Assembly: GCF_008520305.1 (NCBI RefSeq)
Contig: NZ_ML703270.1
Coordinates: 38,005 to 102,004, forward strand
Source: Mesorhizobium sp. SARCC-RB16n
Lineage (GTDB): Bacteria; Pseudomonadota; Alphaproteobacteria; Rhizobiales; Rhizobiaceae
Direction: 5' to 3'
DNA length: 64,000 nucleotides
Of this stretch, positions 1-64,000 are shown in pieces (positions within the stretch are counted from its first letter, which is position 1; each line of letters begins with the position of its first letter). A model generated the notes under the pieces. It had not been told where the DNA came from, ran no database searches, and saw nothing but the letters and a program-made list of their open reading frames with translations. The position numbers were made by a program, and so were the translations under genes.

Positions 1-85
1 TTCGACCTCGGCGCTGCTCAAAAACGGCGGCAGGATCAATCTGACGCTGCGGCGGGTGACGAAGCCCGACGAGACCTCCAAATAA
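1..85 (+). CDS. alkB: C-terminal end of an AlkB-like 2-oxoglutarate/Fe(II) dioxygenase (partial)
   Basis: An open frame enters from the left edge and ends at TAA 83-85. The last residues include GRINLTLRR followed by a short polar tail. AlkB proteins end with an arginine-rich strand of this kind (E. coli AlkB has RYNLTFRQ near its end), in which arginines bind 2-oxoglutarate. The family repairs alkylated DNA by oxidative demethylation. Only about 27 codons are visible and the HxD iron motif lies outside the window, so the call rests on the tail alone. The next gene on the same strand starts about 57 nt downstream. Confidence 0.5.
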   Translation, partial: STSALLKNGGRINLTLRRVTKPDETSK

Positions 86-141
86 GCCGATCTTAACGCG
101 CGTCCCCTATCAAGGCTGCCAGGGTCTTGAAAAACAGCGCA

Positions 142-1365
142 ATGGCATCAGTCAACCAGACTGCCCCCAATCGATCCGATATCCGTTTCGCGGCACTTGT
201 GCTGTGCACCGGGATTCTGATCGGGCTGCGCTATCACCTGGGATTGTGGACATCCGACGAGCGCGGCTTGTCCGTGGTCAGCCACGGAATGCCCTATTGG
301 GACTTCACAAACCTCTGGGCGGGCGGACGCATGGCGCTCGACGGGCATGTCGCGTTCCTGTTCGACATGGACAGCTACCGCGCAACCCTGCGGCACATGT
401 TTTCGCCAGACCTCCCCAACCAGGAGTGGAGCTACCCGCCCAGCATCCTGATTTTCGGCGCGCCGCTTGCGCTGCTGCCGATATTTCCCGCCTATCTCGT
501 CTGGACCTTGGGCACGGTGTTTTGTCTCTGGCTGGCCATCCGGCCGCTGCAACTGGGCAAGGCTGCCGAAGCAGCCATCCTCTTTTGTCCGGCGGTGCTG
601 CTCAACGCGGCCTTCGGCCAGAACGGCGCCCTGACGACGGCCTTGCTCATCGGCGGATTGGCGGCGGTGCCGAAGCGGCCGGTCCTGGCAGGGCTGCTCT
701 TCGGCCTGCTGACGGTAAAACCGCATCTCGGCATACTGGTGCCATTCTGCTTGCTGGCGAACGGCAACTGGCGCGCCATTGTCGCCGCCGCGCTGTCGTC
801 GTCGGCCCTGATCGTCCTGACCGGCCTGCTGCTGGGCTCCGAGGTCTGGACGCTGTTCTGGACCGAGACCCGTCCCCTGATGACGAAGATTCTCGAGGCT
901 CCCTACCCTCAGCCCTATCAGTCGAATGCGGCGACCATGTTCTTCCTGGCTCGTGCATCGGGTCTGGGACTGACCGCGGCCTATGCGCTGCAAGCCATTG
1001 CCGCGGTCGCGGCGATCGCAACGGCGATCTGGATCTGGTTGCCATGGCGGCGGGTCGAGCACCGCGAACGGGTCGTGCTCACCGCCGTGCTGGCGACACT
1101 GGCGACGCCTTACGGCTATAGCTACGATACGATCGGCCTAGCCGTTGCCGTCGCCTATCTGTTCTCGACGCGCAATGCCATGCCAAGGATTTTTCTGGCT
1201 CTGATCTGGCTATACCCGGCCATCGCCCATCTGGTGAACAATGCCGGGCTTGGCGTCGGCGTGCTGGTACCGTTGTTTCTGTCGGCATGGATGCTTGCCG
1301 ACATAATAGCCCGCGAGCGCAGGACCACGGTTGGCGGCACGCCTGGCATCGACATGCCGTCGTAG
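142..1365 (+). CDS. GT87/DUF2029-like integral membrane glycosyltransferase
   Basis: The protein has about 407 residues and is mostly hydrophobic, with roughly ten predicted membrane segments. Its N-terminal third holds an acidic loop (YWDFTNLWAGG) and, further on, a YPP motif (EWSYPPS). This arrangement is typical of the GT87/DUF2029 family, whose members use polyprenyl-phosphate sugars on the outer side of the inner membrane, for example in mannan or lipid glycan assembly. A TTG at 127 could add five residues. The ATG at 142 is preferred, although neither start has a strong ribosome binding site. It converges with the next gene, leaving only 19 nt between the stops. The substrate cannot be told from sequence; surface polysaccharide or glycolipid assembly is inferred. 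Confidence 0.62.
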   Translation: MASVNQTAPNRSDIRFAALVLCTGILIGLRYHLGLWTSDERGLSVVSHGMPYWDFTNLWAGGRMALDGHVAFLFDMDSYRATLRHMFSPDLPNQEWSYPPSILIFGAPLALLPIFPAYLVWTLGTVFCLWLAIRPLQLGKAAEAAILFCPAVLLNAAFGQNGALTTALLIGGLAAVPKRPVLAGLLFGLLTVKPHLGILVPFCLLANGNWRAIVAAALSSSALIVLTGLLLGSEVWTLFWTETRPLMTKILEAPYPQPYQSNAATMFFLARASGLGLTAAYALQAIAAVAAIATAIWIWLPWRRVEHRERVVLTAVLATLATPYGYSYDTIGLAVAVAYLFSTRNAMPRIFLALIWLYPAIAHLVNNAGLGVGVLVPLFLSAWMLADIIARERRTTVGGTPGIDMPS

Positions 1366-1384
1366 GACGCTTGGCTGTAAATAT

Positions 1385-2947
1385 CTATTGGCGGGCCTTG
1401 ACGTCGGCGCGGATGAACACGGTCACCGACCCGTTCTGAAGCAATGGGCGGTAATCCGACAAGGTCTTGGCGATTGCGATGTTGTCCCTCAAGGGTATTG
1501 GCGCACGCGGCTCCGCCGTCCCGTCGTCGACCACGATGTCGGGCCGCTTCGCGGCAAGTTCGCCGGCGATCGCCGCGGTATATTGCTGGCGCAAGGTTTC
1601 CAGATCCAGCCGTTGGGCAGGGTCCTGCGCCAACTGAATGAGGATCCCGGCATCGTTGACCATCCAGGCGGACGGGTTACGCGCCACGACACGGGCGCCC
1701 GTCATTCGGGCGAGGGGGTTGCCGGCTTGCAGCCGCGAGCCGATCGACATGAAAGTTGGATGGTCGATCGCGCGGGTGACGGCGACCGCCGCCGCGTCGA
1801 GATCGCCGCGTGGCTGAGTGAATGCCAGACCTTGCTGCGCCACGACCAATTTCACGATCGAAAACAGCCCAAGCGCGGTCCCAAAGATGGCCGGCGAGGG
1901 GAGGCTTCGCAATGGTCTCAGCCTGACAGACTGCAGCATCAATGCCAGGACCCCGACTGTCAGGAACGGCAGCGCCTGATACGTCCACCCCTTGCCCATG
2001 ATGACGAAGGCAGGGACATAGGCCGCTCCCGCCAGAAGCAGTATTTGCGCATCGCGATGAGGCCGGCCGGGATAAGCCATCACCAGTGTGGCCCCTGCCA
2101 TGGCCGCGAACATAGGGATAGGCCATAGCATCAACATGTCCATGACCGGCATCCGCGTCGGCAAATAGACCTGACGCAACAAAGGCAGCACCTCGGCGAA
2201 GAAAGGCTGCATGAAAACGCCAAGGGCAATCAGGTAGGCAACAGTCAGAATACCGCCGACCACACTCTCCGTTGTAAAAAGCGGACGCAGCGAGCGTCGC
2301 TGTAATGCAATCACAAGGGCCGGCAGCGCCAGAGCCAGCACGCTGTAGGGTGGTTTGATCATCACGAAAATACCGGCGCCGACACCGGCGACGATCTGTT
2401 CGGCGGTGCTGCCCGCACGAAAATTCGGCGTCCGGTCACGTGCCGAAAGCAACGCCAGCCACGGCAGCAAGGCGATCATGGCAATCTGCTCGCGCTGGCC
2501 GAAATCCGGCGGAAACAGGAACAGCACGACAAACACCGCCGCCGGAATGATCCAGACGTGCCGCTTCAGAACCTCGTCGGCCCGTGCAAGAATGCGAGCT
2601 GAAAAGCAGACGGAAGCTGCCGCGAGCGCCGCTACGCCCACACTCACCCAGAATTCCGCCGACAGCCCGGTCAGGCGCTCCATGACGAGGAAAGGCAGAT
2701 AGAGCCAGGTTGAAAAAGGGGGATTGCCTTCGGCGATATCGACGTAAAGGCGTTCGCCGTTGAGGACACGGTCGCCAACCGTCAGCAGCCAGGACACGTC
2801 GACATTGCTCGGCACCACGAAGAGCGAGACGACGATCGCGTAAACGGCGATCAACAGCGTTGCGACAACCGGCCCGACAAGTCGAAATACGGCCTTGCTA
2901 GATTTCGAGCTTGCCAGCTTGCCCTGAGCAACGAGCGGCGCATCCAT
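1385..2947 (-). CDS. Multi-pass membrane protein, possibly GT-C-type glycosyltransferase
   Basis: The product is a 520-residue protein with about ten hydrophobic segments beginning near residue 24. The first outer loop contains an acidic stretch with EGNPPF, a position where GT-C glycosyltransferases (ArnT/PMT relatives) often carry catalytic acids. A soluble C-terminal part of about 130 residues follows the last membrane segment. No family motif is clear enough for a firm name. It sits tail to tail with a GT87-like gene, which makes a joint role in lipid-linked sugar transfer reasonable, but that is inference. The ATG at 2947 is the first in frame. Confidence 0.45.
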   Translation of the reverse strand: MDAPLVAQGKLASSKSSKAVFRLVGPVVATLLIAVYAIVVSLFVVPSNVDVSWLLTVGDRVLNGERLYVDIAEGNPPFSTWLYLPFLVMERLTGLSAEFWVSVGVAALAAASVCFSARILARADEVLKRHVWIIPAAVFVVLFLFPPDFGQREQIAMIALLPWLALLSARDRTPNFRAGSTAEQIVAGVGAGIFVMIKPPYSVLALALPALVIALQRRSLRPLFTTESVVGGILTVAYLIALGVFMQPFFAEVLPLLRQVYLPTRMPVMDMLMLWPIPMFAAMAGATLVMAYPGRPHRDAQILLLAGAAYVPAFVIMGKGWTYQALPFLTVGVLALMLQSVRLRPLRSLPSPAIFGTALGLFSIVKLVVAQQGLAFTQPRGDLDAAAVAVTRAIDHPTFMSIGSRLQAGNPLARMTGARVVARNPSAWMVNDAGILIQLAQDPAQRLDLETLRQQYTAAIAGELAAKRPDIVVDDGTAEPRAPIPLRDNIAIAKTLSDYRPLLQNGSVTVFIRADVKARQ

Positions 2948-3162
2948 GGCAAATGGCTTTCATCACCAGAACAACCAGTATCGGTGCGTGTCTAGCAGCC
3001 AGCAGTTAAGGGCGTTCTAACTGGCGGTTGAACGAACGTTACAGATTGCACGGCGCGTCGCTGTCGGCCTGGATGCTTACCGGGCTCAGGGTCCGCGAAC
3101 GCGGGAACCGTCTGCAGGCCCGCCAGACAACATAGCCATAGCGAGCAGATGCGGTTGCTGTC

Positions 3163-4647
3163 TCAGCGCAGCGGCGAAAAGGTCGCCGAGACCAGCTCGA
3201 ACGGCAAGGCGCCATAGGCGGCGACCGTCGCCTGATCATCCCATTGGCGGAATTGTCGCGACGGCCGCGCTTCCAGCGTCAAGGCATGCTGACGGCCGTC
3301 GACCATGACCTTGCCGCGGAAGCGCAGCACCCTTTCCCCACCGGATCGACTGATGGCCATGGCACGCAGGCGCGCGACGTGGTCGTCATCCCGGTTGATC
3401 TCCATTTCGATGCGGCGCCGGACCGGCGGAATGCTGATCCTGACCACGATGTCCAGCATCATCTCCCCCACCGTTGGCGGGCACGGTATGGTCTGCGAGA
3501 AGACCAGCGGCGACGGTCCCTCCAGCGGCTCGCGTGGGCCTGGCCTGCCACGCCATGCCTTGCCTCGCCACCCCTTGGCGGCTGGCTCTTGCCGCAGCCG
3601 GCCGCTCTTGCGTCTCAGCCGCAACTGCTTGGCAAAGCCGCGCGACAGCCAGATCAGCCTGCCGAAATCGGTTCGCGGCTTGGCCTGCAGCACCGCTGAC
3701 CAGCGCGAAAGGCCGGTGCGGTCGGCCATGTCAAGAACGTGCGCCAGCACCCTGTCCGGCACCGCCACGCCAATATCGAGCGCAAGGTAGGAGAGCGCCA
3801 CCGCCGCGGCAACGGCAAGGCCACGCCTGGCGACCACATCGAGGAACACATCCCAGTCGACGTCGCCGGCGCGAATGGCCACTGCGCAATCGACCAGCCA
3901 ATCGCTATGCGTGTGGGCGTCGAGCCCGCCATGCGCGATGGCGAGCGCGATGCGGTCCGCAGGCGACGGCACCAGCACGCCGACACCGCTGAATTCGGCC
4001 GCCGCCGCCCGCCGCCAGATCGCCTGGTCGTCCTCGTCGCTTTGCTGCGAACCGTCATAGGCAAGCTGGTGCAGATCGATGTCGCCATAATTGCCCTTGA
4101 AGAAGTTCATCGAGCGCAGCGAGGCCAGTCTTGTCCTCAGATATTGCGGGCTCACCCCGGTGGCGATCTGCCAGTCGCGGTCGCGTAGCACGTCGAACGC
4201 CGTTCGCATGTCCTGCGGCCGCACCAATATGTCGATGTCGTGCGCCACCCGGCCACGCTGCGCCGATGCGTTCAAGGCGATGCGGCTGGCCCCCTTGATC
4301 AGCATCACCAGGCATCCGGCGCCCGTCATCGCCTGCAGCGTCGGTTCGGCCTCGCGCATCGCCATGCGCGACTTGGTCCACAGCATCTTTTGCAGGCCGA
4401 CAAGACGTGGATAGGCGGAATGGCCGGCCAATTTCCGGCCGAACCGGTCGCAGATGGCGGCCAGCAGCCGATGCTCCCTGAAGGAAACGAGATCGATGTC
4501 GTTGGCGCTCAGCCACTGCATCGCTTGACCGGCGGCCGCGTCGTCGTCGGCAAGAAGCGCGGCCTTGAGCAACTGGTCGAGCCCGCCCGTCGGCCAGGAC
4601 CAGCCATAGTCCGGGAAACGTCGGCTGATGCGGCGGATGCGCGCCAT
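3163..4647 (-). CDS. NTP_transf_5-type nucleotidyltransferase of a PqqD/HprK-like system
   Basis: This 494-residue protein contains KGAS at about 118-121 and DIDI at about 137-140. This is the glycine-serine plus paired-aspartate signature of minimal nucleotidyltransferases of the uncharacterised NTP_transf_5 family. The family usually runs 330-380 residues. Here about 130 extra residues follow an arginine/lysine-rich linker near 345-365. Its ATG overlaps the stop of the preceding glycosyltransferase gene (ATGA), and it ends the operon that starts with a PqqD-like gene at 8396. Relatives are found beside HprK-like kinases and in some lasso-peptide clusters, where they modify peptides. The acceptor here is unknown. 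Confidence 0.68.
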   Translation of the reverse strand: MARIRRISRRFPDYGWSWPTGGLDQLLKAALLADDDAAAGQAMQWLSANDIDLVSFREHRLLAAICDRFGRKLAGHSAYPRLVGLQKMLWTKSRMAMREAEPTLQAMTGAGCLVMLIKGASRIALNASAQRGRVAHDIDILVRPQDMRTAFDVLRDRDWQIATGVSPQYLRTRLASLRSMNFFKGNYGDIDLHQLAYDGSQQSDEDDQAIWRRAAAAEFSGVGVLVPSPADRIALAIAHGGLDAHTHSDWLVDCAVAIRAGDVDWDVFLDVVARRGLAVAAAVALSYLALDIGVAVPDRVLAHVLDMADRTGLSRWSAVLQAKPRTDFGRLIWLSRGFAKQLRLRRKSGRLRQEPAAKGWRGKAWRGRPGPREPLEGPSPLVFSQTIPCPPTVGEMMLDIVVRISIPPVRRRIEMEINRDDDHVARLRAMAISRSGGERVLRFRGKVMVDGRQHALTLEARPSRQFRQWDDQATVAAYGALPFELVSATFSPLR

Positions 4648-5324
4648 CAGCCCGCGCCGGCCTTGTTCCGGGCCCGTCGCAGCATGGCCAGCCGCGCCAC
4701 TTCGAGGTAGCCGCGGTCGCGCGTCGCATCACGCCCGTAGGACAGGCTGCCGGGCCTGATGCGGCGCAGCGCCAGGACCTCCTCCATCATGTCGAGGACA
4801 AGGCCCGCCTCGCGTGCCCGCGCGATCCAGTCGATCATTTCGCCGCGGCCGCCCGGCGGATCGACGACTGGTCCGACGGTCTCGGCTACCTCGCGCCGGA
4901 TCAGCATCGTGGTCCGCGACCAGCCGGGCACGGTGGCGTCCTCGGGTGCGTCCGGCCGGTCATTGCGGAAGTTTCGCACATGGCAGAAGACGCCCGATGT
5001 GCCGGGCAATCCTCGCAGATAGGCAAGCTGACCCTCTATCTTGGTCGGCAGCCACAGATCGTCGGCGTCGAGCGTTGCGATGAACGGCGTCGACAGCGCG
5101 GCGATGCCTCTGGTCGTGGCGCTGCCCGGTCCGGCATTTGCCTGGCGCAGCAATTGCAGCGGCAGGTCCGTTCCGCCGATCGCCGCGGCGAGATCGTCGG
5201 TTGATCCGTCGTCGACGATCACCACCAGTTCCGGGCGCACCGTCTGCGCCGCGACCGATCGCAGCGTCTCGGCAATGGTGCCGCTGGCGTTGAAGGCCGG
5301 TATGACGACGCCGTATCGGTCCAT
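4647..5324 (-). CDS. Glycosyltransferase family 2
   Basis: The protein has 225 residues with a GT-A fold signature. It begins VVIPAFNASGT, has VDDGSTD at about 37-43 for nucleotide-sugar binding, and TLDADD as the metal-binding DxD region. The ATG at 5324 overlaps the stop of the upstream gene (ATGA) and is preferred to a TTG at 5339. The stop overlaps the next gene in the same manner. It is shorter than and clearly different from the two upstream GT2 paralogues. It probably transfers one sugar in the cytoplasm; donor and acceptor are unknown. Membership in the PqqD/HprK-like operon suggests the acceptor may be shared with that system. Confidence 0.8.
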   Translation of the reverse strand: MDRYGVVIPAFNASGTIAETLRSVAAQTVRPELVVIVDDGSTDDLAAAIGGTDLPLQLLRQANAGPGSATTRGIAALSTPFIATLDADDLWLPTKIEGQLAYLRGLPGTSGVFCHVRNFRNDRPDAPEDATVPGWSRTTMLIRREVAETVGPVVDPPGGRGEMIDWIARAREAGLVLDMMEEVLALRRIRPGSLSYGRDATRDRGYLEVARLAMLRRARNKAGAG

Positions 5325-6076
5325 CACAGGGAACGCCAATCTGAAAGTTTGTCGAGCTCGAAGATACCTTCGATCGGGCGCAGCGACGGGTCGGCCTTGC
5401 GCCGTTTCATGGATTTATAGATAGCGCGCAGGAATTCCCGCGACTGGACGCCCTCCTGCCTGGTCATGTTGCCCGCATGCCGTCTGTAATAGAGCGCGAC
5501 CGTGTCGGGAAGCACGTAACTGGGGCCGCTCTCAAAACCGCGCAGCAGGTAGTCGGTGTCTTCGGCCTGGACGAAGTCCTCGTCGAAATCGCCTATCCGC
5601 GCGACGAGCCGGCGCGCGAAGATCGCCGCCGACAGATGAATGCCACGAACCGTGATGCTGTTGCTGTCCGCCGTCGGCTCCAGGGTCCCGTCGTCGATCT
5701 TGTCGACCAGCATCATCCTCGAATAGGTCAGATCGAGATCGGGTTTCTTCCGGAAAAGCTCGACATCGGCCTTGAAGCGTCCGGCTGGCGAGATGTCGTC
5801 CGAGTCGAGGAACGACACGAGTTCCGCCTCGGGCTTGAGCTGCCTGAGCCCGCTGTTGCGCGCCCGTGTCACTCCCATGTTCTCCTGTTGGAACAGCCGG
5901 ATGCAGGAATGATCGTCCATGATGGCGCGCACGGCCTCGGCCGAGCCATCGGTCGAGCCGTCATCGATGACGATGATGTCGAGGTCTGCGGCGTCGCCTT
6001 GCCTGATCAACGAGCGCAGCGCAGCGCCGACATAGGCCTCACGATTGTAGACGGGCATGATCACGCTCAGTCTCAT
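5324..6076 (-). CDS. Glycosyltransferase family 2, second of a tandem pair
   Basis: The product is a 250-residue GT2 enzyme opening with MRLSVIMPVYNRE. It has DDGSTDGS at about 38-45 and SFLDSDD as the DxD region. The open frame extends to 6415, but that part lies over the neighbouring gene in another frame. The ATG at 6076 gives a protein of exactly the length of the upstream paralogue and aligned with it from residue 1. The two share most residues, including the tail (GIFEL...DWR.L), so they arose by tandem duplication. A 55-nt gap separates them, and the stop overlaps the next GT2 gene. Repeated GT2 genes usually add successive sugars to one acceptor. Confidence 0.8.
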   Translation of the reverse strand: MRLSVIMPVYNREAYVGAALRSLIRQGDAADLDIIVIDDGSTDGSAEAVRAIMDDHSCIRLFQQENMGVTRARNSGLRQLKPEAELVSFLDSDDISPAGRFKADVELFRKKPDLDLTYSRMMLVDKIDDGTLEPTADSNSITVRGIHLSAAIFARRLVARIGDFDEDFVQAEDTDYLLRGFESGPSYVLPDTVALYYRRHAGNMTRQEGVQSREFLRAIYKSMKRRKADPSLRPIEGIFELDKLSDWRSL

Positions 6077-6131
6077 CCTCGACCTCGCGGGCGCTGCGGC
6101 ACCATCCGATTTGATCGCGAGATAACGTGCA

Positions 6132-6884
6132 TCAAAGCACCCGCCAGTCGGGCGAGCTCTTGAGCTCGAAAATGCCGGGGATCTCACGAAGGGACGGGTT
6201 GGCCCTGCGTCGCCGAATCGATTTGTGGATCGCCCGCATGTGGTTGCGAAGCCGGCCCTCGTGCTCCTTGGTGACATTGCCGGCATGGCGCCTGTAGTAG
6301 ATCGCGACGGTCTCCAGAAGGCGGTAATTCGGACCCGTTTCGAAGATGCGCAGCAGATAGTCAGTGTCCTCGCCCTGATCGAATTCCTCGTCGAAATAGC
6401 CGATGCGATCGACAAGCGCCCGGCTGAACAGGCCGGTGCTCATCGAAATTCCGCGCAGCGTTACAGTGCGGCTGCCCGCTACAGGCTCCAGCGTGTTATC
6501 GTCTATCTGCTCGGCCAGGGTCATCAGGGAGTAGGTCAGGTCAAGGCCCGGGTCGGCCTCGAAGCAAGCCAGATCCGTCTTGAAGCGTCCGGCAAGCGAG
6601 ATGTCGTCGGAATCGAGGAACGACACAAACCCGGCATCCGGCGGCAACTGCCTCAGCCCGGCATTGCGCGCCTTCGCGACACCCATATTGGGTTGCAGGA
6701 ACAGGCGGATGCAGGACGCCTCGCGCATCGTTGACGTTATGGCCTCCACCGAGGCGTCCGTGGAGCCGTCGTCGATGACGATGATGTCGAAGTCGGCGTC
6801 AGCGCGCTGCCTGATCAACGAGCGCAGCGCAGCGCCGACATAGCGCTCGCGATTGTAGACAGGCAGGATCACGCTGAGCTTCAC
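6132..6884 (-). CDS. Glycosyltransferase family 2, first of a tandem pair
   Basis: This 250-residue GT2 protein opens MKLSVILPVYNRE, with DDGSTDAS for nucleotide-sugar binding and SFLDSDD for metal binding. A conserved EDTDYLLR motif lies about two thirds along. The start codon is GTG at 6884, and it overlaps the TGA of the HprK-like gene (GTGA), so translation is likely coupled. It is paralogous to the next gene over the full length. No membrane segment is visible, so it should act in the cytosol or at the inner face of the membrane. Substrates are not predictable from the sequence. Confidence 0.8.
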   Translation of the reverse strand: MKLSVILPVYNRERYVGAALRSLIRQRADADFDIIVIDDGSTDASVEAITSTMREASCIRLFLQPNMGVAKARNAGLRQLPPDAGFVSFLDSDDISLAGRFKTDLACFEADPGLDLTYSLMTLAEQIDDNTLEPVAGSRTVTLRGISMSTGLFSRALVDRIGYFDEEFDQGEDTDYLLRIFETGPNYRLLETVAIYYRRHAGNVTKEHEGRLRNHMRAIHKSIRRRRANPSLREIPGIFELKSSPDWRVL

Positions 6885-7930
6885 CAGGCGCCCCGTGTCA
6901 GGAAATCCTCGATCGTGCCGGCGATCTCTGTCGGGTCGGTGCCGAGGGACAAACGAAAGCAGGGCAGGTGGCGCGTCAATTCGCTGAAGAAGCGAAAGCC
7001 GCTCTCGCGCTCGCCCGGCATCTGTGCGGTGCCGGACGGCGCCAAGGCAATCATGGCGTCCCTGCGCGACACCGGCATGATCGAACTTGCTCCGCCTCCG
7101 CTGATATGTGGCACCACCAGCGCAACGATGTCCAGCATCGCGGGCACCGGCCCAGGCGCGATGTCATCAATGTGAAACGTGTGCTTGCCCTGCCAGTTCA
7201 GCGGGCCCTGCGCCGTTAGCCGCTGTTGCAGGCCCAGTCGCGTGAAACCTTGCGCATCCTGCTTCAGCGTCGAGAAAAGGGGCCGCGCGGCCACGCCTCC
7301 GGCGAGATCGATCAGCACATAGTCGTCGCCGACGCTGTCGAGCCCGTTGAGCAGGCCGGCTGCGACGGTGCCGGATTTCCCTGCCCCGCCCGAGCCGGCA
7401 AGCAGGATACCCTTGCCGTCGACGCCGAGCGTGCCGGCATGGGTCAGCCGCATGCCGCGCGCGGCATATTCCCAATGCAGGAAGGCGCGCAACGGTGCTC
7501 CCGGCTCCCATGGCGGAAAGGCCTCGGCCGAGGCCATCAGCTGCACGCCAATGCGACGTTGCGGATCGTAGATCTGCCAGAAATCCAGGTCGTGGAAATA
7601 GTGCCCGCGCAACCCGGCCTCGGCGAGCCGTTTGGCAAAACCGTGCTCGGTGAAATGCGCATCGCCCCAATGCGCTGGCTCGGGGATGCTGTCGATGCCG
7701 GGATGAGCGATGAAGATGCGGCACGTGGACGGTTCCGGTTGATCGTGACCGGCCTCGACAAATGCATGGCTCAGTGCATCGGCAAGCACACCATGGCCGA
7801 GATGCGCGGTCAGTTCCAGACGGGGCAGGCGAACCTTTCGTGTGGTCGGATAGCGCGCGGTCGCGCCTTCGGCGGCGGCGATGAGATACCGGGCGTAGTC
7901 GGGTAAGGTTTCGAGCGTGACGCGCGGCAT
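6881..7930 (-). CDS. HprK-related kinase-like P-loop protein
   Basis: The protein has 349 residues and a P-loop GSGGAGKSG at about 179-187, followed by GDDYVLID. This arrangement matches the catalytic half of HPr kinase/phosphorylase and its relatives. The N-terminal half is unlike the HprK regulatory domain. The ATG at 7930 is preferred because it clears the upstream gene by 34 nt; a longer frame to 8026 would overlap it. HprK homologues paired with PqqD-like and NTP_transf_5 proteins form the HprK-related A system, and in some lasso-peptide clusters such a kinase phosphorylates the peptide. The phosphoacceptor here is unknown, since no HPr or peptide gene of a known type sits beside it. Confidence 0.68.
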   Translation of the reverse strand: MPRVTLETLPDYARYLIAAAEGATARYPTTRKVRLPRLELTAHLGHGVLADALSHAFVEAGHDQPEPSTCRIFIAHPGIDSIPEPAHWGDAHFTEHGFAKRLAEAGLRGHYFHDLDFWQIYDPQRRIGVQLMASAEAFPPWEPGAPLRAFLHWEYAARGMRLTHAGTLGVDGKGILLAGSGGAGKSGTVAAGLLNGLDSVGDDYVLIDLAGGVAARPLFSTLKQDAQGFTRLGLQQRLTAQGPLNWQGKHTFHIDDIAPGPVPAMLDIVALVVPHISGGGASSIMPVSRRDAMIALAPSGTAQMPGERESGFRFFSELTRHLPCFRLSLGTDPTEIAGTIEDFLTRGAW

Positions 7931-7964
7931 CAAGCGCCTTCCATCACGGGCTGCGCCCGGCCGG

Positions 7965-8396
7965 TCAGGAAGCCTGCTTGACCGCCGGCCAGCCAAGAGG
8001 CTCTTCGACCTCATGGATGGGATCAACGACGATCAGGTCGGCGAGGTCGTCGTGAATGCTCACATTGAGCGGCTCGTTCGTGGCGGCAAGCTCGGCAGGC
8101 AATTCGCCTGGCAATGGCTGCGCAGTCGTTTCCAGACGCACCAGCAAACCCAATTCGAGCAATTGCGATATGAAGTGTTCGAGTTCGGCCAGGGCTATTG
8201 TCGAGCCGCCCGCGGCCAGCCCGACCAGAGCTCGGGCATCTACTCCGGACGAAAGCGCCTGCCAGACCTTGCTGCCGGAATCGGAGAAGCCGAAATATTT
8301 GCCGTTCGCAAGGTTGAGCACCACGGCTTCGCCATCGAAGGATTCGAAAACGATATCCCGGCTCGCAACCGCATAGGCATGGGAAACATGCTTCAT
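7965..8396 (-). CDS. PqqD-like peptide-binding protein
   Basis: The product has 143 residues. Residues 19-47 (FDGEAVVLNLANGKYFGF and following) match the beta-hairpin and helix core of PqqD, a small winged-helix domain that binds leader peptides in PQQ and many RiPP pathways. An acidic C-terminal extension of about 45 residues goes beyond the usual 90-residue family length. It is the first gene of a six-gene minus-strand operon. A purine-rich GGGG lies about 9 nt before the ATG. Upstream only a 132-nt gap separates it from gbcB. Its presence with an HprK-like kinase and nucleotidyltransferase suggests peptide or protein modification; the client is not identified. Confidence 0.72.
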   Translation of the reverse strand: MKHVSHAYAVASRDIVFESFDGEAVVLNLANGKYFGFSDSGSKVWQALSSGVDARALVGLAAGGSTIALAELEHFISQLLELGLLVRLETTAQPLPGELPAELAATNEPLNVSIHDDLADLIVVDPIHEVEEPLGWPAVKQAS

Positions 8397-8528
8397 TGTT
8401 GCCCCGCTTTACATTCCTGCCCGCCAGCAGGACCGCATCCACCAACAACGCCTGTAAACGCTCGGTTCTTCGTTGGCAAGGCAAGCTGTGCCGACAAGGT
8501 GCCGACTATCTCTGGGATCAGTTCGGGA

Positions 8529-9629
8529 TCACGCCTCGATTTCCAGTGCCGATAGCGGCCTGGAGCAGCAGGCCAGGATAAAACCATCATCGATCTCGTG
8601 ATCGAGGATGCCGCCATTGTGGCTCATTTCGACAGCTCCGGTGACCTTCTTCACCTTGCAGGTTCCGCACAGGCCGAATTCGCAGGCCGCTGGTATCCGC
8701 ACACCCGAGGCACGCGCCGTCTGCAGCACGGTCTGGCCGGCGACGCATTCGGCGTCGACATCCGAAAGCGCGAAGCGGATCGGTGTTGTGGCATCGACGG
8801 AAATTGCCGTGCCGTCTTCAACCGGTGAGGCAAACGGCGCCGGGATCTCTTCCACGGTCGGCGCGGCAAAGCTCTCCTGATGGTACTTTGCCATGTCGAA
8901 TCCAGCGGCCTCAAGCATGCCGCGCACCGCGCGCATGAAGGGATCTGGGCCGCAACAGAAGATTTCGCGTTCGCGGAAATCGGGCGCCAGCAGCGGCAGC
9001 CGGATGGCGTCGATGCGACCCATATGGCCGTACCAGCCCTCGCGGCTCGACCGCTCCTCGATCATGAAGCCGAGGGACAGGCCCGGCATATTGCCACCGA
9101 GCAGTTCGAGCTCCTTGCGGAAGATGATCTCTTCCGGGCGCCGCGCGCAGTTGACGAAGCCGACATCGGTCCATGGCGCGCAGTCGTTCAGCCAGCGCAG
9201 CATCGACATCATCGGCGTCACGCCGGAACCGGCAGAGATGAACAGATATTTCGCCGCCGGATGGCTGTGCAGTGAAAAGTCGCCGCCTGGTCCATAGGCC
9301 TTGACGTGCGAGCCCGGCGCCAGGTGATCGAACATCCAGCGTGTGCCGACGCTGCCCGCCTGCGCCTTCACCGTCACCGCGATCGAGAACGGTCGCGACG
9401 GCGAGGACGACAGTGTGTAGGTGCGCATCAGCGGGCCGTCCGTTGTCGGCAACTCCAGCGTCACGAACTGGCCTGGCTTGTAGCGGAACCAGGTCTGGTT
9501 GTCGGACCGGAAGGTAAAGGTCTTCACGTCGGGGGCCTCGTCGGTGATGCCGGTCACCTCCAGCACCTGCAGCCTGTCGTTCCATGGCGCCATCTGGTCG
9601 AGATGGCGATAGAGGCCAAGGTCGGTCAT
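8529..9629 (-). CDS. gbcB: Glycine betaine monooxygenase reductase subunit GbcB
   Basis: The protein has about 366 residues and two parts. The first is a ferredoxin-NADP reductase module with RTYTLSSSP for FAD and an NAD(P)H-binding half that ends in CCGPDPF. The second is a C-terminal plant-type [2Fe-2S] domain with CEFGLCGTC and a downstream cysteine. It passes electrons from NAD(P)H to the Rieske oxygenase GbcA, which demethylates glycine betaine to dimethylglycine and formaldehyde. The ATG at 9629 has a GAGGGG sequence at good spacing; a GTG at 9638 is too close to it. It lies 20 nt after gbcA. Related reductases serve stachydrine and carnitine oxygenases, so the substrate is inferred. 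Confidence 0.83.
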   Translation of the reverse strand: MTDLGLYRHLDQMAPWNDRLQVLEVTGITDEAPDVKTFTFRSDNQTWFRYKPGQFVTLELPTTDGPLMRTYTLSSSPSRPFSIAVTVKAQAGSVGTRWMFDHLAPGSHVKAYGPGGDFSLHSHPAAKYLFISAGSGVTPMMSMLRWLNDCAPWTDVGFVNCARRPEEIIFRKELELLGGNMPGLSLGFMIEERSSREGWYGHMGRIDAIRLPLLAPDFREREIFCCGPDPFMRAVRGMLEAAGFDMAKYHQESFAAPTVEEIPAPFASPVEDGTAISVDATTPIRFALSDVDAECVAGQTVLQTARASGVRIPAACEFGLCGTCKVKKVTGAVEMSHNGGILDHEIDDGFILACCSRPLSALEIEA

Positions 9630-9649
9630 CGCATTCACCCCTCAGCCTC

Positions 9650-10897
9650 TCATGCGACGCTGCGCAGCGCCGGCCGCCCGCCTTCGGCAAGGCGCGGGCC
9701 GATGAAGCGGGCATACCAGTCGACGAACTGGATAACGCCGCCCTCATGCAACTCCGAATAAGGGCCGGGCTCGTAGGCCGGCGACAGGATACCGAAGGCG
9801 TTCTCCTCGACGATGCGGCGATCCTGGTCGTTGGTCTCGGTCCAGACATGGGTGAGTTCGGCGAGATCGTAGTCGACGCCCTCGACCGCGTCCTTGTGCA
9901 CCAGCCATTTGGTCGTCACTGCTGTTTCTGTGGCGCTGACCGGCAGCACGCGGAAGGTAACCGCATGATCCACGAGGATGTGGTTCCAGGTCGTCGGATA
10001 ATGATAATGCATCAAGGTGCCGATCTGGTCGGCCGAAACGCTGTCGGACAGGTTCTTCTTCACTGCCCGCCTGCCGGTCATCGTGTAGCTCTGGGCATCG
10101 CGCAGCAGCGGCGCCCGGGTGGCGCGGTATTGCCCGGCCGGATCGATGCGGAACTTGCTGGGCAGGCCAGCAGCCTCGCACTTCGCCCAGTGGGCCAGCA
10201 TCTCCGGGTCTCTGTCGGCGCCTTGCACTCCGGTCACGGTCGGTGCTTCCGGGAACGTCTTGCACAGCTCCGGATGATTGCCTGCACAATGGTAGCACTC
10301 GCGGTTGTTTTCCCAGACCAGCTTCCAGTTGCCCTTCTCGATGATCGTGCTCTCGAAGGCGACCTTGGCCTCGCTCAGCCGGTGCGGCTGGAGATAGGGC
10401 TCGATCAGCGCCCGCATCGGCGCGAAGTCGGGGGGCTCCTTGGCCAGGCAGATGAAGACATAGCCGGCGACGCTTTCGCAGGCGACCGGCTTGAGCCCGA
10501 ACTGGCTCTTGTCGAACCCATCGGTCATCTGGCGGGCGAACAGTAGCCGGCCGTCAAGCTCGTAGGTCCACTGGTGATAGGGACAGACCAGTTTGGCGGC
10601 CATGCCCTTGTCGCTGTTGCAGACGCGGCTGCCGCGATGGCGGCAGGAATTGTGGAAGGCGTTGATCTTGCCTTGCTGATCGCGCACCAGCACGACCGGA
10701 TAATCGCCGATCTGCACGGTGATGAAGCTGCCCGGCTTGGGCAATTCGCAATCATGGCCGATGAACAGCCAGTCGCGGTACCAGATCAACTCCATGTCCA
10801 GCTTGAAGTAGTCCGGGTCGGTATAAAAGGGCTGTTCCAGTGAAAAGCCCTGTCTGCGGCTGTTCAAGAGCCTCAGCATGTCGTTGCGCGCGTCCAT
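9650..10897 (-). CDS. gbcA: Glycine betaine monooxygenase oxygenase subunit GbcA
   Basis: This 415-residue Rieske oxygenase has CRH at 85-87 and CPYH at 105-108 for the [2Fe-2S] cluster. The mononuclear iron histidines sit in ECYHCAGNH at about 200-208. The stretch around ENNRECYHC and NHPELCKTFPE is typical of GbcA. The enzyme removes one methyl from glycine betaine using O2 and electrons from GbcB. A clear AGGA ribosome binding site precedes the ATG at 10897. A cobalamin riboswitch lies about 120 nt upstream on the same strand and nothing else intervenes, so expression is probably lowered when B12 is plentiful. Stachydrine or another betaine remains a possible substrate. Confidence 0.84.
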   Translation of the reverse strand: MDARNDMLRLLNSRRQGFSLEQPFYTDPDYFKLDMELIWYRDWLFIGHDCELPKPGSFITVQIGDYPVVLVRDQQGKINAFHNSCRHRGSRVCNSDKGMAAKLVCPYHQWTYELDGRLLFARQMTDGFDKSQFGLKPVACESVAGYVFICLAKEPPDFAPMRALIEPYLQPHRLSEAKVAFESTIIEKGNWKLVWENNRECYHCAGNHPELCKTFPEAPTVTGVQGADRDPEMLAHWAKCEAAGLPSKFRIDPAGQYRATRAPLLRDAQSYTMTGRRAVKKNLSDSVSADQIGTLMHYHYPTTWNHILVDHAVTFRVLPVSATETAVTTKWLVHKDAVEGVDYDLAELTHVWTETNDQDRRIVEENAFGILSPAYEPGPYSELHEGGVIQFVDWYARFIGPRLAEGGRPALRSVA

Positions 10898-11019
10898 GTC
10901 CTGTCCTCATTTTCAAGGACTGAACTGGTGGTGATTGAGGAAGGACTGGGCGCAGATCGGCGAAAAGCCGGACAAACACCATCCGCCTCTTGACCGCCCA
11001 CCGCGATCAGTCGAGTTCT

Positions 11020-11207
11020 AGCCATCTCGGGCTGGTTTCCGGGCTCTGGAGTTGTCCTTGCGGACGATCGCGACACCTTCCCAGGCCTTCGCCCAGTGGT
11101 CTCCCGTTGCGACTTGAACTCCACCACCGTTGCGGGGGCAGCGCCGGAATCTGACCGGCTTCCCAATTCTCCGCTCCATCGTCACGCAGCGGCACCTGAG
11201 ATGCCTG
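11020..11207 (-). ncRNA. Cobalamin (adenosylcobalamin-type) riboswitch upstream of gbcAB
   Basis: Reading the minus strand from about 11207, GGCATCTC (first stem) and AGGTGCC are followed by GGGAAGCCGGT, ATTCCGG and CTGCCCCCGCAAC, the B12-box core. After it come ACCACTGGGC, CCTGGGAAGG and finally GAGCCCGGAAACCAGCC with GAGATGGC closing the first stem. These blocks occur in the order and spacing of the alphaproteobacterial cobalamin riboswitch. The element ends about 120 nt before gbcA. That leader could form a hairpin from GGGCG and CGCCC, a possible expression platform. The exact ends are approximate. Confidence 0.9.
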
Positions 11208-11699
11208 ATCTAATCACGACAGGGTTTGGGACATCGGCACGAAAGCGACATCGCATCCATGCGGCGCGACACGCATGCTGGATCGTCGTGACAGGGTCGT
11301 GGAATCGCCTTCTGTCAGCCAGGCGCGCCGGCACTGTTTCGACCTTTGCCGGGGATAAAAAGGTTAACAGTTTCAAAAAGTGACTATTAGCAGAGTCTAA
11401 AATCGAACCGAACGGTTCGTTTCTGTTGACGGTGCGTGCAGGACGGTGTGAACGCCGAGCCTCCGACACAGTTGGTGATCGAGGCGCTGGTCTTAGATAA
11501 CGACTTGATATTACGAAGAAAAAGAACGAATGTGGAAAGCCCTGGTACAATTTCAAGTGGTGGAGTCATGGTCCACGCTGAACAACTTCGTGATTGGAAA
11601 CGGCCGGAGGGCTCTCCCACATCGGGGCTGTCCGAACGACGCGATTTTTAATCCCAAGACACGCCGCTAGACGGACGGAAAAATACTGGAGTACCCAAA
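11208..11699. other. Intergenic region between the gbc riboswitch and the DUF680 genes
   Basis: About 490 nt of lower GC content separate two divergent transcription units. It should contain the gbcAB promoter on the minus strand and the DUF680 promoter on the plus strand. A 16-bp inverted repeat CGAACCG-AA-CGGTTCG lies at 11404-11419, followed by TTGAC at 11427. A 71-codon plus-strand frame (11436-11651) and a minus-strand frame in the same place show no family features. I do not call either one a gene. Confidence 0.5.
11404..11419. promoter_or_regulatory. 16-bp inverted repeat, possible TetR-type operator
   Basis: The arms CGAACCG and CGGTTCG are perfect 7-bp inverted repeats separated by AA. 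A TTGAC hexamer starts a few bases downstream at 11427, so the repeat could overlap or flank a promoter for the DUF680 genes. The shape resembles operators of TetR-family repressors, but no such regulator is encoded nearby. The regulator is unknown. Confidence 0.35.
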
Positions 11700-11903
11700 A
11701 TGAAAAAGATTGTTCTCACTGCCGCCGCCCTTCTGGCCATTTCCGGCAGCGCCTTCGCTGGTAGCGACAACTACGGTTCGAACGGTGCCAATCAGCCCGC
11801 AGCAGCCGTGGACAGCTCGTACACCGCTTCGACCGGCAAGTCGGAGCCGGCTGCTCATGCGCCTGTGACGGGCGCAGACCACAACCTCTTCGGCAACAAC
11901 TAA
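11700..11903 (+). CDS. DUF680-like small exported protein, copy 1
   Basis: The product is 67 residues long. A signal peptide of about 20 residues ends in SAFA, and the mature part begins GSDNYGSNGANQP and ends NLFGNN. This matches DUF680, a family of small secreted proteins I associate with Mesorhizobium. The mature chain is polar, has no cysteine, and looks disordered. A GGAG box precedes the ATG. Two paralogues follow in tandem with the same leader and the same end motif. Function is unknown. Confidence 0.8.
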   Translation: MKKIVLTAAALLAISGSAFAGSDNYGSNGANQPAAAVDSSYTASTGKSEPAAHAPVTGADHNLFGNN

Positions 11904-11976
11904 CAGCCGATCCCCGGCACGCGGCGGGGTGACCCTTGCCGCGCCGGTGGATGCCACAAATTCAGGAGTACTTAAA

Positions 11977-12183
11977 ATGAACAAGACCCTCATTGTTGCC
12001 GCCGCCGTCCTGGCCCTCTCCGGCAGCGCCTTCGCCGGCAGTGACAATTACGGTTCGAGCGGCGCCGACCAGGCCGCTGTCACTTCGACCGACAACTCGA
12101 ACACAGCGTCGATCGGCAAGTCGGCTCCGGCCACGCAGGCGCCTGCCCAGCAGGGCAGCGATCGCAACCTCTTCGGCCGTTAA
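11977..12183 (+). CDS. DUF680-like small exported protein, copy 2
   Basis: This 68-residue paralogue has a signal peptide ending SAFA, a mature start of GSDNYGSSGADQ and an end of DRNLFGR. The longer open frame to 11929 is ignored because the ATG at 11977 starts the signal peptide and is preceded by CAGGAGTACTT, a strong ribosome binding site shared almost exactly with copy 3. It lies 73 nt after copy 1, probably on one transcript. The middle part has diverged while both ends are conserved, which suggests the ends carry the function. No function is known. Confidence 0.8.
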   Translation: MNKTLIVAAAVLALSGSAFAGSDNYGSSGADQAAVTSTDNSNTASIGKSAPATQAPAQQGSDRNLFGR

Positions 12184-12249
12184 CGGCCCATCCGCGAGTG
12201 GCGGGCTAGCCCGCCGCTCGTGGAATTCAAGAAATCAGGAGTATTTGAA

Positions 12250-12498
12250 ATGAACAAGATCCTCATTGCTGCCGCCGCCGTTCTGGCCCTCTCCGGCAGC
12301 GCCTTCGCCGGCAGTGACAACTATGGCTCCAATGGCGCCAATCAGCCCACTGCGTCGTCGACCGTCAATGTCGATACGTCGAATACGGGTTCGATCCGCA
12401 ACAGCGACTCGCCCGTCTACAAGCTGCTCAATTCGTCCGGCGACGTGCAGAAGCCGGCCCATCAGGGTGCCGATCGCAATCTGTTCGGCAATAACTAA
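12250..12498 (+). CDS. DUF680-like small exported protein, copy 3
   Basis: This is an 82-residue paralogue with the same signal peptide and GSDNYGSNGANQP start, ending DRNLFGNN. It has about 14 additional residues in the middle, including SDSPVYKLLN. CAGGAGTATTT precedes the ATG at 12250; the frame extends to 12220 but the extension would spoil the signal peptide. A strong terminator hairpin follows 26 nt after the stop, closing the three-gene unit. Function is unknown. Confidence 0.8.
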   Translation: MNKILIAAAAVLALSGSAFAGSDNYGSNGANQPTASSTVNVDTSNTGSIRNSDSPVYKLLNSSGDVQKPAHQGADRNLFGNN

Positions 12499-12523
12499 CA
12501 GACCCGAACCATAGACATAGACA

Positions 12524-12558
12524 AAAAAGAGCGGCGGGCCATGCCCGCCGCTCTTTTT
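12524..12558. terminator. Bidirectional intrinsic terminator
   Basis: The arms AAAAAGAGCGGCGGGC (12524-12539) and GCCCGCCGCTCTTTTT (12543-12558) pair perfectly over 16 bp around a 3-nt CAT loop. Because the arms carry A and T runs at the outer ends, the hairpin ends in a T run on either strand. It sits between the convergent DUF680 genes and aglK and should stop both. Confidence 0.9.
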
Positions 12559-12580
12559 GCGTCGTCGAGAACAGTTGGTT

Positions 12581-13693
<1,113 letters not shown>

Positions 13694-13723
13694 TGATTTC
13701 CTCCCAGTGGTTCCTCAGATGTT

Positions 13724-15388
<1,665 letters not shown>

Positions 15389-15392
15389 TGTC

Positions 15393-16547
15393 TCAACCTC
15401 CTTTCACCGAGCCGGCCAGCAGCCCGCGGACGAAATAGCGCTGTAGTGAGAAGAAGACGATCAGCGGCACGATGATGGTGATGAAGGCCGATGTCGTCAG
15501 GATCTCCCAGTTGCCGCCGCGCGAACCGAGCAGCGCGTTGAGCTTGGCCGTCAGCACGATCTGGTCGGGCGCCGTTCCGAGGAAAACCATTGCCACCAGC
15601 AGATCGTTCCATACCCACAGGAATTGGAAGATGGCGAAGGAGGCAAGCACCGGGAAGGACAGCGGCAGCACGATCTTGACGAAGATCTCGAAATCGCTGG
15701 CACCGTCGATGCGCGCCGATTCCATGATCTCGCGCGGCAGGCCGGCAATATAGCTGCGCAACAGGTAGATGGCGAAGGGCAGGCCGAAGCCGGTATGCGC
15801 CAGCCAGATGCCCAGATAGGTCTTGGACGGCACGCCGAAGAAAGTGCCGACGCCGTTGTAGAGCCTAAGCAGCGGGATCAGCGACATCTGCAGCGGCACC
15901 ACCAGGAGGCCGATGATGACCGCGATCAGTAGCGCCCGGCCGGGAAACCGCATCCAGGCCAGGGCATAGGCAGCAAAGGCCGCGATCAGGATCGGGATCA
16001 CGGTCGCCGGGATGGTGACCGTCAGCGAATTCATGAAGGAGCGGCCGATGCCTTCGGAAAACAGCACGGTCTGGTAGTTGTCGGTGGTGAATTTTGGCGG
16101 CGCCGACGAGGCGTAGTAGACGCGCTGGCCGCGATCGCCTTCGAACGCCTTGGGCGATGACATGACGAAGCTGCCGTCGGCGTTGACCTGCAGCGTCACG
16201 CCGTCACCGAGGTCGGCCGACGTGCCGGCCGGATATTGTGTCGGTGCCGCTGCCTTGATGCCGAAGGCGCTGATGTTGCGCTTGGCGCTGTCGCCGAAGA
16301 TGTTGCCCTCAAGGACGAACTTGCCATCCTTCTGGGTCTGCGCCGAGGCGGCGGGGAGACGCCCGGCCTCGGTCTGGCTGGAGCTGGCGAACGAATTCCA
16401 CCAGCCCGAGGCGATGATCTGGTCCTTGTCGCGCAGCGACGAGACCAGGATGCCGAGCGTGGGGATGGTCCAGATCACCACGAAGACAAGCACCGCGATA
16501 TGGACGCCGAAACGGCTGGCGAATGAATTTCCGGTCGCGACGGCCAT
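15393..16547 (-). CDS. aglG: Alpha-glucoside ABC transporter permease AglG
   Basis: The protein has 384 residues. The first membrane segment (about 15-35) is followed by a long periplasmic insert of roughly 140 residues before the second, an unusual feature shared with AglG and MalG-type permeases. The EAA loop appears as ESARIDGASDFEIF, which contacts the ATPase. About six membrane segments are predicted. It lies 1 nt after aglF and 4 nt before aglA, so the genes are co-transcribed and probably coupled in translation. It forms the channel together with AglF. Confidence 0.88.
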   Translation of the reverse strand: MAVATGNSFASRFGVHIAVLVFVVIWTIPTLGILVSSLRDKDQIIASGWWNSFASSSQTEAGRLPAASAQTQKDGKFVLEGNIFGDSAKRNISAFGIKAAAPTQYPAGTSADLGDGVTLQVNADGSFVMSSPKAFEGDRGQRVYYASSAPPKFTTDNYQTVLFSEGIGRSFMNSLTVTIPATVIPILIAAFAAYALAWMRFPGRALLIAVIIGLLVVPLQMSLIPLLRLYNGVGTFFGVPSKTYLGIWLAHTGFGLPFAIYLLRSYIAGLPREIMESARIDGASDFEIFVKIVLPLSFPVLASFAIFQFLWVWNDLLVAMVFLGTAPDQIVLTAKLNALLGSRGGNWEILTTSAFITIIVPLIVFFSLQRYFVRGLLAGSVKGG

Positions 16548-16548
16548 C

Positions 16549-17562
16549 TCAGTGCCCTCCCGTCTCTTTGTTGGCCTGGCGGATGTTCCAGATCATGATC
16601 GGAATGACAGCGATCATGATGATGATGGCAATGGTCGCGCCGCGGCCGAAATCGCCGCCGCCGCGGAACATCCAGTCGAACATCAGATTGGCCAGCACCT
16701 GGCTGTTCCATTGGCCGTTGGTCATGGTCAAGACGATGTCGAACACTTTCAGCACCAGGATGGTGATGGTGGTCCACACCACCGCGATGGTACCCCAGAT
16801 CTGTGGCACCATGATCTTCCAGAAGATCTGGAACGGGTTGGCGCCGTCTATGACCGCGGCTTCCAGCGTTTCTTCGGGGATGCCGCGCAGCGCCGACGAA
16901 AGGATGACCATGGCGAAGCCGGTCTGGATCCAGATCAGGATGACCATCAGGAAGAAATTGTTCCAGAACGGCAGCGATATCCAGACCTGCGGCTGGCCGC
17001 CGAAATGCTGGATGATGGCGTTGAGCAGGCCGATCTGGATCTGGCCCTGGCCTCGATATTCGTAGATGAACTTCCAGATCACACTGGCGCCGACGAAGGA
17101 GATGGCCAGCGGCAGGAAGATCAGGCTCTTGGCAATCGTGCCCCACCATATCTTGTCGGTGAGCACGGCGATGATCAGGCCGAGGAAGGTGCAGGCCGCC
17201 GGGACCACCGCCAGCCACAGGACGTTGTTCAGGATCGCGTTTCGCAGATCCGGATCGCGCAGCGCCCATTCGTAGTTGGCGGCCCCAACGAAACTCGTGC
17301 CGCCGCGGTCGAAGAAAGACAGCCACAGGGTCGCGATCACCGGATAGATCAGATAGATGGTCAGGATGATCAGCGCCGGACCCACGAACAGCCAGGGCCG
17401 CACCAACCCCTGCCGGCGCAGATTGTTGACGGCAGCCGTTCCGGACACCCCGCGCGAGGGGAAGGTCAAGTCGAGCAGCTTGTTGGCGCCCCAGAAATAG
17501 GCGACACAGCCGCCGACGCCGATGATGATGACGAATATTGCCGAGAAAATCTGAGCCGCCAT
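16549..17562 (-). CDS. aglF: Alpha-glucoside ABC transporter permease AglF
   Basis: The product has 337 residues and about eight hydrophobic segments. The EAA loop reads EAAVIDGANPFQIFWK, as expected in a MalF-type subunit. It pairs with AglG to carry alpha-glucosides across the inner membrane. It is separated from aglE by about 174 nt that contain a strong hairpin, and it is only 1 nt from aglG. Such a gap after the binding-protein gene is common in sugar ABC operons and lets the binding protein be made in excess. Confidence 0.87.
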   Translation of the reverse strand: MAAQIFSAIFVIIIGVGGCVAYFWGANKLLDLTFPSRGVSGTAAVNNLRRQGLVRPWLFVGPALIILTIYLIYPVIATLWLSFFDRGGTSFVGAANYEWALRDPDLRNAILNNVLWLAVVPAACTFLGLIIAVLTDKIWWGTIAKSLIFLPLAISFVGASVIWKFIYEYRGQGQIQIGLLNAIIQHFGGQPQVWISLPFWNNFFLMVILIWIQTGFAMVILSSALRGIPEETLEAAVIDGANPFQIFWKIMVPQIWGTIAVVWTTITILVLKVFDIVLTMTNGQWNSQVLANLMFDWMFRGGGDFGRGATIAIIIMIAVIPIMIWNIRQANKETGGH

Positions 17563-17674
17563 GGGTCCCTCTCCCTGCGCATGACCTGCCAGGCAGTCCT
17601 GGCGATCGGATGCACCGACTTTCAGTTGTTCGGAACAATCGAAACGCGAAGGCTTCCGGCGTGCACCGCCGGTC

Positions 17675-17698
17675 GGATCCGGGCCGTAGCCCGGATCC
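17675..17698 (-). promoter_or_regulatory. Hairpin between aglE and aglF
   Basis: GGATCCGGGC and GCCCGGATCC form a perfect 10-bp stem around a CGTA loop, about 40 nt after the aglE stop on the minus strand. No T run follows, so it is less likely a full terminator. It more likely protects the aglE 3' end or partly attenuates transcription. Excess of binding protein over permease is the usual outcome of such elements in sugar ABC operons. Confidence 0.6.
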
Positions 17699-17736
17699 AG
17701 TAGGAAGATTTAGAAGGCCTTAGGTCGCGCTGCGGC

Positions 17737-19092
17737 CTATTTGATAGCGTCCCAGCTCTTCTGGATGTCGGTGGCGACGTCCTGGGCGGACTTGCCGCCG
17801 ACCAGGTCGATCATGCCGGTCCAGAAGGAGCCGGCGCCGACCTTGCCAGGCATCAGGTCGGAGCCGTCGAAGCGCACCGTGGTGGCGCCGACCAGGATCT
17901 CGCCCTGCTTCTTCAGCGCGTCGCTGCCATAAGCGTCCTTGTTGGCCCCCTTGAAGGGGGTGACGAAGCTCTTCTGCGCCATCCACAATTCATGCGCGAG
18001 TGGCATCTGCAGGAACTTGATGAATTCGCGCGATGCCTTGGAATCCTTGGTGATCATCACCAGGGTTCCGGCCACTTCCAGCGGCGTCCCGAGTTCCGGC
18101 TTGGAGGCGTAGGGCGGGTAGGGGAAGAAGTCGGCATCCTGGCCGAGCTTTGTGCCCTCGGGGAAGAAAGAGGGGATAAACGATGCCTGGTGATGCATGT
18201 AGCACTTCGGCGGCACGGTGAAGAGGCCCTTCGGGCTGTCACGGAAGTCGGTCGCCGCTACCGCCTTGGCGCCGCCGTCGACCATCTTGTCGTCGGTGGC
18301 GATCTTGCCGAAGATGTCGATGGCGTTGACCACTGCCGGATCGGTGAACGGGATCTCGTTCTTCACCCACTTGTCATAGACTTCGGGCGGCTGCGTGCGC
18401 AGCATGATGTCCTCGACCCAGTCGGTCGCCGGCCAGCCGGTCGCGCCGCCCGACCCGAGCCCGATGCACCACGGCTTGCCGCCATCGGCGATGATCTTCT
18501 TCTCGAGTTCGGCGAGTTCTTCCTGCGTCTTCGGAACCTTGTAGCCGGCCTCCTGGAAATTGTCGGGCGAGTACCAGACCAGCCCTTTCACGTCGATCTT
18601 GTAGGGAAAGGCATAGAAGCCCGGCTTGCCGTCCTTGCCGTTGTAGGTGCCGAGCTTGGCCCAGGAGTCGCCGGCGGCGTAATTCTCCTTGACCCAGGCC
18701 GCGACGTCGTCGCCGAGCGGGGTCAGCACGCCCTTGGAAGCGAGGTCTTGGATCAGGCCCGGCTGCGGCAGGACCGCGATGTTGGGCGGGCTGCCGGCCT
18801 GGGTGTCGATGACGATCTGCTGCTCGTAATTCTCGGACGAGGAATATTTGACCTCTGCGCCGGTAGCCTCGGAGAAATAATCGAGTACCGACCGGACAAG
18901 CGTCTCGTCTTCGCCACGCCACGGCCCGAAGATCGACAGGGTCTCACCCTTGAGGTCGACTTTCTTGAGGTCTTCGTAATTCGCCCAGTGAAAGCGCTGG
19001 TCCTCGCCGGGCTTGAACTTCAGTTCGGCGTGCGCGGGTGCGCTCAGGGCGAACGCGGCAGACGCAACGCCCAGCAAAAGCATCTTCTTCAT
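17737..19092 (-). CDS. aglE: Alpha-glucoside-binding periplasmic protein AglE
   Basis: This 451-residue solute-binding protein of the ABC sugar type has a signal peptide MKKMLLLG... ending at APAHA. The mature protein contains long binding-protein blocks such as SIFGPWRGEDE and VLPQPGLIQDLA. The frame reaches 19254, but the ATG at 19092 begins the signal peptide and has a strong GGAGGAA site 6 nt ahead. It delivers alpha-glucosides to AglFG. A perfect palindrome CCAAAGCGCTTTGG lies about 110 nt upstream and a related one lies before aglR, so AglR probably represses it. Confidence 0.88.
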   Translation of the reverse strand: MKKMLLLGVASAAFALSAPAHAELKFKPGEDQRFHWANYEDLKKVDLKGETLSIFGPWRGEDETLVRSVLDYFSEATGAEVKYSSSENYEQQIVIDTQAGSPPNIAVLPQPGLIQDLASKGVLTPLGDDVAAWVKENYAAGDSWAKLGTYNGKDGKPGFYAFPYKIDVKGLVWYSPDNFQEAGYKVPKTQEELAELEKKIIADGGKPWCIGLGSGGATGWPATDWVEDIMLRTQPPEVYDKWVKNEIPFTDPAVVNAIDIFGKIATDDKMVDGGAKAVAATDFRDSPKGLFTVPPKCYMHHQASFIPSFFPEGTKLGQDADFFPYPPYASKPELGTPLEVAGTLVMITKDSKASREFIKFLQMPLAHELWMAQKSFVTPFKGANKDAYGSDALKKQGEILVGATTVRFDGSDLMPGKVGAGSFWTGMIDLVGGKSAQDVATDIQKSWDAIK

Positions 19093-19203
19093 CGGTATTC
19101 CTCCCAGTGGGTCACACATACCGGACGGAACCTCCATTCCGCCCGCCGACGCCGCAGGACTGTGACTCAGTCGCAAGGGAACCGCAACCTTTTGAAGAGT
19201 CTT

Positions 19204-19217
19204 CCAAAGCGCTTTGG
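19204..19217. promoter_or_regulatory. AglR operator, site 1
   Basis: CCAAAGCGCTTTGG is a perfect 14-bp palindrome with a central CG, the usual shape of LacI-family operators. It lies in the 363-nt aglE-aglR divergent region. The core AAAGCGCTTT recurs at 19428-19437. Confidence 0.75.
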
Positions 19218-19427
19218 CTTTGCTGATCTCGCCATTGAATCGGGTGAGAGTCAAGAGGCTCGAGAGCTAATCGATTTAATTATCGGCGGTGCCGGCTCGA
19301 AAAGTGCACCGCAACATGCTTTTTTTGGCGGTGAAACTGCAATTTCTGTTTCAAACCCGGCCGCGGCACGCTTATGGTCTCTGCGATATGGCCGCATCCT
19401 TGATGGTGTTTGGGCCGATTCAATTTA

Positions 19428-19437
19428 AAAGCGCTTT
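19428..19437. promoter_or_regulatory. AglR operator, site 2
   Basis: AAAGCGCTTT repeats the 10-bp core of site 1. The wider match TTAAAAGCGCTTTGA is an imperfect palindrome. It sits about 19 nt before the aglR GTG, in or near its leader, consistent with autoregulation. The two sites are about 220 bp apart, so DNA looping is possible. Confidence 0.7.
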
Positions 19438-19455
19438 GAGGCAGGGAGGCCTCTC

Positions 19456-20478
19456 GTGAACCTCAAGCAACTCGCGCACATGCTGGCGCTTTCCCAGACA
19501 ACGGTAAGCCGGGCACTGAACGGCTATCCCGAAGTCAACGAGGAAACCCGCAGGCGCGTCATGGACGCCGCCAAGCGCCATGGCTATCGCCCCAATCCGA
19601 GCGCGCGCCGGCTGGCCACGGGCAAGTCTGGAATGATCGGCTACGTGCTGCCGACGGGAGCCGCCGTCGACATCGACCCGCACTTCGTCGAATTCCTGTC
19701 CGGCCTGGGCGACTATGCCCGCTCGCACGATCTTGACCTGGTGCTGTCCCCGGCTGATGCCGACGATCAGGAGACGACCTACCGGCGTATCGCCGCCAAC
19801 CGGCAGGTCGATGCCATTTACATCTCTTCGCCCAGGCCCGCCGACCGGCGTGTGGCGCTGGTCAACACGCTGGGCATTCCCTTCATCGTCCACGGCCGCA
19901 GCGAGGGCTCGGGTTTCGACTATCCCTATCTCGATATCGACAATGAGGGCGCCTTTCACGAGGCGTCCCGGCTGCTTGTCCAGCTCGGCCACCGGCGCCT
20001 GGCGCTGATCAACGGAGATGACAGGGAAACCTTCGCCATTCATCGCGAGCGCGGCGTGCGCCGGGCGCTGGCCGCAAGCGGCCTGAGATTGGAAAATCGC
20101 CATGTCTGTTCCGTCGTCATGACCGAGGAGAACGGCTATCGCGCCGCCCGGCGCCTGCTCGAACAGGACGGCGCGCCGACGGCAATCGCCTGCTCCAGCC
20201 TGATCATGGCGCTCGGCGTCGTGCGCGCGGTGCGTGATCTCGGGCTCAGCATTCCCGGCGACGTGTCGCTGATTGCCCATGACGACGTCTTTCCCTGGCT
20301 GAAGCCGGAGAATTTTTCCGTGCCGCTGTCGACGACGCGCTCGTCGATCCGGCTAGCCGGCGCACGCATCGCCGAGCGGCTGGCGGCGCGGATATCGGGA
20401 CTCGAGGAGGGCGCGCGCGGCGAAGTCTGGCCGGTCGACCTGGTGGTCAGGGGATCGGTCGCCGGCGCGCCGGTTTAG
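19456..20478 (+). CDS. aglR: LacI-family repressor AglR
   Basis: The protein has 340 residues. Its N-terminal helix-turn-helix reads LKQLAHMLALSQTTVSRALNG, with the hinge helix around NPSARRLATG. A periplasmic-binding-protein-like effector domain follows. The start is GTG at 19456 with GGGAGG before it. It is divergent from aglEFGAK, and two matching palindromes lie between them. It most likely represses the operon until an alpha-glucoside or derived sugar is present. This order is the same as in Sinorhizobium. Confidence 0.88.
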   Translation: MNLKQLAHMLALSQTTVSRALNGYPEVNEETRRRVMDAAKRHGYRPNPSARRLATGKSGMIGYVLPTGAAVDIDPHFVEFLSGLGDYARSHDLDLVLSPADADDQETTYRRIAANRQVDAIYISSPRPADRRVALVNTLGIPFIVHGRSEGSGFDYPYLDIDNEGAFHEASRLLVQLGHRRLALINGDDRETFAIHRERGVRRALAASGLRLENRHVCSVVMTEENGYRAARRLLEQDGAPTAIACSSLIMALGVVRAVRDLGLSIPGDVSLIAHDDVFPWLKPENFSVPLSTTRSSIRLAGARIAERLAARISGLEEGARGEVWPVDLVVRGSVAGAPV

Positions 20479-20586
20479 CGATCAAGTTTCAATCACTCTG
20501 CGTTCGATCCCCAAATGCTAACCTTGTCGGCCAAAACCGAGGCTCCCATTAACGTCGCTTTAGCCAGCCTACTCCAACATGGGCCG

Positions 20587-21240
20587 ATGAATACCGATCA
20601 GCCCGGCACGGTTTTCGGCCGACGCGGACGCAAGAGTCGCGCCCGGGCTGTACTGACGGACCGCAGCGCGAGACCGACGCGCGTCGTCGGTCATGTCGCA
20701 TGTCTGTTTGGTTTGGCGAGCCTTTTGCCGGCCGTCATAGGCACTATCTTCTGGACGCTGCCAGGCATCGAGAAGCTGAACGCCGAGGCCGCTCGGGCGG
20801 AACAGAAGGTGGTCGAAATTGTCAACCAGCCGATTACCCATCTGCCCCGCTCGGGGCCAGTGTCGGAGTTTTCACCAGGTTGGTTTCATCCGGGAGCCAC
20901 GAAGCCGGACTTCAACAACGTCGATATCCGCGCCACACAGGAACTTACCTATGATGGCCACGTCACGTCCGATCTGAACCCCTCCGAAATGTTCAACGGA
21001 CGTGAACTCGAATTCAACACGATGACCAAGTACTTCTATACTGACCGAACACTGCCGAAAAAGCGGCTGTCTGAAGCCGAAATGGTCGAGATCAACGGTC
21101 TCTATCGCGTCATCGGCGGCGATGAGTATGGCGTCTTGACGCGATGGGCGGCGGTGATTGGGTTGGCTGCCGTCGGGTTTTGTCTTGGAGTCGCCTTGCT
21201 TCTGCTATTGCTTCGGAGCCGGCGACTGGTCACAGGTTGA
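20587..21240 (+). CDS. Uncharacterised bitopic membrane protein
   Basis: About 217 residues. A basic N-terminus (GRRGRKSRARAV) precedes one membrane segment at about 36-58, then about 120 outer residues, then a second membrane segment near the C-terminus with a run of leucines and a short RSRR tail. Both ends should lie in the cytoplasm with the middle part in the periplasm. No cysteine or enzyme motif is seen in the outer part. A longer start at 20515 is possible, and no ribosome binding site is convincing for either. I do not recognise the family. It stands between aglR and the convergent protease gene. Confidence 0.55.
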   Translation: MNTDQPGTVFGRRGRKSRARAVLTDRSARPTRVVGHVACLFGLASLLPAVIGTIFWTLPGIEKLNAEAARAEQKVVEIVNQPITHLPRSGPVSEFSPGWFHPGATKPDFNNVDIRATQELTYDGHVTSDLNPSEMFNGRELEFNTMTKYFYTDRTLPKKRLSEAEMVEINGLYRVIGGDEYGVLTRWAAVIGLAAVGFCLGVALLLLLLRSRRLVTG

Positions 21241-21294
21241 TCGATACGGTTCGCTCGCCGCAGATCGACGAAATCGACGCCTGAAGCGAAAAGC

Positions 21295-22734
21295 CTACTC
21301 CCTCGCGGCCTCGGCCGCCTTAAGATCCAGCAGCCCATAGCCGAAATCATTGTCGCGTCCCTTCGGGCCTAGATCCTTGGCGGTCGCGGCAAGCGCCTTC
21401 TCGATGTCGTCGGCCGAGCGGTCGGGCGCGGCGTGGATGAGATTGGCGATGGCGCCGCTGACGATCGCCGCGGCGAACGAGGTGCCCGTAACGACATCCG
21501 AGCCGGCGCCGCTCGGCGCCACCATCTCGACGCCCGGCGCCGAGATGAAGACGTAGGCGCCGCGATTGGCCTGCGGCATCAACCCGTCCTTGGCGTCGGT
21601 GGCCGTCACCGCGATGACGCCGTCGAAAGCGGCCGGATAGCCATACGGTGCCTTCGGACCGTTGTTGCCGGCGGCAGCGACCAGCACCATGCCGAGCGCG
21701 CGCGCGTTGCGGCAGGCGGTGCCGAGCAGGTCGTTTTTCGGGCCGACGAAGCTCATGTTGATGATGCTGACATTCTGGTCCGCCGCCCAGTCGAGCGCCG
21801 ACAGGATGACGTCCATGGTCGACTTGCCGCCCTCGAAGGCGCGCGCATGGTAGATCCTGGCGCCCGGCGCCATGCCTTCAAGCGCGCCGACGCCGGCGAT
21901 CAGGCCATCGACCGAAGTGCCGTGATCGCGCTTTTCGATCGGCACGTCCGGCATGGCGTCGAACTGCGCGGCGATGACGCCGGCCAGAGCCGGATTGCTG
22001 TCGTCGATGCCGGTATCGATGACGGCGACACGCACGTTTTCGCCGCTGGCCTGTTTGGCGTCGAGCACGATGTGGTCGAAAGCATAGTTGACGATGCTGG
22101 CCGCCTGCTGCAGCGAATAGATGTGGTTGGGCTCGCGGCGCTGGGTGCGGCCGTCGGCGGCAAGCTGCGCCAGCACGACGCCGACCGGGCGGCCGTCGGG
22201 AATGCCGAAGCGCACCAAAGTGCTGCCGAGCAGCCGGGACTGGCGCTGTGAGCGCACTTCAAGGCCGAAGGAGGCGGCGATCTGCTGCACGGCGCCGGCA
22301 TCGCCATTAACGGTCACCAGCACCTCGTCGGGCACGAACTCGCCGGTCACGGCGCGCGGCGGCTGAACGGCGATGAGATCGGTCGGCGAGACGATCGGGC
22401 CACCCGGTGGCGAACCGGCCTGGTTGCCTCCAGGGGGTGTCGCGGGCTCCGGCTGTGGTGGCGGCGCCGGTGCGGGAGGGGCGACCGGGTTGGGGAAGAG
22501 GTCGACAATCAAGGCGGGCAGAAAAACGGCGCCGGCCTGGGCTGCACCCGAGCCGCCCTTGGTGCCGCCCCTGGCCTTGACACATTCGGCCGCCGTCGCA
22601 TTGGCCTCTTTGCTGCAATCGATTTTCGTCCGGTCTGGATTGGCATCGTTGGTCTGCGCCGACGCAGGCACGGCGGCGATTGTCATCGCCGCCGCAAGGA
22701 TAGCCGCAAATCGAATGACCGCCTCAGCCGCCAT
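21295..22734 (-). CDS. Secreted subtilisin-like serine protease (S8)
   Basis: The protein has about 479 residues. A signal peptide ends near VPASAQ, and a proline/glycine-rich linker spans about 85-115. A propeptide-like region (about 133-205) is followed by the S8 domain. The catalytic triad appears as VIDTGID (Asp), KRDHGTSVDG (His) and GTSFAAAIVSG (Ser). It should act in the periplasm or outside the cell. The ATG at 22734 lies 11 nt inside the end of the anti-sigma gene, and a TTG at 22737 is an alternative. Coding with an ECF sigma factor and its anti-sigma factor suggests the protease is a partner or output of that switch. Confidence 0.87.
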   Translation of the reverse strand: MAAEAVIRFAAILAAAMTIAAVPASAQTNDANPDRTKIDCSKEANATAAECVKARGGTKGGSGAAQAGAVFLPALIVDLFPNPVAPPAPAPPPQPEPATPPGGNQAGSPPGGPIVSPTDLIAVQPPRAVTGEFVPDEVLVTVNGDAGAVQQIAASFGLEVRSQRQSRLLGSTLVRFGIPDGRPVGVVLAQLAADGRTQRREPNHIYSLQQAASIVNYAFDHIVLDAKQASGENVRVAVIDTGIDDSNPALAGVIAAQFDAMPDVPIEKRDHGTSVDGLIAGVGALEGMAPGARIYHARAFEGGKSTMDVILSALDWAADQNVSIINMSFVGPKNDLLGTACRNARALGMVLVAAAGNNGPKAPYGYPAAFDGVIAVTATDAKDGLMPQANRGAYVFISAPGVEMVAPSGAGSDVVTGTSFAAAIVSGAIANLIHAAPDRSADDIEKALAATAKDLGPKGRDNDFGYGLLDLKAAEAARE

Positions 22735-23392
22735 CAACAGGTTTCCTTCCCTCGATCACAGTCTCCGCGAAAGGCTGGGCGGCAATAAGGCCGCGCAGCT
22801 TCTCGTAGTCGGCGGCGGTCGTCGCCGGAATGGCGAGCCTGAAGACGCCGTCGGCGGTCGGTCCGCCGATGATCTTGAGCTTGTTGGTATCGAGGAAGAC
22901 GGCAATATCGGCCATCCTTGCATCCGGCTTGAACTTGACCAGCGCGAACGGCATCTTCGCCAGGTCGTCTTCAGTGCCGGCGATCTCGAAATTCCCGCCC
23001 TTGCCGCCAGGCTGCACCAGCGACTGTACCGCGATCAAGACAAGCAGGACCGCCGCCGCCGCCCACGCGACGCCGACCGGCACAGCCATGAAGCGGCCCC
23101 AGGCCCGCGTCAGCCAGGACGCGCTTGCCGGCGCTCGGGCCGACCCTGCCTCGGCGTCCAGCGCCTTGGCGAAGCGGCTGAGTGCATCGGCCGGCGGGCG
23201 GATCGCTTCGTTGGCGGCTGATGTGCCGGAGAATTCGGCCTCGGCCTCGCCAAGGGCGGCAAGTGCGGAGGGATCGCTGGCCAGCCATTCCTCGACGGCT
23301 TCCAGCTCCGAACCTTCTAGGGACCCGTTCAGGTAGAACGGCAGCAGCGTTTCCATTTCGTCGCGGCGCGACATCTTTTCAGCGGCGCTCAT
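22724..23392 (-). CDS. Anti-sigma factor with a propeptide-like outer domain
   Basis: The product has 222 residues. The N-terminal part (METLLPFYLNGSLEGSELEAVEEWL) resembles the sigma-binding helices of anti-sigma factors but lacks the zinc-binding cysteines. One membrane segment lies at about 103-124. The outer domain contains FALVKFKPDARMADIAVFLD, a GVFRLAIP strand and a final helix, the beta-alpha-beta-beta-alpha-beta order seen in subtilisin propeptides and I9 inhibitors. Its ATG overlaps the sigma factor stop (ATGA). It should hold the sigma factor inactive at the membrane. The likeness of the outer domain to a protease propeptide is a pattern judgement. Confidence 0.75.
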   Translation of the reverse strand: MSAAEKMSRRDEMETLLPFYLNGSLEGSELEAVEEWLASDPSALAALGEAEAEFSGTSAANEAIRPPADALSRFAKALDAEAGSARAPASASWLTRAWGRFMAVPVGVAWAAAAVLLVLIAVQSLVQPGGKGGNFEIAGTEDDLAKMPFALVKFKPDARMADIAVFLDTNKLKIIGGPTADGVFRLAIPATTAADYEKLRGLIAAQPFAETVIEGRKPVDGG

Positions 23393-24015
23393 GGCCACCC
23401 CCTGTCGTAACCGGCGGCCTTCAGGGCCTCGCCGAGTTTCTTGCGGGCGTAGAACATCCGGGTCTTGACGGTGGCGACCGGGATGCCGAGCACATCGCCG
23501 ATCTTGGTCACTGACTGCCCGTGATAGTAGGCAAGGTCGATCACCGTACGGTGCTCTTCCGGCAAGGCATCGATGAAGCGCCGCAAGGCAGCGGCCTTGT
23601 CCTCCTTCATGGTGACGACTTCCGGCGTGTCGGCGCTGTCGGGCACCGCGGCGGCGGCCTCGTCGTCGATCCAGTCTTCCTTCTTCTTGCGCAGCAGCGA
23701 GAGCGCCTTGAAGCGGGCGATGCCGAGCAGCCATGTCGAGACTTCGGAGCGTCCCTCGAAGCCCGGCGCCTGTCGCCACAGTTCGAGGAACACCTCGTTC
23801 GCGATATCGTCAGCCATCATTTCCGATCCCGTCTGGCGCGCCACGAAGCGGTAGATCCGCGCGTGGTGACGCATGAACAGGAGCCGCACGGCAGCCCGGT
23901 CGCCCTTCGCGACCCGGTCGACGAGCGCGCGATCGGTCTCCGTCGCCGCGGTCATGGCCGGTCGAGCCGCCTGGCTCCTGTCTGCTCTGTCGCCGATCGG
24001 TCCAAAAAGGTTCAT
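23389..24015 (-). CDS. ECF-family RNA polymerase sigma factor
   Basis: This 208-residue sigma-70 family protein has region 2 with DDIANEVFLELWR and STWLLGIARFKAL, and region 4 with LPEEHRTVIDLAYYHGQSVTKIGDVLGIPVATVKTR split over the usual helix-turn-helix. The ATG at 24015 has GGAGG directly against it, so an ATG at 23955 is a real alternative. It is followed by the overlapping anti-sigma gene and then the S8 protease. The regulon and trigger are unknown; envelope or proteolytic stress is a guess from the neighbours. Confidence 0.85.
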   Translation of the reverse strand: MNLFGPIGDRADRSQAARPAMTAATETDRALVDRVAKGDRAAVRLLFMRHHARIYRFVARQTGSEMMADDIANEVFLELWRQAPGFEGRSEVSTWLLGIARFKALSLLRKKKEDWIDDEAAAAVPDSADTPEVVTMKEDKAAALRRFIDALPEEHRTVIDLAYYHGQSVTKIGDVLGIPVATVKTRMFYARKKLGEALKAAGYDRGWP

Positions 24016-24072
24016 CCTCCGCCAAGGAATTTTCGGAGGCTAACCGAAGAGCGGGGACGTGGCCAGAGCATC

Positions 24073-24125
24073 CCTTCTCTCCGTTTCACGGGGAGAAGGC
24101 GCCGGCAGGCGGATGAGGGGCGGCG
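24073..24125 (-). repeat. Half RIME1-like palindromic element
   Basis: CCTTCTCTCCGT and ACGGGGAGAAGG form a hairpin at 24073-24099, followed by GCCGGCAGGCGGATGAGGGGCGGCG split over 24101-24125. This is the inverse complement of the left half of the full element found inside xdhC at 42943-43068. It lies between the sigma factor promoter side and the stop of the phosphatase-like gene, 12 nt after that stop. Confidence 0.8.
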
Positions 24126-24137
24126 CCGGCCGCCCGA

Positions 24138-24977
24138 TCAGGTGAGAAAAGCCTTCGCCTTCATCGTTGCCGGTACCGGCACGCCGAGACGGCTCAAGAT
24201 GGTCGGCGCCAGTTGCAGCTGGTCAAGCAACACATCTCCCTCCGGCCCTTTGCCTTGTCCGAAATAATACAGGGCAAAATCCTGCATCTCGTCGTCATGG
24301 CCGCCATGGTGGCCGCGATCGGTCTGGCCGTGGTCGGCGGTGACCACGACCTCGTAGCCGGCTTCGATCCAGCCCGGCAGGAAGGCTGCCAGCATGCCGT
24401 CCATGGCGTAGCAGGCATGGTCCATCTCATGGCAGTCATGGCCGAAACGGTGGCCCATCGAGTCCAGCGTGCAGGTGTGCAGGATGCCGTAGTCGATGCC
24501 GTGGCGCCGGGTGAGCATGCTCAGCGTCGCGAACAGGTCGACATCGCTCGGTGTCATCTGGTTCTTGAGATTGTAGCCGGTCATGGTGTGGAAGCGGCCA
24601 TGCGTGATCGGGCCGCCCGGCTCGTCATATTCCATGTTCTCGACGAGGTCGAACGGGTAGGAGCGGAAGAATTCCGACCAGTAGGAGTGGGTGACGGCAC
24701 CGGTCTTGCCGCCGGCCTTGCTGACTTCCGAGAAGATGTCGGGCTGCCCGACGCGAAACCGGTTCTCGTTGGACAGGATGCCATGCACCTGCGGCGACAC
24801 GCCGGTGTGGATCGAGGCGTAGCAGCAGGCCGAGGTTGACGGCAGCACCGAGCGCATCTTCCACACCCGCGCCTCGCCCGACTGCACCCAGCCTTCGAGA
24901 TTGCCCATCAGCCGGCGCCAGTTGCGGTAGGGAACGCCGTCGAGGATGATCAGCAGAAGCTTGGTCTTGAGCGCCAC
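24138..24977 (-). CDS. Alkaline-phosphatase-superfamily hydrolase (phosphodiesterase-like)
   Basis: The protein has about 279 residues. LLLIILDGV carries the first metal-binding Asp, SVLPSTSAC carries the probable Ser/Thr nucleophile region, HGILSNENRF and VVVTADHGQTDRGHHGG carry the later metal ligands. These match type I phosphodiesterases and related enzymes of the superfamily. No signal peptide is seen. The GTG at 24977 has GGAG at good spacing; ATGs at 24989 and 25025 are alternatives. It lies 84 nt after a peptide-type binding-protein gene on the same strand, so it may act on the imported compound. The substrate is unknown. Confidence 0.7.
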   Translation of the reverse strand: MALKTKLLLIILDGVPYRNWRRLMGNLEGWVQSGEARVWKMRSVLPSTSACCYASIHTGVSPQVHGILSNENRFRVGQPDIFSEVSKAGGKTGAVTHSYWSEFFRSYPFDLVENMEYDEPGGPITHGRFHTMTGYNLKNQMTPSDVDLFATLSMLTRRHGIDYGILHTCTLDSMGHRFGHDCHEMDHACYAMDGMLAAFLPGWIEAGYEVVVTADHGQTDRGHHGGHDDEMQDFALYYFGQGKGPEGDVLLDQLQLAPTILSRLGVPVPATMKAKAFLT

Positions 24978-25060
24978 GGGCTGCTCCATGCGATTGTGTG
25001 TCGAAACGAGTGCGCCGCGTGTCATCAGGACACGCGGCGCTTTTCACTATGTAATGGATG

Positions 25061-26650
25061 TCAGGCGTTCAGCCAGCATTCGCCGAGCGCGTAACCGTCC
25101 ATCATTTCGCCGTTCGGGTTCTTGACCCAGCCGCTGATCTTGTTGGTGGCGGCGGCGTCGATGAACTGGTTGAAGAAGGGCACGATCAACCCGCCTTCGT
25201 CGCGCATCATCACGGCCATGTCGTGATAGATCGCCTTGCGCTTGGCATGGTCGAGCTCGGCACGGGCCGTGAACAGCATCTTGTCGAACTCCGGCCGCTT
25301 GAAGCGCGTGTCGTTCCAGTCGGCGGTCGAGACGTAGCCGGTGGAATACATCTGGTCCTGCGTCGGGCGCCCGCCCCAGTAGGAGAGCGAGAAGGGCTGC
25401 TTGTTCCAGACTTCGGACCAGTAGCCGTCGCCGGGCTCACGCTTGATCTCGATCTTGATGCCGGCCTTGGCCGCGCTCTGCTGATAGAGTTGGGCGGCGT
25501 CGACGGCGCCGGGGAAGGCGACATCCGATGTGCGCAGCAGGATGGAGCCGCTATGGCCCGACTTCTTGTAGGCGGCCGCGGCCTTTTCCGGATCGAACTT
25601 GCGCTGCTCGATGTCGGTGGAAAACAGCGGATAGGCTTCGTTGATCGGGAAGTCGTTGCCGACCGAGCCGTAGCCGCGCAGGATTTTTTCCAGCAACTCG
25701 TCGCGGTCCATGGCAAGCTTCAGCGCCAGCCGCAGGTCGTTGTTGTCGAAGGGAGCGGTGTCGCAGAACATGTTGAACGGGTAGTAGCCGCGCCCCGACA
25801 CGTTCTCGATGGTGACGCCCGCGATGCGCTTGACCAGATCGACCACTTTCGGCTCGACCCGGTTGATGAGGTGAACCTGGCCGCCCTGCAGCGCGGCAAG
25901 CCGTGCAGTGGCATCGTTGATGACGACGATCTCGATCTGGTCGGCGTGGCCGGCCTTGTCGCCGCGCCAGTAATTGGCGAAGCGCTCGCCGCCATGGCGC
26001 ACGCCCGGCTGGTTGACGGTGACCTTGTAGGGACCGGCGCTGATGCCGGCATTGGGATTGTCCTTGCCGCCATTCGGCTGGATGACGAGATGGTAGTCGG
26101 CCATCAGATAGGGGAAGTCGGCATCGGCGTCGCCGAGCGTGACCACCACTTCCTTGCCAGCCGGCTTGATCGTCTTGATGTTCTTCAGCACGCCCAACGC
26201 ACCCGACTTCGACTTCTCGTCGGCGTGGCGCTCGAGCGTGGCAGCAATATCCTCCGCGGTCACGGTCTTGCCATTGTGGAATTCGATGCCGTCGCGCACC
26301 TTGATGGTCCAGGTCTTGGCGTCCGCCGAGGCGCCGATCTCCTGCGCGATCAGGTTCTCGACGCCACCTTCCGGGGTCAGGCGGACAAGATATTCGCCCC
26401 ACTGCTTGCTGAAACTGTAGGTGACCTGGCTGAGGTTCAGCGCCGGGTCGAGGCTGTTGGTCGATTCACCGCCCTGCAGGCCGGCCTTGATGATCCCGCC
26501 CTTCACCGGGCTCTGTGCGAAGGCCTTCCCGGCCAGCGTCGTTGCCAGCGCGGCAGACACACCCAGTGCCGCGGTGCGGCCAAGAAAGTCGCGACGCGAT
26601 ATCCGGCCCTTGCCAGCGAGTTCAGCGAGATGGTCGAGTTCAGTCTTCAT
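25061..26650 (-). CDS. Oligopeptide-type ABC binding protein, copy 1 (Tat exported)
   Basis: This 529-residue family 5 solute-binding protein has the twin-arginine signal SRRDFLGRTAALG, an export peptide ending near AFAQ, and typical blocks such as WTIKVRDGIEFHNGKTVTAED split across about 105-125. It is a close full-length paralogue of the protein at 30237-31823. It lies downstream of the fused ATPase gene and is preceded by its own 120-nt gap, so it may be expressed separately. The family carries peptides, nickel chelates, opines and glycosides; the ligand here is unknown. Confidence 0.83.
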   Translation of the reverse strand: MKTELDHLAELAGKGRISRRDFLGRTAALGVSAALATTLAGKAFAQSPVKGGIIKAGLQGGESTNSLDPALNLSQVTYSFSKQWGEYLVRLTPEGGVENLIAQEIGASADAKTWTIKVRDGIEFHNGKTVTAEDIAATLERHADEKSKSGALGVLKNIKTIKPAGKEVVVTLGDADADFPYLMADYHLVIQPNGGKDNPNAGISAGPYKVTVNQPGVRHGGERFANYWRGDKAGHADQIEIVVINDATARLAALQGGQVHLINRVEPKVVDLVKRIAGVTIENVSGRGYYPFNMFCDTAPFDNNDLRLALKLAMDRDELLEKILRGYGSVGNDFPINEAYPLFSTDIEQRKFDPEKAAAAYKKSGHSGSILLRTSDVAFPGAVDAAQLYQQSAAKAGIKIEIKREPGDGYWSEVWNKQPFSLSYWGGRPTQDQMYSTGYVSTADWNDTRFKRPEFDKMLFTARAELDHAKRKAIYHDMAVMMRDEGGLIVPFFNQFIDAAATNKISGWVKNPNGEMMDGYALGECWLNA

Positions 26651-26735
26651 GTCCTACCCCTTGTTGAAAACAACGTCACACCAGTGGCGCCCGTCCAAAG
26701 GAGGTGTGGCGCCCTAGTGTTGCATGCGGATGACG

Positions 26736-26760
26736 GCCGCCATCTCCCCTGGTTGGCGGC
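26736..26760 (-). terminator. Hairpin after the dppDF-like gene
   Basis: GCCGCCA and TGGCGGC pair over 7 bp around an 11-nt loop, 11 nt after the stop of the fused ATPase gene on the minus strand. No T run follows. It may reduce read-through into the second binding-protein gene or protect the upstream mRNA end. Confidence 0.35.
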
Positions 26761-26770
26761 TGCTGGCTGG

Positions 26771-28426
26771 CTAGTTCCCCGCGCTGGCCATGCGCCGCCC
26801 CTTGATCGCCTTTTCCAGCCAGCCGATCTCCATTTCCGGAACGGACGACAGCAACAGGTCGGTATAGGCGTCGAAGGGCGGTGTGAGCACCTTGCTCTTG
26901 GAGCCGTAGCGCACCACCTCGCCGCGATACATCACCGCGATCGAATCGGCGATCGACTTCACCGTGGCCAGATCGTGGGTGATGAAGAGGTAGGCGACCT
27001 TTTCATGCTGCTGCAGGTTGAGCAGCAGCTTGAGGATGCCGTTGGCCACCAACGGGTCGAGAGCCGATGTCACCTCGTCGCAGATGATCAGCTTCGGCTT
27101 GGCCGCGAGCGAGCGGGCGATGCAGACGCGCTGCTTCTGGCCGCCCGAAAGCTCGGCCGGATAGCGGTCGACGAAGCCCTTGCCCATCTCGATCTCGTCG
27201 AGCAGCTCGGCCACACGCCGGTCGCGTTCCCTGCCGCGGATGCCGAAATAGAATTCGAGCGGCCGGCCGATGATGGTGCCGACGGTCTGGCGCGGGTTCA
27301 TCGCCACGTCGGCCATCTGGTAGATCATCTGCAACTGGCGCAAATCCTCCTTCGGCCGGTCGGCAAGCCGGTTGGCCAGCGGGCGCCCATCGAAGGTCAC
27401 CGTGCCCTGTTCGGGCGGCAACAGGCCGGTGATGGCGCGCGCCAGCGTCGATTTGCCGGAACCGGACTCGCCAACCACAGCCAGTGTCTGGCCGGGATAG
27501 ATGTCGACGGAGACATTCTTGAGCACTTTGACATGGCCGCCGCCATAGGCCGCGGTGACGTTCTTGACCGACAGGAACGGCGTCGCGCCCGGGTTCTGTT
27601 CGGCATGCTCGATTTCGTGCACCGAGACCAGCGCGTTGGTGTATTCCTGGCGCGGCTCCTTGATGATCTGGCGGGTGCCTCCCCATTCGACCAGGCGGCC
27701 GTGGCGCAGCACCATGATCTCGTCCGAGACCTGGGCAACGACGGCAAGGTCGTGGGTGATGTAGAGCGCCGCCACATGGGTGTCGCGGATGGCGTCCTTG
27801 ATCGCCGACAGCACGTCGATCTGCGTGGTCACGTCGAGCGCGGTGGTCGGTTCGTCGAAGACGATCAGGTCGGGCTCCGAGCACAGCGCCATCGCCGTCA
27901 TCACACGCTGCAGCTGGCCGCCCGACACCTGGTGCGGAAAGCGTTCGCCGATGGTTTCCGGATTGGGTAGGCTCAGCTTCTTGAACAGCGCGACAGCCCG
28001 CTTCTCGGCCTCCGCCCGTGTCGCGGTGCCATGCAGCAGCGTGGCTTCCACCACCTGGTCCATCAGCCGGTGCGCCGGATTGAAGGCAGCTGCCGCCGAT
28101 TGCGCGACATAGCAGACCTCGCGGCCGCGCAGCTTGCGGAACCCTTCCTTGCCGCCCTTCAAGATATCGCGGCCGTTGAGGATGACTTCGCCACCGGTGA
28201 TGCGCACGCCGCCACGGCCATAGCCCATGGACGACAGGCCGATGGTCGACTTGCCGGCGCCGGATTCGCCGATCAGGCCGAGCACCTTGCCCTTCTCCAG
28301 TGTCAGCGACACGTCGTGGACCAGTGTGATGGTCTTCGGCGCCTCTCCAGGGGGATAGACTGTCGCCTCGATGCGCAAATTGCGGATGTCGAGCAGAGGG
28401 GTGGACTTTGCCTTGCCGTCAGTCAT
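26771..28426 (-). CDS. Fused double ATPase of an oligopeptide-type ABC transporter
   Basis: The product has 551 residues and two full ATPase domains in one chain, equal to DppD joined to DppF. The first has GESGAGKST and VSGGQLQRV, and the second GESGSGKST and LSGGQKQRV. Each also has its Walker B (LIVFDEPTTALD and LIICDEVTSALD). The ATG overlaps the stop of the dppC-like gene (ATGA). One polypeptide can thus supply both nucleotide-binding sites. It belongs to the operon binding protein-dppB-dppC-dppDF. Confidence 0.87.
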   Translation of the reverse strand: MTDGKAKSTPLLDIRNLRIEATVYPPGEAPKTITLVHDVSLTLEKGKVLGLIGESGAGKSTIGLSSMGYGRGGVRITGGEVILNGRDILKGGKEGFRKLRGREVCYVAQSAAAAFNPAHRLMDQVVEATLLHGTATRAEAEKRAVALFKKLSLPNPETIGERFPHQVSGGQLQRVMTAMALCSEPDLIVFDEPTTALDVTTQIDVLSAIKDAIRDTHVAALYITHDLAVVAQVSDEIMVLRHGRLVEWGGTRQIIKEPRQEYTNALVSVHEIEHAEQNPGATPFLSVKNVTAAYGGGHVKVLKNVSVDIYPGQTLAVVGESGSGKSTLARAITGLLPPEQGTVTFDGRPLANRLADRPKEDLRQLQMIYQMADVAMNPRQTVGTIIGRPLEFYFGIRGRERDRRVAELLDEIEMGKGFVDRYPAELSGGQKQRVCIARSLAAKPKLIICDEVTSALDPLVANGILKLLLNLQQHEKVAYLFITHDLATVKSIADSIAVMYRGEVVRYGSKSKVLTPPFDAYTDLLLSSVPEMEIGWLEKAIKGRRMASAGN

Positions 28427-29250
28427 CAGCCGCGTCCTCCCTTCAAGCTTGTCGTGCGGTTCAGCACCCAGTCGGCAACAAGATTGACCGAGATCGCCAG
28501 GGCCGCGATCGCGGCCGCGGGAATGAGCGCGGCGCCTATGCCGAACACGATACCGTCCTTGTTCTCCTTGACCATGCCGCCCCAGTCGGCGTCCGGCGGC
28601 TGCACGCCAAGGCCAAGAAAGGACAGCGTCGACAGGAACAGCACCGCATAAATGAAGCGCAGGCCGAGTTCGGAGATCAGTGGCGACAGCGCGTTGGGCA
28701 GGATTTCACGGAAGATGATCCAGGCGCTGCCCTCGCCGCGCAGCTTGGCGGCTTCGACATAGTCCATGACGTTGATGTCGACGGCGACCGCGCGCGACAA
28801 ACGGTAGACGCGCGTCGAATCGAGAATGCCCATCACCAGGATCAGCGTCACCAGGTTGGTTGGCAGCACCGAGAGCACCACCAGGCCCATGATCAGGGTC
28901 GGGATCGACATCAGGAGGTCGACGAGGCGCGACAGGATCGTGTCGAACCAGCCGCCGAACACCGCGGCCGAAAAGCCAAGTATGGCACCGAGCGAGAACG
29001 ACAGGGCGGTGGCCAGCACCGCGATGAACAAGGTGATGCGGGCGCCATAGATCATCCGCGACAGCAGATCGCGGCCGAGATTGTCGGTGCCCAGCCAATG
29101 CGCCGCCGAGATCGGCTCCCAGACATCGCCGACAATCTCGGCGTTGTCATGTGGTGAGATCCAGGGCGCGAAGAGCGCCGCCAGCACGAACAGTGCTGTC
29201 AGGACTATGCCGATCAACGCGGGAATGGGGATGCGTTTGATGTCGAGCAT
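28426..29250 (-). CDS. DppC-type ABC permease
   Basis: This 274-residue inner-membrane permease has about six membrane segments. Its N-terminal region contains HWLGTDNLGRDLLSR, a signature of DppC/OppC subunits, and the EAA loop reads EAAKLRGEGSAWIIFREILPN over about 165-185. The ATG at 29250 has AGGGGGAC upstream and clears the dppB stop by 10 nt, so it is preferred over the longer frame to 29295. It forms the channel with the DppB-type subunit. Confidence 0.87.
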   Translation of the reverse strand: MLDIKRIPIPALIGIVLTALFVLAALFAPWISPHDNAEIVGDVWEPISAAHWLGTDNLGRDLLSRMIYGARITLFIAVLATALSFSLGAILGFSAAVFGGWFDTILSRLVDLLMSIPTLIMGLVVLSVLPTNLVTLILVMGILDSTRVYRLSRAVAVDINVMDYVEAAKLRGEGSAWIIFREILPNALSPLISELGLRFIYAVLFLSTLSFLGLGVQPPDADWGGMVKENKDGIVFGIGAALIPAAAIAALAISVNLVADWVLNRTTSLKGGRG

Positions 29251-29260
29251 GCCCGTCCCC

Positions 29261-30220
29261 CTATTTCGGATGTCGGAGACGCGGATTGGCGACAATCGCC
29301 GCTATGTCCGCGATGATGTTGAGACTGATGTAGACGGCGGCGAAGATCAGGCCGACGGCCTGCACCACCGGCACGTCACGCTTGGTCACGTGATCGACGA
29401 GATATTGTCCCATGCCGGGATAGACGAAAATCACCTCGACCACGACGACGCCGACGATCAGGTAGGCGAGATTGAGCATGACGACGTTGATTATCGGCGC
29501 GATGGCATTGGGGAAGGCGTGCTTGCGGATGACGTTGAACGCTGACAGGCCTTTCAGTTCCGCCGTCTCGACATAAGCCGACTGCATGACATTGAGGATC
29601 GCCGCGCGGGTCATGCGCATCATATGCGCCAACACCACCAGCGTCAGCGCCGTCGCCGGCAGCGCGATCGCCTGCATCCGCTCGCCGAACGGCATGCCCT
29701 CATAGACGGTCGAGATGCCGGGAAAGATCTGCCATTTCACGGCGAAGAAATAGACCAGCACATAGCCGATGAAGAATTCCGGGAAAGAGGTCGAGGCGAG
29801 CGCCAGGCCGGAGATCAGCTTGTCGACCCAGCCATTGCGGTAGCGCACGGCGATCAGGCCGAGCGTGATCGCCAGCGGAATTGCCACGATCGCCGCCCAG
29901 AAGGCGAGGAACAGTGTGTTCCACAAGCGCGACTTGATCGAGGTCGCGATATCCTGTCCGCTCGACATCGCCGTGCCGAGGTCCCCGGTCAGAACGCCAC
30001 CGAGCCAATGGAAATACCTGATATAGGCCGGGTCGTTCAGCCCAAGCTGCTCGCGCAGATTGGCCAGCGATTCCGGTGTCGCCGATTGTCCCAGAATGGC
30101 TTGCGCGACGTCGCCGGGCAAGATCTGCGTGCCGGCGAAGATCAGGACCGATATGGCCAACAGAAGGAGGATGCCCAGCGCAATGCGCTGGGCAATTAGT
30201 TTCAGGATGGGTGAAGACAT
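29261..30220 (-). CDS. DppB-type ABC permease
   Basis: The protein has 319 residues with six or so membrane segments. QILPGDVAQAILG near the N-terminus and ETAELKGLSAFNVIRKHAFPN (EAA loop, about 212-232) are typical of DppB/OppB subunits. It is 16 nt after the binding-protein gene and 10 nt before dppC. It pairs with the DppC-type permease. The substrate class cannot be told from the permease. Confidence 0.87.
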   Translation of the reverse strand: MSSPILKLIAQRIALGILLLLAISVLIFAGTQILPGDVAQAILGQSATPESLANLREQLGLNDPAYIRYFHWLGGVLTGDLGTAMSSGQDIATSIKSRLWNTLFLAFWAAIVAIPLAITLGLIAVRYRNGWVDKLISGLALASTSFPEFFIGYVLVYFFAVKWQIFPGISTVYEGMPFGERMQAIALPATALTLVVLAHMMRMTRAAILNVMQSAYVETAELKGLSAFNVIRKHAFPNAIAPIINVVMLNLAYLIVGVVVVEVIFVYPGMGQYLVDHVTKRDVPVVQAVGLIFAAVYISLNIIADIAAIVANPRLRHPK

Positions 30221-30236
30221 CTCCGCAATGCCGGAC

Positions 30237-31823
30237 TCAGGCCTGCAGCCAGCACTTCGCCAGGGCGTAGCCGTTCATGAGCTCCTGATGCGGATCGTCC
30301 ACCCAGCCATCGACCTTGGCGCCGGTCGCGTCGATGAACTGGTTGAACATCGGCAGGATCAGGCCGCCTTCGTCGCGCACCATGACCGCCATGTCGTGGT
30401 ACATCTGCTTGCGCTTGGCCTCGTCGAGTTCGGCGCGCGCCGCCAGCACCATCTTGTCGAAATCCGGGCGCTTGAAACGCGTGTCGTTCCAGTCGGCGGT
30501 CGACAGATAGGCGGTCGAGTACATCTGGTCCTGCGTCGAGCGGCCGCCCCAATAGGAGGCGCAGAAGGGCTGCTTGTTCCAGACCTCGTTCCAGTAACCG
30601 TCGCCAGGCTCGCGCTTGAGCTCGATCTTGATGCCGGCCTTGGCCGCGCTCTGCTGGAAGAGCTGAGACGCATCGACAGCGCCCGGGAAGGCGACATCCG
30701 AGGTCCTGAGCAGCACGGTGCCGTCATGACCTGATTTCTTGTAGTGGAATTTGGCCTTGTCGGGATCGTACTTGCGCTGCTCGATCTCGGTGAACAGCGG
30801 ATAGGACGCATTGATCGGGAAGTCGTTGCCGAGCGAACCGTAGCCGCGCAGCACCTTGTTCAGCATCTCCTCGCGGTCGATCGCCAGCTTCAGCGCCATC
30901 CTGAGGTCGTTGTTGTCGAACGGCGCCGTGTTGCAATGCATGATGAACACGTAGTGGCCGGGGCCGGCATGGTTACGGATGGTCACGCCCGGAACGCGCT
31001 TGATCAGGTCGACGATCTTCGGCTCGACGCGGTTGATCATGTTGACCTGGCCGCCCTGCAGCGCCGCCGTGCGCGCCGTGGCGTCGTTGATGACGATGAC
31101 CTCGATCTGGTCGGCATGGCCCATCTTGTCGCCCTGCCAGTAATTGGCGAAGCGCTCGCCACCATGGCGCACGCCGGGCTCGTTGGTCTTGACCACATAT
31201 GGCCCTGCCGAGATGCCGGCATCGGGCTTGTCCTTGCCGCCATTGGGCTGGACGATCAGGTGATAGTCGCTGAGCAGGTAGGGAAGGTCGGCATTGGCCT
31301 CCTTCAGCGTCAGCACCACTTCCTTGCCGCTGGCCTTGATCGTATCGATGCCCTTCATGTAGCCGAGCGCGCCGGATTTCGACTTCTCGTCCGAATGGCG
31401 TTCGAGCGTGGCGGCCACGTCCTCGGCGGTCACGGTCTTGCCGTTGTGGAATTCGACGCCGTCGCGGATCTTCAGCGTCCAGGTCTTGGCGTCCTTGGAC
31501 GAGCCGATATCTTCGGCGATGCGGTTCTCGAGCTTGCCTTCCGGCGACAGCTCGACGATCATTTCGCCCCAGCACTTGCCTAAGGCGAACGGCACCTGCG
31601 TCATCATCAGCGCCGGATCGAGGCTGTTGGTGGATTCACCGCCGACCAGGCCGGCCTTCAGCGTGCCGCCCTTGACCGGCCCCGCCGCCCGCGCCGCGCT
31701 CGAAAGCAATGCGTTGGCGAATGGGGCGGCGATGCCGAGCGCTGCCGCCCGGCCGAGAAAATCACGACGGCTCAGTTTGCCCGACGCAACGCGTCGGCTA
31801 AGGAATTCCAGTTCGTTTGACAT
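30237..31823 (-). CDS. Oligopeptide-type ABC binding protein, copy 2 (Tat exported)
   Basis: This 528-residue family 5 binding protein has the twin-arginine motif SRRDFLGRAAALG and an export peptide ending near ARAAG. It matches copy 1 across its length, including VKIRDGVEF-like and NDFPINASYPLF blocks. It is the first gene of the transporter operon, just ahead of dppB. Tat export suggests folding before export. Two binding proteins for one channel would widen or shift its specificity. Confidence 0.84.
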   Translation of the reverse strand: MSNELEFLSRRVASGKLSRRDFLGRAAALGIAAPFANALLSSAARAAGPVKGGTLKAGLVGGESTNSLDPALMMTQVPFALGKCWGEMIVELSPEGKLENRIAEDIGSSKDAKTWTLKIRDGVEFHNGKTVTAEDVAATLERHSDEKSKSGALGYMKGIDTIKASGKEVVLTLKEANADLPYLLSDYHLIVQPNGGKDKPDAGISAGPYVVKTNEPGVRHGGERFANYWQGDKMGHADQIEVIVINDATARTAALQGGQVNMINRVEPKIVDLIKRVPGVTIRNHAGPGHYVFIMHCNTAPFDNNDLRMALKLAIDREEMLNKVLRGYGSLGNDFPINASYPLFTEIEQRKYDPDKAKFHYKKSGHDGTVLLRTSDVAFPGAVDASQLFQQSAAKAGIKIELKREPGDGYWNEVWNKQPFCASYWGGRSTQDQMYSTAYLSTADWNDTRFKRPDFDKMVLAARAELDEAKRKQMYHDMAVMVRDEGGLILPMFNQFIDATGAKVDGWVDDPHQELMNGYALAKCWLQA

Positions 31824-31977
31824 TTGAGTTCCTCACTCTGTTGGTTCGACTCTGCGGTCGATTTTCTTGCTTCTTGTTAAGGGGAATAATGACCGCAAGG
31901 GAAAGCGGTAAGCAAGACCGAATGCGACATGCCGTGGCGTAAATCGCACGTCGCAATTGGACCAACGATTTCAGCGC

Positions 31978-33963
31978 TCAAACCAGCGCGCGCGGGACCT
32001 TTTCGTCGAAATCGCGCTCGAAGACGAGGTTTTCGCCTTCGTAGGCCTCGATTCTGGCGCTGACGATGAAGTTTTGCGCGTCCGATCGCATCTGCGCCCA
32101 TGTTTCGGTACGGACCGACCATCCATTTCGCGACAGGGTCTGCGTCCAGTGGGTTTTCCCCGAGGCTGACAAAGGATCGTCAGGATGGATGGTCCAGGTT
32201 TCGCGGGCGATGCTGCCGTTGACCAGACCGTGGTCGAGATCGCGCACTTCGCCGAAGTCGTCCGTTATCGACAGCGTGACAATCCCGGTCTTTTCGTCGC
32301 GGTCGACATGGCGTTCGGAATTGGCGGGCCGAACCGTCTCGGTCGCCCAGGGCATAGCGCCTTCCGGTTCGCCGAAAACGGCTTCGTCGCCTGTTGCCAG
32401 CGGGCGCAGCGGCACCGATAGCGTGGCCGCCGACAAGGTCAGTCGTACCGGCTCCGGCGAGGGCCAGATGGCAGGCCAGTAGGTGGTCGAAACAGCGACG
32501 CGCAGACGGTGGCCGGCCGGCACGCGGTAGGCGCATTGATCGAGCACGACACGCGCCGAAACTGTCTCCCCGGGGACCAGCGCCTCGGGGAATTCATGCG
32601 AGTTGCGGTGCGTCAGATTGAGCACGCCATAGGAGATCAGTTCCGAGGCGCCGTCGGGATGCACGTCGCAAAGCCGGACCGCGATGTTGGCCTGGGGCCG
32701 GTCGGAGGCAAGCTGGATCTCAAGCTCCGGTGCACCGACGATCTCGATCGGCTTGGTGAGCACAGGTTGGTCGAAACACGCCGACAGCACATCATCAAGG
32801 CGCTGGTCGCCCGGCAATTCCGGCCCGAAAGTGAACGGAAAGTATTCGCCGCCGGCAAGCCCGCAGGTCTGCGGCGAAGCGACGGTTGAAGGCCCCGCAT
32901 CAGCGGAAATGAGTTCGATCGCTTCAATCGCTATGTTGGACGACGGCCACTCCTGCTCGGCTATCCAGCGGCCAGGCCGCTCCGGGTGCCAGCGGGCGGG
33001 GCGCACGCTGTCCATCACATAGGCGCGGTAGGCGGGATCGGCCTCGACCCCGGTCTCGGCGCCCTTCAGCCAGTGGTCCCACCAGCGCAGCGCTTCCTGC
33101 AGGAAGCCGATGGCGGGCTTGGGGCCGGCATAGTGCGGGTATTTGTGGATCCACGGTCCGACGATGCCCTTGACGGGTGCCTCGATGTTGGTGACGAGGT
33201 GCGAGATCGTGTTGCGGTAGCCGTCGTGCCAGCCGCCGATCGACAACACCGCGGCTTTGATGGCGGAGAAATCCTCGCAGATCGAACCGCGCTTCCAATA
33301 GGCGTCGCGATGCTGGTGGCCGAGCCACAGCGGCGCCATGAAGGCCAGGTTCTCCAGCCGGGTCATCCAGAGGTCGCGCCACCTGTTGTCGCCGGCAATC
33401 AGCGGATCCGGCGGCCGCGACGAATAGGACAGCATGGTCGAGGCCCAGCCGAAATTCTCGTTCAAAAGGCAGCCGCCCTTGTAGTGGATGTCGTCGGCAT
33501 AGCGGTCGACGGTCGAGCACAGGCTGATCACCGCCTTGAGAGCCGGCTGCTGCTTGGCCGCCACCTGCAGGCAATTGAAGCCGCCCCAGGAAATACCCAT
33601 CATGCCGACATTGCCGTTGCACCAGGGCTGCGCCGCCGCCCAGGCGATGACATCGCAGGCGTCCTGCAGTTCCTGCTCGGAATATTCGTCGTCCATCAGC
33701 CCTTCGGAATCGCCATTGCCGCGCATGTCGACGCGGATCGAGGCGTAGCCGTGGCCGGCGAAATAGGGATGCGTCAGCTGATCGCGAAAAATGGTGCCGT
33801 CGCGCTTGCGGTAGGGCAGGTGCTCGAGGATGGCAGGCACCGGATCGTCGCCCGCATCGTCCGGCATCCACACCCGCGCCGACAGGCGGCAGCCATCGGG
33901 CATCACGATGCCCATATCGGGAAATTCGACGACCTTGCGGGGAAATTCGGTGATGGTTTTCAT
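31978..33963 (-). CDS. CocE/NonD-family alpha/beta hydrolase (S15-like)
   Basis: The protein has about 661 residues. An alpha/beta hydrolase domain carries the nucleophile in MGISWGGF, with VDMRGNGDSEG before it and GGWHDGYRN holding the probable catalytic Asp. A C-terminal jelly-roll domain (about 400-660) is typical of X-Pro dipeptidyl peptidases, cocaine esterase and glutaryl-7-ACA acylases. The ATG at 33963 is chosen by family fit; an ATG at 33972 is also possible. It lies upstream of the peptide-type transporter on the same strand (154-nt gap), so it may hydrolyse an imported amide or ester in the cytoplasm. Confidence 0.82.
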   Translation of the reverse strand: MKTITEFPRKVVEFPDMGIVMPDGCRLSARVWMPDDAGDDPVPAILEHLPYRKRDGTIFRDQLTHPYFAGHGYASIRVDMRGNGDSEGLMDDEYSEQELQDACDVIAWAAAQPWCNGNVGMMGISWGGFNCLQVAAKQQPALKAVISLCSTVDRYADDIHYKGGCLLNENFGWASTMLSYSSRPPDPLIAGDNRWRDLWMTRLENLAFMAPLWLGHQHRDAYWKRGSICEDFSAIKAAVLSIGGWHDGYRNTISHLVTNIEAPVKGIVGPWIHKYPHYAGPKPAIGFLQEALRWWDHWLKGAETGVEADPAYRAYVMDSVRPARWHPERPGRWIAEQEWPSSNIAIEAIELISADAGPSTVASPQTCGLAGGEYFPFTFGPELPGDQRLDDVLSACFDQPVLTKPIEIVGAPELEIQLASDRPQANIAVRLCDVHPDGASELISYGVLNLTHRNSHEFPEALVPGETVSARVVLDQCAYRVPAGHRLRVAVSTTYWPAIWPSPEPVRLTLSAATLSVPLRPLATGDEAVFGEPEGAMPWATETVRPANSERHVDRDEKTGIVTLSITDDFGEVRDLDHGLVNGSIARETWTIHPDDPLSASGKTHWTQTLSRNGWSVRTETWAQMRSDAQNFIVSARIEAYEGENLVFERDFDEKVPRALV

Positions 33964-34042
33964 GCCAGGCATAACGCCCCGCGGTACGAGAACTTTCAAT
34001 CGCCATTCGCGACTGGAGCAGCGAAAAATGCGACCTGTGCCG

Positions 34043-34459
34043 CTACCGCAATTCGTCGAGCAGTTCGGGATGTTTCTCCAGCAGTGTCATCAATTGAATG
34101 GTCGGGCCACTCGGTTCGATCAGGCCCCTTTCGTACTTGTCGAAGGCATTCTCTCCGACCTTGAACAGGGATCCCGCCTCGCGCTGCGACAGCTTGAGCT
34201 TCGTGCGCATGCGGCGGATGGTTGATGGGGCTGGCACGCCGTCGATCTTCTCCTTGAGGGCGCGCAAGGCGACATCGACAGCGGCCATGTCGTCGCCGAC
34301 ATGCACACCCTCGTCTCCGGACGCCGGGTAATAACCGGGAAGGTCGACGACCATGCTTTCGCCCTTGTACGTCACGGCAAACGGACGCGTCCCGCGCTTC
34401 AGCGTTTCCCCGGTTTCGGGGGAAGTCATCTTTTCACTATTTTCTCTTGCCACGGTCAT
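34043..34459 (-). CDS. mqsA: MqsA-family antitoxin without zinc-binding cysteines
   Basis: The product has 138 residues. The C-terminal half is a helix-turn-helix domain (KLKLSQREAGSLFKVGENAF) ending KHPELLDELR, very close to the end of E. coli MqsA. The N-terminal half keeps the MqsA layout (SPETGE, then GYYPASGDEG), but every cysteine of the two CxxC zinc pairs is absent; there is no cysteine in the whole protein. The ATG overlaps the toxin stop (ATGA) and follows AAGGAG. It should bind and inhibit the MqsR-like toxin and repress the promoter. Loss of zinc may change its stability or toxin contact. Confidence 0.78.
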   Translation of the reverse strand: MTVARENSEKMTSPETGETLKRGTRPFAVTYKGESMVVDLPGYYPASGDEGVHVGDDMAAVDVALRALKEKIDGVPAPSTIRRMRTKLKLSQREAGSLFKVGENAFDKYERGLIEPSGPTIQLMTLLEKHPELLDELR

Positions 34460-34761
34460 TTCTCCTTGAACGCCATGACCGTGAATTCAGTCACGACATC
34501 CGCTTGGAATTTCACATAGAGAAGCATGTTGCGCGCTGGCACGTGATAGACATCCTGCCACAGTCGATGATCCGCGAAAGTCGTCATCGACTTCACAAAC
34601 ATTTTCCGCGTCATGCTGTCGATCACCTCGATCATGCCGGCGCGATCGAAGCCCAGCCCAACAGCATCCCGCAGTGCAGACGTTGTGATCGCCAGCGTGT
34701 CGACAGACCCAAACGTCGTCTTGATTGCATCAAGATCGTAAGTGGGTCTGCGTTTCTCCAT
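34456..34761 (-). CDS. mqsR: MqsR-family mRNA interferase toxin
   Basis: The protein has 101 residues. It contains KSMTT, then DHRLWQDVYH and a final FKEK, which match E. coli MqsR (KSMTT, DHTIWQDVYR, FKEK). MqsR is a RelE-like ribonuclease that cuts mRNA at GCU. The toxin gene comes first and the antitoxin overlaps it by 4 nt, the order known for mqsRA. The ATG lies only 5 nt after a good -10 hexamer and has no ribosome binding site, so the transcript is probably leaderless. Confidence 0.82.
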   Translation of the reverse strand: MEKRRPTYDLDAIKTTFGSVDTLAITTSALRDAVGLGFDRAGMIEVIDSMTRKMFVKSMTTFADHRLWQDVYHVPARNMLLYVKFQADVVTEFTVMAFKEK

Positions 34762-34766
34762 AATTC

Positions 34767-34795
34767 AATATGCCCCCATAAAGGGGGTAATTCAA
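34767..34795 (-). promoter_or_regulatory. mqsRA promoter with operator palindrome in the spacer
   Basis: On the minus strand TTGAAT (34795-34790) and CATATT (34772-34767) are separated by exactly 17 nt. The spacer contains ACCCCC and GGGGG arms, a perfect 5-bp inverted repeat around TTTAT. The toxin ATG starts 5 nt after the -10. The palindrome is a good candidate binding site for MqsA, though it differs from the E. coli AACCT-AGGTT site. Confidence 0.65.
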
Positions 34796-34818
34796 GCGAC
34801 GATTATTGAGACGGAAGC

Positions 34819-35412
34819 TCAGTTAAGCGGAATGTCGTTCTCAGCCTTGCTCGCCTGGTAGTCACCCGACAACTCATCGTAGCGCGCGGAGATTTCTGCA
34901 ATGCGCCTTTCCAGCCGGCCACGTTCGGCTTCCGGCAGTGCCCGCACCAGCCGACGGATCGAAAAACTTTTCCAATAGGCATTTTCGGCATTGTAGCCGC
35001 CGGGGTCGAGAGTGAAGACCTCCTTCAGGATTTTGAGGTCATGCGGGATGGCAAAACTGTCGCGCGAATCCTCGTGGCTGAACAGGTAGTAAAAATTGTC
35101 GAAGCCGGTCCAGGTGATCGCCGACAGGCAGAGCGAACAGGGCTCGTGCGTGGCAATGAAGATCGCGTCTTTCGTGTCGACACGTTCGGCCTTGGGCATC
35201 TCGTAAAAACGCTTCAGGCAATGCACTTCGCCATGCCAGAGCGGGTTTTCCATCTCGTTGTTGGTCTCGGCCAGTACCAGCGAATGGTCGTCCTTGCGCA
35301 GGATCGCCGCGCCGAACAGCTTGTTGCCGTGGGCTACGCCTTCTGCCGTCTTCGGCACGATGTCGTGCTCGATGACGTCGAGCAGGCGGTCGATCAGCGA
35401 AATGTCGGTCAT
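34819..35412 (-). CDS. Zinc-dependent nucleoside/base deaminase (CDA fold)
   Basis: This 197-residue deaminase has HGEVHC (zinc His and catalytic Glu) and EPCSLCLSA (two zinc cysteines), the cytidine deaminase-like signature. The ATG at 35412 overlaps the stop of allA (ATGA), which places it in the ureide operon allE-allA. Close relatives include guanine and guanosine deaminases, tRNA adenosine deaminases and CMP deaminases. A purine or ureide substrate is suggested by the operon, yet guanine deamination is already covered by GuaD at 48.3 kb. Its real substrate is open. Confidence 0.75.
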   Translation of the reverse strand: MTDISLIDRLLDVIEHDIVPKTAEGVAHGNKLFGAAILRKDDHSLVLAETNNEMENPLWHGEVHCLKRFYEMPKAERVDTKDAIFIATHEPCSLCLSAITWTGFDNFYYLFSHEDSRDSFAIPHDLKILKEVFTLDPGGYNAENAYWKSFSIRRLVRALPEAERGRLERRIAEISARYDELSGDYQASKAENDIPLN

Positions 35413-35915
35413 CACAAGCTCTCGTCGGGGAGGTGGATTTCGTAGGGGTGCGAGAAATGAAATTCCTCGAGATTGGAGCCGTCGCCGCCGCGGTCGACGA
35501 TCAAAAAGTCCTGCGCCTCGCCGAGCGGCGTGAGCACGCCATGCCAGAGATTGCGGGAATAGTTGATGCCTTGTCCCGGCGCGGTGATGAAGGCATGCGG
35601 CTCGCCCGGGCCCTCCTTGCCGTCATGGCAGACGACGACCAGGAACGGACGCGGCGACAGCGGGATGAAGGCCTGGCTGCCCAAGGGGTGGCGCTCGACC
35701 ATGGTCAGCTTAAGCGGCAGTTCGTAAGGGGTGCCGCGCACCATCGAGATCAACACGCGGGCATTCGGCCCGGCGGCCTCGGCGGTTGCCAGATCGTGAT
35801 AGCGCTCGGCCCTGCCGCCATTGATCGGGTAGTGGTTGTCGCCGCCCATGTCGATGACGTCGCCGAACTCGGCAAAGTCCTCGCGGGTCAGCGGCCGCGC
35901 GACGACGCGGGTCAC
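35412..35915 (-). CDS. allA: Ureidoglycolate lyase AllA
   Basis: The protein has 167 residues of the AllA cupin-like fold. Motifs include GGRAERYHDL, MVERHPLGSQAF and WHGVL near the C-terminal end. It splits ureidoglycolate to glyoxylate and urea. The start is GTG at 35915, overlapping the allE stop (GTGA). It follows allE in the operon, consistent with the order of the reactions. The product glyoxylate may feed glycerate, which fits the glycerate kinase at 50.2 kb. Confidence 0.87.
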   Translation of the reverse strand: MTRVVARPLTREDFAEFGDVIDMGGDNHYPINGGRAERYHDLATAEAAGPNARVLISMVRGTPYELPLKLTMVERHPLGSQAFIPLSPRPFLVVVCHDGKEGPGEPHAFITAPGQGINYSRNLWHGVLTPLGEAQDFLIVDRGGDGSNLEEFHFSHPYEIHLPDESL

Positions 35916-36775
35916 CGCGCGCGACCGCCGATATCAGCCCCGCCGAGCTTGGCGTGCCGGTTGACGTCCTTGTAAAGCAGATAACGGAATTTGCCGGGGC
36001 CGCCGGCATAGCAGGCCTGCGGGCAGAAGGCGCGCAGCCACATATAATCGCCGGCCTCGACTTCGACCCAGTCCTGGTTGAGCCGATAGACAGCCTTGCC
36101 TTCGAGCACATAAAGCCCGTGTTCCATGACATGTGTCTCGGCGAAAGGAATGACCGCGCCGGGCTCCAGCGTGACGATGGTCATATGCATGTCGTGGCGC
36201 AGATCGGCGGGGTCGACGAACCGCGTCGTTGCCCATCGGCCCTCCGTGCCCGGCATCGGCGTCGGCGCGATCTCCTGTTCGTTGGTGAAGAAGGCCTCGG
36301 GAATCTCGAGGCCATCGACCGCCTCATAAGCCTTGCGTATCCAGTGGAAGCGGACCGCCGCCTTGCTTTCGTTGCGGACTGTCCAGCCGCTGGCCGGCGG
36401 CAGGAAAGCGAAGCCGCCGGGGCTCAAGCTATGCTTCTTGCCGTCGAGCAGAACCGTCAGTTCGCCCTCGACCACGAACAGGGCGCCTTCGGCGCCGGCA
36501 TCGGGCTCCGGCCGGTCGCTGCCGCCGCCGGGCGCGACCTCGACGATATATTGCGAAAACGTCTCGGCGAAGCCGGACAGCGGTCGCGACAGGATCCAGA
36601 CACGGGTCTTGTCCCAGAACGGCAAGGCGCTGGTGACGATGTCCTGCATCACACCCTTGGGAATGACGGCATAGGCCTCGGTGAAGACGGCGCGGCCGGT
36701 CAGAAGTTCGCTCTGGCCGGAATGGCCGCCCTGTGGGGCATAATAGGTTCGCTCGGGCATCCTGATCGTATCCAT
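35912..36775 (-). CDS. allE: (S)-ureidoglycine aminohydrolase AllE
   Basis: This 287-residue bicupin has two beta-barrel halves. The second holds ETHVMEHGLYVLEGKAVYRL and the metal-binding histidines and glutamate. It opens with an RTYYAPQGGH block typical of the family. The enzyme converts (S)-ureidoglycine to (S)-ureidoglycolate with release of ammonia, needing manganese. It lies 9 nt after the PuuE-UraD gene and overlaps allA. An upstream enzyme that turns allantoate into ureidoglycine is not encoded in the window. Confidence 0.87.
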   Translation of the reverse strand: MDTIRMPERTYYAPQGGHSGQSELLTGRAVFTEAYAVIPKGVMQDIVTSALPFWDKTRVWILSRPLSGFAETFSQYIVEVAPGGGSDRPEPDAGAEGALFVVEGELTVLLDGKKHSLSPGGFAFLPPASGWTVRNESKAAVRFHWIRKAYEAVDGLEIPEAFFTNEQEIAPTPMPGTEGRWATTRFVDPADLRHDMHMTIVTLEPGAVIPFAETHVMEHGLYVLEGKAVYRLNQDWVEVEAGDYMWLRAFCPQACYAGGPGKFRYLLYKDVNRHAKLGGADIGGRAR

Positions 36776-36784
36776 GGGGTCAAC

Positions 36785-38203
36785 CTATTGTGGAAGCATG
36801 TCCTTGAGGCGCAGCAGCGCAATGCGCTCGACCTGTTTGCAGGCGGTTTCGAATTCGACGCCGCGGCCGTTGCCGATACGGGCCTCGAATTCGGCGAGGA
36901 TTTCCTCCTTTGTCTTGCCCTTCACCGCGATGATGAAGGGAAAGCCGAAGGTGGTGACGTAGGCGGCGTTGAGCTTGGAGAACAGTTCGCGTTCCTTGTC
37001 GGTCAGCGCGTCGAGGCCGGCGGAAGCCTGTTCCCTGGTCGATTCCGCCGTCAGCCGCCTGGCCTTGGCGAGTTTGCCGGCAAGGTCGGGATGGGCGTTG
37101 AGCACGCCGAGCCGCTCGGTCTCGCTGGCGGAACGGAAGATGCGGCAGAGCGCATTGTGCAGGCCGCCCGCCGTGTCGTGCGCCGGGCCGAGCTCCAGCT
37201 CGTAGGCTCGCTCGGCGATCCAGGGCGAATGTTCGAACACGCCGCCGAAGGTGTGGACGAACGTCTCGAATTCCATCTTCGATGGGCGAAGAGCGGCCGG
37301 CTTGTAAGGATGATTCTCGTGCCAGTGCCTGGCAATGTCGATGCGCCGCGCCAGCCAGACCTTGTCGTGCGATTTGACATAATCGACGAAGCGTTTCAGC
37401 GCCGCCACCCGGCCCGGCCGCCCGACGAGGCGGCAATGCAGGCCGATGTTCATCATGCGTGGCCGGCCTGCCTTGCCCTCGGCATAGAGCGTGTCGAAAC
37501 TATCCCTGAGATAGGCGAAGAACTGATCGCCCGAGTTGAAGCCTTGCGGTGTGGCAAAGCGCATGTCGTTGGCGTCGAGCGTGTAGGGGATGATGAGCTG
37601 CGTGCCGTCCTCATGTTCGAACCAGTAGGGCAGTTCGTCGTCATAGGTGTCCGAGACGTAGTCGAAGCCGCCTTCCTCGGCCACCAGCCGCACCGTGTTG
37701 ACCGATGTGCGGCCCGTATACCATCCCGTCGGGCGCTGGCCGGTCACCTCGTAGTGCAGCTTGATCGCCGCTTCCAGGTCGGCGCGCTCGTCCTCGGCGC
37801 TGTGGTCGCGGTAGTCGATCCATCTCAACCCGTGCGAGGCGATTTCCCAGCCGGCTTCCTGCATGGCCGTGACCTGGTCGGGTGAGCGCGCGAGCGCTGT
37901 GGCGACGCCATAGCAGGTCACGGGCACTTGCTCTTCGCTGAACAGGCGCAGCAGCCGCCAGAAGCCGGCCCGCGCCCCGTATTCGTAGATCGATTCCATG
38001 TTCCAGTGGCGCTGGCCCACCCACGGCGCCGCACCGACGATTTCAGACAGGAAGGCTTCCGAAGCCTTGTCGCCGTGGAGCACGCAGTTCTCGCCACCCT
38101 CTTCGTAGTTGACGACGAACTGCACGGCGACATGCGCGCCGCCAGGCCATTTCGGATCTGGCGGATTGGCCCCGTAGCCTCGCATGTCCCTGGTGTAACG
38201 CAT
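36785..38203 (-). CDS. puuE: Fusion of allantoinase PuuE and OHCU decarboxylase UraD
   Basis: The product has 472 residues and two domains. Residues 1 to about 300 are a polysaccharide-deacetylase-like allantoinase (PuuE) with FVVNYEEGGE and ASHGLRWIDY. Residues about 310-472 are OHCU decarboxylase with HPDLAGKLA and TTFGFPFIIAVKGK. The UraD half makes (S)-allantoin from OHCU and the PuuE half opens it to allantoate, so one chain does two successive steps. The ATG at 38203 has GGAGGGACG before it; the longer frame to 38275 is not used. It is divergent from hiuH. Confidence 0.9.
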   Translation of the reverse strand: MRYTRDMRGYGANPPDPKWPGGAHVAVQFVVNYEEGGENCVLHGDKASEAFLSEIVGAAPWVGQRHWNMESIYEYGARAGFWRLLRLFSEEQVPVTCYGVATALARSPDQVTAMQEAGWEIASHGLRWIDYRDHSAEDERADLEAAIKLHYEVTGQRPTGWYTGRTSVNTVRLVAEEGGFDYVSDTYDDELPYWFEHEDGTQLIIPYTLDANDMRFATPQGFNSGDQFFAYLRDSFDTLYAEGKAGRPRMMNIGLHCRLVGRPGRVAALKRFVDYVKSHDKVWLARRIDIARHWHENHPYKPAALRPSKMEFETFVHTFGGVFEHSPWIAERAYELELGPAHDTAGGLHNALCRIFRSASETERLGVLNAHPDLAGKLAKARRLTAESTREQASAGLDALTDKERELFSKLNAAYVTTFGFPFIIAVKGKTKEEILAEFEARIGNGRGVEFETACKQVERIALLRLKDMLPQ

Positions 38204-38414
38204 CGTCCCTCCGCGCCCGGCATCACCGGAAGTATGATCAGGATATCGAAAGGGTGCTTCTCGCATTCCCCTCAAAATTTTTGAAAGTGTTTTTGTCGCA
38301 CTCCGCTCGACCGGGACTTATGCATCGCCTTTAATTGGCGCACAATTCATCAGTAATGTTCAAACGCTTGGCTGTACCGGCCAATTCGTCCGAACTGGAA
38401 ATGGGAGGCGGCCA
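38204..38414. promoter_or_regulatory. Divergent promoter region puuE / hiuH
   Basis: The 211-nt region separates the two halves of the purine island. It contains a 13-bp palindrome TCAAAA-T-TTTTGA at 38272-38284. The plus strand reads TTTTTGAAAGT and then TCGCAC at 38278-38301, a pair of blocks that recurs in the LysR-puuD region at 47025-47043. A GGGAGG ribosome binding site precedes hiuH. Confidence 0.5.
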
Positions 38415-38789
38415 ATGGCAGAAACGTCGAAAGCCGATGGCGGGCGTCTGACGACCCATGTCCTGGATACGGCGACCGGCAGGCCGGCGGCAGGATTGTC
38501 GATCGCGCTCTACCGTCTCGACGGTGCTGCTCGCACGCCTCTGAAGACGGTCGTCACCAATGCGGACGGCCGCTGCGACGCACCGCTACTGGCAGGCGCC
38601 GACTTCCGCACCGGCGAATACGAACTGGTGTTCGCGGCCGGCGACTATCTGCGCGGCCAGGGCACGAAGCTGCCCGCGCCTGCCTTCCTCGACAGCGTGC
38701 CGATCCGCTTCGGCATGGCGGAGCCGGTGCACTATCATGTACCATTGCTGATCTCGCCCTACGGCTATTCCACCTACAGGGGGAGCTGA
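38415..38789 (+). CDS. hiuH: 5-hydroxyisourate hydrolase HiuH
   Basis: This 124-residue transthyretin-like protein has [14 protein letters not shown] at the start, a central His, and the C-terminal YRGS tetrapeptide that marks the enzyme apart from true transthyretin. It hydrolyses 5-hydroxyisourate, made by urate oxidation, to OHCU. It lies 3 nt before xdhA in the operon hiuH-xdhA-xdhB-xdhC and divergent from the gene whose UraD domain uses its product. No signal peptide is present, so it acts in the cytoplasm. Confidence 0.92.
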
Positions 38790-38792
38790 GGC

Positions 38793-40274
38793 ATGGCCAA
38801 GGTCAACATCCGCAACGAAATCCGCTTCATTCTGAATGGCAGGGATGTCGCGCTGTCGTCCGTGACGCCCGACGCGACCTTGCTCGACTGGCTGCGGCTC
38901 GACCGTTCGCTGCGCGGCACCAAGGAAGGCTGCGCCGAAGGCGATTGCGGCGCCTGCACCGTGCTCATCGGCAGGCTGTCGGCCACCGGACTGGTTTATG
39001 AAAGCGTCAATGCCTGCATCCGCTTCGTCGGCTCGCTCGACGGCACCCATGTCGTGACGGTCGAGCATCTGCGCGGCGAAGCTGGTCAGTTGCATCCTGT
39101 GCAGCAGGCGATGGTCGATTTCCATGGCTCGCAATGCGGATTCTGCACGCCGGGTTTCATCATGTCGCTCTACGGCTTGTGGATGAAGTCGCCGGACCCG
39201 TCGGACGCGGCCATCGAAAAAGCCTTGCAAGGCAATCTCTGCCGTTGCACCGGTTACGAGGCGATCATGCGCGCCGCGCACGCCATCTCGAGCTATGGCA
39301 AGGCGGCGAAGGATCCGCTGTCGGCGGAGCGCCGGGACATCACGGCACGGTTGCAGGCATTGCGCGATGACGCCAGGATTGAGATCGGCTCCGGCAGAAC
39401 GCGGCTGGTCGTTCCGGCCGACGTTGACGATTTCGCTTCTGTCTTGGAGAAGGAACCCACCGCTACCGTCGTCGCCGGTTCGACCGACGTTGGCCTGTGG
39501 GTGACCAAGCATATGCGCGACATCTCGCCGGCGATCTTCATCGGCAATCTGCCGGGGCTTTGCACAATCACGGAAGAAAATGGCGTCATATCGATTGGCG
39601 CCGGCGTCACCTACACCGAAGCCTTTTCGACACTGTCGAAACGCATCCCGGCATTGGGGCCATTGTTCGACCGCATCGGCGGCGAACAGGTGCGCAACAT
39701 GGGCACGATCGGCGGCAACGTCGCCAACGGCTCGCCGATCGGCGACACGCCGCCACCGTTGATCGCGCTCGGCGCACGGCTGACTTTGCGCAAAGGCGAA
39801 AAGCGGCGCACGATCCCGCTGCAGGATTTCTTCATCGCCTATGGCAAGCAGGACCGCCAGCCAGGCGAGTTCGTCGAGGCCGTGCATGTGCCCGTGCCGG
39901 CAAAGGATGTGAAATTCGCCGTCTACAAGGTCACCAAGCGCCGTGACGAGGACATCACGGCGACCCTGGGTGCCTTTTGTCTGGCTCTGGCCAAGGACGG
40001 CACGGTAGCCGATATCCGCATCGCCTATGGCGGCATGGCGGCAACGCCGAAGCGGGCGTCGGCTGTCGAGAAGGCGCTGATCGGCAAGGCCTGGAACGAA
40101 GGGACGGTAGAGGCGGCGATGGCTTGGTATGCCAGCGATTTCACCCCGTTGACCGACATGCGCGCAAGCGCAGAATACCGAGCTTTGGCAGCGAAAAACC
40201 TTTTGTTGCGGTTCTACGTGGAAACCACCGGCACCAAGGCGCCGTTCCAAGTATCACGCAGCGAGGCGGCCTGA
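38793..40274 (+). CDS. xdhA: Xanthine dehydrogenase small subunit XdhA
   Basis: The protein has 493 residues. Two [2Fe-2S] sites are visible: GCAEGDCGACT for the plant-type cluster and CGFCTPG with NLCRCTGY for the second. The FAD domain follows, with VVAGSTDVGLW and IGGNVANGSPIGD. It carries electrons from the molybdenum subunit XdhB to NAD+. The stop overlaps the xdhB ATG by 1 nt (TGATG). Together with XdhB it oxidises hypoxanthine and xanthine to urate. Confidence 0.93.
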   Translation: MAKVNIRNEIRFILNGRDVALSSVTPDATLLDWLRLDRSLRGTKEGCAEGDCGACTVLIGRLSATGLVYESVNACIRFVGSLDGTHVVTVEHLRGEAGQLHPVQQAMVDFHGSQCGFCTPGFIMSLYGLWMKSPDPSDAAIEKALQGNLCRCTGYEAIMRAAHAISSYGKAAKDPLSAERRDITARLQALRDDARIEIGSGRTRLVVPADVDDFASVLEKEPTATVVAGSTDVGLWVTKHMRDISPAIFIGNLPGLCTITEENGVISIGAGVTYTEAFSTLSKRIPALGPLFDRIGGEQVRNMGTIGGNVANGSPIGDTPPPLIALGARLTLRKGEKRRTIPLQDFFIAYGKQDRQPGEFVEAVHVPVPAKDVKFAVYKVTKRRDEDITATLGAFCLALAKDGTVADIRIAYGGMAATPKRASAVEKALIGKAWNEGTVEAAMAWYASDFTPLTDMRASAEYRALAAKNLLLRFYVETTGTKAPFQVSRSEAA

Positions 40275-42637
40275 TGAACGAGCACGCACCATCAAACCTC
40301 AAGGCTGAGAAGATCGTCGGTGGCGTCGCTACCGAGCAGCGGCACGATTCCGCCCATAAGCATGTCAGCGGCGGCGCCGTCTATATCGACGACATGCCGG
40401 AACCGGCAGGCACGCTGCATGTCGGCCTTGGTCTGTCTAGGGTAGCGCATGGCGTCCTGAAAAGCGTCGATCTCTCGGCGGTGCGCGCGGCCCCTGGCGT
40501 CGTCGACGTGCTGACCTATGCCGACGTGCCGGGTGAGAACGATGTCTCGCCCAGCAACATGCATGACGATCCGGTGCTAGCGGAAGGCAAGGTGCAGTTC
40601 TTCGGCCAGCCGATCTTCGCGGTGATTGCCGAGACACGCGAGGCAGCCCGGCGCGCCGCGCGCCTGGCTGGGATCGAGTATGACGAACTTCCCGCCGTGA
40701 TCGACATCTGGGACCTTGATCCGTCGAAGGACAAACAGGTGACCACGCCGCTGATCCTGAAGCGCGGCGATGCGGCTGCCGCAATCCAGGCAGCGCCCCG
40801 CCGCACCAAGAACCGTATGTGGCTTGGCGGCCAGGACCATTTCTACCTGGAAGGCCAAGTGTCGCTCGCCATCCCCGGCGAAGACGACGAGGTCACCGTC
40901 TACTGTTCGACCCAGGGCCCGAGCGAGACGCAGCATTTGGTCGCCCACACGCTTGGCGTGCCGAGTAACGCGGTGACGGTGGAAGTGCGCCGCATGGGCG
41001 GCGGCTTCGGCGGCAAGGAAACACAGGCCAACCAGTGCGCCGCGATCGCCGCCATCGCCGCCAAGAAGTTGAAGCGTGCGGTCAAGATCCGGCTCGACCG
41101 CGACGAGGACATGACCGCAACCGGCAAGCGACACGATTTCGCCATCGATTACGAGGTCGGCTTCGACGACGAGGGCAACATCCTCGGCGTCGACTTCACC
41201 TATGCCTTGCGCTGCGGCTTTTCCGCCGACCTGTCCGGGCCGGTCGGCGACCGGGCGCTGTTCCACTGCGACAACGCCTATTTCTATCCTGCGGTGCACG
41301 CCAAATCGGCGCCGCTCTACACCAACACCGTCTCCAACACCGCCTTTCGCGGCTTCGGCGGCCCGCAAGGCATGATCGGCGCCGAACGGGTCATCGACGA
41401 GGTCGCCTTCGCGGTAGGCAAGGATCCGCTCGAAATCCGCAAGCTGAATTTCTACGATCCGATGGAAGCGATCAGCCACCGCAATATCACGCCCTATCAC
41501 CAGAAGGTCGAGGACTGCATCATCCAGCGCATCGTGGCGGAACTGGAAGAGAGCGCCCGCTATGCGCGCCGCCGTCGCGAGATTTCCGCGTTCAACGCCA
41601 ACAGCCGCTTCGTCAAGCGCGGTCTGGCGCTGACGCCGGTCAAGTTCGGCATCTCCTTCACCAAGACCGAGTCCAACCAGGCCGGCGCGCTGGTGCATGT
41701 CTACAATGACGGGTCCGTGCACATGAACCATGGCGGCACCGAGATGGGCCAGGGCCTGCATCTCAAGGTAGCGCAGGTCGTGGCCGAGGAATTCCAGATC
41801 GACCTCGACCGCGTCAAGATCACAGCCACCACCACCGCCAAGGTGCCCAACACCGCGCCGACGGCGGCGTCCTCGGGCGCCGACCTCAACGGCATGGCGG
41901 CGCAGAACGCCGCGCGCCAGATACGTCAGCGGCTGACCGACTTCGCCGCCGAGAGGTACCAGATCCCTGTCGACCAGGTGGTGTTCCTGCCCAACCGGGT
42001 GCGCGTCGGCAACCAGGAGGTCAGCTTCAACGATCTGGTCAAGCAGGCCTATATTGCGCGCGTGCAGTTGTCCGCTGCCGGCTTCTACAAGACGCCGAAA
42101 ATCCACTGGGACCGCAGCAAGGGCCAGGGCCACGCCTTTTATTATTATGCCTATGGCGCGGCCTGCGCCGAAGTGTCGATCGACACGCTGACCGGCGAAT
42201 ATGTCGTCGAGCGCGCCGATATCCTGCACGATTGCGGCCGTTCGCTGAACCGGGCCATCGACCTCGGCCAGGTCGAGGGCGGCTTCATCCAGGGCATGGG
42301 CTGGCTGACCACCGAGGAATTGTGGTGGGACGATAAGGGCCGGCTGCGCACGCATGCGCCGTCGACCTACAAGATTCCGCTGGCGTCGGATCGGCCGAAG
42401 ATTTTCAACGTGGCGCTGACCGACTGGTCGCAGGCTTATGAGCCGACCATCCATCGCTCCAAGGCGGTCGGCGAGCCGCCGCTGCCGCATGGCATGGCGG
42501 TGCTGCACGCCCTGTCGGATGCCGTGGCAAGCGTCGCCGACCACAAGATCTGCCCGCGTCTCGACGCGCCGGCGACACCCGAACGCGTGCTGATGGCGAT
42601 CGAGCGGCTGAAGAGAGAGATCAAGGCTGGCGCCTGA
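40274..42637 (+). CDS. xdhB: Xanthine dehydrogenase molybdenum subunit XdhB
   Basis: This 787-residue molybdopterin-binding subunit has RRMGGGFGGKE, FRGFGGPQG and, near the end, SKAVGEPPL with the catalytic Glu. The purine-orienting stretch and the Moco-contact loop GTEMGQGLH are in place. The open frame starts at 39977, but the ATG at 40274 overlaps the xdhA stop and begins the domain correctly. The enzyme needs sulfurated Moco supplied through XdhC, which is encoded 63 nt downstream. Confidence 0.93.
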   Translation: MNEHAPSNLKAEKIVGGVATEQRHDSAHKHVSGGAVYIDDMPEPAGTLHVGLGLSRVAHGVLKSVDLSAVRAAPGVVDVLTYADVPGENDVSPSNMHDDPVLAEGKVQFFGQPIFAVIAETREAARRAARLAGIEYDELPAVIDIWDLDPSKDKQVTTPLILKRGDAAAAIQAAPRRTKNRMWLGGQDHFYLEGQVSLAIPGEDDEVTVYCSTQGPSETQHLVAHTLGVPSNAVTVEVRRMGGGFGGKETQANQCAAIAAIAAKKLKRAVKIRLDRDEDMTATGKRHDFAIDYEVGFDDEGNILGVDFTYALRCGFSADLSGPVGDRALFHCDNAYFYPAVHAKSAPLYTNTVSNTAFRGFGGPQGMIGAERVIDEVAFAVGKDPLEIRKLNFYDPMEAISHRNITPYHQKVEDCIIQRIVAELEESARYARRRREISAFNANSRFVKRGLALTPVKFGISFTKTESNQAGALVHVYNDGSVHMNHGGTEMGQGLHLKVAQVVAEEFQIDLDRVKITATTTAKVPNTAPTAASSGADLNGMAAQNAARQIRQRLTDFAAERYQIPVDQVVFLPNRVRVGNQEVSFNDLVKQAYIARVQLSAAGFYKTPKIHWDRSKGQGHAFYYYAYGAACAEVSIDTLTGEYVVERADILHDCGRSLNRAIDLGQVEGGFIQGMGWLTTEELWWDDKGRLRTHAPSTYKIPLASDRPKIFNVALTDWSQAYEPTIHRSKAVGEPPLPHGMAVLHALSDAVASVADHKICPRLDAPATPERVLMAIERLKREIKAGA

Positions 42638-42700
42638 GAGCCGGCAAACGTGCAATCTCAGCCGAAAAAGCCTATATTTCCCAGTCGGGAACCGTGAACC

Positions 42701-43726
42701 ATGAACTCGAACGTGCAAAGCCTGAAAGCCTTTCTCGGCGGCGCCGGTCGGCTCGCTTTGGTCGAAGTGGCCGGGACAAAGGGTTCGACGCCGCGTGAGA
42801 AGGGCGCCTTCATGCTTGTTTCGCCGACGGCGGCCCACGGCACGATTGGCGGCGGTCAGCTCGAATACATGGCCATCGACAAGGCGCGGCAGATGCTGGG
42901 CTCTTTGCGCTCCGCACCTTTCAGCGAATATGCCGACGTCGGCGCCGCCCCTCATCCGCCTGCCGGCACCTTCTCCCCGTATAGTGACGGGGAGAAGGGA
43001 AGCGGCCGTAACGCCGGCGACCCCCTCTCCCCGTCCTTACGGGGAGAGGGTAAGGGTGAGGGGCGGCGCGACGCTGACGAAGCTGTCGTCACGCTCGACG
43101 TTCCGCTCGGGCCGGAAATCGGCCAATGCTGCGGGGGCCGGGTCAAGGTGTTGATCCGTTTGGTCGACGGCACAATCGAGGAAAAGCTGATAGCGAACGC
43201 TGAATCGGAAGAGGCGCATCTGCCGCATGTCTATCTCTTCGGTGGGGGCCATGTCGGCCAGGCGTTGGCCGCGTCGCTGGCGCTGCTGCCGATCCACGGC
43301 GTCGTCATCGAAACACGCGCCGAGGCGCTAGAAGGCATGCCGGAAACCGTCGAGACACGGCTGACGCCGATACCCGAGGCCGAGGTGCGCAACGCCCCTG
43401 CCGGTACCGCCTTCGCCATCCTCACTCATGACCATGCGCTCGATTTCCTGATCGTCGCCGAAGCGCTGAAACGCGGTGACGCGGCCTATGTCGGCATGAT
43501 CGGCTCGAAGACCAAGAAAGCGACGTTCAGGACCTGGTTCCTGAAGTCGGCGGACGGCGCAGAGGCCGAATTCGCCCGCCTCGTCTCGCCGATCGGCGGC
43601 GATGCCGTCAAGGACAAGCGCCCGCCTGTCATCGCCGCGCTTGCCGCCGCCGAGATCATGACGGCGCTGGTCAGCCACGCGACTGCGGGTCATCGGGCTC
43701 TGCAAGGCAAGGTGACAGCCGGCTAG
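42701..43726 (+). CDS. xdhC: Xanthine dehydrogenase accessory protein XdhC with an in-frame repeat insertion
   Basis: The product has 341 residues, about 42 more than expected. The N-terminal XdhC domain has GSTPREKGAFM and ends in GQCCGGRV, and the C-terminal Rossmann domain has LFGGGHVGQAL. XdhC binds molybdenum cofactor, protects it while it is sulfurated and inserts it into XdhB. Residues about 81-123 are encoded by a RIME1-like repeat, rich in Gly, Pro, Ser and charged residues and unlike the rest. The reading frame is intact through it. The stop overlaps the convergent LLM gene by 4 nt. Confidence 0.88.
   Translation: MNSNVQSLKAFLGGAGRLALVEVAGTKGSTPREKGAFMLVSPTAAHGTIGGGQLEYMAIDKARQMLGSLRSAPFSEYADVGAAPHPPAGTFSPYSDGEKGSGRNAGDPLSPSLRGEGKGEGRRDADEAVVTLDVPLGPEIGQCCGGRVKVLIRLVDGTIEEKLIANAESEEAHLPHVYLFGGGHVGQALAASLALLPIHGVVIETRAEALEGMPETVETRLTPIPEAEVRNAPAGTAFAILTHDHALDFLIVAEALKRGDAAYVGMIGSKTKKATFRTWFLKSADGAEAEFARLVSPIGGDAVKDKRPPVIAALAAAEIMTALVSHATAGHRALQGKVTAG
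42943..43068 (+). repeat. RIME1-like mosaic element inside xdhC
   Basis: The 126-bp element is bounded by perfect 12-bp inverted repeats CGCCGCCCCTCA and TGAGGGGCGGCG. It contains two palindromes: CCTTCTCCCCGT/ACGGGGAGAAGG (42969-42998) and CCCTCTCCCCGT/ACGGGGAGAGGG (43023-43050). This two-palindrome design is that of the rhizobial RIME1 family, usually found between genes. Its length is exactly 42 codons, and the frame used has no stop. A half copy lies at 24073-24125. Confidence 0.88.
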
Positions 43727-44970
43727 CTCGGTCGCCGGAGGCCGAGGTGCGCGCGTAGCGTGGTGCCTTCATACTCCTTGCGGAACAGGCCGCGCCGTTG
43801 CAGTTCCGGCACGACCAGAGTGGCAAAGGCATCGAGTTCGCCGGGGAAATAAGCGGGCATGACGTTAAAGCCGTCGGCGGCGCCGCCTTCGAACCGCGCC
43901 TGCAACTCGTCCGCGACCTGGATCGCTGTCCCGACGATGCGCCAATGGCCGCGCGCGCCGGCGAAATGTCGCGCAAGCCGGCGAATGGAAAGGCCGTCGC
44001 GGCGCGATTGTTCGATGACCAGGGCCTGCCGGCTTTTCATGCCCTCGCTCTCGGGCAATTCGGGCAGTGGCCCGTCGATCGGATGGCGCCAGAGGTCGGA
44101 GGTGCTGAGATAGCTGGACAGCAGGGCCACGCCGACATCGTCGGGGATCAATTCCTGCAATTCCTCGAATTTCTCGCGGGCCTCGGCCTCGGTTTCCGCC
44201 ACCACGGGCGCGACGCCGGGCATGATCTTGATGTCGTCGGGCTCACGCCCATAGGCCGCCAAGCGCCCTTTGAGGTCATCGTAAAAGGCCTTCGCTTCCT
44301 CGAAAGTCTGCGCGGCCGTGAACACCACGTCGGCGGTGCGGGCGGCGAGGTCGCGGCCGACATCCGAGGCGCCGGCCTGCACCATGACAGGCGCGCCCTG
44401 TGGCGAAGGCGGCAGGTCGAGTGGATCGCGCACCGAAAAGCTCTGGCCGTCATGGCCGGACGGCCCGCCGTGCCACAGTCCGGTGACCACCACGGCGAAT
44501 TCGCGCGCCCGCTCGTAGCGGTCGGCATGGGGCTTGAGGCCTGTCGCGCCGAAATTGGCGGCCTCGATTGGGCTGGCTGATGTGACGAGGTTCCAGCCGG
44601 CGCGGCCACCGCTCAGATGGTCGAGCGACAGGAAGGTCCGCGCCAGGCCGTAAGGTTCGTTGTAGCTGGTCGACGCCGTGGACACGAGGCCTATACGGCT
44701 GGTCTGGACAGCCAGCGCCGAAAGCAGGCTGATTGGTTCGAAGCCGATCGAGCGCGACGTCTGGCTGGCGATGCCGACATTGGCCTCGCGCAGGCCGGCG
44801 GCGTCCTCGCAGAAGATCATGTCGAACTTCGCCGCTTCCGCCGTGCGCGCCAGCGCGATGTAGTGATCGATGTCGATGCCGGCGGTCACATGCGCCTTGG
44901 GGTGGCGCCAGGCGGCGATGTGATGGCCCGTCGCCCACAGGAAGGCGCCGAGCTTCATCTGCCCGGTCAT
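43723..44970 (-). CDS. LLM-class FMN-dependent monooxygenase (NtaA/SnaA/DszA type), copy 1
   Basis: This 415-residue luciferase-like TIM-barrel flavoprotein has an HLSGGRAGWNLVTSASP block and the final GLFRKEYEGTTLRAHLGL, both typical of the NtaA/SnaA/DszA group. These enzymes use FMNH2 from a separate reductase to oxidise chelators, sulfur heterocycles or similar small molecules. The stop overlaps the xdhC stop region on the opposite strand, and the upstream LLM gene overlaps its ATG by 4 nt. No flavin reductase is encoded nearby. The substrate is unknown; a nitrogenous compound is possible from the setting. Confidence 0.83.
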   Translation of the reverse strand: MTGQMKLGAFLWATGHHIAAWRHPKAHVTAGIDIDHYIALARTAEAAKFDMIFCEDAAGLREANVGIASQTSRSIGFEPISLLSALAVQTSRIGLVSTASTSYNEPYGLARTFLSLDHLSGGRAGWNLVTSASPIEAANFGATGLKPHADRYERAREFAVVVTGLWHGGPSGHDGQSFSVRDPLDLPPSPQGAPVMVQAGASDVGRDLAARTADVVFTAAQTFEEAKAFYDDLKGRLAAYGREPDDIKIMPGVAPVVAETEAEAREKFEELQELIPDDVGVALLSSYLSTSDLWRHPIDGPLPELPESEGMKSRQALVIEQSRRDGLSIRRLARHFAGARGHWRIVGTAIQVADELQARFEGGAADGFNVMPAYFPGELDAFATLVVPELQRRGLFRKEYEGTTLRAHLGLRRPS

Positions 44971-45947
44971 AGATCACCTCCGCCGACCAATCCGAGATGC
45001 GAGCGCAACGTCGTTCCGCGATAGCTCTTCCGAAACAGGCCGCGTCGCCGTAGCTCCGGCAAAACGCGGTCGACGAAATCGTCGAGCACCGAAGGCTGCG
45101 CGGGTATCAGGATATTGAACCCGTCGCAGGTTTTCGCCCGGAATTGTTCCTCCAGCCTGTCGGCGACGGCGGCCGGCCTATAAGCGGCGGCTAGCGTGAT
45201 GGTCGTCAGCACCTTCACGGCATCCGGCTCGTGCCTGGCGGCCATGACGCGGCGCTTCAGATCGTCATAACGTGCTTTCGCACCTTCTGCCGGTCCGTCT
45301 TCCAGCAACATGACATCGGCCGTGCGGGCAGCAATATCCAGGTCCGCCGCCGCCAGGCCCGACAGCGCCAGCACCGGCATGTCCTGCGGCGAGCGCGCGA
45401 CGTTCAGCGGGCCGCGCACGGAAAAGAACGCACCCTTGTGGTCGAGCAGGTGCATCTTTTCGGGGTCATGGAAGCGGCCGCCGCTCTTGTCGAACAAGAG
45501 CGCGTCCGCATCCCAGCCGTCCCACAGGCCTTGGACGATGCCGATATATTCCTCGGTGCGGCGGCGAAAATCGTCGTCGGAGAACCCTTCCGGCCGGCTG
45601 AAATTGCCTGCTTCCCGTGGCGCTTGCATCATTGTCGCATTCCAGCCGGCGCGGCCATGGCTGATGATGTCGAGCGAGGCAAAGCGGCGCGCCAGATTGT
45701 AGGGCTGGTGGGTAACAGTCGAGGCTGCGGCGAGAAGGCCGATCTTCTCGGTCACGGTCGCCAGCGCGGCGACGAGAGTGGTCGCTTCGAACGGACTGCT
45801 CGACCGCTCGTCGCCCGGCAAGGAGTCCGAGATGATGACCATGTCGATACTGGCCGTCTCCGCGTTCCGTACCAAGGCTGCTATCTCGCCGAATGTCAGG
45901 CCGGCCTGCCCTGTGGAAGCAATGTCGAGCGAAACGGCGAGATGCAT
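44967..45947 (-). CDS. LLM-class FMN-dependent monooxygenase, copy 2
   Basis: The protein has about 326 residues. It opens MHLAVSLDI, contains DIISHGRAGWNATM, and ends GLFRKSYRGTTLRSHLGL, which matches the end of the neighbouring LLM protein. It is about 90 residues shorter than its partner. The ATG at 45947 is preferred to an ATG at 45986 because the family begins there. Its stop overlaps the next gene (ATGA). The pair probably forms an operon and perhaps a two-step or two-component oxidation; the substrate is unknown. Confidence 0.8.
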   Translation of the reverse strand: MHLAVSLDIASTGQAGLTFGEIAALVRNAETASIDMVIISDSLPGDERSSSPFEATTLVAALATVTEKIGLLAAASTVTHQPYNLARRFASLDIISHGRAGWNATMMQAPREAGNFSRPEGFSDDDFRRRTEEYIGIVQGLWDGWDADALLFDKSGGRFHDPEKMHLLDHKGAFFSVRGPLNVARSPQDMPVLALSGLAAADLDIAARTADVMLLEDGPAEGAKARYDDLKRRVMAARHEPDAVKVLTTITLAAAYRPAAVADRLEEQFRAKTCDGFNILIPAQPSVLDDFVDRVLPELRRRGLFRKSYRGTTLRSHLGLVGGGDL

Positions 45948-46048
45948 TTGCGGCCCATTTGGCTGCCAGCGACGTCGCGCAGCCATCCGGCTACCAACCT
46001 AGGCTGGCTTGCGCGTAAGGCAACCGGATCAGATGGGCCAAGAGGCCA

Positions 46049-46969
46049 TCACTTGCCGGCCAGAATGTCCTTGATCAGCCGCTGGCAGCGCTCCGCCATG
46101 AAGTCGAGCAGGAGCCGCACCTTGGGATCCTGCAGCTTCTTGTGTGGATAGACGGCCGCGAACTGCACCGGAGTCGGCGGGGTGCTGGTCAGGATCACTT
46201 TCAGCCGGCGGTCGCGAATGAACGGCTCAACCTCGAAGCGCGGCTTGTTGATGATGCCGCGCCCCGACAGGGCCCAACCTGTCAGCACGTCGCCGTCGTC
46301 GGTGTCGTAGGGGCCATGCACCTCGAATTTCTGCGGGCCAGCCGGCGTTTGCAAGGTCCAGACATATTCGCGCGCGCCGGAATAGCGCAGCATCAGGCAG
46401 TCATGCTTCCTGCCGATCAGCTCCTGCGGCTCCATCGGCTCGCCGCGCGCCTCCAGATATCTGGGTGCGGCGACCAGCACACGCTCGCATTCCATGATGC
46501 CGCGCATCCGAAGACTGGAATCTTCGATGATGCCGAGCCGGAAGGCGACGTCGATGCCTTCCTTCATGATGTCGACATTGTGGTCCGAGAGCCTGAGCCG
46601 CACCTCGATGTCAGGGTATTTGTCGTGGAAATCGGGAATGCCCGAGGCCACCAGCCGGCGCCCGAGGCCGAGCGGTGCGGTGACGCGGATGGTTCCGCGT
46701 GGCTGGCCGGACAGGGCAGAAACCGCGGCTTCCGCCTCGGTGATCGCCTCCAGCACCTGCTTGGCGCCGGAATAGAAAACAGTGCCGTGTTCGGTCGGCA
46801 TCAATTGCCGGGTGGTGCGGTTGAACAGCCGCACGCCGAGATGCTTCTCCAATTCCTTGATGCGATTGGAGGCGACAGCCGGCGAAATGCGCATGTCGCG
46901 GCCCGCCGCCGACAGATTGCCGAGCTCGACGACACGGACGAAGACGGCAATGTTGTCGAGATAGGCCAT
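46049..46969 (-). CDS. LysR-family regulator, probably of the purine genes
   Basis: This 306-residue LysR protein has an N-terminal helix-turn-helix (NLSAAGRDMRISPAVASNRI) and the usual effector-binding domain of two halves. It is divergent from puuD-guaD with 137 nt between the starts. That region contains a 9-bp inverted repeat GTGCGATGA/TCATCGCAC with centres about 38 bp apart. LysR regulators often control the divergent neighbour, so urate or a related purine may be the inducer. It could equally control the LLM genes downstream on its own strand. Confidence 0.83.
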   Translation of the reverse strand: MAYLDNIAVFVRVVELGNLSAAGRDMRISPAVASNRIKELEKHLGVRLFNRTTRQLMPTEHGTVFYSGAKQVLEAITEAEAAVSALSGQPRGTIRVTAPLGLGRRLVASGIPDFHDKYPDIEVRLRLSDHNVDIMKEGIDVAFRLGIIEDSSLRMRGIMECERVLVAAPRYLEARGEPMEPQELIGRKHDCLMLRYSGAREYVWTLQTPAGPQKFEVHGPYDTDDGDVLTGWALSGRGIINKPRFEVEPFIRDRRLKVILTSTPPTPVQFAAVYPHKKLQDPKVRLLLDFMAERCQRLIKDILAGK

Positions 46970-46996
46970 GAGTTTTCCGTGGCGTCACTGAGCTGC

Positions 46997-47043
46997 GTGC
47001 GATGAGCGTAGTATTTTCCATTTTTTTTTGAAAGTCATCGCAC
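46997..47043. promoter_or_regulatory. Inverted repeat in the LysR-puuD region
   Basis: GTGCGATGA (46997-47005) and TCATCGCAC (47035-47043) are perfect 9-bp inverted repeats with an AT-rich middle containing a run of nine T. They lie about midway between the two divergent starts. The right arm overlaps a TTTTTGAAAGT...TCGCAC block also found before hiuH. Confidence 0.55.
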
Positions 47044-47106
47044 ACCTCGCCTCTTTCCGTTTGCGCTCCAGTCCGTAAAGTCACCTGATCGGCAGGGACG
47101 ACTTCA

Positions 47107-48324
47107 ATGATGGATTTCGCTATTTTCTGGGACTGGCTGAGCTTTGCCGTGCGCTGGCTGCACGTCGTCACCGGAATCGCCTGGATCGGCTCGTCCTTCT
47201 ATTTCGTCGCGCTCGATCTTGGCTTGCGCCAACGACCCGGCATGCCGGTCGGTGCCTTCGGCGAGGAATGGCAGGTGCATGGCGGCGGCTTCTACCACAT
47301 CCAGAAATATCTGGTGGCGCCTGCCGAGATGCCCGAGCACCTGACCTGGTTCAAATGGGAATCCTACGCCACCTGGCTGTCCGGCTTCGCCATGCTGTGC
47401 GTGGTTTATTACGCCGGCGCGGACCTGTTCCTGATCGATCCCAATGTGCTGCCGATGTCGGTGCCGGTTGGCATCCTGCTGTCGATGGCCACGATCGGCG
47501 TCGGCTGGGTCGGCTATGATCTTTTGTGCCGCTCGCCGCTCGGTAAAAGCGACACCGGCCTGATGCTGGTGCTCTATGGCGTGCTGGTCTTCATCGCCTG
47601 GGGGCTGACGCATCTGTTCACCGGCCGCGCCGCCTTCCTGCATCTGGGCGCCATCACCGCGACAATCATGTCGGCCAATGTCTTCATGGTCATCATCCCC
47701 AATCAGAAGATCGTCGTCGCCGACCTCATCGCCGGCCGCAAGCCCGATCCGAAATACGGCAAGATCGCCAAGCAGCGTTCGCTTCACAACAACTACCTGA
47801 CGTTGCCGGTGCTGTTCCTGATGCTGTCGAACCATTATCCGCTGGCTTTCGGCACGCAGTTCAACTGGGTCATCGCGTCGCTGGTGTTCATCATCGGTAT
47901 CCTGATCCGCCATTATTTCAACACCGTGCACAAGCGTGCCGGTAATCCGCACTGGACGTGGCTGGGCGCCCTTGTCCTGTTCCTCATCATCATCTGGCTG
48001 TCGACCGTGCCGAAGGTGCTGACCGGCGAACCGAAGGCCTCCGCCTCGGCGGACATCTATATCGCCTCGGCGCATTTTCCCGCCGTTCGCGACACCGTGC
48101 TCGGCCGCTGCTCGATGTGCCATGCGCAGGAGCCGGTCTATGAGGGCATCTACCACGCGCCCAAGGGAGTGATGCTCGATACCGACGCCAACATCGCCAA
48201 CCACGCTCGCGAGATTTATCTTCAAGCCGGCCGCAGCCACGCCATGCCGCCCGCCAACGTCAGCCAGATATCGGACAAGGAACGGGCGCTGCTGGTAGCC
48301 TGGTTCGAAGGCGCGGGGAAATAG
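47107..48324 (+). CDS. puuD: Membrane urate hydroxylase/oxidase PuuD
   Basis: The protein has 405 residues. About eight membrane segments occupy the first 310 residues, starting with WLHVVTGIAWIGSSFYF, which carries conserved histidine of the family. A cytochrome c domain with CSMCH follows near residue 337 and ends with the methionine region SHAMPPANV. It oxidises urate to 5-hydroxyisourate and passes electrons to the respiratory chain, replacing soluble uricase. AGGGACG precedes the first of two ATGs. guaD follows after 2 nt. Confidence 0.91.
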   Translation: MMDFAIFWDWLSFAVRWLHVVTGIAWIGSSFYFVALDLGLRQRPGMPVGAFGEEWQVHGGGFYHIQKYLVAPAEMPEHLTWFKWESYATWLSGFAMLCVVYYAGADLFLIDPNVLPMSVPVGILLSMATIGVGWVGYDLLCRSPLGKSDTGLMLVLYGVLVFIAWGLTHLFTGRAAFLHLGAITATIMSANVFMVIIPNQKIVVADLIAGRKPDPKYGKIAKQRSLHNNYLTLPVLFLMLSNHYPLAFGTQFNWVIASLVFIIGILIRHYFNTVHKRAGNPHWTWLGALVLFLIIIWLSTVPKVLTGEPKASASADIYIASAHFPAVRDTVLGRCSMCHAQEPVYEGIYHAPKGVMLDTDANIANHAREIYLQAGRSHAMPPANVSQISDKERALLVAWFEGAGK

Positions 48325-48326
48325 GC

Positions 48327-49640
48327 ATGACCTCGACACTTCTGCGCGGCCGCACGCTGTTCTTCGTGCGCTGGCCGCAAACCATCGACGACCATTCCGC
48401 CTGGCGCTACGAGGAGGATGGCGGCCTGCTGATAAGGGACGGCAGGATCGTTGCATCAGGCACCTATGCCGATGTCGAGAAACAGGCCGGTGAAGGCGTA
48501 AGAAAGATCGATCACCGGCCGCATCTGTTGCTGCCGGGCTTCATCGATGCCCATGTGCATTTCCCGCAGATGCAGATCATCGCTTCCTATGGCGCCGAAC
48601 TGCTCGACTGGCTGAACACCTACACCTTTCCCGAGGAAACAAAATTCGCCAACGCGCAGCATGGCCGCCGCATCGCGCGGCTGTTCCTTGACGAGACGGT
48701 GCGCCATGGCACCACGACGGTTGCCGCCTATTGCTCGGTACACAAGGCCTCGGCGGAAGCCTTCTTCGCCGAGTCGCATGCGCGCGACATGCTCAACATC
48801 GCCGGCAAGGTGATGATGGACCGCAATGCGCCCGACGGCGTGCTCGATACGCCGCAATCTGGCTATGACGACACCAAGGCACTGATCGCGGAGTGGCACG
48901 GCAAGGGGCGGCAGCACTATGCCATCACGCCGCGCTTCGCCATCACCTCTTCACCGGAGCAGATGGAGATGGCCGGCGCGCTGTGCCGCGAATACCCTGG
49001 CCTGCATATGCAGACGCATCTGTCGGAAAACCACGCCGAGATCGCCTTCACGCAACAGCTTTACCCCTGGTCGCGCGACTACACCGATGTCTACGAACAT
49101 TATGGGCTGCTGGGCAAAAAGAGCCTGTTCGGCCACTGCATCCATCTGTCGGAGCGTGAGGCGGACGCGCTGTCGGACAGCGGTTCGGTGGCCGTGTTCT
49201 GCCCGACCTCGAACCTGTTTCTCGGCTCAGGCTTGTTCGACTATCAGCGCTTTCGCCGCCGCGACAAGCCGTTGCGCATAGCGGCCGCCACGGATGTCGG
49301 CGGCGGCACCAACTATTCCATGCTGCGCACCATGGACGAGGGTTACAAGGTGATCGCGCTGAACGGCGAGAAGCTGAACCCGTTCCAGTCGTTCTGGCAG
49401 CTGACACGCGGCAACGCCGAGGCGCTGTCGGTGGTGGACAAGATCGGCACGCTGGACGAAGGCACCGATGCCGACATCGTCGTCCTCGACGCCAGGGCAA
49501 CGCCGGCGATGCGGCTCCGGATGGAAACGGTCGAGACGCTGGCGCAGGAGTTGTTCCTGCTGCAGACGCTGGGCGACGACCGCGCGGTGCGCGAGGTCTA
49601 TGTCGCGGGGCGGCCTGCCAAGAGCGACATCGCAATTTAG
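48327..49640 (+). CDS. guaD: Guanine deaminase GuaD
   Basis: This 437-residue amidohydrolase has PGFIDAHVHFPQ (metal-binding His-x-His), QTHLSEN with a further His, and TDVGGGTNYSM with the catalytic Asp. These fit guanine deaminase, which converts guanine to xanthine, the substrate of the nearby XdhAB. It lies 2 nt after puuD on the same transcript. The 75-nt gap after it leads to a UPF0303 gene. Confidence 0.9.
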   Translation: MTSTLLRGRTLFFVRWPQTIDDHSAWRYEEDGGLLIRDGRIVASGTYADVEKQAGEGVRKIDHRPHLLLPGFIDAHVHFPQMQIIASYGAELLDWLNTYTFPEETKFANAQHGRRIARLFLDETVRHGTTTVAAYCSVHKASAEAFFAESHARDMLNIAGKVMMDRNAPDGVLDTPQSGYDDTKALIAEWHGKGRQHYAITPRFAITSSPEQMEMAGALCREYPGLHMQTHLSENHAEIAFTQQLYPWSRDYTDVYEHYGLLGKKSLFGHCIHLSEREADALSDSGSVAVFCPTSNLFLGSGLFDYQRFRRRDKPLRIAAATDVGGGTNYSMLRTMDEGYKVIALNGEKLNPFQSFWQLTRGNAEALSVVDKIGTLDEGTDADIVVLDARATPAMRLRMETVETLAQELFLLQTLGDDRAVREVYVAGRPAKSDIAI

Positions 49641-49715
49641 CACTGCGGTGTGTTCCAGCTTGACCCGGCGGCAGCCATCGGTCAAAGCGTGCGGCGAAGT
49701 TGACAGGGAAACGAC

Positions 49716-50213
49716 ATGGCCGTTGCTGACGACATCGCTCTGATCAAGAGACAGGAAGAGGCCCTTGTCTTCAAGGCCTTCGACGAGGCCGTCGCCTTCA
49801 AGCTCGGCTCGGCGATCCGTGACCGCGCGCTGGCTGAGAATCTGCCCGTCATTGTCGATATCAGGACTTTCGACCGGCCGCTTTTCTATGCCGCCATGCC
49901 GGGTTCGAATGCTTCCAACCCCGATTGGGCGCGGCGCAAGATCAATGTCGTGAAGCGCTATCTCAGAAGCACTTATCGTCTGGTGCTGGAGCAGCAGCGC
50001 TCCGACCGCACCTTCAAGATCGGCGAGGGGCTCGATATTGCGGACTATGTGCTCGCCGGCGGCGGCTTCCCGGTCACGGTCAAGGGCGCCGGTGTCATCG
50101 GTGTGATCGCGGTGTCCGGCCTGCCGGAGCGCCAGGATCATGGCGTGGTGGTCGATGCGCTGTGCGATCACCTGGGCGTGGACAGGCGCGAACTGGCGCT
50201 GTCCGCGGAATGA
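49716..50213 (+). CDS. UPF0303/GlcG-HbpS-like protein
   Basis: The product has 165 residues. It contains VIVDIRTFDRPLFYAAMPGS and GGGFPVTVKGAGVIGVIAVSGLPE split over the second half, characteristic of the UPF0303 branch of the GlcG/HbpS heme-degrading-domain superfamily. The biochemical role is not established; some relatives bind heme or cobalamin-type ligands, and GlcG genes accompany glycolate oxidation. The stop overlaps the glycerate kinase start (ATGA), which ties the gene to glyoxylate or glycerate use here. No signal peptide or membrane segment is present. Confidence 0.72.
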   Translation: MAVADDIALIKRQEEALVFKAFDEAVAFKLGSAIRDRALAENLPVIVDIRTFDRPLFYAAMPGSNASNPDWARRKINVVKRYLRSTYRLVLEQQRSDRTFKIGEGLDIADYVLAGGGFPVTVKGAGVIGVIAVSGLPERQDHGVVVDALCDHLGVDRRELALSAE

Positions 50214-51475
50214 CCGAACCCGATCCCAAGGCTTTTCTTATCTCGATCTTCGATGCGGCCGTCGCCGCCGCCGATCCGGAGCGCACCATCCGTGACCATC
50301 TGCCGGCCAGGCCAAAGGGCCGCACCATCGTCATCGGCGCAGGCAAAGGCTCGGCGCAAATAGCGGCGGCGTTCGAGAGGGTCTGGGATGGCCCGATCGA
50401 AGGGCTGGTCGTCACCCGCTACGGCTATGGCGCCAAATGCGAGCGCATCGAGATCATCGAGGCGGCGCATCCGGTGCCGGACGCGGCCGGTCTCGAGGCC
50501 TCGCGTCAGCTGCTGGAGAAGGTGCGAGGGCTGACGGCGGACGATCTGGTCGTGGCGCTGATTTCCGGCGGCGGTTCGGCGCTGCTGCCGTCCCCAGCCG
50601 CCGGCCTGACACTGGCCGACGAGATCGCGGTCAACGAGGCGCTGCTCGCCTCCGGCGCGCCGATCGCGGCGATGAATACCATCCGCAAGCACCTCTCCAC
50701 CATCAAGGGCGGCCGGCTGGCTGCCGCCGCCTGGCCGGCCAAGGTGGTGTCGCTGGTGGTCTCAGACATTCCTGGCGACAATCCGGCCCTGGTCGCGTCC
50801 GGCCCGACCGTTCCCGATACTGGCAGCCGTGAAGACGCACTGGCCTCGATATCCGCCTATGGCATGAAACTGCCGGCCTCGGTGATGGCGCATATCCAGT
50901 CGCCGGAGGCCGATGCACCAGATCCCGAGGACGAGCGCTTTTCGCGCAACGAGGTGCATCTGATCGCCTCGGCTGGGGTGTCGCTGGAAGCGGCAGCAGT
51001 GGAGGCGAGGCGGCAAGGCATAGAAGCCGTCATCCTTTCCGATGCCATCGAAGGCGAAGCGCGCGAGGTCGGTGGAGTCCACGCCGCGATCGCCCGCGAA
51101 GTGGCGACGCGCAACCGGCCCTTTCAAAAGCCGGTTCTGATCCTCTCGGGCGGTGAGACCACCGTGACCCTGCGGGCCAAAGGCAAGGGCGGCCGCAACT
51201 CGGAATTCCTGCTCGCCTTCGCCATCGGCATCAATGGCGTAGAGGGCATTCACGCCCTTGCCGCCGATACTGACGGGATCGACGGTTCGGAAAACAATGC
51301 CGGCGCCTTCGCCGATGGTTCGACCGTCTCGCGCATGCGCGCGGCGGGCGTGGATGCCAAGGCGATGCTGGCCGGCAACAATGCCTGGACGGCTTTCAAC
51401 GCCATCGGCGATCTTTTCGTACCTGGCCCGACCGGCACGAATGTGAATGATCTCAGGGCAATTCTCGTTCGTTAG
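50210..51475 (+). CDS. gckA: Glycerate 2-kinase (MOFRL family)
   Basis: This 421-residue protein of the TtuD/GckA group has IVIGAGKGSAQIAAAFE, ISGGGSALLPSP and, in the C-terminal MOFRL domain, LSGGETTVT with GGRNSEFLLAFA. It phosphorylates glycerate to 2-phosphoglycerate with ATP. The frame is open from 49925, but the ATG at 50210 overlaps the previous stop and matches the family start. Its place after the purine genes fits the fate of glyoxylate from AllA, which can become glycerate through tartronate semialdehyde; those intermediate enzymes are not in the window. Confidence 0.88.
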   Translation: MTEPDPKAFLISIFDAAVAAADPERTIRDHLPARPKGRTIVIGAGKGSAQIAAAFERVWDGPIEGLVVTRYGYGAKCERIEIIEAAHPVPDAAGLEASRQLLEKVRGLTADDLVVALISGGGSALLPSPAAGLTLADEIAVNEALLASGAPIAAMNTIRKHLSTIKGGRLAAAAWPAKVVSLVVSDIPGDNPALVASGPTVPDTGSREDALASISAYGMKLPASVMAHIQSPEADAPDPEDERFSRNEVHLIASAGVSLEAAAVEARRQGIEAVILSDAIEGEAREVGGVHAAIAREVATRNRPFQKPVLILSGGETTVTLRAKGKGGRNSEFLLAFAIGINGVEGIHALAADTDGIDGSENNAGAFADGSTVSRMRAAGVDAKAMLAGNNAWTAFNAIGDLFVPGPTGTNVNDLRAILVR

Positions 51476-51484
51476 AACCGGCAA

Positions 51485-52264
51485 TTAAGCGGCCATCAGC
51501 TTCTTCACCTGTTTCATATCCTGCAAAAACCGCTCGCGCTCGGCCTCCTTGTCGGCGTGATCCCGAATGCGCAGGATGAAGGACGGATGGATGGTGACGA
51601 ACACCCGCAAACCATCCTCGCGCTCGATCACCTGGCCGCGCATCTTGGTCACCGGTATCGCCTTGCCAAGCAGGGATAGCGCCGCCGTCGCGCCGAGCGC
51701 CACGGCGAGGTTCGGCTTGATCAGGTCAAACTCTTGGTCCAGCCACCAGCGGCAGGCTTGAACCTCGCCGACATTGGGCTTGGAATGGATGCGCCGCTTG
51801 CCGCGCGGCTCGAATTTGAAGTGCTTGACCGCGTTGGTGACATAGACCTTCAGGCGATCGACCCCGGCATCGTCCAATATGGCATCCAGGATCTTGCCTG
51901 CCGGGCCGACGAATGGCTGGCCGGCGAGGTCTTCCTGGTCGCCCGGCTGTTCGCCGACAAAGATTACCTTGGCATTGTCAGGCCCTTCACCGAATACGGT
52001 CTGCGTCGCATTGCGCCAAAGCGGACAGCGGCGGCATCCCTTGGCGGCCTCGCGCAATTCGGAAACCGTGTCCGCGGCATCGTCATCAGGCGCCTCGGTG
52101 GGCTGCTGCTTCGGCCAGTGCCTCGCCTGCACCTTGGCGTGGTGCGGCGTCGTTGGCATCTTCGCAATCATATCTCTGGCGGCCTTGTCCGCTCCCGCGA
52201 TCAGGTGAGGAATGAACGAGGCCTCGGGAAGGTTCCGCCAATTTTCTGCCTGAAGCGCCGGCAC
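51485..52264 (-). CDS. udgX: UdgX-type uracil-DNA-binding protein
   Basis: The protein has up to 259 residues. The family 4-like uracil-DNA glycosylase core has GEQPGDQED at about 104-112, GKRRIHS at about 155-161 and HPS at about 226-228. The KRRIH insertion marks UdgX, which in Mycobacterium smegmatis attacks uracil in DNA and becomes covalently joined to the abasic sugar through this histidine (here His160). Cys77, Cys80 and Cys171 are candidate iron-sulfur ligands. The start is GTG at 52264; ATGs at 52171 and 52159 would remove an N-terminal extension. It follows the glutamine-synthetase-like gene by 56 nt. Confidence 0.87.
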   Translation of the reverse strand: MPALQAENWRNLPEASFIPHLIAGADKAARDMIAKMPTTPHHAKVQARHWPKQQPTEAPDDDAADTVSELREAAKGCRRCPLWRNATQTVFGEGPDNAKVIFVGEQPGDQEDLAGQPFVGPAGKILDAILDDAGVDRLKVYVTNAVKHFKFEPRGKRRIHSKPNVGEVQACRWWLDQEFDLIKPNLAVALGATAALSLLGKAIPVTKMRGQVIEREDGLRVFVTIHPSFILRIRDHADKEAERERFLQDMKQVKKLMAA

Positions 52265-52320
52265 GCCATCTCATTGATGATGACGGCGGAAAAAATGATT
52301 GCCGCCGGATCGTTCAGCCA

Positions 52321-53742
52321 TCACACTTCGTGCAGGTAAAGGTGATAGTCTAACTCGCTGACCGTGCGCGCCACGCGCAGGTATTCGGACTGCTTGATCG
52401 CCACGAAGGTGCGGTGCAGGTCCTCGCCGAGCGCGCCCTTCAGGAAGCTGGACGCCCTGGCCGCTTCGATGGCGGCGCGCCAATCCGCCGGCATCGTCGT
52501 GCGGGTGACGGCTGCCTCATAGCCATTGCCGGTCGTTTCGGGGCCAGGATCGAGCCCCTCGTCGAGGCCTTTGACGATGCCGGCGAGCACCGTCGCCGCG
52601 ATCAGATAGGGATTGGCGTCGACGCCGGACGGCCGATGCTCGATGCGCCGGTTCTTCGCATCGCCCGCCGGCACGCGCAACGCCACCGAGCGGTTGTTGA
52701 CGCCCCAGGTCGGTGCCACCGGTGCGTAGGATTGCGAGACGAAACGGCGCCAGGAATTGGCGTGCGGCGCAAACACCAGCATCGATTCCGCCATCGTCTG
52801 GATCAGGCCACCGAGGCCACGCAGCAGCGGCAGCGACCAGCTTTCGCCGGCGGCTTCCGAAAAGACGTTTCGGCCGTCCCTGTCCTGCAGCGAGACGTGG
52901 AAATGCATGCCCGAGCCGGCATATTTCTCGATCGGCTTGGCCATGAAACAGGCGGTGACGCCGTGGCGGCGCGCCTGCGCCCGCACCAGCCGCTTCAGCA
53001 TGACCAGATCGTCTGCCGCCCGCATCACGTCCTTGCGGTAGTTCAGCGTCAATTCGTACTGGCCAGGCGCATATTCGGAAATCACCGTCTCGGCCGGAAT
53101 GCCTTGCGCCTTGGCGGCGGCATAGATGTCGGAGAACAGCGGCTCCATGCCGTGCAGATGGTCGACGGAATAAACCTCGGTCTTGCCCGAGATGCGGCCG
53201 TCGAGCACCGCGCGCGCCGGCTGCACCTTGCCGTCGGCATCGCGCTCATTGGCCAGCAGAAAGAACTCCAGTTCGAAGGCGCCAGCCGGATGGAGGCGCT
53301 TGGCCGCCAGTATGTCTACCTGCCGGGCAAGCGCCAGCCGCGGGTCCGACGACATGGGCTGGCCGTCGAGATGGTACATCGCCATCAGCACCTGGCCGCG
53401 CGGCGGGTTCGTGCCATAAAGCGGCACCAGCGTGCCTGGAATCGGCCATGCCCTGAGATCGCCGTCGCCGCTATCCCAGATCAGCCCGGTTTCGTGCACA
53501 TCCTCGCCGGTGATGTCGAGGCCGAGGATCGAGATTGGCATGTGCCGGCCGCCATCGAAAATGCTTTTCAGCTCGTGCCGGCGCACGATCTTGCCACGCC
53601 CGACGCCATTGGCGTCGGTCAGCACGATATCGAAGGCCTCGATCTCGGGATGGGCGTCGAGGAAGGCCTGCGCCTCGGTGGGCGTGGAGCCCGAAGGTGA
53701 AGTCATGATGGAACTCGGGTTTGGCTTGGTGGCTTGTCTCAT
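52321..53742 (-). CDS. Glutamine-synthetase-like ligase (gamma-glutamylpolyamine synthetase type)
   Basis: This 473-residue class I glutamine synthetase homologue has GAFELEFFLL, SGMHFHVSLQD and NNRSVALRVPAG, as well as RIEHRPSGVDANPYL. These sites bind ATP, metal and glutamate. The protein resembles PuuA and related gamma-glutamyl-amine ligases more than GlnA. Its ATG overlaps the stop of the aminotransferase gene (ATGA). The pairing of such a ligase with a class III aminotransferase is common in amine or polyamine catabolism, but the amine used here is not known. Confidence 0.78.
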   Translation of the reverse strand: MRQATKPNPSSIMTSPSGSTPTEAQAFLDAHPEIEAFDIVLTDANGVGRGKIVRRHELKSIFDGGRHMPISILGLDITGEDVHETGLIWDSGDGDLRAWPIPGTLVPLYGTNPPRGQVLMAMYHLDGQPMSSDPRLALARQVDILAAKRLHPAGAFELEFFLLANERDADGKVQPARAVLDGRISGKTEVYSVDHLHGMEPLFSDIYAAAKAQGIPAETVISEYAPGQYELTLNYRKDVMRAADDLVMLKRLVRAQARRHGVTACFMAKPIEKYAGSGMHFHVSLQDRDGRNVFSEAAGESWSLPLLRGLGGLIQTMAESMLVFAPHANSWRRFVSQSYAPVAPTWGVNNRSVALRVPAGDAKNRRIEHRPSGVDANPYLIAATVLAGIVKGLDEGLDPGPETTGNGYEAAVTRTTMPADWRAAIEAARASSFLKGALGEDLHRTFVAIKQSEYLRVARTVSELDYHLYLHEV

Positions 53743-55118
53743 GCCGCAAGCTTTGCCGCAACCGCGCCAAACGCGGTGATCAGCCGGTTGACCTGGGCGC
53801 CCGACGTTGCTGGCGAGATCAGCATCATGTTGTGGAAGGGTGCGATCAACACGCCGCGATTGACCAATGCGACATGGATGGCGGCTTCGAGTTCCGGCGC
53901 ATGCGCGCCCTCGGCCTCGGCGCCATTGCGCAGCGGGCCGGGCGCGCAGATGAACTCGACGCGAGCCCCGACACGGGCGACATGCCAGGGCAGGCGGTAG
54001 CGATCGATCACGCCGGTCAGTCCGGCATCGAGCCGCCGCGCCAGATGGTCCATGCGGTCGTAGTTCTCCTGCGTCATCACCTCCTCGAGCGTGGCGCGCA
54101 TGGCGGCGAATTGCAGCGGGTTGGCCGAGAGTGTCGTGCCCATGCCGGAATAGCCCGGCTCTTTCGTCCTGTTGTAGTCGGCATAGCGCGAGGCGACTTC
54201 ATCGCTCATGCCCCACACGCTCGCCGGCACGCCGCCGGCAATCGGCTTGCCCAGCACGAACAAGTCCGGCTCCAACCCATATTTCCGGGTGTAGCCGCCC
54301 GGGCCGGTTGAGATCGTATGCGTCTCGTCGATCAAAAGCAGCGTGCCCGCTTCGCGCGTCAACTTTCGCAACGCATTATGGTAGCCGGGATCAGCCAGCA
54401 CCATGCAGGAATTGGTCAGCACCGGCTCGGCGATCACGCAGGCCACATCCCTGTCCTTGAGCGCTGCTTCCAGCGCGGCAATGTCGTTGAATTCGATGAC
54501 TTTGGCCGTGCGGGTCAGGTCGCGGAACTCGCCCGCCAGCCCGGGCCGGTTGACGGGCTTGCCGTCGATCAGCCGTACCATCGTCTCGTCCACCGAGCCG
54601 TGATAGCAGCCATTGAAGACCAGGATTTTTTCCCGTCCGGTGACCGCACGCGCCACCCGCAGCGCGAAGCGGTTGGCGTCGGTCGCCGTCGTTGCGATCT
54701 GCCAGAACGGCAGGCCGAAGCGCTGCTGCAGCAGCGGCCCGATGGCGAGTGCGTCTTCCGAAGGCAGCATATAGGTCAGGCCGCGCCCGGCCTGCCGGCG
54801 AATGGCACGCGCTACCGGCGGCGGCGAATGGCCGAACATCGAACCGGTGTCGCCGAGGCAGAAATCATCGAGCCTGTTGCCGTCCATGTCGGTGATCGTG
54901 GCGCCTCGGGCGCTGTGGACCAGGATCGGAAAGGGCGTCGGCCAGTCGTTCATCCAATGCATCGGCACGCCGCCGAAGAAGCCGGGCAGTCCGTTGCCGA
55001 CCTTGGCCTCCGATTTCGGCCGGGCCTTGCGGAAGGCGGCCCCTTCCGTCTCGCGCAATTGCGCGATGCGGTCACGACCGATGCCGCCGATGGTCGTTGA
55101 ACTGTCGCTGCTGTGCAT
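53739..55118 (-). CDS. Class III PLP-dependent aminotransferase (GSAM-like)
   Basis: The product has 459 residues. The PLP lysine lies in LFVLGKPIAGG, LLIDETHT holds the PLP-binding Asp region, and NGCYHGSVDE resembles glutamate-1-semialdehyde aminomutase. It is longer at the N-terminus than typical GSAM and is probably a transaminase of an omega-amino acid or amine. It is the first gene of the pair with the GS-like ligase. Function is inferred only at class level. Confidence 0.8.
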   Translation of the reverse strand: MHSSDSSTTIGGIGRDRIAQLRETEGAAFRKARPKSEAKVGNGLPGFFGGVPMHWMNDWPTPFPILVHSARGATITDMDGNRLDDFCLGDTGSMFGHSPPPVARAIRRQAGRGLTYMLPSEDALAIGPLLQQRFGLPFWQIATTATDANRFALRVARAVTGREKILVFNGCYHGSVDETMVRLIDGKPVNRPGLAGEFRDLTRTAKVIEFNDIAALEAALKDRDVACVIAEPVLTNSCMVLADPGYHNALRKLTREAGTLLLIDETHTISTGPGGYTRKYGLEPDLFVLGKPIAGGVPASVWGMSDEVASRYADYNRTKEPGYSGMGTTLSANPLQFAAMRATLEEVMTQENYDRMDHLARRLDAGLTGVIDRYRLPWHVARVGARVEFICAPGPLRNGAEAEGAHAPELEAAIHVALVNRGVLIAPFHNMMLISPATSGAQVNRLITAFGAVAAKLAA

Positions 55119-55216
55119 GAAAATCCCTCTGGCTTGTCCCTCTTAGCCAATCCACCTCAGCAACGGCAATCGGCCGCGCGTCCGTTCTGCATTGGCTCAG
55201 CCCTTGCTGGCGGCGC

Positions 55217-55426
55217 TTGACGCTCTCCGTGAACTGGGCGCCAATGCGGATGGCATTGGGGGCTGGGCAAAAGCGGACGATCATCTGCACGACGACACTG
55301 CTCCAGGGCGATGAAGGCGTCTATGGTGGCAAATACAAGCTCGCCGTCTATGACAGCACGGCCGACAAGGACAGCGATGGCAAGGCGGTCGATCTGACCG
55401 GCAAGGTCTCCTGCGGCGCCGAGTGA
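55217..55426 (+). pseudogene. Possible remnant of a small exported protein
   Basis: A 69-codon frame ends with GKYKLAVYDSTADKDSDGKA and a CGAE tail, which reads like the end of a real secreted or lipoprotein-like chain. The first half is less protein-like, and no signal peptide or ribosome binding site is visible. The likely original start is lost or shifted. It lies in the 320-nt gap between the aminotransferase start and the WD40 stop. It may also be chance. Confidence 0.3.
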
Positions 55427-55439
55427 TCGGCCATCCGGA

Positions 55440-56414
55440 TTACGCGGTGATGTCGATGACGCCGCAGTCGCCGGCGGCACTGCCGAAGGCGACGCGGCGT
55501 TCTTCCTTGTCCCACATCATCGCGGTGATGGCGCCCTTGCCCGGGCGTCGCAAAAGCACTTCCTTGGCATCGGAAAAGCGCACGGCCATAACCATGCCGT
55601 CGTCGTAACCGACGGCCACGACGTCCTGGCTCGGGTGGCAAGCGACCGCTGTCACCATGGCATTGCCGCGCGTGCCGAGTTCCAGCGGCGCCTTGCCCAT
55701 CGGGCCGTCCTTGCCCGAAAACGGCCAGACGATCGCCGCTGGCGCACCGGAACTGGCCAGCCATTTGCCTTTCACGCTCCAGGACAGGCTTTTGACCTTG
55801 CCGGGATAGCCGCTCATGCGCATGTGCTTGCCGTCGGCGAGCTTCCAGCCATGCAAGGCGTTTTCCTGCATGGTGGTGACCAGAAAGGCGCCGTCCGGCG
55901 AGAAGGTGATGCCAGTGTGCGCGCCCGCCCATTCGAGCTCCACCGGCTTGCCTTCGGCGGCCGGGAAATGCAGCGTCGCGCCATTGTAGCGGGCGACGCC
56001 GAAGCGCATGCCCTTGGGCGAGAAGGCTAGCCCCTCGACCGAGCGCGGATGGGCAAATTCCCGGGTCTTGCCATCGGCGAAGCGCACGAAGGCGGTCTTT
56101 CCCGTGGCATAGGCGATGGCGCCTTGCGGCCCGGCGGCAACGCTGGTGACCCACTTCTTGCCGGCGCTCGCCACCTCCTGGGTCTCACCGCCGGCTTTCA
56201 CGGCAAACACCTTGCCGTCCTCACCGCCGGTGATCAGCCGGTCGTTCGCCGCGTCATGGAAGGCGGCAAGCAGCCCGTCATTGGCCTGCACTGTCTTGTG
56301 GCCATTGTCGAGCCGGTGGACAGCGCCATCGGCCAGCGCGAAATGCGGCACGTCGCCGAGGAAGACGGCGGCAACGCAATGGCCTTCGAGATCAAGCGGG
56401 GCGACCGTGGGCAT
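55440..56414 (-). CDS. WD40-repeat protein
   Basis: This protein of about 324 residues has six to seven repeats, recognised by GLAFSPKGMRFGVA, GITFSPDGAFLVT, SLSWSVKGKWLAS and TAVACHPSQDVVAVG. It should fold as a beta-propeller for protein contacts, in the cytoplasm since there is no signal peptide. The ATG at 56414 is preferred to a TTG at 56429. Its stop faces the remnant frame on the other strand. I recall WD40 genes near CobW-type metal GTPases in rhizobia, and one lies 2 kb away here, but a toxin-antitoxin pair stands between them. Confidence 0.75.
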   Translation of the reverse strand: MPTVAPLDLEGHCVAAVFLGDVPHFALADGAVHRLDNGHKTVQANDGLLAAFHDAANDRLITGGEDGKVFAVKAGGETQEVASAGKKWVTSVAAGPQGAIAYATGKTAFVRFADGKTREFAHPRSVEGLAFSPKGMRFGVARYNGATLHFPAAEGKPVELEWAGAHTGITFSPDGAFLVTTMQENALHGWKLADGKHMRMSGYPGKVKSLSWSVKGKWLASSGAPAAIVWPFSGKDGPMGKAPLELGTRGNAMVTAVACHPSQDVVAVGYDDGMVMAVRFSDAKEVLLRRPGKGAITAMMWDKEERRVAFGSAAGDCGVIDITA

Positions 56415-56509
56415 GATTGTCTTGTTCAACTGGATAAGATTGAAGAGGCGGCTTACTCGACGTTTGTGGTTCCGGCAACCGGCGAATCAGCGATGGCGAG
56501 AGGCTGTCG

Positions 56510-57037
56510 TCAAAGCAGCCCCTTCGCCCGCAGATCGGTTGCGAACGTGGCCAATGGCATCACCAAAGTTAGGTTCGATCCCTGGAGGCGCTCGGCCCCG
56601 TAGCTGGCATACCATCTTGCGGCCCTCTCGCTCTTGGCATCGATGATGAGCAGGATGCCGCCACCTTCGCCGGCAAGTCGCAAGCAGCGCAATGCGGCGG
56701 CGGCAAGCAGTTGACCACCGAGTCCTTGCCCGGCAACGCTGCGGTCGGTCGCGAGCCGGGCAAGCTTGAACCCAGAAACCTCGTGCCGCGCCAGCCCTCT
56801 CGTCATCGTCTCCGGTACGGTTTCATGAGCAATGGCTGATGGCGCGATCGTATAGAAGCCAAGGATCCGCTCCAAAGCCGCATCGTCGATGGCGCAGAAA
56901 GTCTTGGCGGCATTCTGTTCGTGGCTTTGCCGTGCGAACCGCCGCAGAAAATCGTTCATCTGCGCATCGCCGCAATCGAACGAGACCCGATCATGGCGTT
57001 TCGCAATCGGCTCCTCGTGCCAGGACGGAAGCGTCAC
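56510..57037 (-). CDS. GNAT acetyltransferase toxin (TacT/AtaT type)
   Basis: The protein has 175 residues of the GNAT fold with LATDRSVAGQGLGGQLL, the acetyl-CoA binding motif, at about 94-110. The opening with FDCGDAQMNDFL matches TacT-like toxins, which acetylate the amino acid on charged tRNA and stop translation. The start overlaps the stop of the upstream DUF1778 antitoxin gene by 4 nt. The catalytic tyrosine near the C-terminus is probably in ARWYASYGAERL. Target tRNA is unknown. Confidence 0.84.
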   Translation of the reverse strand: MTLPSWHEEPIAKRHDRVSFDCGDAQMNDFLRRFARQSHEQNAAKTFCAIDDAALERILGFYTIAPSAIAHETVPETMTRGLARHEVSGFKLARLATDRSVAGQGLGGQLLAAAALRCLRLAGEGGGILLIIDAKSERAARWYASYGAERLQGSNLTLVMPLATFATDLRAKGLL

Positions 57038-57312
57038 AGAGTGTCCGGCAAGGCCGTGATCGCTGCTCGGAGCTTGGCATTGGGTTTCGGCGGATTCTCC
57101 AGCAGGTTGAGTATCCGTGTGAAATCACGGTCGGACACTTTCGCAACCTCGGCTGCTTCGATTACGGCCTGTGCTTCGGGAACCACCTTGTTGAGAATGA
57201 AGTCGGTAACGTCCTGATGAGATAGCGCAGCGGCACGCGCGATCATCGCCTTTTGTGCAGGCGCGATGCGAATTTGATAGCGCTCGGTTTTGTTGTCGGC
57301 CGACCTGGGCAT
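57034..57312 (-). CDS. DUF1778-type antitoxin (TacA/AtaR type)
   Basis: This 92-residue protein has an N-terminal ribbon-helix-helix (ERYQIRIAPAQKAMIARAAAL) and a C-terminal toxin-wrapping tail with FTRILNLLENPPKPN. The ATG at 57312 has GAGGAG ahead, so the frame to 57354 is not used. It neutralises the GNAT toxin and represses the pair. A 35-bp palindrome overlapping the promoter lies directly upstream and is its likely operator. Confidence 0.84.
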   Translation of the reverse strand: MPRSADNKTERYQIRIAPAQKAMIARAAALSHQDVTDFILNKVVPEAQAVIEAAEVAKVSDRDFTRILNLLENPPKPNAKLRAAITALPDTL

Positions 57313-57325
57313 CGGAAATCTCCTC

Positions 57326-57368
57326 GGGTCCATGTACACATGATATGTGTACATGGACCCATAGTCAA
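57326..57368 (-). promoter_or_regulatory. Promoter and operator of the GNAT/DUF1778 pair
   Basis: GGGTCCATGTACACAT (57326-57341) and its exact complement at 57345-57360 form a perfect 16-bp inverted repeat with a 3-nt centre. On the minus strand TTGACT (57368-57363) and TATCAT (57345-57340) are spaced by 17 nt, so the palindrome covers the -10 and spacer. Binding of the antitoxin there would block RNA polymerase. Confidence 0.82.
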
Positions 57369-57392
57369 TCTCGAAGGCCCATCAATACAGCC

Positions 57393-58430
57393 TTACGAGG
57401 CCTGGCAGGCCTCGAAACTCTTCCTCAGCCGTTCGGCGTCGAGTTCGCGGCCGATGAACACCAGCCGGCTTTCGTGCTTTTCGCCGTCTTTCCAGGCGCG
57501 CTGGTGGTCGCCTTCGATGATCATGTGCACGCCCTGGATGACATAGCGCTCGTCATCGCCCTTGAGCGCAATGATGCCTTTCAGTCGTAGGATGTTCGGG
57601 CCTTCCATCTGGGTGATCTTCTCGATCCAGGGGAAGAATTTCTTCGGGTCCATCTCGCCACCGCGCAGCGACACCGACTGCACCGTCACGTCATGGATGT
57701 CGGACGGATGCGCGTGGTGATGGTGGTCGTGCCCATCGTGGTCGTGGTCGTGATCATGATCATGGTGATCGTCATGCGCCTCGAGGAAATGCGGATCGTT
57801 TTCCAGCGCGCGGGTAAGGTCAAAGGCGCCGCGGTCGAGCACCTCCGACAGGGCTACGCCGGCGCGCGTCGTGCGGTGGATCCTGGCCGCCGGATTGATG
57901 GCACGGATCGTCGCCTCGACCTTGGCGAGTTCTTCCGGTGTGACGAGGTCGGTCTTGTTCAGCACCACGACATCGGCGAAGGCGATCTGGTCCTCGGCTT
58001 CCTTGGAATCCTTGAGTCGCAGCGGCAGGTGCTTGGCGTCGACCAGCGCCACCACGGCATCGAGCTTGGTCTTGGAGCGCACGTCGTCGTCCATGAAGAA
58101 GGTCTGCGCCACCGGTACCGGATCGGCCAGCCCCGTGGTCTCGACGACGATCGCGTCGAAGCGGCCGGGCCGGCGCATCAGGCCCTCGACGACGCGGATC
58201 AGGTCGCCGCGCACCGTGCAGCAGATGCAGCCATTGTTCATCTCGTAGATTTCCTCGTCGGATTCCACGATCAGGTCGTTATCGATGCCGATCTCGCCGA
58301 ATTCGTTGACGATGACGGCGTAGCGCTTGCCGTGGTTCTCCGACAGGATGCGGTTGAGCAGCGTCGTCTTGCCGGCGCCGAGATAGCCGGTGAGAACGGT
58401 TACGGGGATTTGCGTCTGTGCGTCGCTCAT
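57393..58430 (-). CDS. CobW/COG0523-family metal GTPase
   Basis: The product has 345 residues. GYLGAGKTTLLNRIL is Walker A, NGCICCTVRGDL has the CxCC metal site, and NKTD is the guanine-specificity motif. A run rich in His and Asp lies at about 216-240, just before the C-terminal domain, and probably stores or senses metal. The ATG at 58430 is chosen because homologues begin there; the longer frame is weak. Members deliver zinc or cobalt to client enzymes. No Zur box was recognised upstream and no cobalamin gene is beside it, so zinc is a guess. Confidence 0.86.
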   Translation of the reverse strand: MSDAQTQIPVTVLTGYLGAGKTTLLNRILSENHGKRYAVIVNEFGEIGIDNDLIVESDEEIYEMNNGCICCTVRGDLIRVVEGLMRRPGRFDAIVVETTGLADPVPVAQTFFMDDDVRSKTKLDAVVALVDAKHLPLRLKDSKEAEDQIAFADVVVLNKTDLVTPEELAKVEATIRAINPAARIHRTTRAGVALSEVLDRGAFDLTRALENDPHFLEAHDDHHDHDHDHDHDGHDHHHHAHPSDIHDVTVQSVSLRGGEMDPKKFFPWIEKITQMEGPNILRLKGIIALKGDDERYVIQGVHMIIEGDHQRAWKDGEKHESRLVFIGRELDAERLRKSFEACQAS

Positions 58431-58839
58431 GGCTTGCCTCGAAATGACTGGGCCCTGAAATCCAGGCCGCGAAAGGGATGTCGGCTCCATATAGGATGTG
58501 TGCCGGGCTTTTGCACGGGGCAAAACATGGACCAAAAGCCGCCGGCAGGGATCGTGCTGTGATCATGGCCGCGCAAACTGGTCGTCGTCCCGGCGATGAA
58601 ATGGTTCGCGGACCGCCCTGCCAGGAGCAGTCGGCCGTGGGATCTCAGTTGCCGGGAATCCGCTTCTCGCCAAACTCGTTTGTCATCTAACTGAAATAAA
58701 CATCTGGCATCACCACGGCGGACACCGCAATGCTTGCCGGCAAAGCTGTTTCGAATGCCGGAATCTTTTCGATCGTCGATTGCCAACCGGCCGGTTGCGT
58801 CTATGCTGTGCGCACCGGTACGGCCGAAGAGGGATGACC
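58431..58839. other. Intergenic region between cobW and marR genes
   Basis: This 409-nt divergent region should carry promoters for the CobW gene (minus) and the MarR gene (plus). I see no open frame with protein-like features, no RNA family and no clear repeat. A search by eye for an AT-rich Zur palindrome found none. Confidence 0.5.
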
Positions 58840-59310
58840 ATGGCCAAGGCGGACAAGACTGCAACGATGAGCCGGCTGCATTCAGCGGCAAGGCTGGCAA
58901 GGACCGCGCTGGCGGCACGACTTCTGGCTCACGGCTTCTATGCCGGCCAGGACCAGATCATGCTGGCGCTGGACCGCGAGGACGGCCAGACGCCGGGCAA
59001 TCTTGCCGGGCGTCTCGGCGTGCGTCCGCCGACCATCACCAAGACCATCAACCGGCTGCAGGCGCAGGGGTTTCTGGAAAAACGCGCGTCGGAATCCGAT
59101 GCCCGCCAGGCCCATATCTTCCTCACCGATACCGGCCGTGAAACCATCCGCGCCATCGAGAAATCGGTGAAGAAGACCGAAAAGCAGGCGCTGAAGGGCC
59201 TCGACAAGAAGGACCAGAAGGCGCTGTTCAAGCTGCTCGCCCGCATCGAGGCCAACCTCTCCAACGAGGAACTGGTGCTGATCGACGACGACGCCGAGTC
59301 GGACGACTGA
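58840..59310 (+). CDS. MarR-family regulator
   Basis: This 156-residue winged-helix protein has GNLAGRLGVRPPTITKTINRL as the recognition helix region and KRASESDARQAHIFLTDTG as the wing. The C-terminal part is rich in lysine and acidic residues (KKTEKQALKGLDKKDQK). The ATG at 58840 has GAGGG at good spacing; an ATG at 58834 is also possible. It is divergent from the CobW gene and followed by a convergent AraC gene. The ligand is unknown. Confidence 0.85.
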   Translation: MAKADKTATMSRLHSAARLARTALAARLLAHGFYAGQDQIMLALDREDGQTPGNLAGRLGVRPPTITKTINRLQAQGFLEKRASESDARQAHIFLTDTGRETIRAIEKSVKKTEKQALKGLDKKDQKALFKLLARIEANLSNEELVLIDDDAESDD

Positions 59311-59322
59311 TCTCGTTGGCCG

Positions 59323-60192
59323 TCAGGCCGCCGCGGCGGCTCCGTGGATCAAGGACGACCAACGTCCCGGCGTGATGCCGAACGCTTTCTTGAATTGCCT
59401 GTTGAAATGGCTCTGGTCGCTGAAGCCGGCCTCGATCGCGATCTGCGCCAAGGGTTCGCCGGCGGCGATCATCCTGCGCGCGCGCTGAAGCCGGCGCATC
59501 ACCAGGAAACGATGCGGACTGGTCGAGAAGGCCGTGCGGAAATGTCTCGACAGGGCATAGCGGTCGAGACCCGTGACGGCTTCCAACTCGCCCGAACGCA
59601 CGGGCCGGTCGAGATTTTCCGTGAGATACTCACGCGCCACCGTCGCCGCCCGCCACGCCGTCCCGGCTAGTGGCTTTGCCGGCTTGCCGGCATGCCGGGC
59701 CAGGCTTTGCATCAGCTGCGCCAGGAAGTCGTCGACGAACAGCTCGTCGAGTTCCTGCTCCAACGGCCCGAGCGCCGAAAGCAGCGTCGCGCAGAGCGCA
59801 TCGTCCGTCACCACCCCGTCCCTGACGAACGGCAGCGCCGTGCCGCCGAGACAGTCGAGCATCAGCGACGGCTCGAGATAGAGCATTCTGTAGCGCAGGC
59901 CTTCCTCCGTGCCCGCGCCGCCATCGTGCAATTCGTCGGGATGCAGCACGATCACCTGGCCGGGCAGGCTCAGCCTTGCCGCGCCGCGATAGCGGAAGGT
60001 CTGCACGCCGCGCAATGTCACCCCGATCGCATAGGTGTCGTGGCGATGCGGATCGAAGGCGCTGCCGTGAAACCGTGCCTCGATGCGCTCCATCCCGGCA
60101 GGGTCGGGAGCGGAGATGATGCAGTTTTCAGCGGCATCGGCGCACAAACGTCCAAGACCCTCGAAGGCCTGGCGGTCTAGTTCGAACGACAT
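59323..60192 (-). CDS. AraC-family regulator
   Basis: The protein has 289 residues. An N-terminal cupin-like sensor (FDPHRHDTYAIGVTLRG) is followed by two helix-turn-helix motifs, the second in QIAIEAGFSDQSHFNRQFKK, ending ITPGRW. It is divergent from a DUF2000 gene, 53 nt apart, and likely regulates it and possibly the DMT exporter after it. The effector is unknown. Confidence 0.86.
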   Translation of the reverse strand: MSFELDRQAFEGLGRLCADAAENCIISAPDPAGMERIEARFHGSAFDPHRHDTYAIGVTLRGVQTFRYRGAARLSLPGQVIVLHPDELHDGGAGTEEGLRYRMLYLEPSLMLDCLGGTALPFVRDGVVTDDALCATLLSALGPLEQELDELFVDDFLAQLMQSLARHAGKPAKPLAGTAWRAATVAREYLTENLDRPVRSGELEAVTGLDRYALSRHFRTAFSTSPHRFLVMRRLQRARRMIAAGEPLAQIAIEAGFSDQSHFNRQFKKAFGITPGRWSSLIHGAAAAA

Positions 60193-60245
60193 CGTCTCCT
60201 TCAGCCTCGCAACACGGGGCCTAACCTCGAATGGTCCATTTTCTC

Positions 60246-60582
60246 ATGTTCGATACGAAATTTGCAATCGTACTGCGGGAAGATCTGCCCGTCTGGCAGA
60301 AACTCAACGTCACCGCCTTCCTAACCAGCGGCATCGTCGCGCAGTTTCCCGACATCATCGGCGAGCCCTATCGTGACCGCGCCGGCAATCTCTACAATCC
60401 GCTCTCGGTCCAGCCGGTCATCGTGCTCTCGGCCGACCAGGCGACGCTTAGTGCGATCCACCGGCGTGCGCTGGAACGCGGCGTCACCACCTCGCTCTAC
60501 GTCGAAGGTGGCCGGCATCGCGCTGCGCGCCGACAAGAAGGTCGTCGACAAGATCACCAAGGGCGCCCGTATGCATGCGTAG
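60246..60582 (+). pseudogene. DUF2000 gene with internal deletion and frameshift
   Basis: The first part, MFDTKFAIVLREDL and on to TTSLYVE, matches the start of DUF2000 proteins in one frame to about 60510. The C-terminal end, KVAGIALRADKKVVDKITKGARMHA split across about 60507-60579, is in the next frame and ends in TAG. About 30 residues that normally join the parts are missing. The open frame that continues from the first part ends in an unrelated arginine-rich tail. The gene is therefore probably inactive. It is divergent from the AraC gene. Confidence 0.72.
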
Positions 60583-60718
60583 CGCCCGGAGACTAAGCCT
60601 GGCGGCAACTGTTGTTGTACCAGCGATCCCAGGCGCGGCAGCGGGCGACAATTGACTTGCCGGCAAGCGACAATTCCCGCAAAGGTGAGGCTCCAGCCCA
60701 GCTTCCCCCGGCCTGCAC

Positions 60719-61660
60719 GTGAATCCTTCCCAAAGATATGTCGAAAGCGCGACGCCGCCGGTGGCGATCCTGTGCATGCTGACCACCTATGTCTTCTTCA
60801 CCTTCCTCGACACCTCAAGCAAATATCTCGTCCTGGCCGGCGTTTCCGTCCTGATCGTCGCCTGGGTGCGCTTTGCCGTGCATGTCGTGCTGGTCGGGGC
60901 GCTGCTGCGCGGCTGGCGCGAACCGGTGCGGTTTCGCCCGGTCAACCTGCCGGCGCATGTGATGCGCGGCGCCTTCCTGTTCGGCTCGACCATTTTCAAC
61001 GTCCTGGCGTTGCGCTCCCTGCAACTGGCCGAGACGACATCGATCTATTTCTTCGGGCCGATGGTGATCACCGCCCTTGCCGGCCCGCTGCTCGGCGAAT
61101 GGGCAGGCTGGCGGCGCTGGCTGGCGATCCTGGCCGCTTTCGCGGGGGTCCTGATCATCACGCGGCCAGGTGTCGGCGTTTTCGGCATCGGACATCTCTT
61201 CGCGCTCGGCTCGATGCTGTCGAACTGCTTCTATGTCATCATGACGCGCCGCATGTCGGCGACCGAGACGCCGGAAAGCCTGATCCTGTTTTCGGCGCTG
61301 GCGCCAGCGGTGCTGCTTTTGCCCATGCTGCCGTTTTCATTTTCCCTGCCGCATGATGGCTGGCACTGGTTAGTCCTGCTGATGCTTGGCGTGTTCGGCG
61401 GCGTCGGCCACTGGCTGCTGGTCCAGGCCTATCGGCTGGCGACGACCACGGCGCTGGCGCCATATCCCTATTCGCAGATGGTGTGGATGATCATTTCCGG
61501 CTGGATCGTCTTTAAGCAGTTCCCCGACCGCTGGACGCTGGTCGGCGCCGCCATCATCGTCGCCAGCGGCCTCTACATCGTCCATCGCGAACACCGGCTT
61601 CGGTTGCGCAGCCGCGCGGCCTCCGATGTGGAAGCGGAAGCGCTGGCAAAAAAACTTTGA
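60719..61660 (+). CDS. DMT-superfamily (EamA) transporter
   Basis: This 313-residue protein has ten hydrophobic segments in two EamA repeats, with a conserved block around ETTSIYFFGPMVITALAGPL in the first and APYPYSQMVWMIISGW in the second. Members export metabolites or amino acids, or take up sugars or nucleotides. The start is GTG at 60719 with no clear ribosome binding site; an ATG 19 codons later would cut the first segment. The direction and substrate of transport are unknown. Confidence 0.82.
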   Translation: MNPSQRYVESATPPVAILCMLTTYVFFTFLDTSSKYLVLAGVSVLIVAWVRFAVHVVLVGALLRGWREPVRFRPVNLPAHVMRGAFLFGSTIFNVLALRSLQLAETTSIYFFGPMVITALAGPLLGEWAGWRRWLAILAAFAGVLIITRPGVGVFGIGHLFALGSMLSNCFYVIMTRRMSATETPESLILFSALAPAVLLLPMLPFSFSLPHDGWHWLVLLMLGVFGGVGHWLLVQAYRLATTTALAPYPYSQMVWMIISGWIVFKQFPDRWTLVGAAIIVASGLYIVHREHRLRLRSRAASDVEAEALAKKL

Positions 61661-61691
61661 TTTAGCCCCGATCGATGGCATAAGGCCGCCC

Positions 61692-61704
61692 TTAAACAGT
61701 TTAA
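61692..61704. promoter_or_regulatory. Palindrome before the LacI-type regulator
   Basis: TTAAAC-A-GTTTAA is a perfect 6-bp inverted repeat about one base, 21 nt before the regulator's start. It could be an autoregulatory operator. LacI-family operators usually have an even centre with CG, so the fit is partial. Confidence 0.4.
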
Positions 61705-61725
61705 AAAACGACGGGGAGCGAAAGG

Positions 61726-62748
61726 CTGGCACAGAAGATCAAGCTGTCGACGATCGCGGATGCGCTCGGCGTGTCCACGGCCACGGTTTCGCTGGCGCTG
61801 CGCGACAGCCCGCTGGTTGCCGGCTCGACGCGCGACCGCATCAAGGAACATGCGCGCGCCATCGGCTATATCTACAACCGCCGCGCCGCCAGCCTGCGCA
61901 CTTCGCGCTCGGGCATCGTCGGTGTCGTCGTGCACGACATCATGAACCCGTTCTTCGCCGAGATCCTGCGCTCGATCGAGAGCGAGCTCGACCGCAGCCG
62001 GCAGACCTTCATCCTGTCCAATCACTATGATCAGCTCGAAAAGCAGCGCACCTTCATCGATACGCTGCTGCAGCTCGGCGCCGACGGCGTCATCATGTCG
62101 CCGGCCATCGGCACGCCCGCGTCCGACATCGTCATGGCCGAGGAGAACGGCCTGCCGGCGGTGCTGATCGCACGCACCGTCGAGGGCGCCGACGTGCCGG
62201 TGTTTCGCGGCGACGATGCCTATGGCACGGGCCTCGCCACCAACCACCTGATCTCGCTCGGCCACAAGCGTATTGCCATGGTCGGCGGCACCGACCAGAC
62301 CTCGACCGGGCGTGACCGCTACCAGGGCTATGTCAACGCCATGGAGGCGGCCGGGCTCGAAGTCAGGCCCTCCTGGCGCATCGCCGGCCCGCGTACCAAG
62401 CAGGCCGGTTTCGAGGCCGCCGGGCAGTTCCTGGCGCTAAAGGACAGACCGACCGCCGCTTGCTGCTGGAACGATCTCGTCGCCATCGGCTTGATGAACG
62501 GCATCGCGCGTGCCGGCCTGGTGCCGGGCGTCGACATCTCCGTCACCGGCTATGACGATCTCGAAGAGGCGGCGATCGCCACGCCGGCGCTGACCACCGT
62601 CTGGAACGGCCAGCGCGAGGTTGGCCGCCGCGCCGCCAGCGCGCTGCTCGACAAGCTCAATGGCCAGACGGTGCGGCCCTCGCAGGAATTGATCAGGCCG
62701 GAGCTGCATGTGCGCCAGTCGACCGGCAAGCCGGTGGAGCGTGCATGA
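61726..62748 (+). CDS. LacI-family regulator with probable CTG start
   Basis: The protein has about 340 residues. The helix-turn-helix LSTIADALGVSTATVSLALRD is complete only if translation begins before the first GTG at 61771. In frame upstream there is no ATG, GTG or TTG before a stop at 61702, but a CTG at 61726 has GGGGAG 7 nt ahead and gives a normal LacI beginning (MAQKIKLST). The effector domain is complete. The stop overlaps the dehydrogenase gene (ATGA), so that enzyme is probably its target. The inducer may be a sugar acid. Confidence 0.83.
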   Translation: MAQKIKLSTIADALGVSTATVSLALRDSPLVAGSTRDRIKEHARAIGYIYNRRAASLRTSRSGIVGVVVHDIMNPFFAEILRSIESELDRSRQTFILSNHYDQLEKQRTFIDTLLQLGADGVIMSPAIGTPASDIVMAEENGLPAVLIARTVEGADVPVFRGDDAYGTGLATNHLISLGHKRIAMVGGTDQTSTGRDRYQGYVNAMEAAGLEVRPSWRIAGPRTKQAGFEAAGQFLALKDRPTAACCWNDLVAIGLMNGIARAGLVPGVDISVTGYDDLEEAAIATPALTTVWNGQREVGRRAASALLDKLNGQTVRPSQELIRPELHVRQSTGKPVERA

Positions 62749-63728
62749 CCCAGGCCGAATATCTGCAAGCCGTTGCCATTCTGGTGCCGGCGGATTTCAG
62801 CGACCATGCTGTCGCGCGCATCGACCGGACGTTCAGGCGCGTCGGCATCGAGCGCGCCGATCCGGCGCTGGTTACCGAGGAGATGCGCCGCACCGTGCGC
62901 GGCATTGCATCCTTTGCCGGCATCAGCGCGGCGATGATGGATGCATTGCCCAACCTCGAACTCATCGCCTCATTCGGTGTCGGCTACGATTCGGTCGATG
63001 TCCGCCATGCGGCGGCGAAGAACGTCATGGTCACCAACACACCCGACGTGCTGACCGAGGAGGTCGCCGACACCGCGATCGGGCTGCTGATCAACACCAT
63101 CCGCGACCTGCCGCGCGCCGAGACCTGGTTGCGTGACGGCAGCTGGGTTCGCAAGGGCAACTATCCGCTGAGCCGGCTGACCTTGCGTGCGCGCCGTGTC
63201 GGTATTTTCGGCATGGGTCGCATCGGGCAAGCGATTGCCCGGCGGCTGGAAGCCTTCGGACTGCCGGTCGCCTATCACAACAGGCGTCGTGTCGAAGGTC
63301 TTGCCTACCAGTACCACCCGACGTTGAAGGGCTTGGCCGAGGCAATCGACACACTGATTTCGGTGGCGCCCGGCGGTGCTTCGACGCAGAAGGCGGTCAA
63401 TGCCGAGGTCCTGTCGGCGCTCGGCGCGAACGGCGTCTTCGTCAACATCGGACGCGGCAGCACGGTCGACGAGGCGGCTCTCGCGGCCGCTCTCGCCGAC
63501 GGCACCATCGCCGCCGCCGGACTCGATGTCTTCGCCGACGAGCCGAATGTCCCCAAGGCGTTGCTCGACTTGCCAAACACCTCTTTGCTGCCGCATGTCG
63601 GCTCGGCCTCGGAGCACACGCGCCGCGCCATGGCGGACCTGTGCGTCGACAATCTGGTGTCCTGGTTCACCGAGCGCCGGCCGCTGACCCCAGTGCCGGA
63701 GACGGCTGACGTTCAGGCGCGCGCTTGA
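62745..63728 (+). CDS. D-isomer-specific 2-hydroxyacid dehydrogenase
   Basis: The product has 327 residues. The NAD(P) site reads VGIFGMGRIGQAIARRLE, the catalytic Arg lies in NIGRGSTVDEAAL, Glu in DVFADEPNVP and His in LLPHVGSAS. These residues fit hydroxypyruvate/glyoxylate reductases of the GhrB type. The ATG overlaps the stop of the LacI regulator. Reduction of glyoxylate or hydroxypyruvate would link it with the glyoxylate made by purine breakdown, but the different regulator points to another carbon source such as a sugar acid. Confidence 0.83.
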   Translation: MTQAEYLQAVAILVPADFSDHAVARIDRTFRRVGIERADPALVTEEMRRTVRGIASFAGISAAMMDALPNLELIASFGVGYDSVDVRHAAAKNVMVTNTPDVLTEEVADTAIGLLINTIRDLPRAETWLRDGSWVRKGNYPLSRLTLRARRVGIFGMGRIGQAIARRLEAFGLPVAYHNRRRVEGLAYQYHPTLKGLAEAIDTLISVAPGGASTQKAVNAEVLSALGANGVFVNIGRGSTVDEAALAAALADGTIAAAGLDVFADEPNVPKALLDLPNTSLLPHVGSASEHTRRAMADLCVDNLVSWFTERRPLTPVPETADVQARA

Positions 63729-64000
63729 GTGCCCGGCTTCGCCATATTTATTAACATCGCAAGCTTCACCGTTGTTGTCGCCAGTCGTGACGTTGGACCA
63801 GCGGAGATTGGTACTGCGCCCAGGTCTCGGTTCCGGAATCGCGATCTGATTCGCATTGGCGGCCGATCAGCGACGTCTGTCGATGCCGACGCGGATAGGG
63901 CGGTCACCATTCGCCTAATGCATGTCGCCCGGAAGTGTCCTCGGTTCCGGGATAACGACATGCATAAAATCAGAAGCTTACAGCAGGTCGGGCGAATCCT
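63729..64000. other. Intergenic region at the right edge
   Basis: About 270 nt contain no convincing gene. An 82-codon minus-strand frame (63713-63961) has no family features and runs through the palindromic repeat at 63918-63965. A gene may begin beyond the edge. Confidence 0.5.
63918..63965. repeat. Nested palindromic intergenic repeat
   Basis: ATGCATGTCG (63918-63927) and CGACATGCAT (63956-63965) are perfect 10-bp inverted repeats. Inside them CCCGGAA and TTCCGGG form a second 7-bp pair around a 10-nt loop. The result is a 48-nt hairpin followed by AAAA. I recall elements of this form (ATGCATGTCG ... CGACATGCAT) as frequent between Mesorhizobium genes; this should be verified by search. 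Confidence 0.75.

Follow-up and report, generated by a model that had tools for sequence, protein, structure and literature searches.

A cobalamin riboswitch precedes a gbcAB-like Rieske demethylase operon in Mesorhizobium and relatives and co-occurs with an MttB-type corrinoid methyltransferase

Introduction

To our knowledge, riboswitch-controlled pairs of B12-dependent and B12-independent enzymes are few, namely metE/metH and nrdAB/nrdJ. The Mesorhizobium locus analysed here resembles the RF00174-controlled metE and nrdAB units in several respects: a full aptamer leads an enzyme that needs no B12, the genomes hold a B12-dependent enzyme thought to perform the same step, a hairpin lies at the ribosome binding site, and in some genomes the locus adjoins such units. 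It differs in encoding a catabolic Rieske N-demethylase, with an MttB-type corrinoid methyltransferase as the partner. Furthermore, unlike those of metE/metH, the two routes would yield different C1 products, formaldehyde versus methyl-tetrahydrofolate. The proposed logic follows metE and nrdAB, and what is new is the enzyme controlled and its partner. Isozymes of B12-dependent enzymes are named as a regulon class in PMC3766115, whose main text does not contain the word ‘betaine’. Among the matches listed, no report places a cobalamin riboswitch before gbcA or before any Rieske demethylase, and the supplementary Rhizobiales regulons of PMC3766115 may hold an unremarked entry.

The operon resembles GbcAB, the two-component Rieske glycine betaine monooxygenase of Pseudomonas and Chromohalobacter and its best NCBIfam match. 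Known GbcAB systems are controlled by GbdR-type regulators and are not known to be under a riboswitch; here, in contrast, control would lie with a riboswitch, and both proteins fall below the equivalog cut-offs. The stachydrine demethylase Stc2 (PDB 3vca, 4qup) is similar too, being a group V Rieske enzyme with a Cys-X-X-Cys motif near the iron site (PMC10952381). On the corrinoid side, MtgBCD-type genes of Ruegeria demethylate glycine betaine aerobically with cobalamin (PMC12478193). In its available sections, that paper treats GbcAB as an alternative in other bacteria and draws no B12 link between the routes, and the word ‘riboswitch’ occurs there once only, within the title of a reference on glycine.

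We consider it likely that the riboswitch represses an O2-dependent, B12-independent, gbcAB-like betaine demethylase which backs up MtgBCD.

The riboswitch and its target operon

In the window (the whole 64-kb stretch of Mesorhizobium DNA that was analysed), a single Rfam match reaches the gathering thresholds, namely a cobalamin riboswitch located upstream of two genes on the minus strand:

11013..11214, minus strand: cobalamin riboswitch aptamer RF00174, full length (cmscan 105.5 bits, E 2.1e-25)
9650..10897, minus strand: gbcA-like Rieske [2Fe-2S] oxygenase of the quaternary-amine demethylase family, 415 aa (PF00355 and PF00848)
8529..9638, minus strand: gbcB-like FAD/NAD/[2Fe-2S] reductase of the gbcA operon, 369 aa (PF00111, PF00175 and PF00970)

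The RF00174 match spans model positions 1-189 of 189 and lies far above the gathering score of 31.5, which places the element within the family. A sequence-only reading had proposed a B12 riboswitch core on the minus strand at 11207-11020. All four of its core strings are found in addition to the full-length match, and the Infernal search that it had suggested gives a significant cobalamin match at 105.5 bits. It had also stated that no B12 gene lies before gbcA, 120 nt on. The distance from the end of the aptamer to the start of the oxygenase is 115 nt, a gap too small to hide such a gene. A chance match is ruled out by the cmscan score and by conservation among relatives, named loci and class homologs (see below). 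Among open reading frames of at least 90 aa, the sole other one at the element is a 97-aa minus-strand frame which overlaps the aptamer and looks spurious. The promoter scan gave no sigma-70-like site, and two terminator-like sites were found, both on the plus strand.

The reductase frame starts 11 nt after the oxygenase frame ends, and the domain content fits a predicted two-component Rieske N-demethylase. By domains and alignment, the oxygenase has the features of group V Rieske demethylases: a Rieske and a ring-hydroxylase domain, a Cys-X-X-Cys motif by the iron site and a reductase partner. Its best NCBIfam match is NF058607 (GbcA) at 519.8 bits, under the curated equivalog cut-off of 670; that of the reductase is NF058606 (GbcB) at 355.7 bits, under the cut-off of 500. 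Because both proteins miss these cut-offs widely, the name gbcAB is used here for a family resemblance and not for a proven assignment.

Next to gbcAB, at 4647-8396 on the minus strand, the window encodes PqqD-like and HprK-related kinase-like proteins, neither of which reaches its cut-off. Family-2 glycosyltransferases (PF00535, two frames tested) adjoin them. This region is possibly a modification cluster.

Leader anatomy

Two further elements were located on the minus strand between the aptamer and the start of gbcA:

10991..11009, minus strand: conserved hairpin motif UGAUCGC-GGUGG-GCGGUCA, which closely follows the aptamer and occupies the position of a P13 stem-loop
10894..10928, minus strand: predicted sequestor hairpin over the Shine-Dalgarno sequence (GAGGA, 10908-10904) and the gbcA AUG, from folding and 21 leaders

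The post-aptamer hairpin lies in a 36-nt stretch which folds at -11.4 kcal/mol (z -1.9). Its motif, [CT]GCGGNGGGC, is shared by all 59 gbcA leaders that carry a riboswitch and absent from the 22 that do not. Among the riboswitch loci of relatives only one of 30 has it, L019, which is a gbcA leader too; the other 29, which represent 20 of the 21 relatives together with their kin, do not show it. Since the motif is peculiar to gbcA leaders, the gbcA switch appears to be a lineage of its own. CCACU at 11099-11095 is a possible partner for the GGUGG loop and would form an L5-L13 kissing pair with it. In 16 of the 59 gbcA leaders the loop reads GGCGG or GGAGG, and because the pairing fails where the middle base differs, it is retained as a candidate.

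In the sequestor, CCAGUUC-A-GUCCUUG pairs with (C/U)GAGGAC-A-GGAC-AUGG, and the 46-nt stretch has a minimum free energy of -15.1 kcal/mol (z -2.9). Across 21 aligned leaders, in which the loop is of variable length, 93.9% of cells are paired, as opposed to a maximum of 46.4% for slid versions of the pairing. No compensatory changes occur in the arms of these 21 leaders, a second set (n=14) being excluded from that count on account of poor alignment. When an 87-nt segment is folded, the Shine-Dalgarno sequence pairs instead with an upstream UCCUUCCUC stretch. The mean Shine-Dalgarno pairing probability is 0.74 for the 59 riboswitch leaders versus 0.47 for the 22 others; as a comparison of means, this runs in the direction expected.

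A candidate antisequestor, formed by the GGUGGUGG segment of the aptamer with the leader, was dropped, as the pairings differ by locus and the segment overlaps positions paired in the Rfam model. The core regular expression of that scan misplaced the GGUGGUGG segment in a few loci, e.g. L061-L064 and L090. Within about 200 nt upstream of gbcA at L060, L061 and L063, inspection by eye revealed a palindrome-rich insert of about 100 nt. It interrupts the loop of the hairpin over the Shine-Dalgarno sequence and leaves both arms of the stem intact, which would suit a loop able to accommodate a repeat element.

Distribution among gbcA homologs

Conservation was assessed at three distances. Within the genus (13 genomes; 21 relatives scanned in all), RF00174 lies directly upstream of all eight close orthologs, at 80-98% identity, as the sequence-only reading had anticipated for other Mesorhizobium genomes. 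One of these loci is clipped by a contig end and one is split across two frames. In the nearest genome compared (G001:C1:399645-400888), the gbcA ortholog lies in two reading frames while the riboswitch still scores 108.5 bits.

Beyond the genus, the best 80 of 594 loci in named genomes were scanned, at 70-96% identity, with a profile built from the riboswitches of the relatives. A riboswitch stands just upstream on the same strand in 58 of them, and cmscan concurs on the 16 positives and all 22 negatives submitted to it. The riboswitch-bearing loci include Mesorhizobium, Aminobacter, Pseudaminobacter, Aquibium, Shinella, Phyllobacterium, Pannonibacter and Labrys, as well as Sinorhizobium fredii, one Ciceribacter species, some Rhizobium and Inquilinus.

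Lastly, a class-wide draw of 387 genomes contained 32 with a GbcA homolog at E <= 1e-100. The leader of the best match was checked in 20 of them; G001 (already known) and the 11 weakest, among them the mttB-carrying G330, G249 and G145, were left out. The riboswitch precedes 11 of these 20 homologs, at 46-72% identity.

Gene neighbourhoods

In the fetched neighbourhoods of 101 gbcA loci, nrdA occurs in eight, with its own riboswitch visible in seven (L069 is clipped at the locus end), metE in two and metH in three. At L078 and L080 the gene order is [RS]nrdAB-[RS]gbcAB-metE[RS], where RS denotes a riboswitch, and at L083 riboswitch-gbcAB comes after riboswitch-nrdAB. At L164 and L165, gbcAB and nrdAB are divergent, and their two cobalamin riboswitches, one for each operon, stand back to back. 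The nrdAB of these two loci differs in type from that of L078, to whose proteins it shows 34% and 28% identity, and ribonucleotide reductase domains were found at L164.

Other neighbours may relate to the demethylation product. At L084, fdhA, a glutathione-independent formaldehyde dehydrogenase (over cut-off), lies directly 3′ of gbcAB, and beyond it comes a GbdR-like regulator that scores below cut-off; homologs of the two genes also occur at L087. Formaldehyde-consuming neighbours fit a demethylase of this kind. Cobalamin synthesis or uptake genes are found at some loci, for example a tetrapyrrole methylase and Peripla_BP_2 at L083 and a TonB receptor and FecCD at L071.

Co-occurrence with a corrinoid methyltransferase

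MttB (PF06253) is present in all 57 searchable riboswitch-bearing named genomes, a set which does not include that of the riboswitch-bearing L088, and in all 11 of the class set. In relatives of the window strain, the B12-dependent family is thus found in the same genome as the riboswitch in 68 of 68 cases searched. In contrast, where the gbcA copy has no riboswitch, MttB was found in one of 22 named genomes and two of nine class genomes; the class background is 85 of 387. With and without mttB, the counts are 68 and 0 for riboswitch genomes versus 3 and 27 for the others (Fisher p 4e-21, kinship ignored and a duplicate dropped); the class set alone gives p 5e-4. The duplicate arises as G466 and the genome of L103 give identical matches, which are counted once in totals of 30 and twice in totals of 31.

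MtgD behaves in the same manner. It was searched for in 80 genomes: 38 of the 57 named genomes with a riboswitch, the 22 named genomes without one and 20 of the class. NF005719 scores over cut-off in 48 of 49 riboswitch genomes and in three of 31 without a riboswitch, and these three exceptions are those of MttB: L109 (Ciceribacter lividus), G191 and G133 carry both mttB and mtgD and yet have no riboswitch before gbcA. Conversely, G314 has the riboswitch and mttB but no mtgD match. G004 and G017, both with mttB, hold only more distant homologs, two of them in G017, all without a riboswitch. The genome of the window itself probably carries MtgBCD; mttB is present for all five loci that are closest on the tree and in all 12 genomes of the genus that were searched.

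The gene set resembles that of Ruegeria pomeroyi as described in PMC12478193: at L137, in a riboswitch-gbcAB genome (G057), MttB lies with MtgC, MtgD, a MetF-like protein, DUF5981, DUF1638 and a RACo-type activase. Homologs of MtgC, MtgD and DUF1638 flank MttB in five of six such loci fetched; L138, which is among the five, comes from genome G060, an exception. The sixth, L135, has no mtgC or mtgD homolog beside MttB, and the mtgD of its genome (G048) is elsewhere on the contig. Among solved structures, the L137 MttB is nearest to 4yyc (1089 bits), while the glycine betaine methyltransferase 9yce gives 418 bits.

Shared ancestry has to be considered. On a tree of 101 proteins, built by a quick method and including some long branches, the riboswitch and mttB each need seven changes. 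Seven independent pairs chosen by riboswitch show agreement of the two traits five to six times and opposition never (p 0.03-0.06); chosen by mttB, seven pairs agree four to six times and again never oppose (p 0.03-0.125). The link is consistent and never reversed, and after kinship correction its significance is only borderline.

MttB might be a mere proxy: the true B12-dependent partner would then be another co-travelling enzyme, or the riboswitch would have been copied, unselected, from a neighbouring nrdAB or metE leader. Several features would suit this account, which we nevertheless think improbable. Kinship inflates the raw association, nrdA lies near gbcA in the eight loci noted above, and genomes often hold several MttB paralogs, the top-scoring one reaching 760-800 bits in nearly all riboswitch genomes. 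However, the pattern of mtgD matches that of mttB, and joint loss of the riboswitch and mttB recurs on the tree. Moreover, the gbcA riboswitch does not look like a fresh copy, because its leader has its own post-aptamer hairpin motif, which all 59 such leaders share and the 29 other riboswitch loci checked lack.

The genomes without the riboswitch are informative in another way. All 31 (30 distinct) have metH, 29 have NrdJ over cut-off and 30 have other cobalamin riboswitches, so that loss of the gbcA riboswitch through a general loss of B12 use is ruled out. The MttB/MtgD route is absent from 28 of the 31 (27 of the 30 distinct), which indicates that the MtgBCD route, and not B12 use in general, is gone. 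This bears on a precursor-supply account, in which low B12 would induce GbcAB and betaine would be turned into glycine and C1 units for the synthesis of B12 and SAM. Betaine is known to raise the B12 yields of production strains, and the cobalamin genes at L083 and L071 would fit such a role. On the other hand, most gbcA copies without the riboswitch come from genomes that also lack MttB yet retain metH, NrdJ and other cobalamin riboswitches, and the neighbours of riboswitch-gbcAB also include B12-independent isozymes. We regard this account as very improbable, less credible even than the proxy. The sequence-only reading had named betaine as a methyl source for B12 synthesis as its second option, which the same genomes disfavour. 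Its first proposal, a B12-independent partner of a corrinoid methyltransferase, is strongly backed by the distribution of MttB and MtgD and by the nrdAB and metE neighbours in some genomes, while B12 as the off signal is read from leader anatomy.

Two observations on related genes are recorded here. In 16 Rhizobium-clade loci without riboswitch or mttB (L092, L095, L097, L099, L101, L103, L104, L106, L108, L110, L112, L114, L115, L117, L119 and L163, the last a duplicate of L103), tblastn found no gbcB-like reductase in the fetched neighbourhood; the same holds for L169 and L180. The oxygenase of this Rhizobium clade may use another reductase or have another role. In two genomes (G001:C1:134316-137046 and G013:C20:21407-24139; L045 and L043), a Rieske paralog with 35% identity to the window protein adjoins a divergent mttB (334-338 bits), which is a predicted second pairing of both chemistries.

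Substrate of the demethylase

Glycine betaine was the substrate proposed in the sequence-only reading; this is not established, as the window protein is below cut-off for GbcA and about equally close to Stc2. Its nearest solved relatives are 3n0q (547 bits) and 3vca and 4qup (Stc2, 541 bits), compared with 520 bits for the GbcA model. The same switch could serve a Rieske pair and an MttB whose substrate is not glycine betaine but proline betaine (stachydrine), a common component of legume exudates, or some other N-methylated betaine. The riboswitch is also found before the homologs closest to 3n0q (L170, L171), and the MttB superfamily covers several betaines (PMC12478193, in the sections available).

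Several observations stand against this. The one close Stc2 relative examined, L038 from the genus, the more distant homolog of G004 mentioned above, scores 763 bits to Stc2, compared with just 541 bits for the window protein, and has no riboswitch. In addition, the riboswitch-bearing L175-L178 score 635-662 bits with the GbcA model, close to the 670 required, and the neighbourhoods of gbcAB at L084 and L087 hold the GbdR-like and formaldehyde dehydrogenase genes described above. A different betaine as the substrate is possible but the less probable choice, although it is a good deal more plausible than the proxy or the precursor-supply account.

Proposed mechanism and implications

In the favoured reading, a B12-controlled backup of MtgBCD, repression by cobalamin would be translational. 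Plentiful cobalamin would bind the aptamer, and the hairpin over the Shine-Dalgarno sequence and the gbcA AUG would form. With the sequestor in place, the O2- and NADH-dependent Rieske N-demethylase would not be translated. In B12-replete cells the corrinoid-dependent MtgBCD would demethylate betaine and pass the methyl group to tetrahydrofolate. When B12 is scarce, MtgBCD would stand idle, the hairpin would open and GbcAB would take over, the methyl group being released as formaldehyde. We infer B12 binding, the direction of control, the translational mode and, by homology, the substrates of both the Rieske protein and MttB.

A more elaborate version seems to us evenly balanced between right and wrong. 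It holds that this is a distinct riboswitch lineage with its own expression platform, in which B12 chooses the fate of the methyl group (tetrahydrofolate via the corrinoid or formaldehyde via O2) in many alphaproteobacterial genera and for more than one Rieske N-demethylase subfamily. With B12 bound, L5 (CCACU) would capture GGUGG; otherwise GGUGG would pair with CCACC upstream of the Shine-Dalgarno hairpin and hold that hairpin open.

Taken together, a B12-sensing RNA appears, in many soil and plant-associated bacteria, to keep an O2-dependent betaine demethylase off while a B12-dependent route to the same end can work. If this is true, it would add a third, catabolic pair to those of metE/metH and nrdAB/nrdJ, and it would account for the presence of two routes of betaine demethylation in some rhizobia. 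The riboswitch-gbcAB arrangement would be a simple genomic marker. The finding would also round out the recently described aerobic MtgBCD route, naming both its backup and the switching signal. In the rhizosphere, B12 status would decide the use of betaine carbon.
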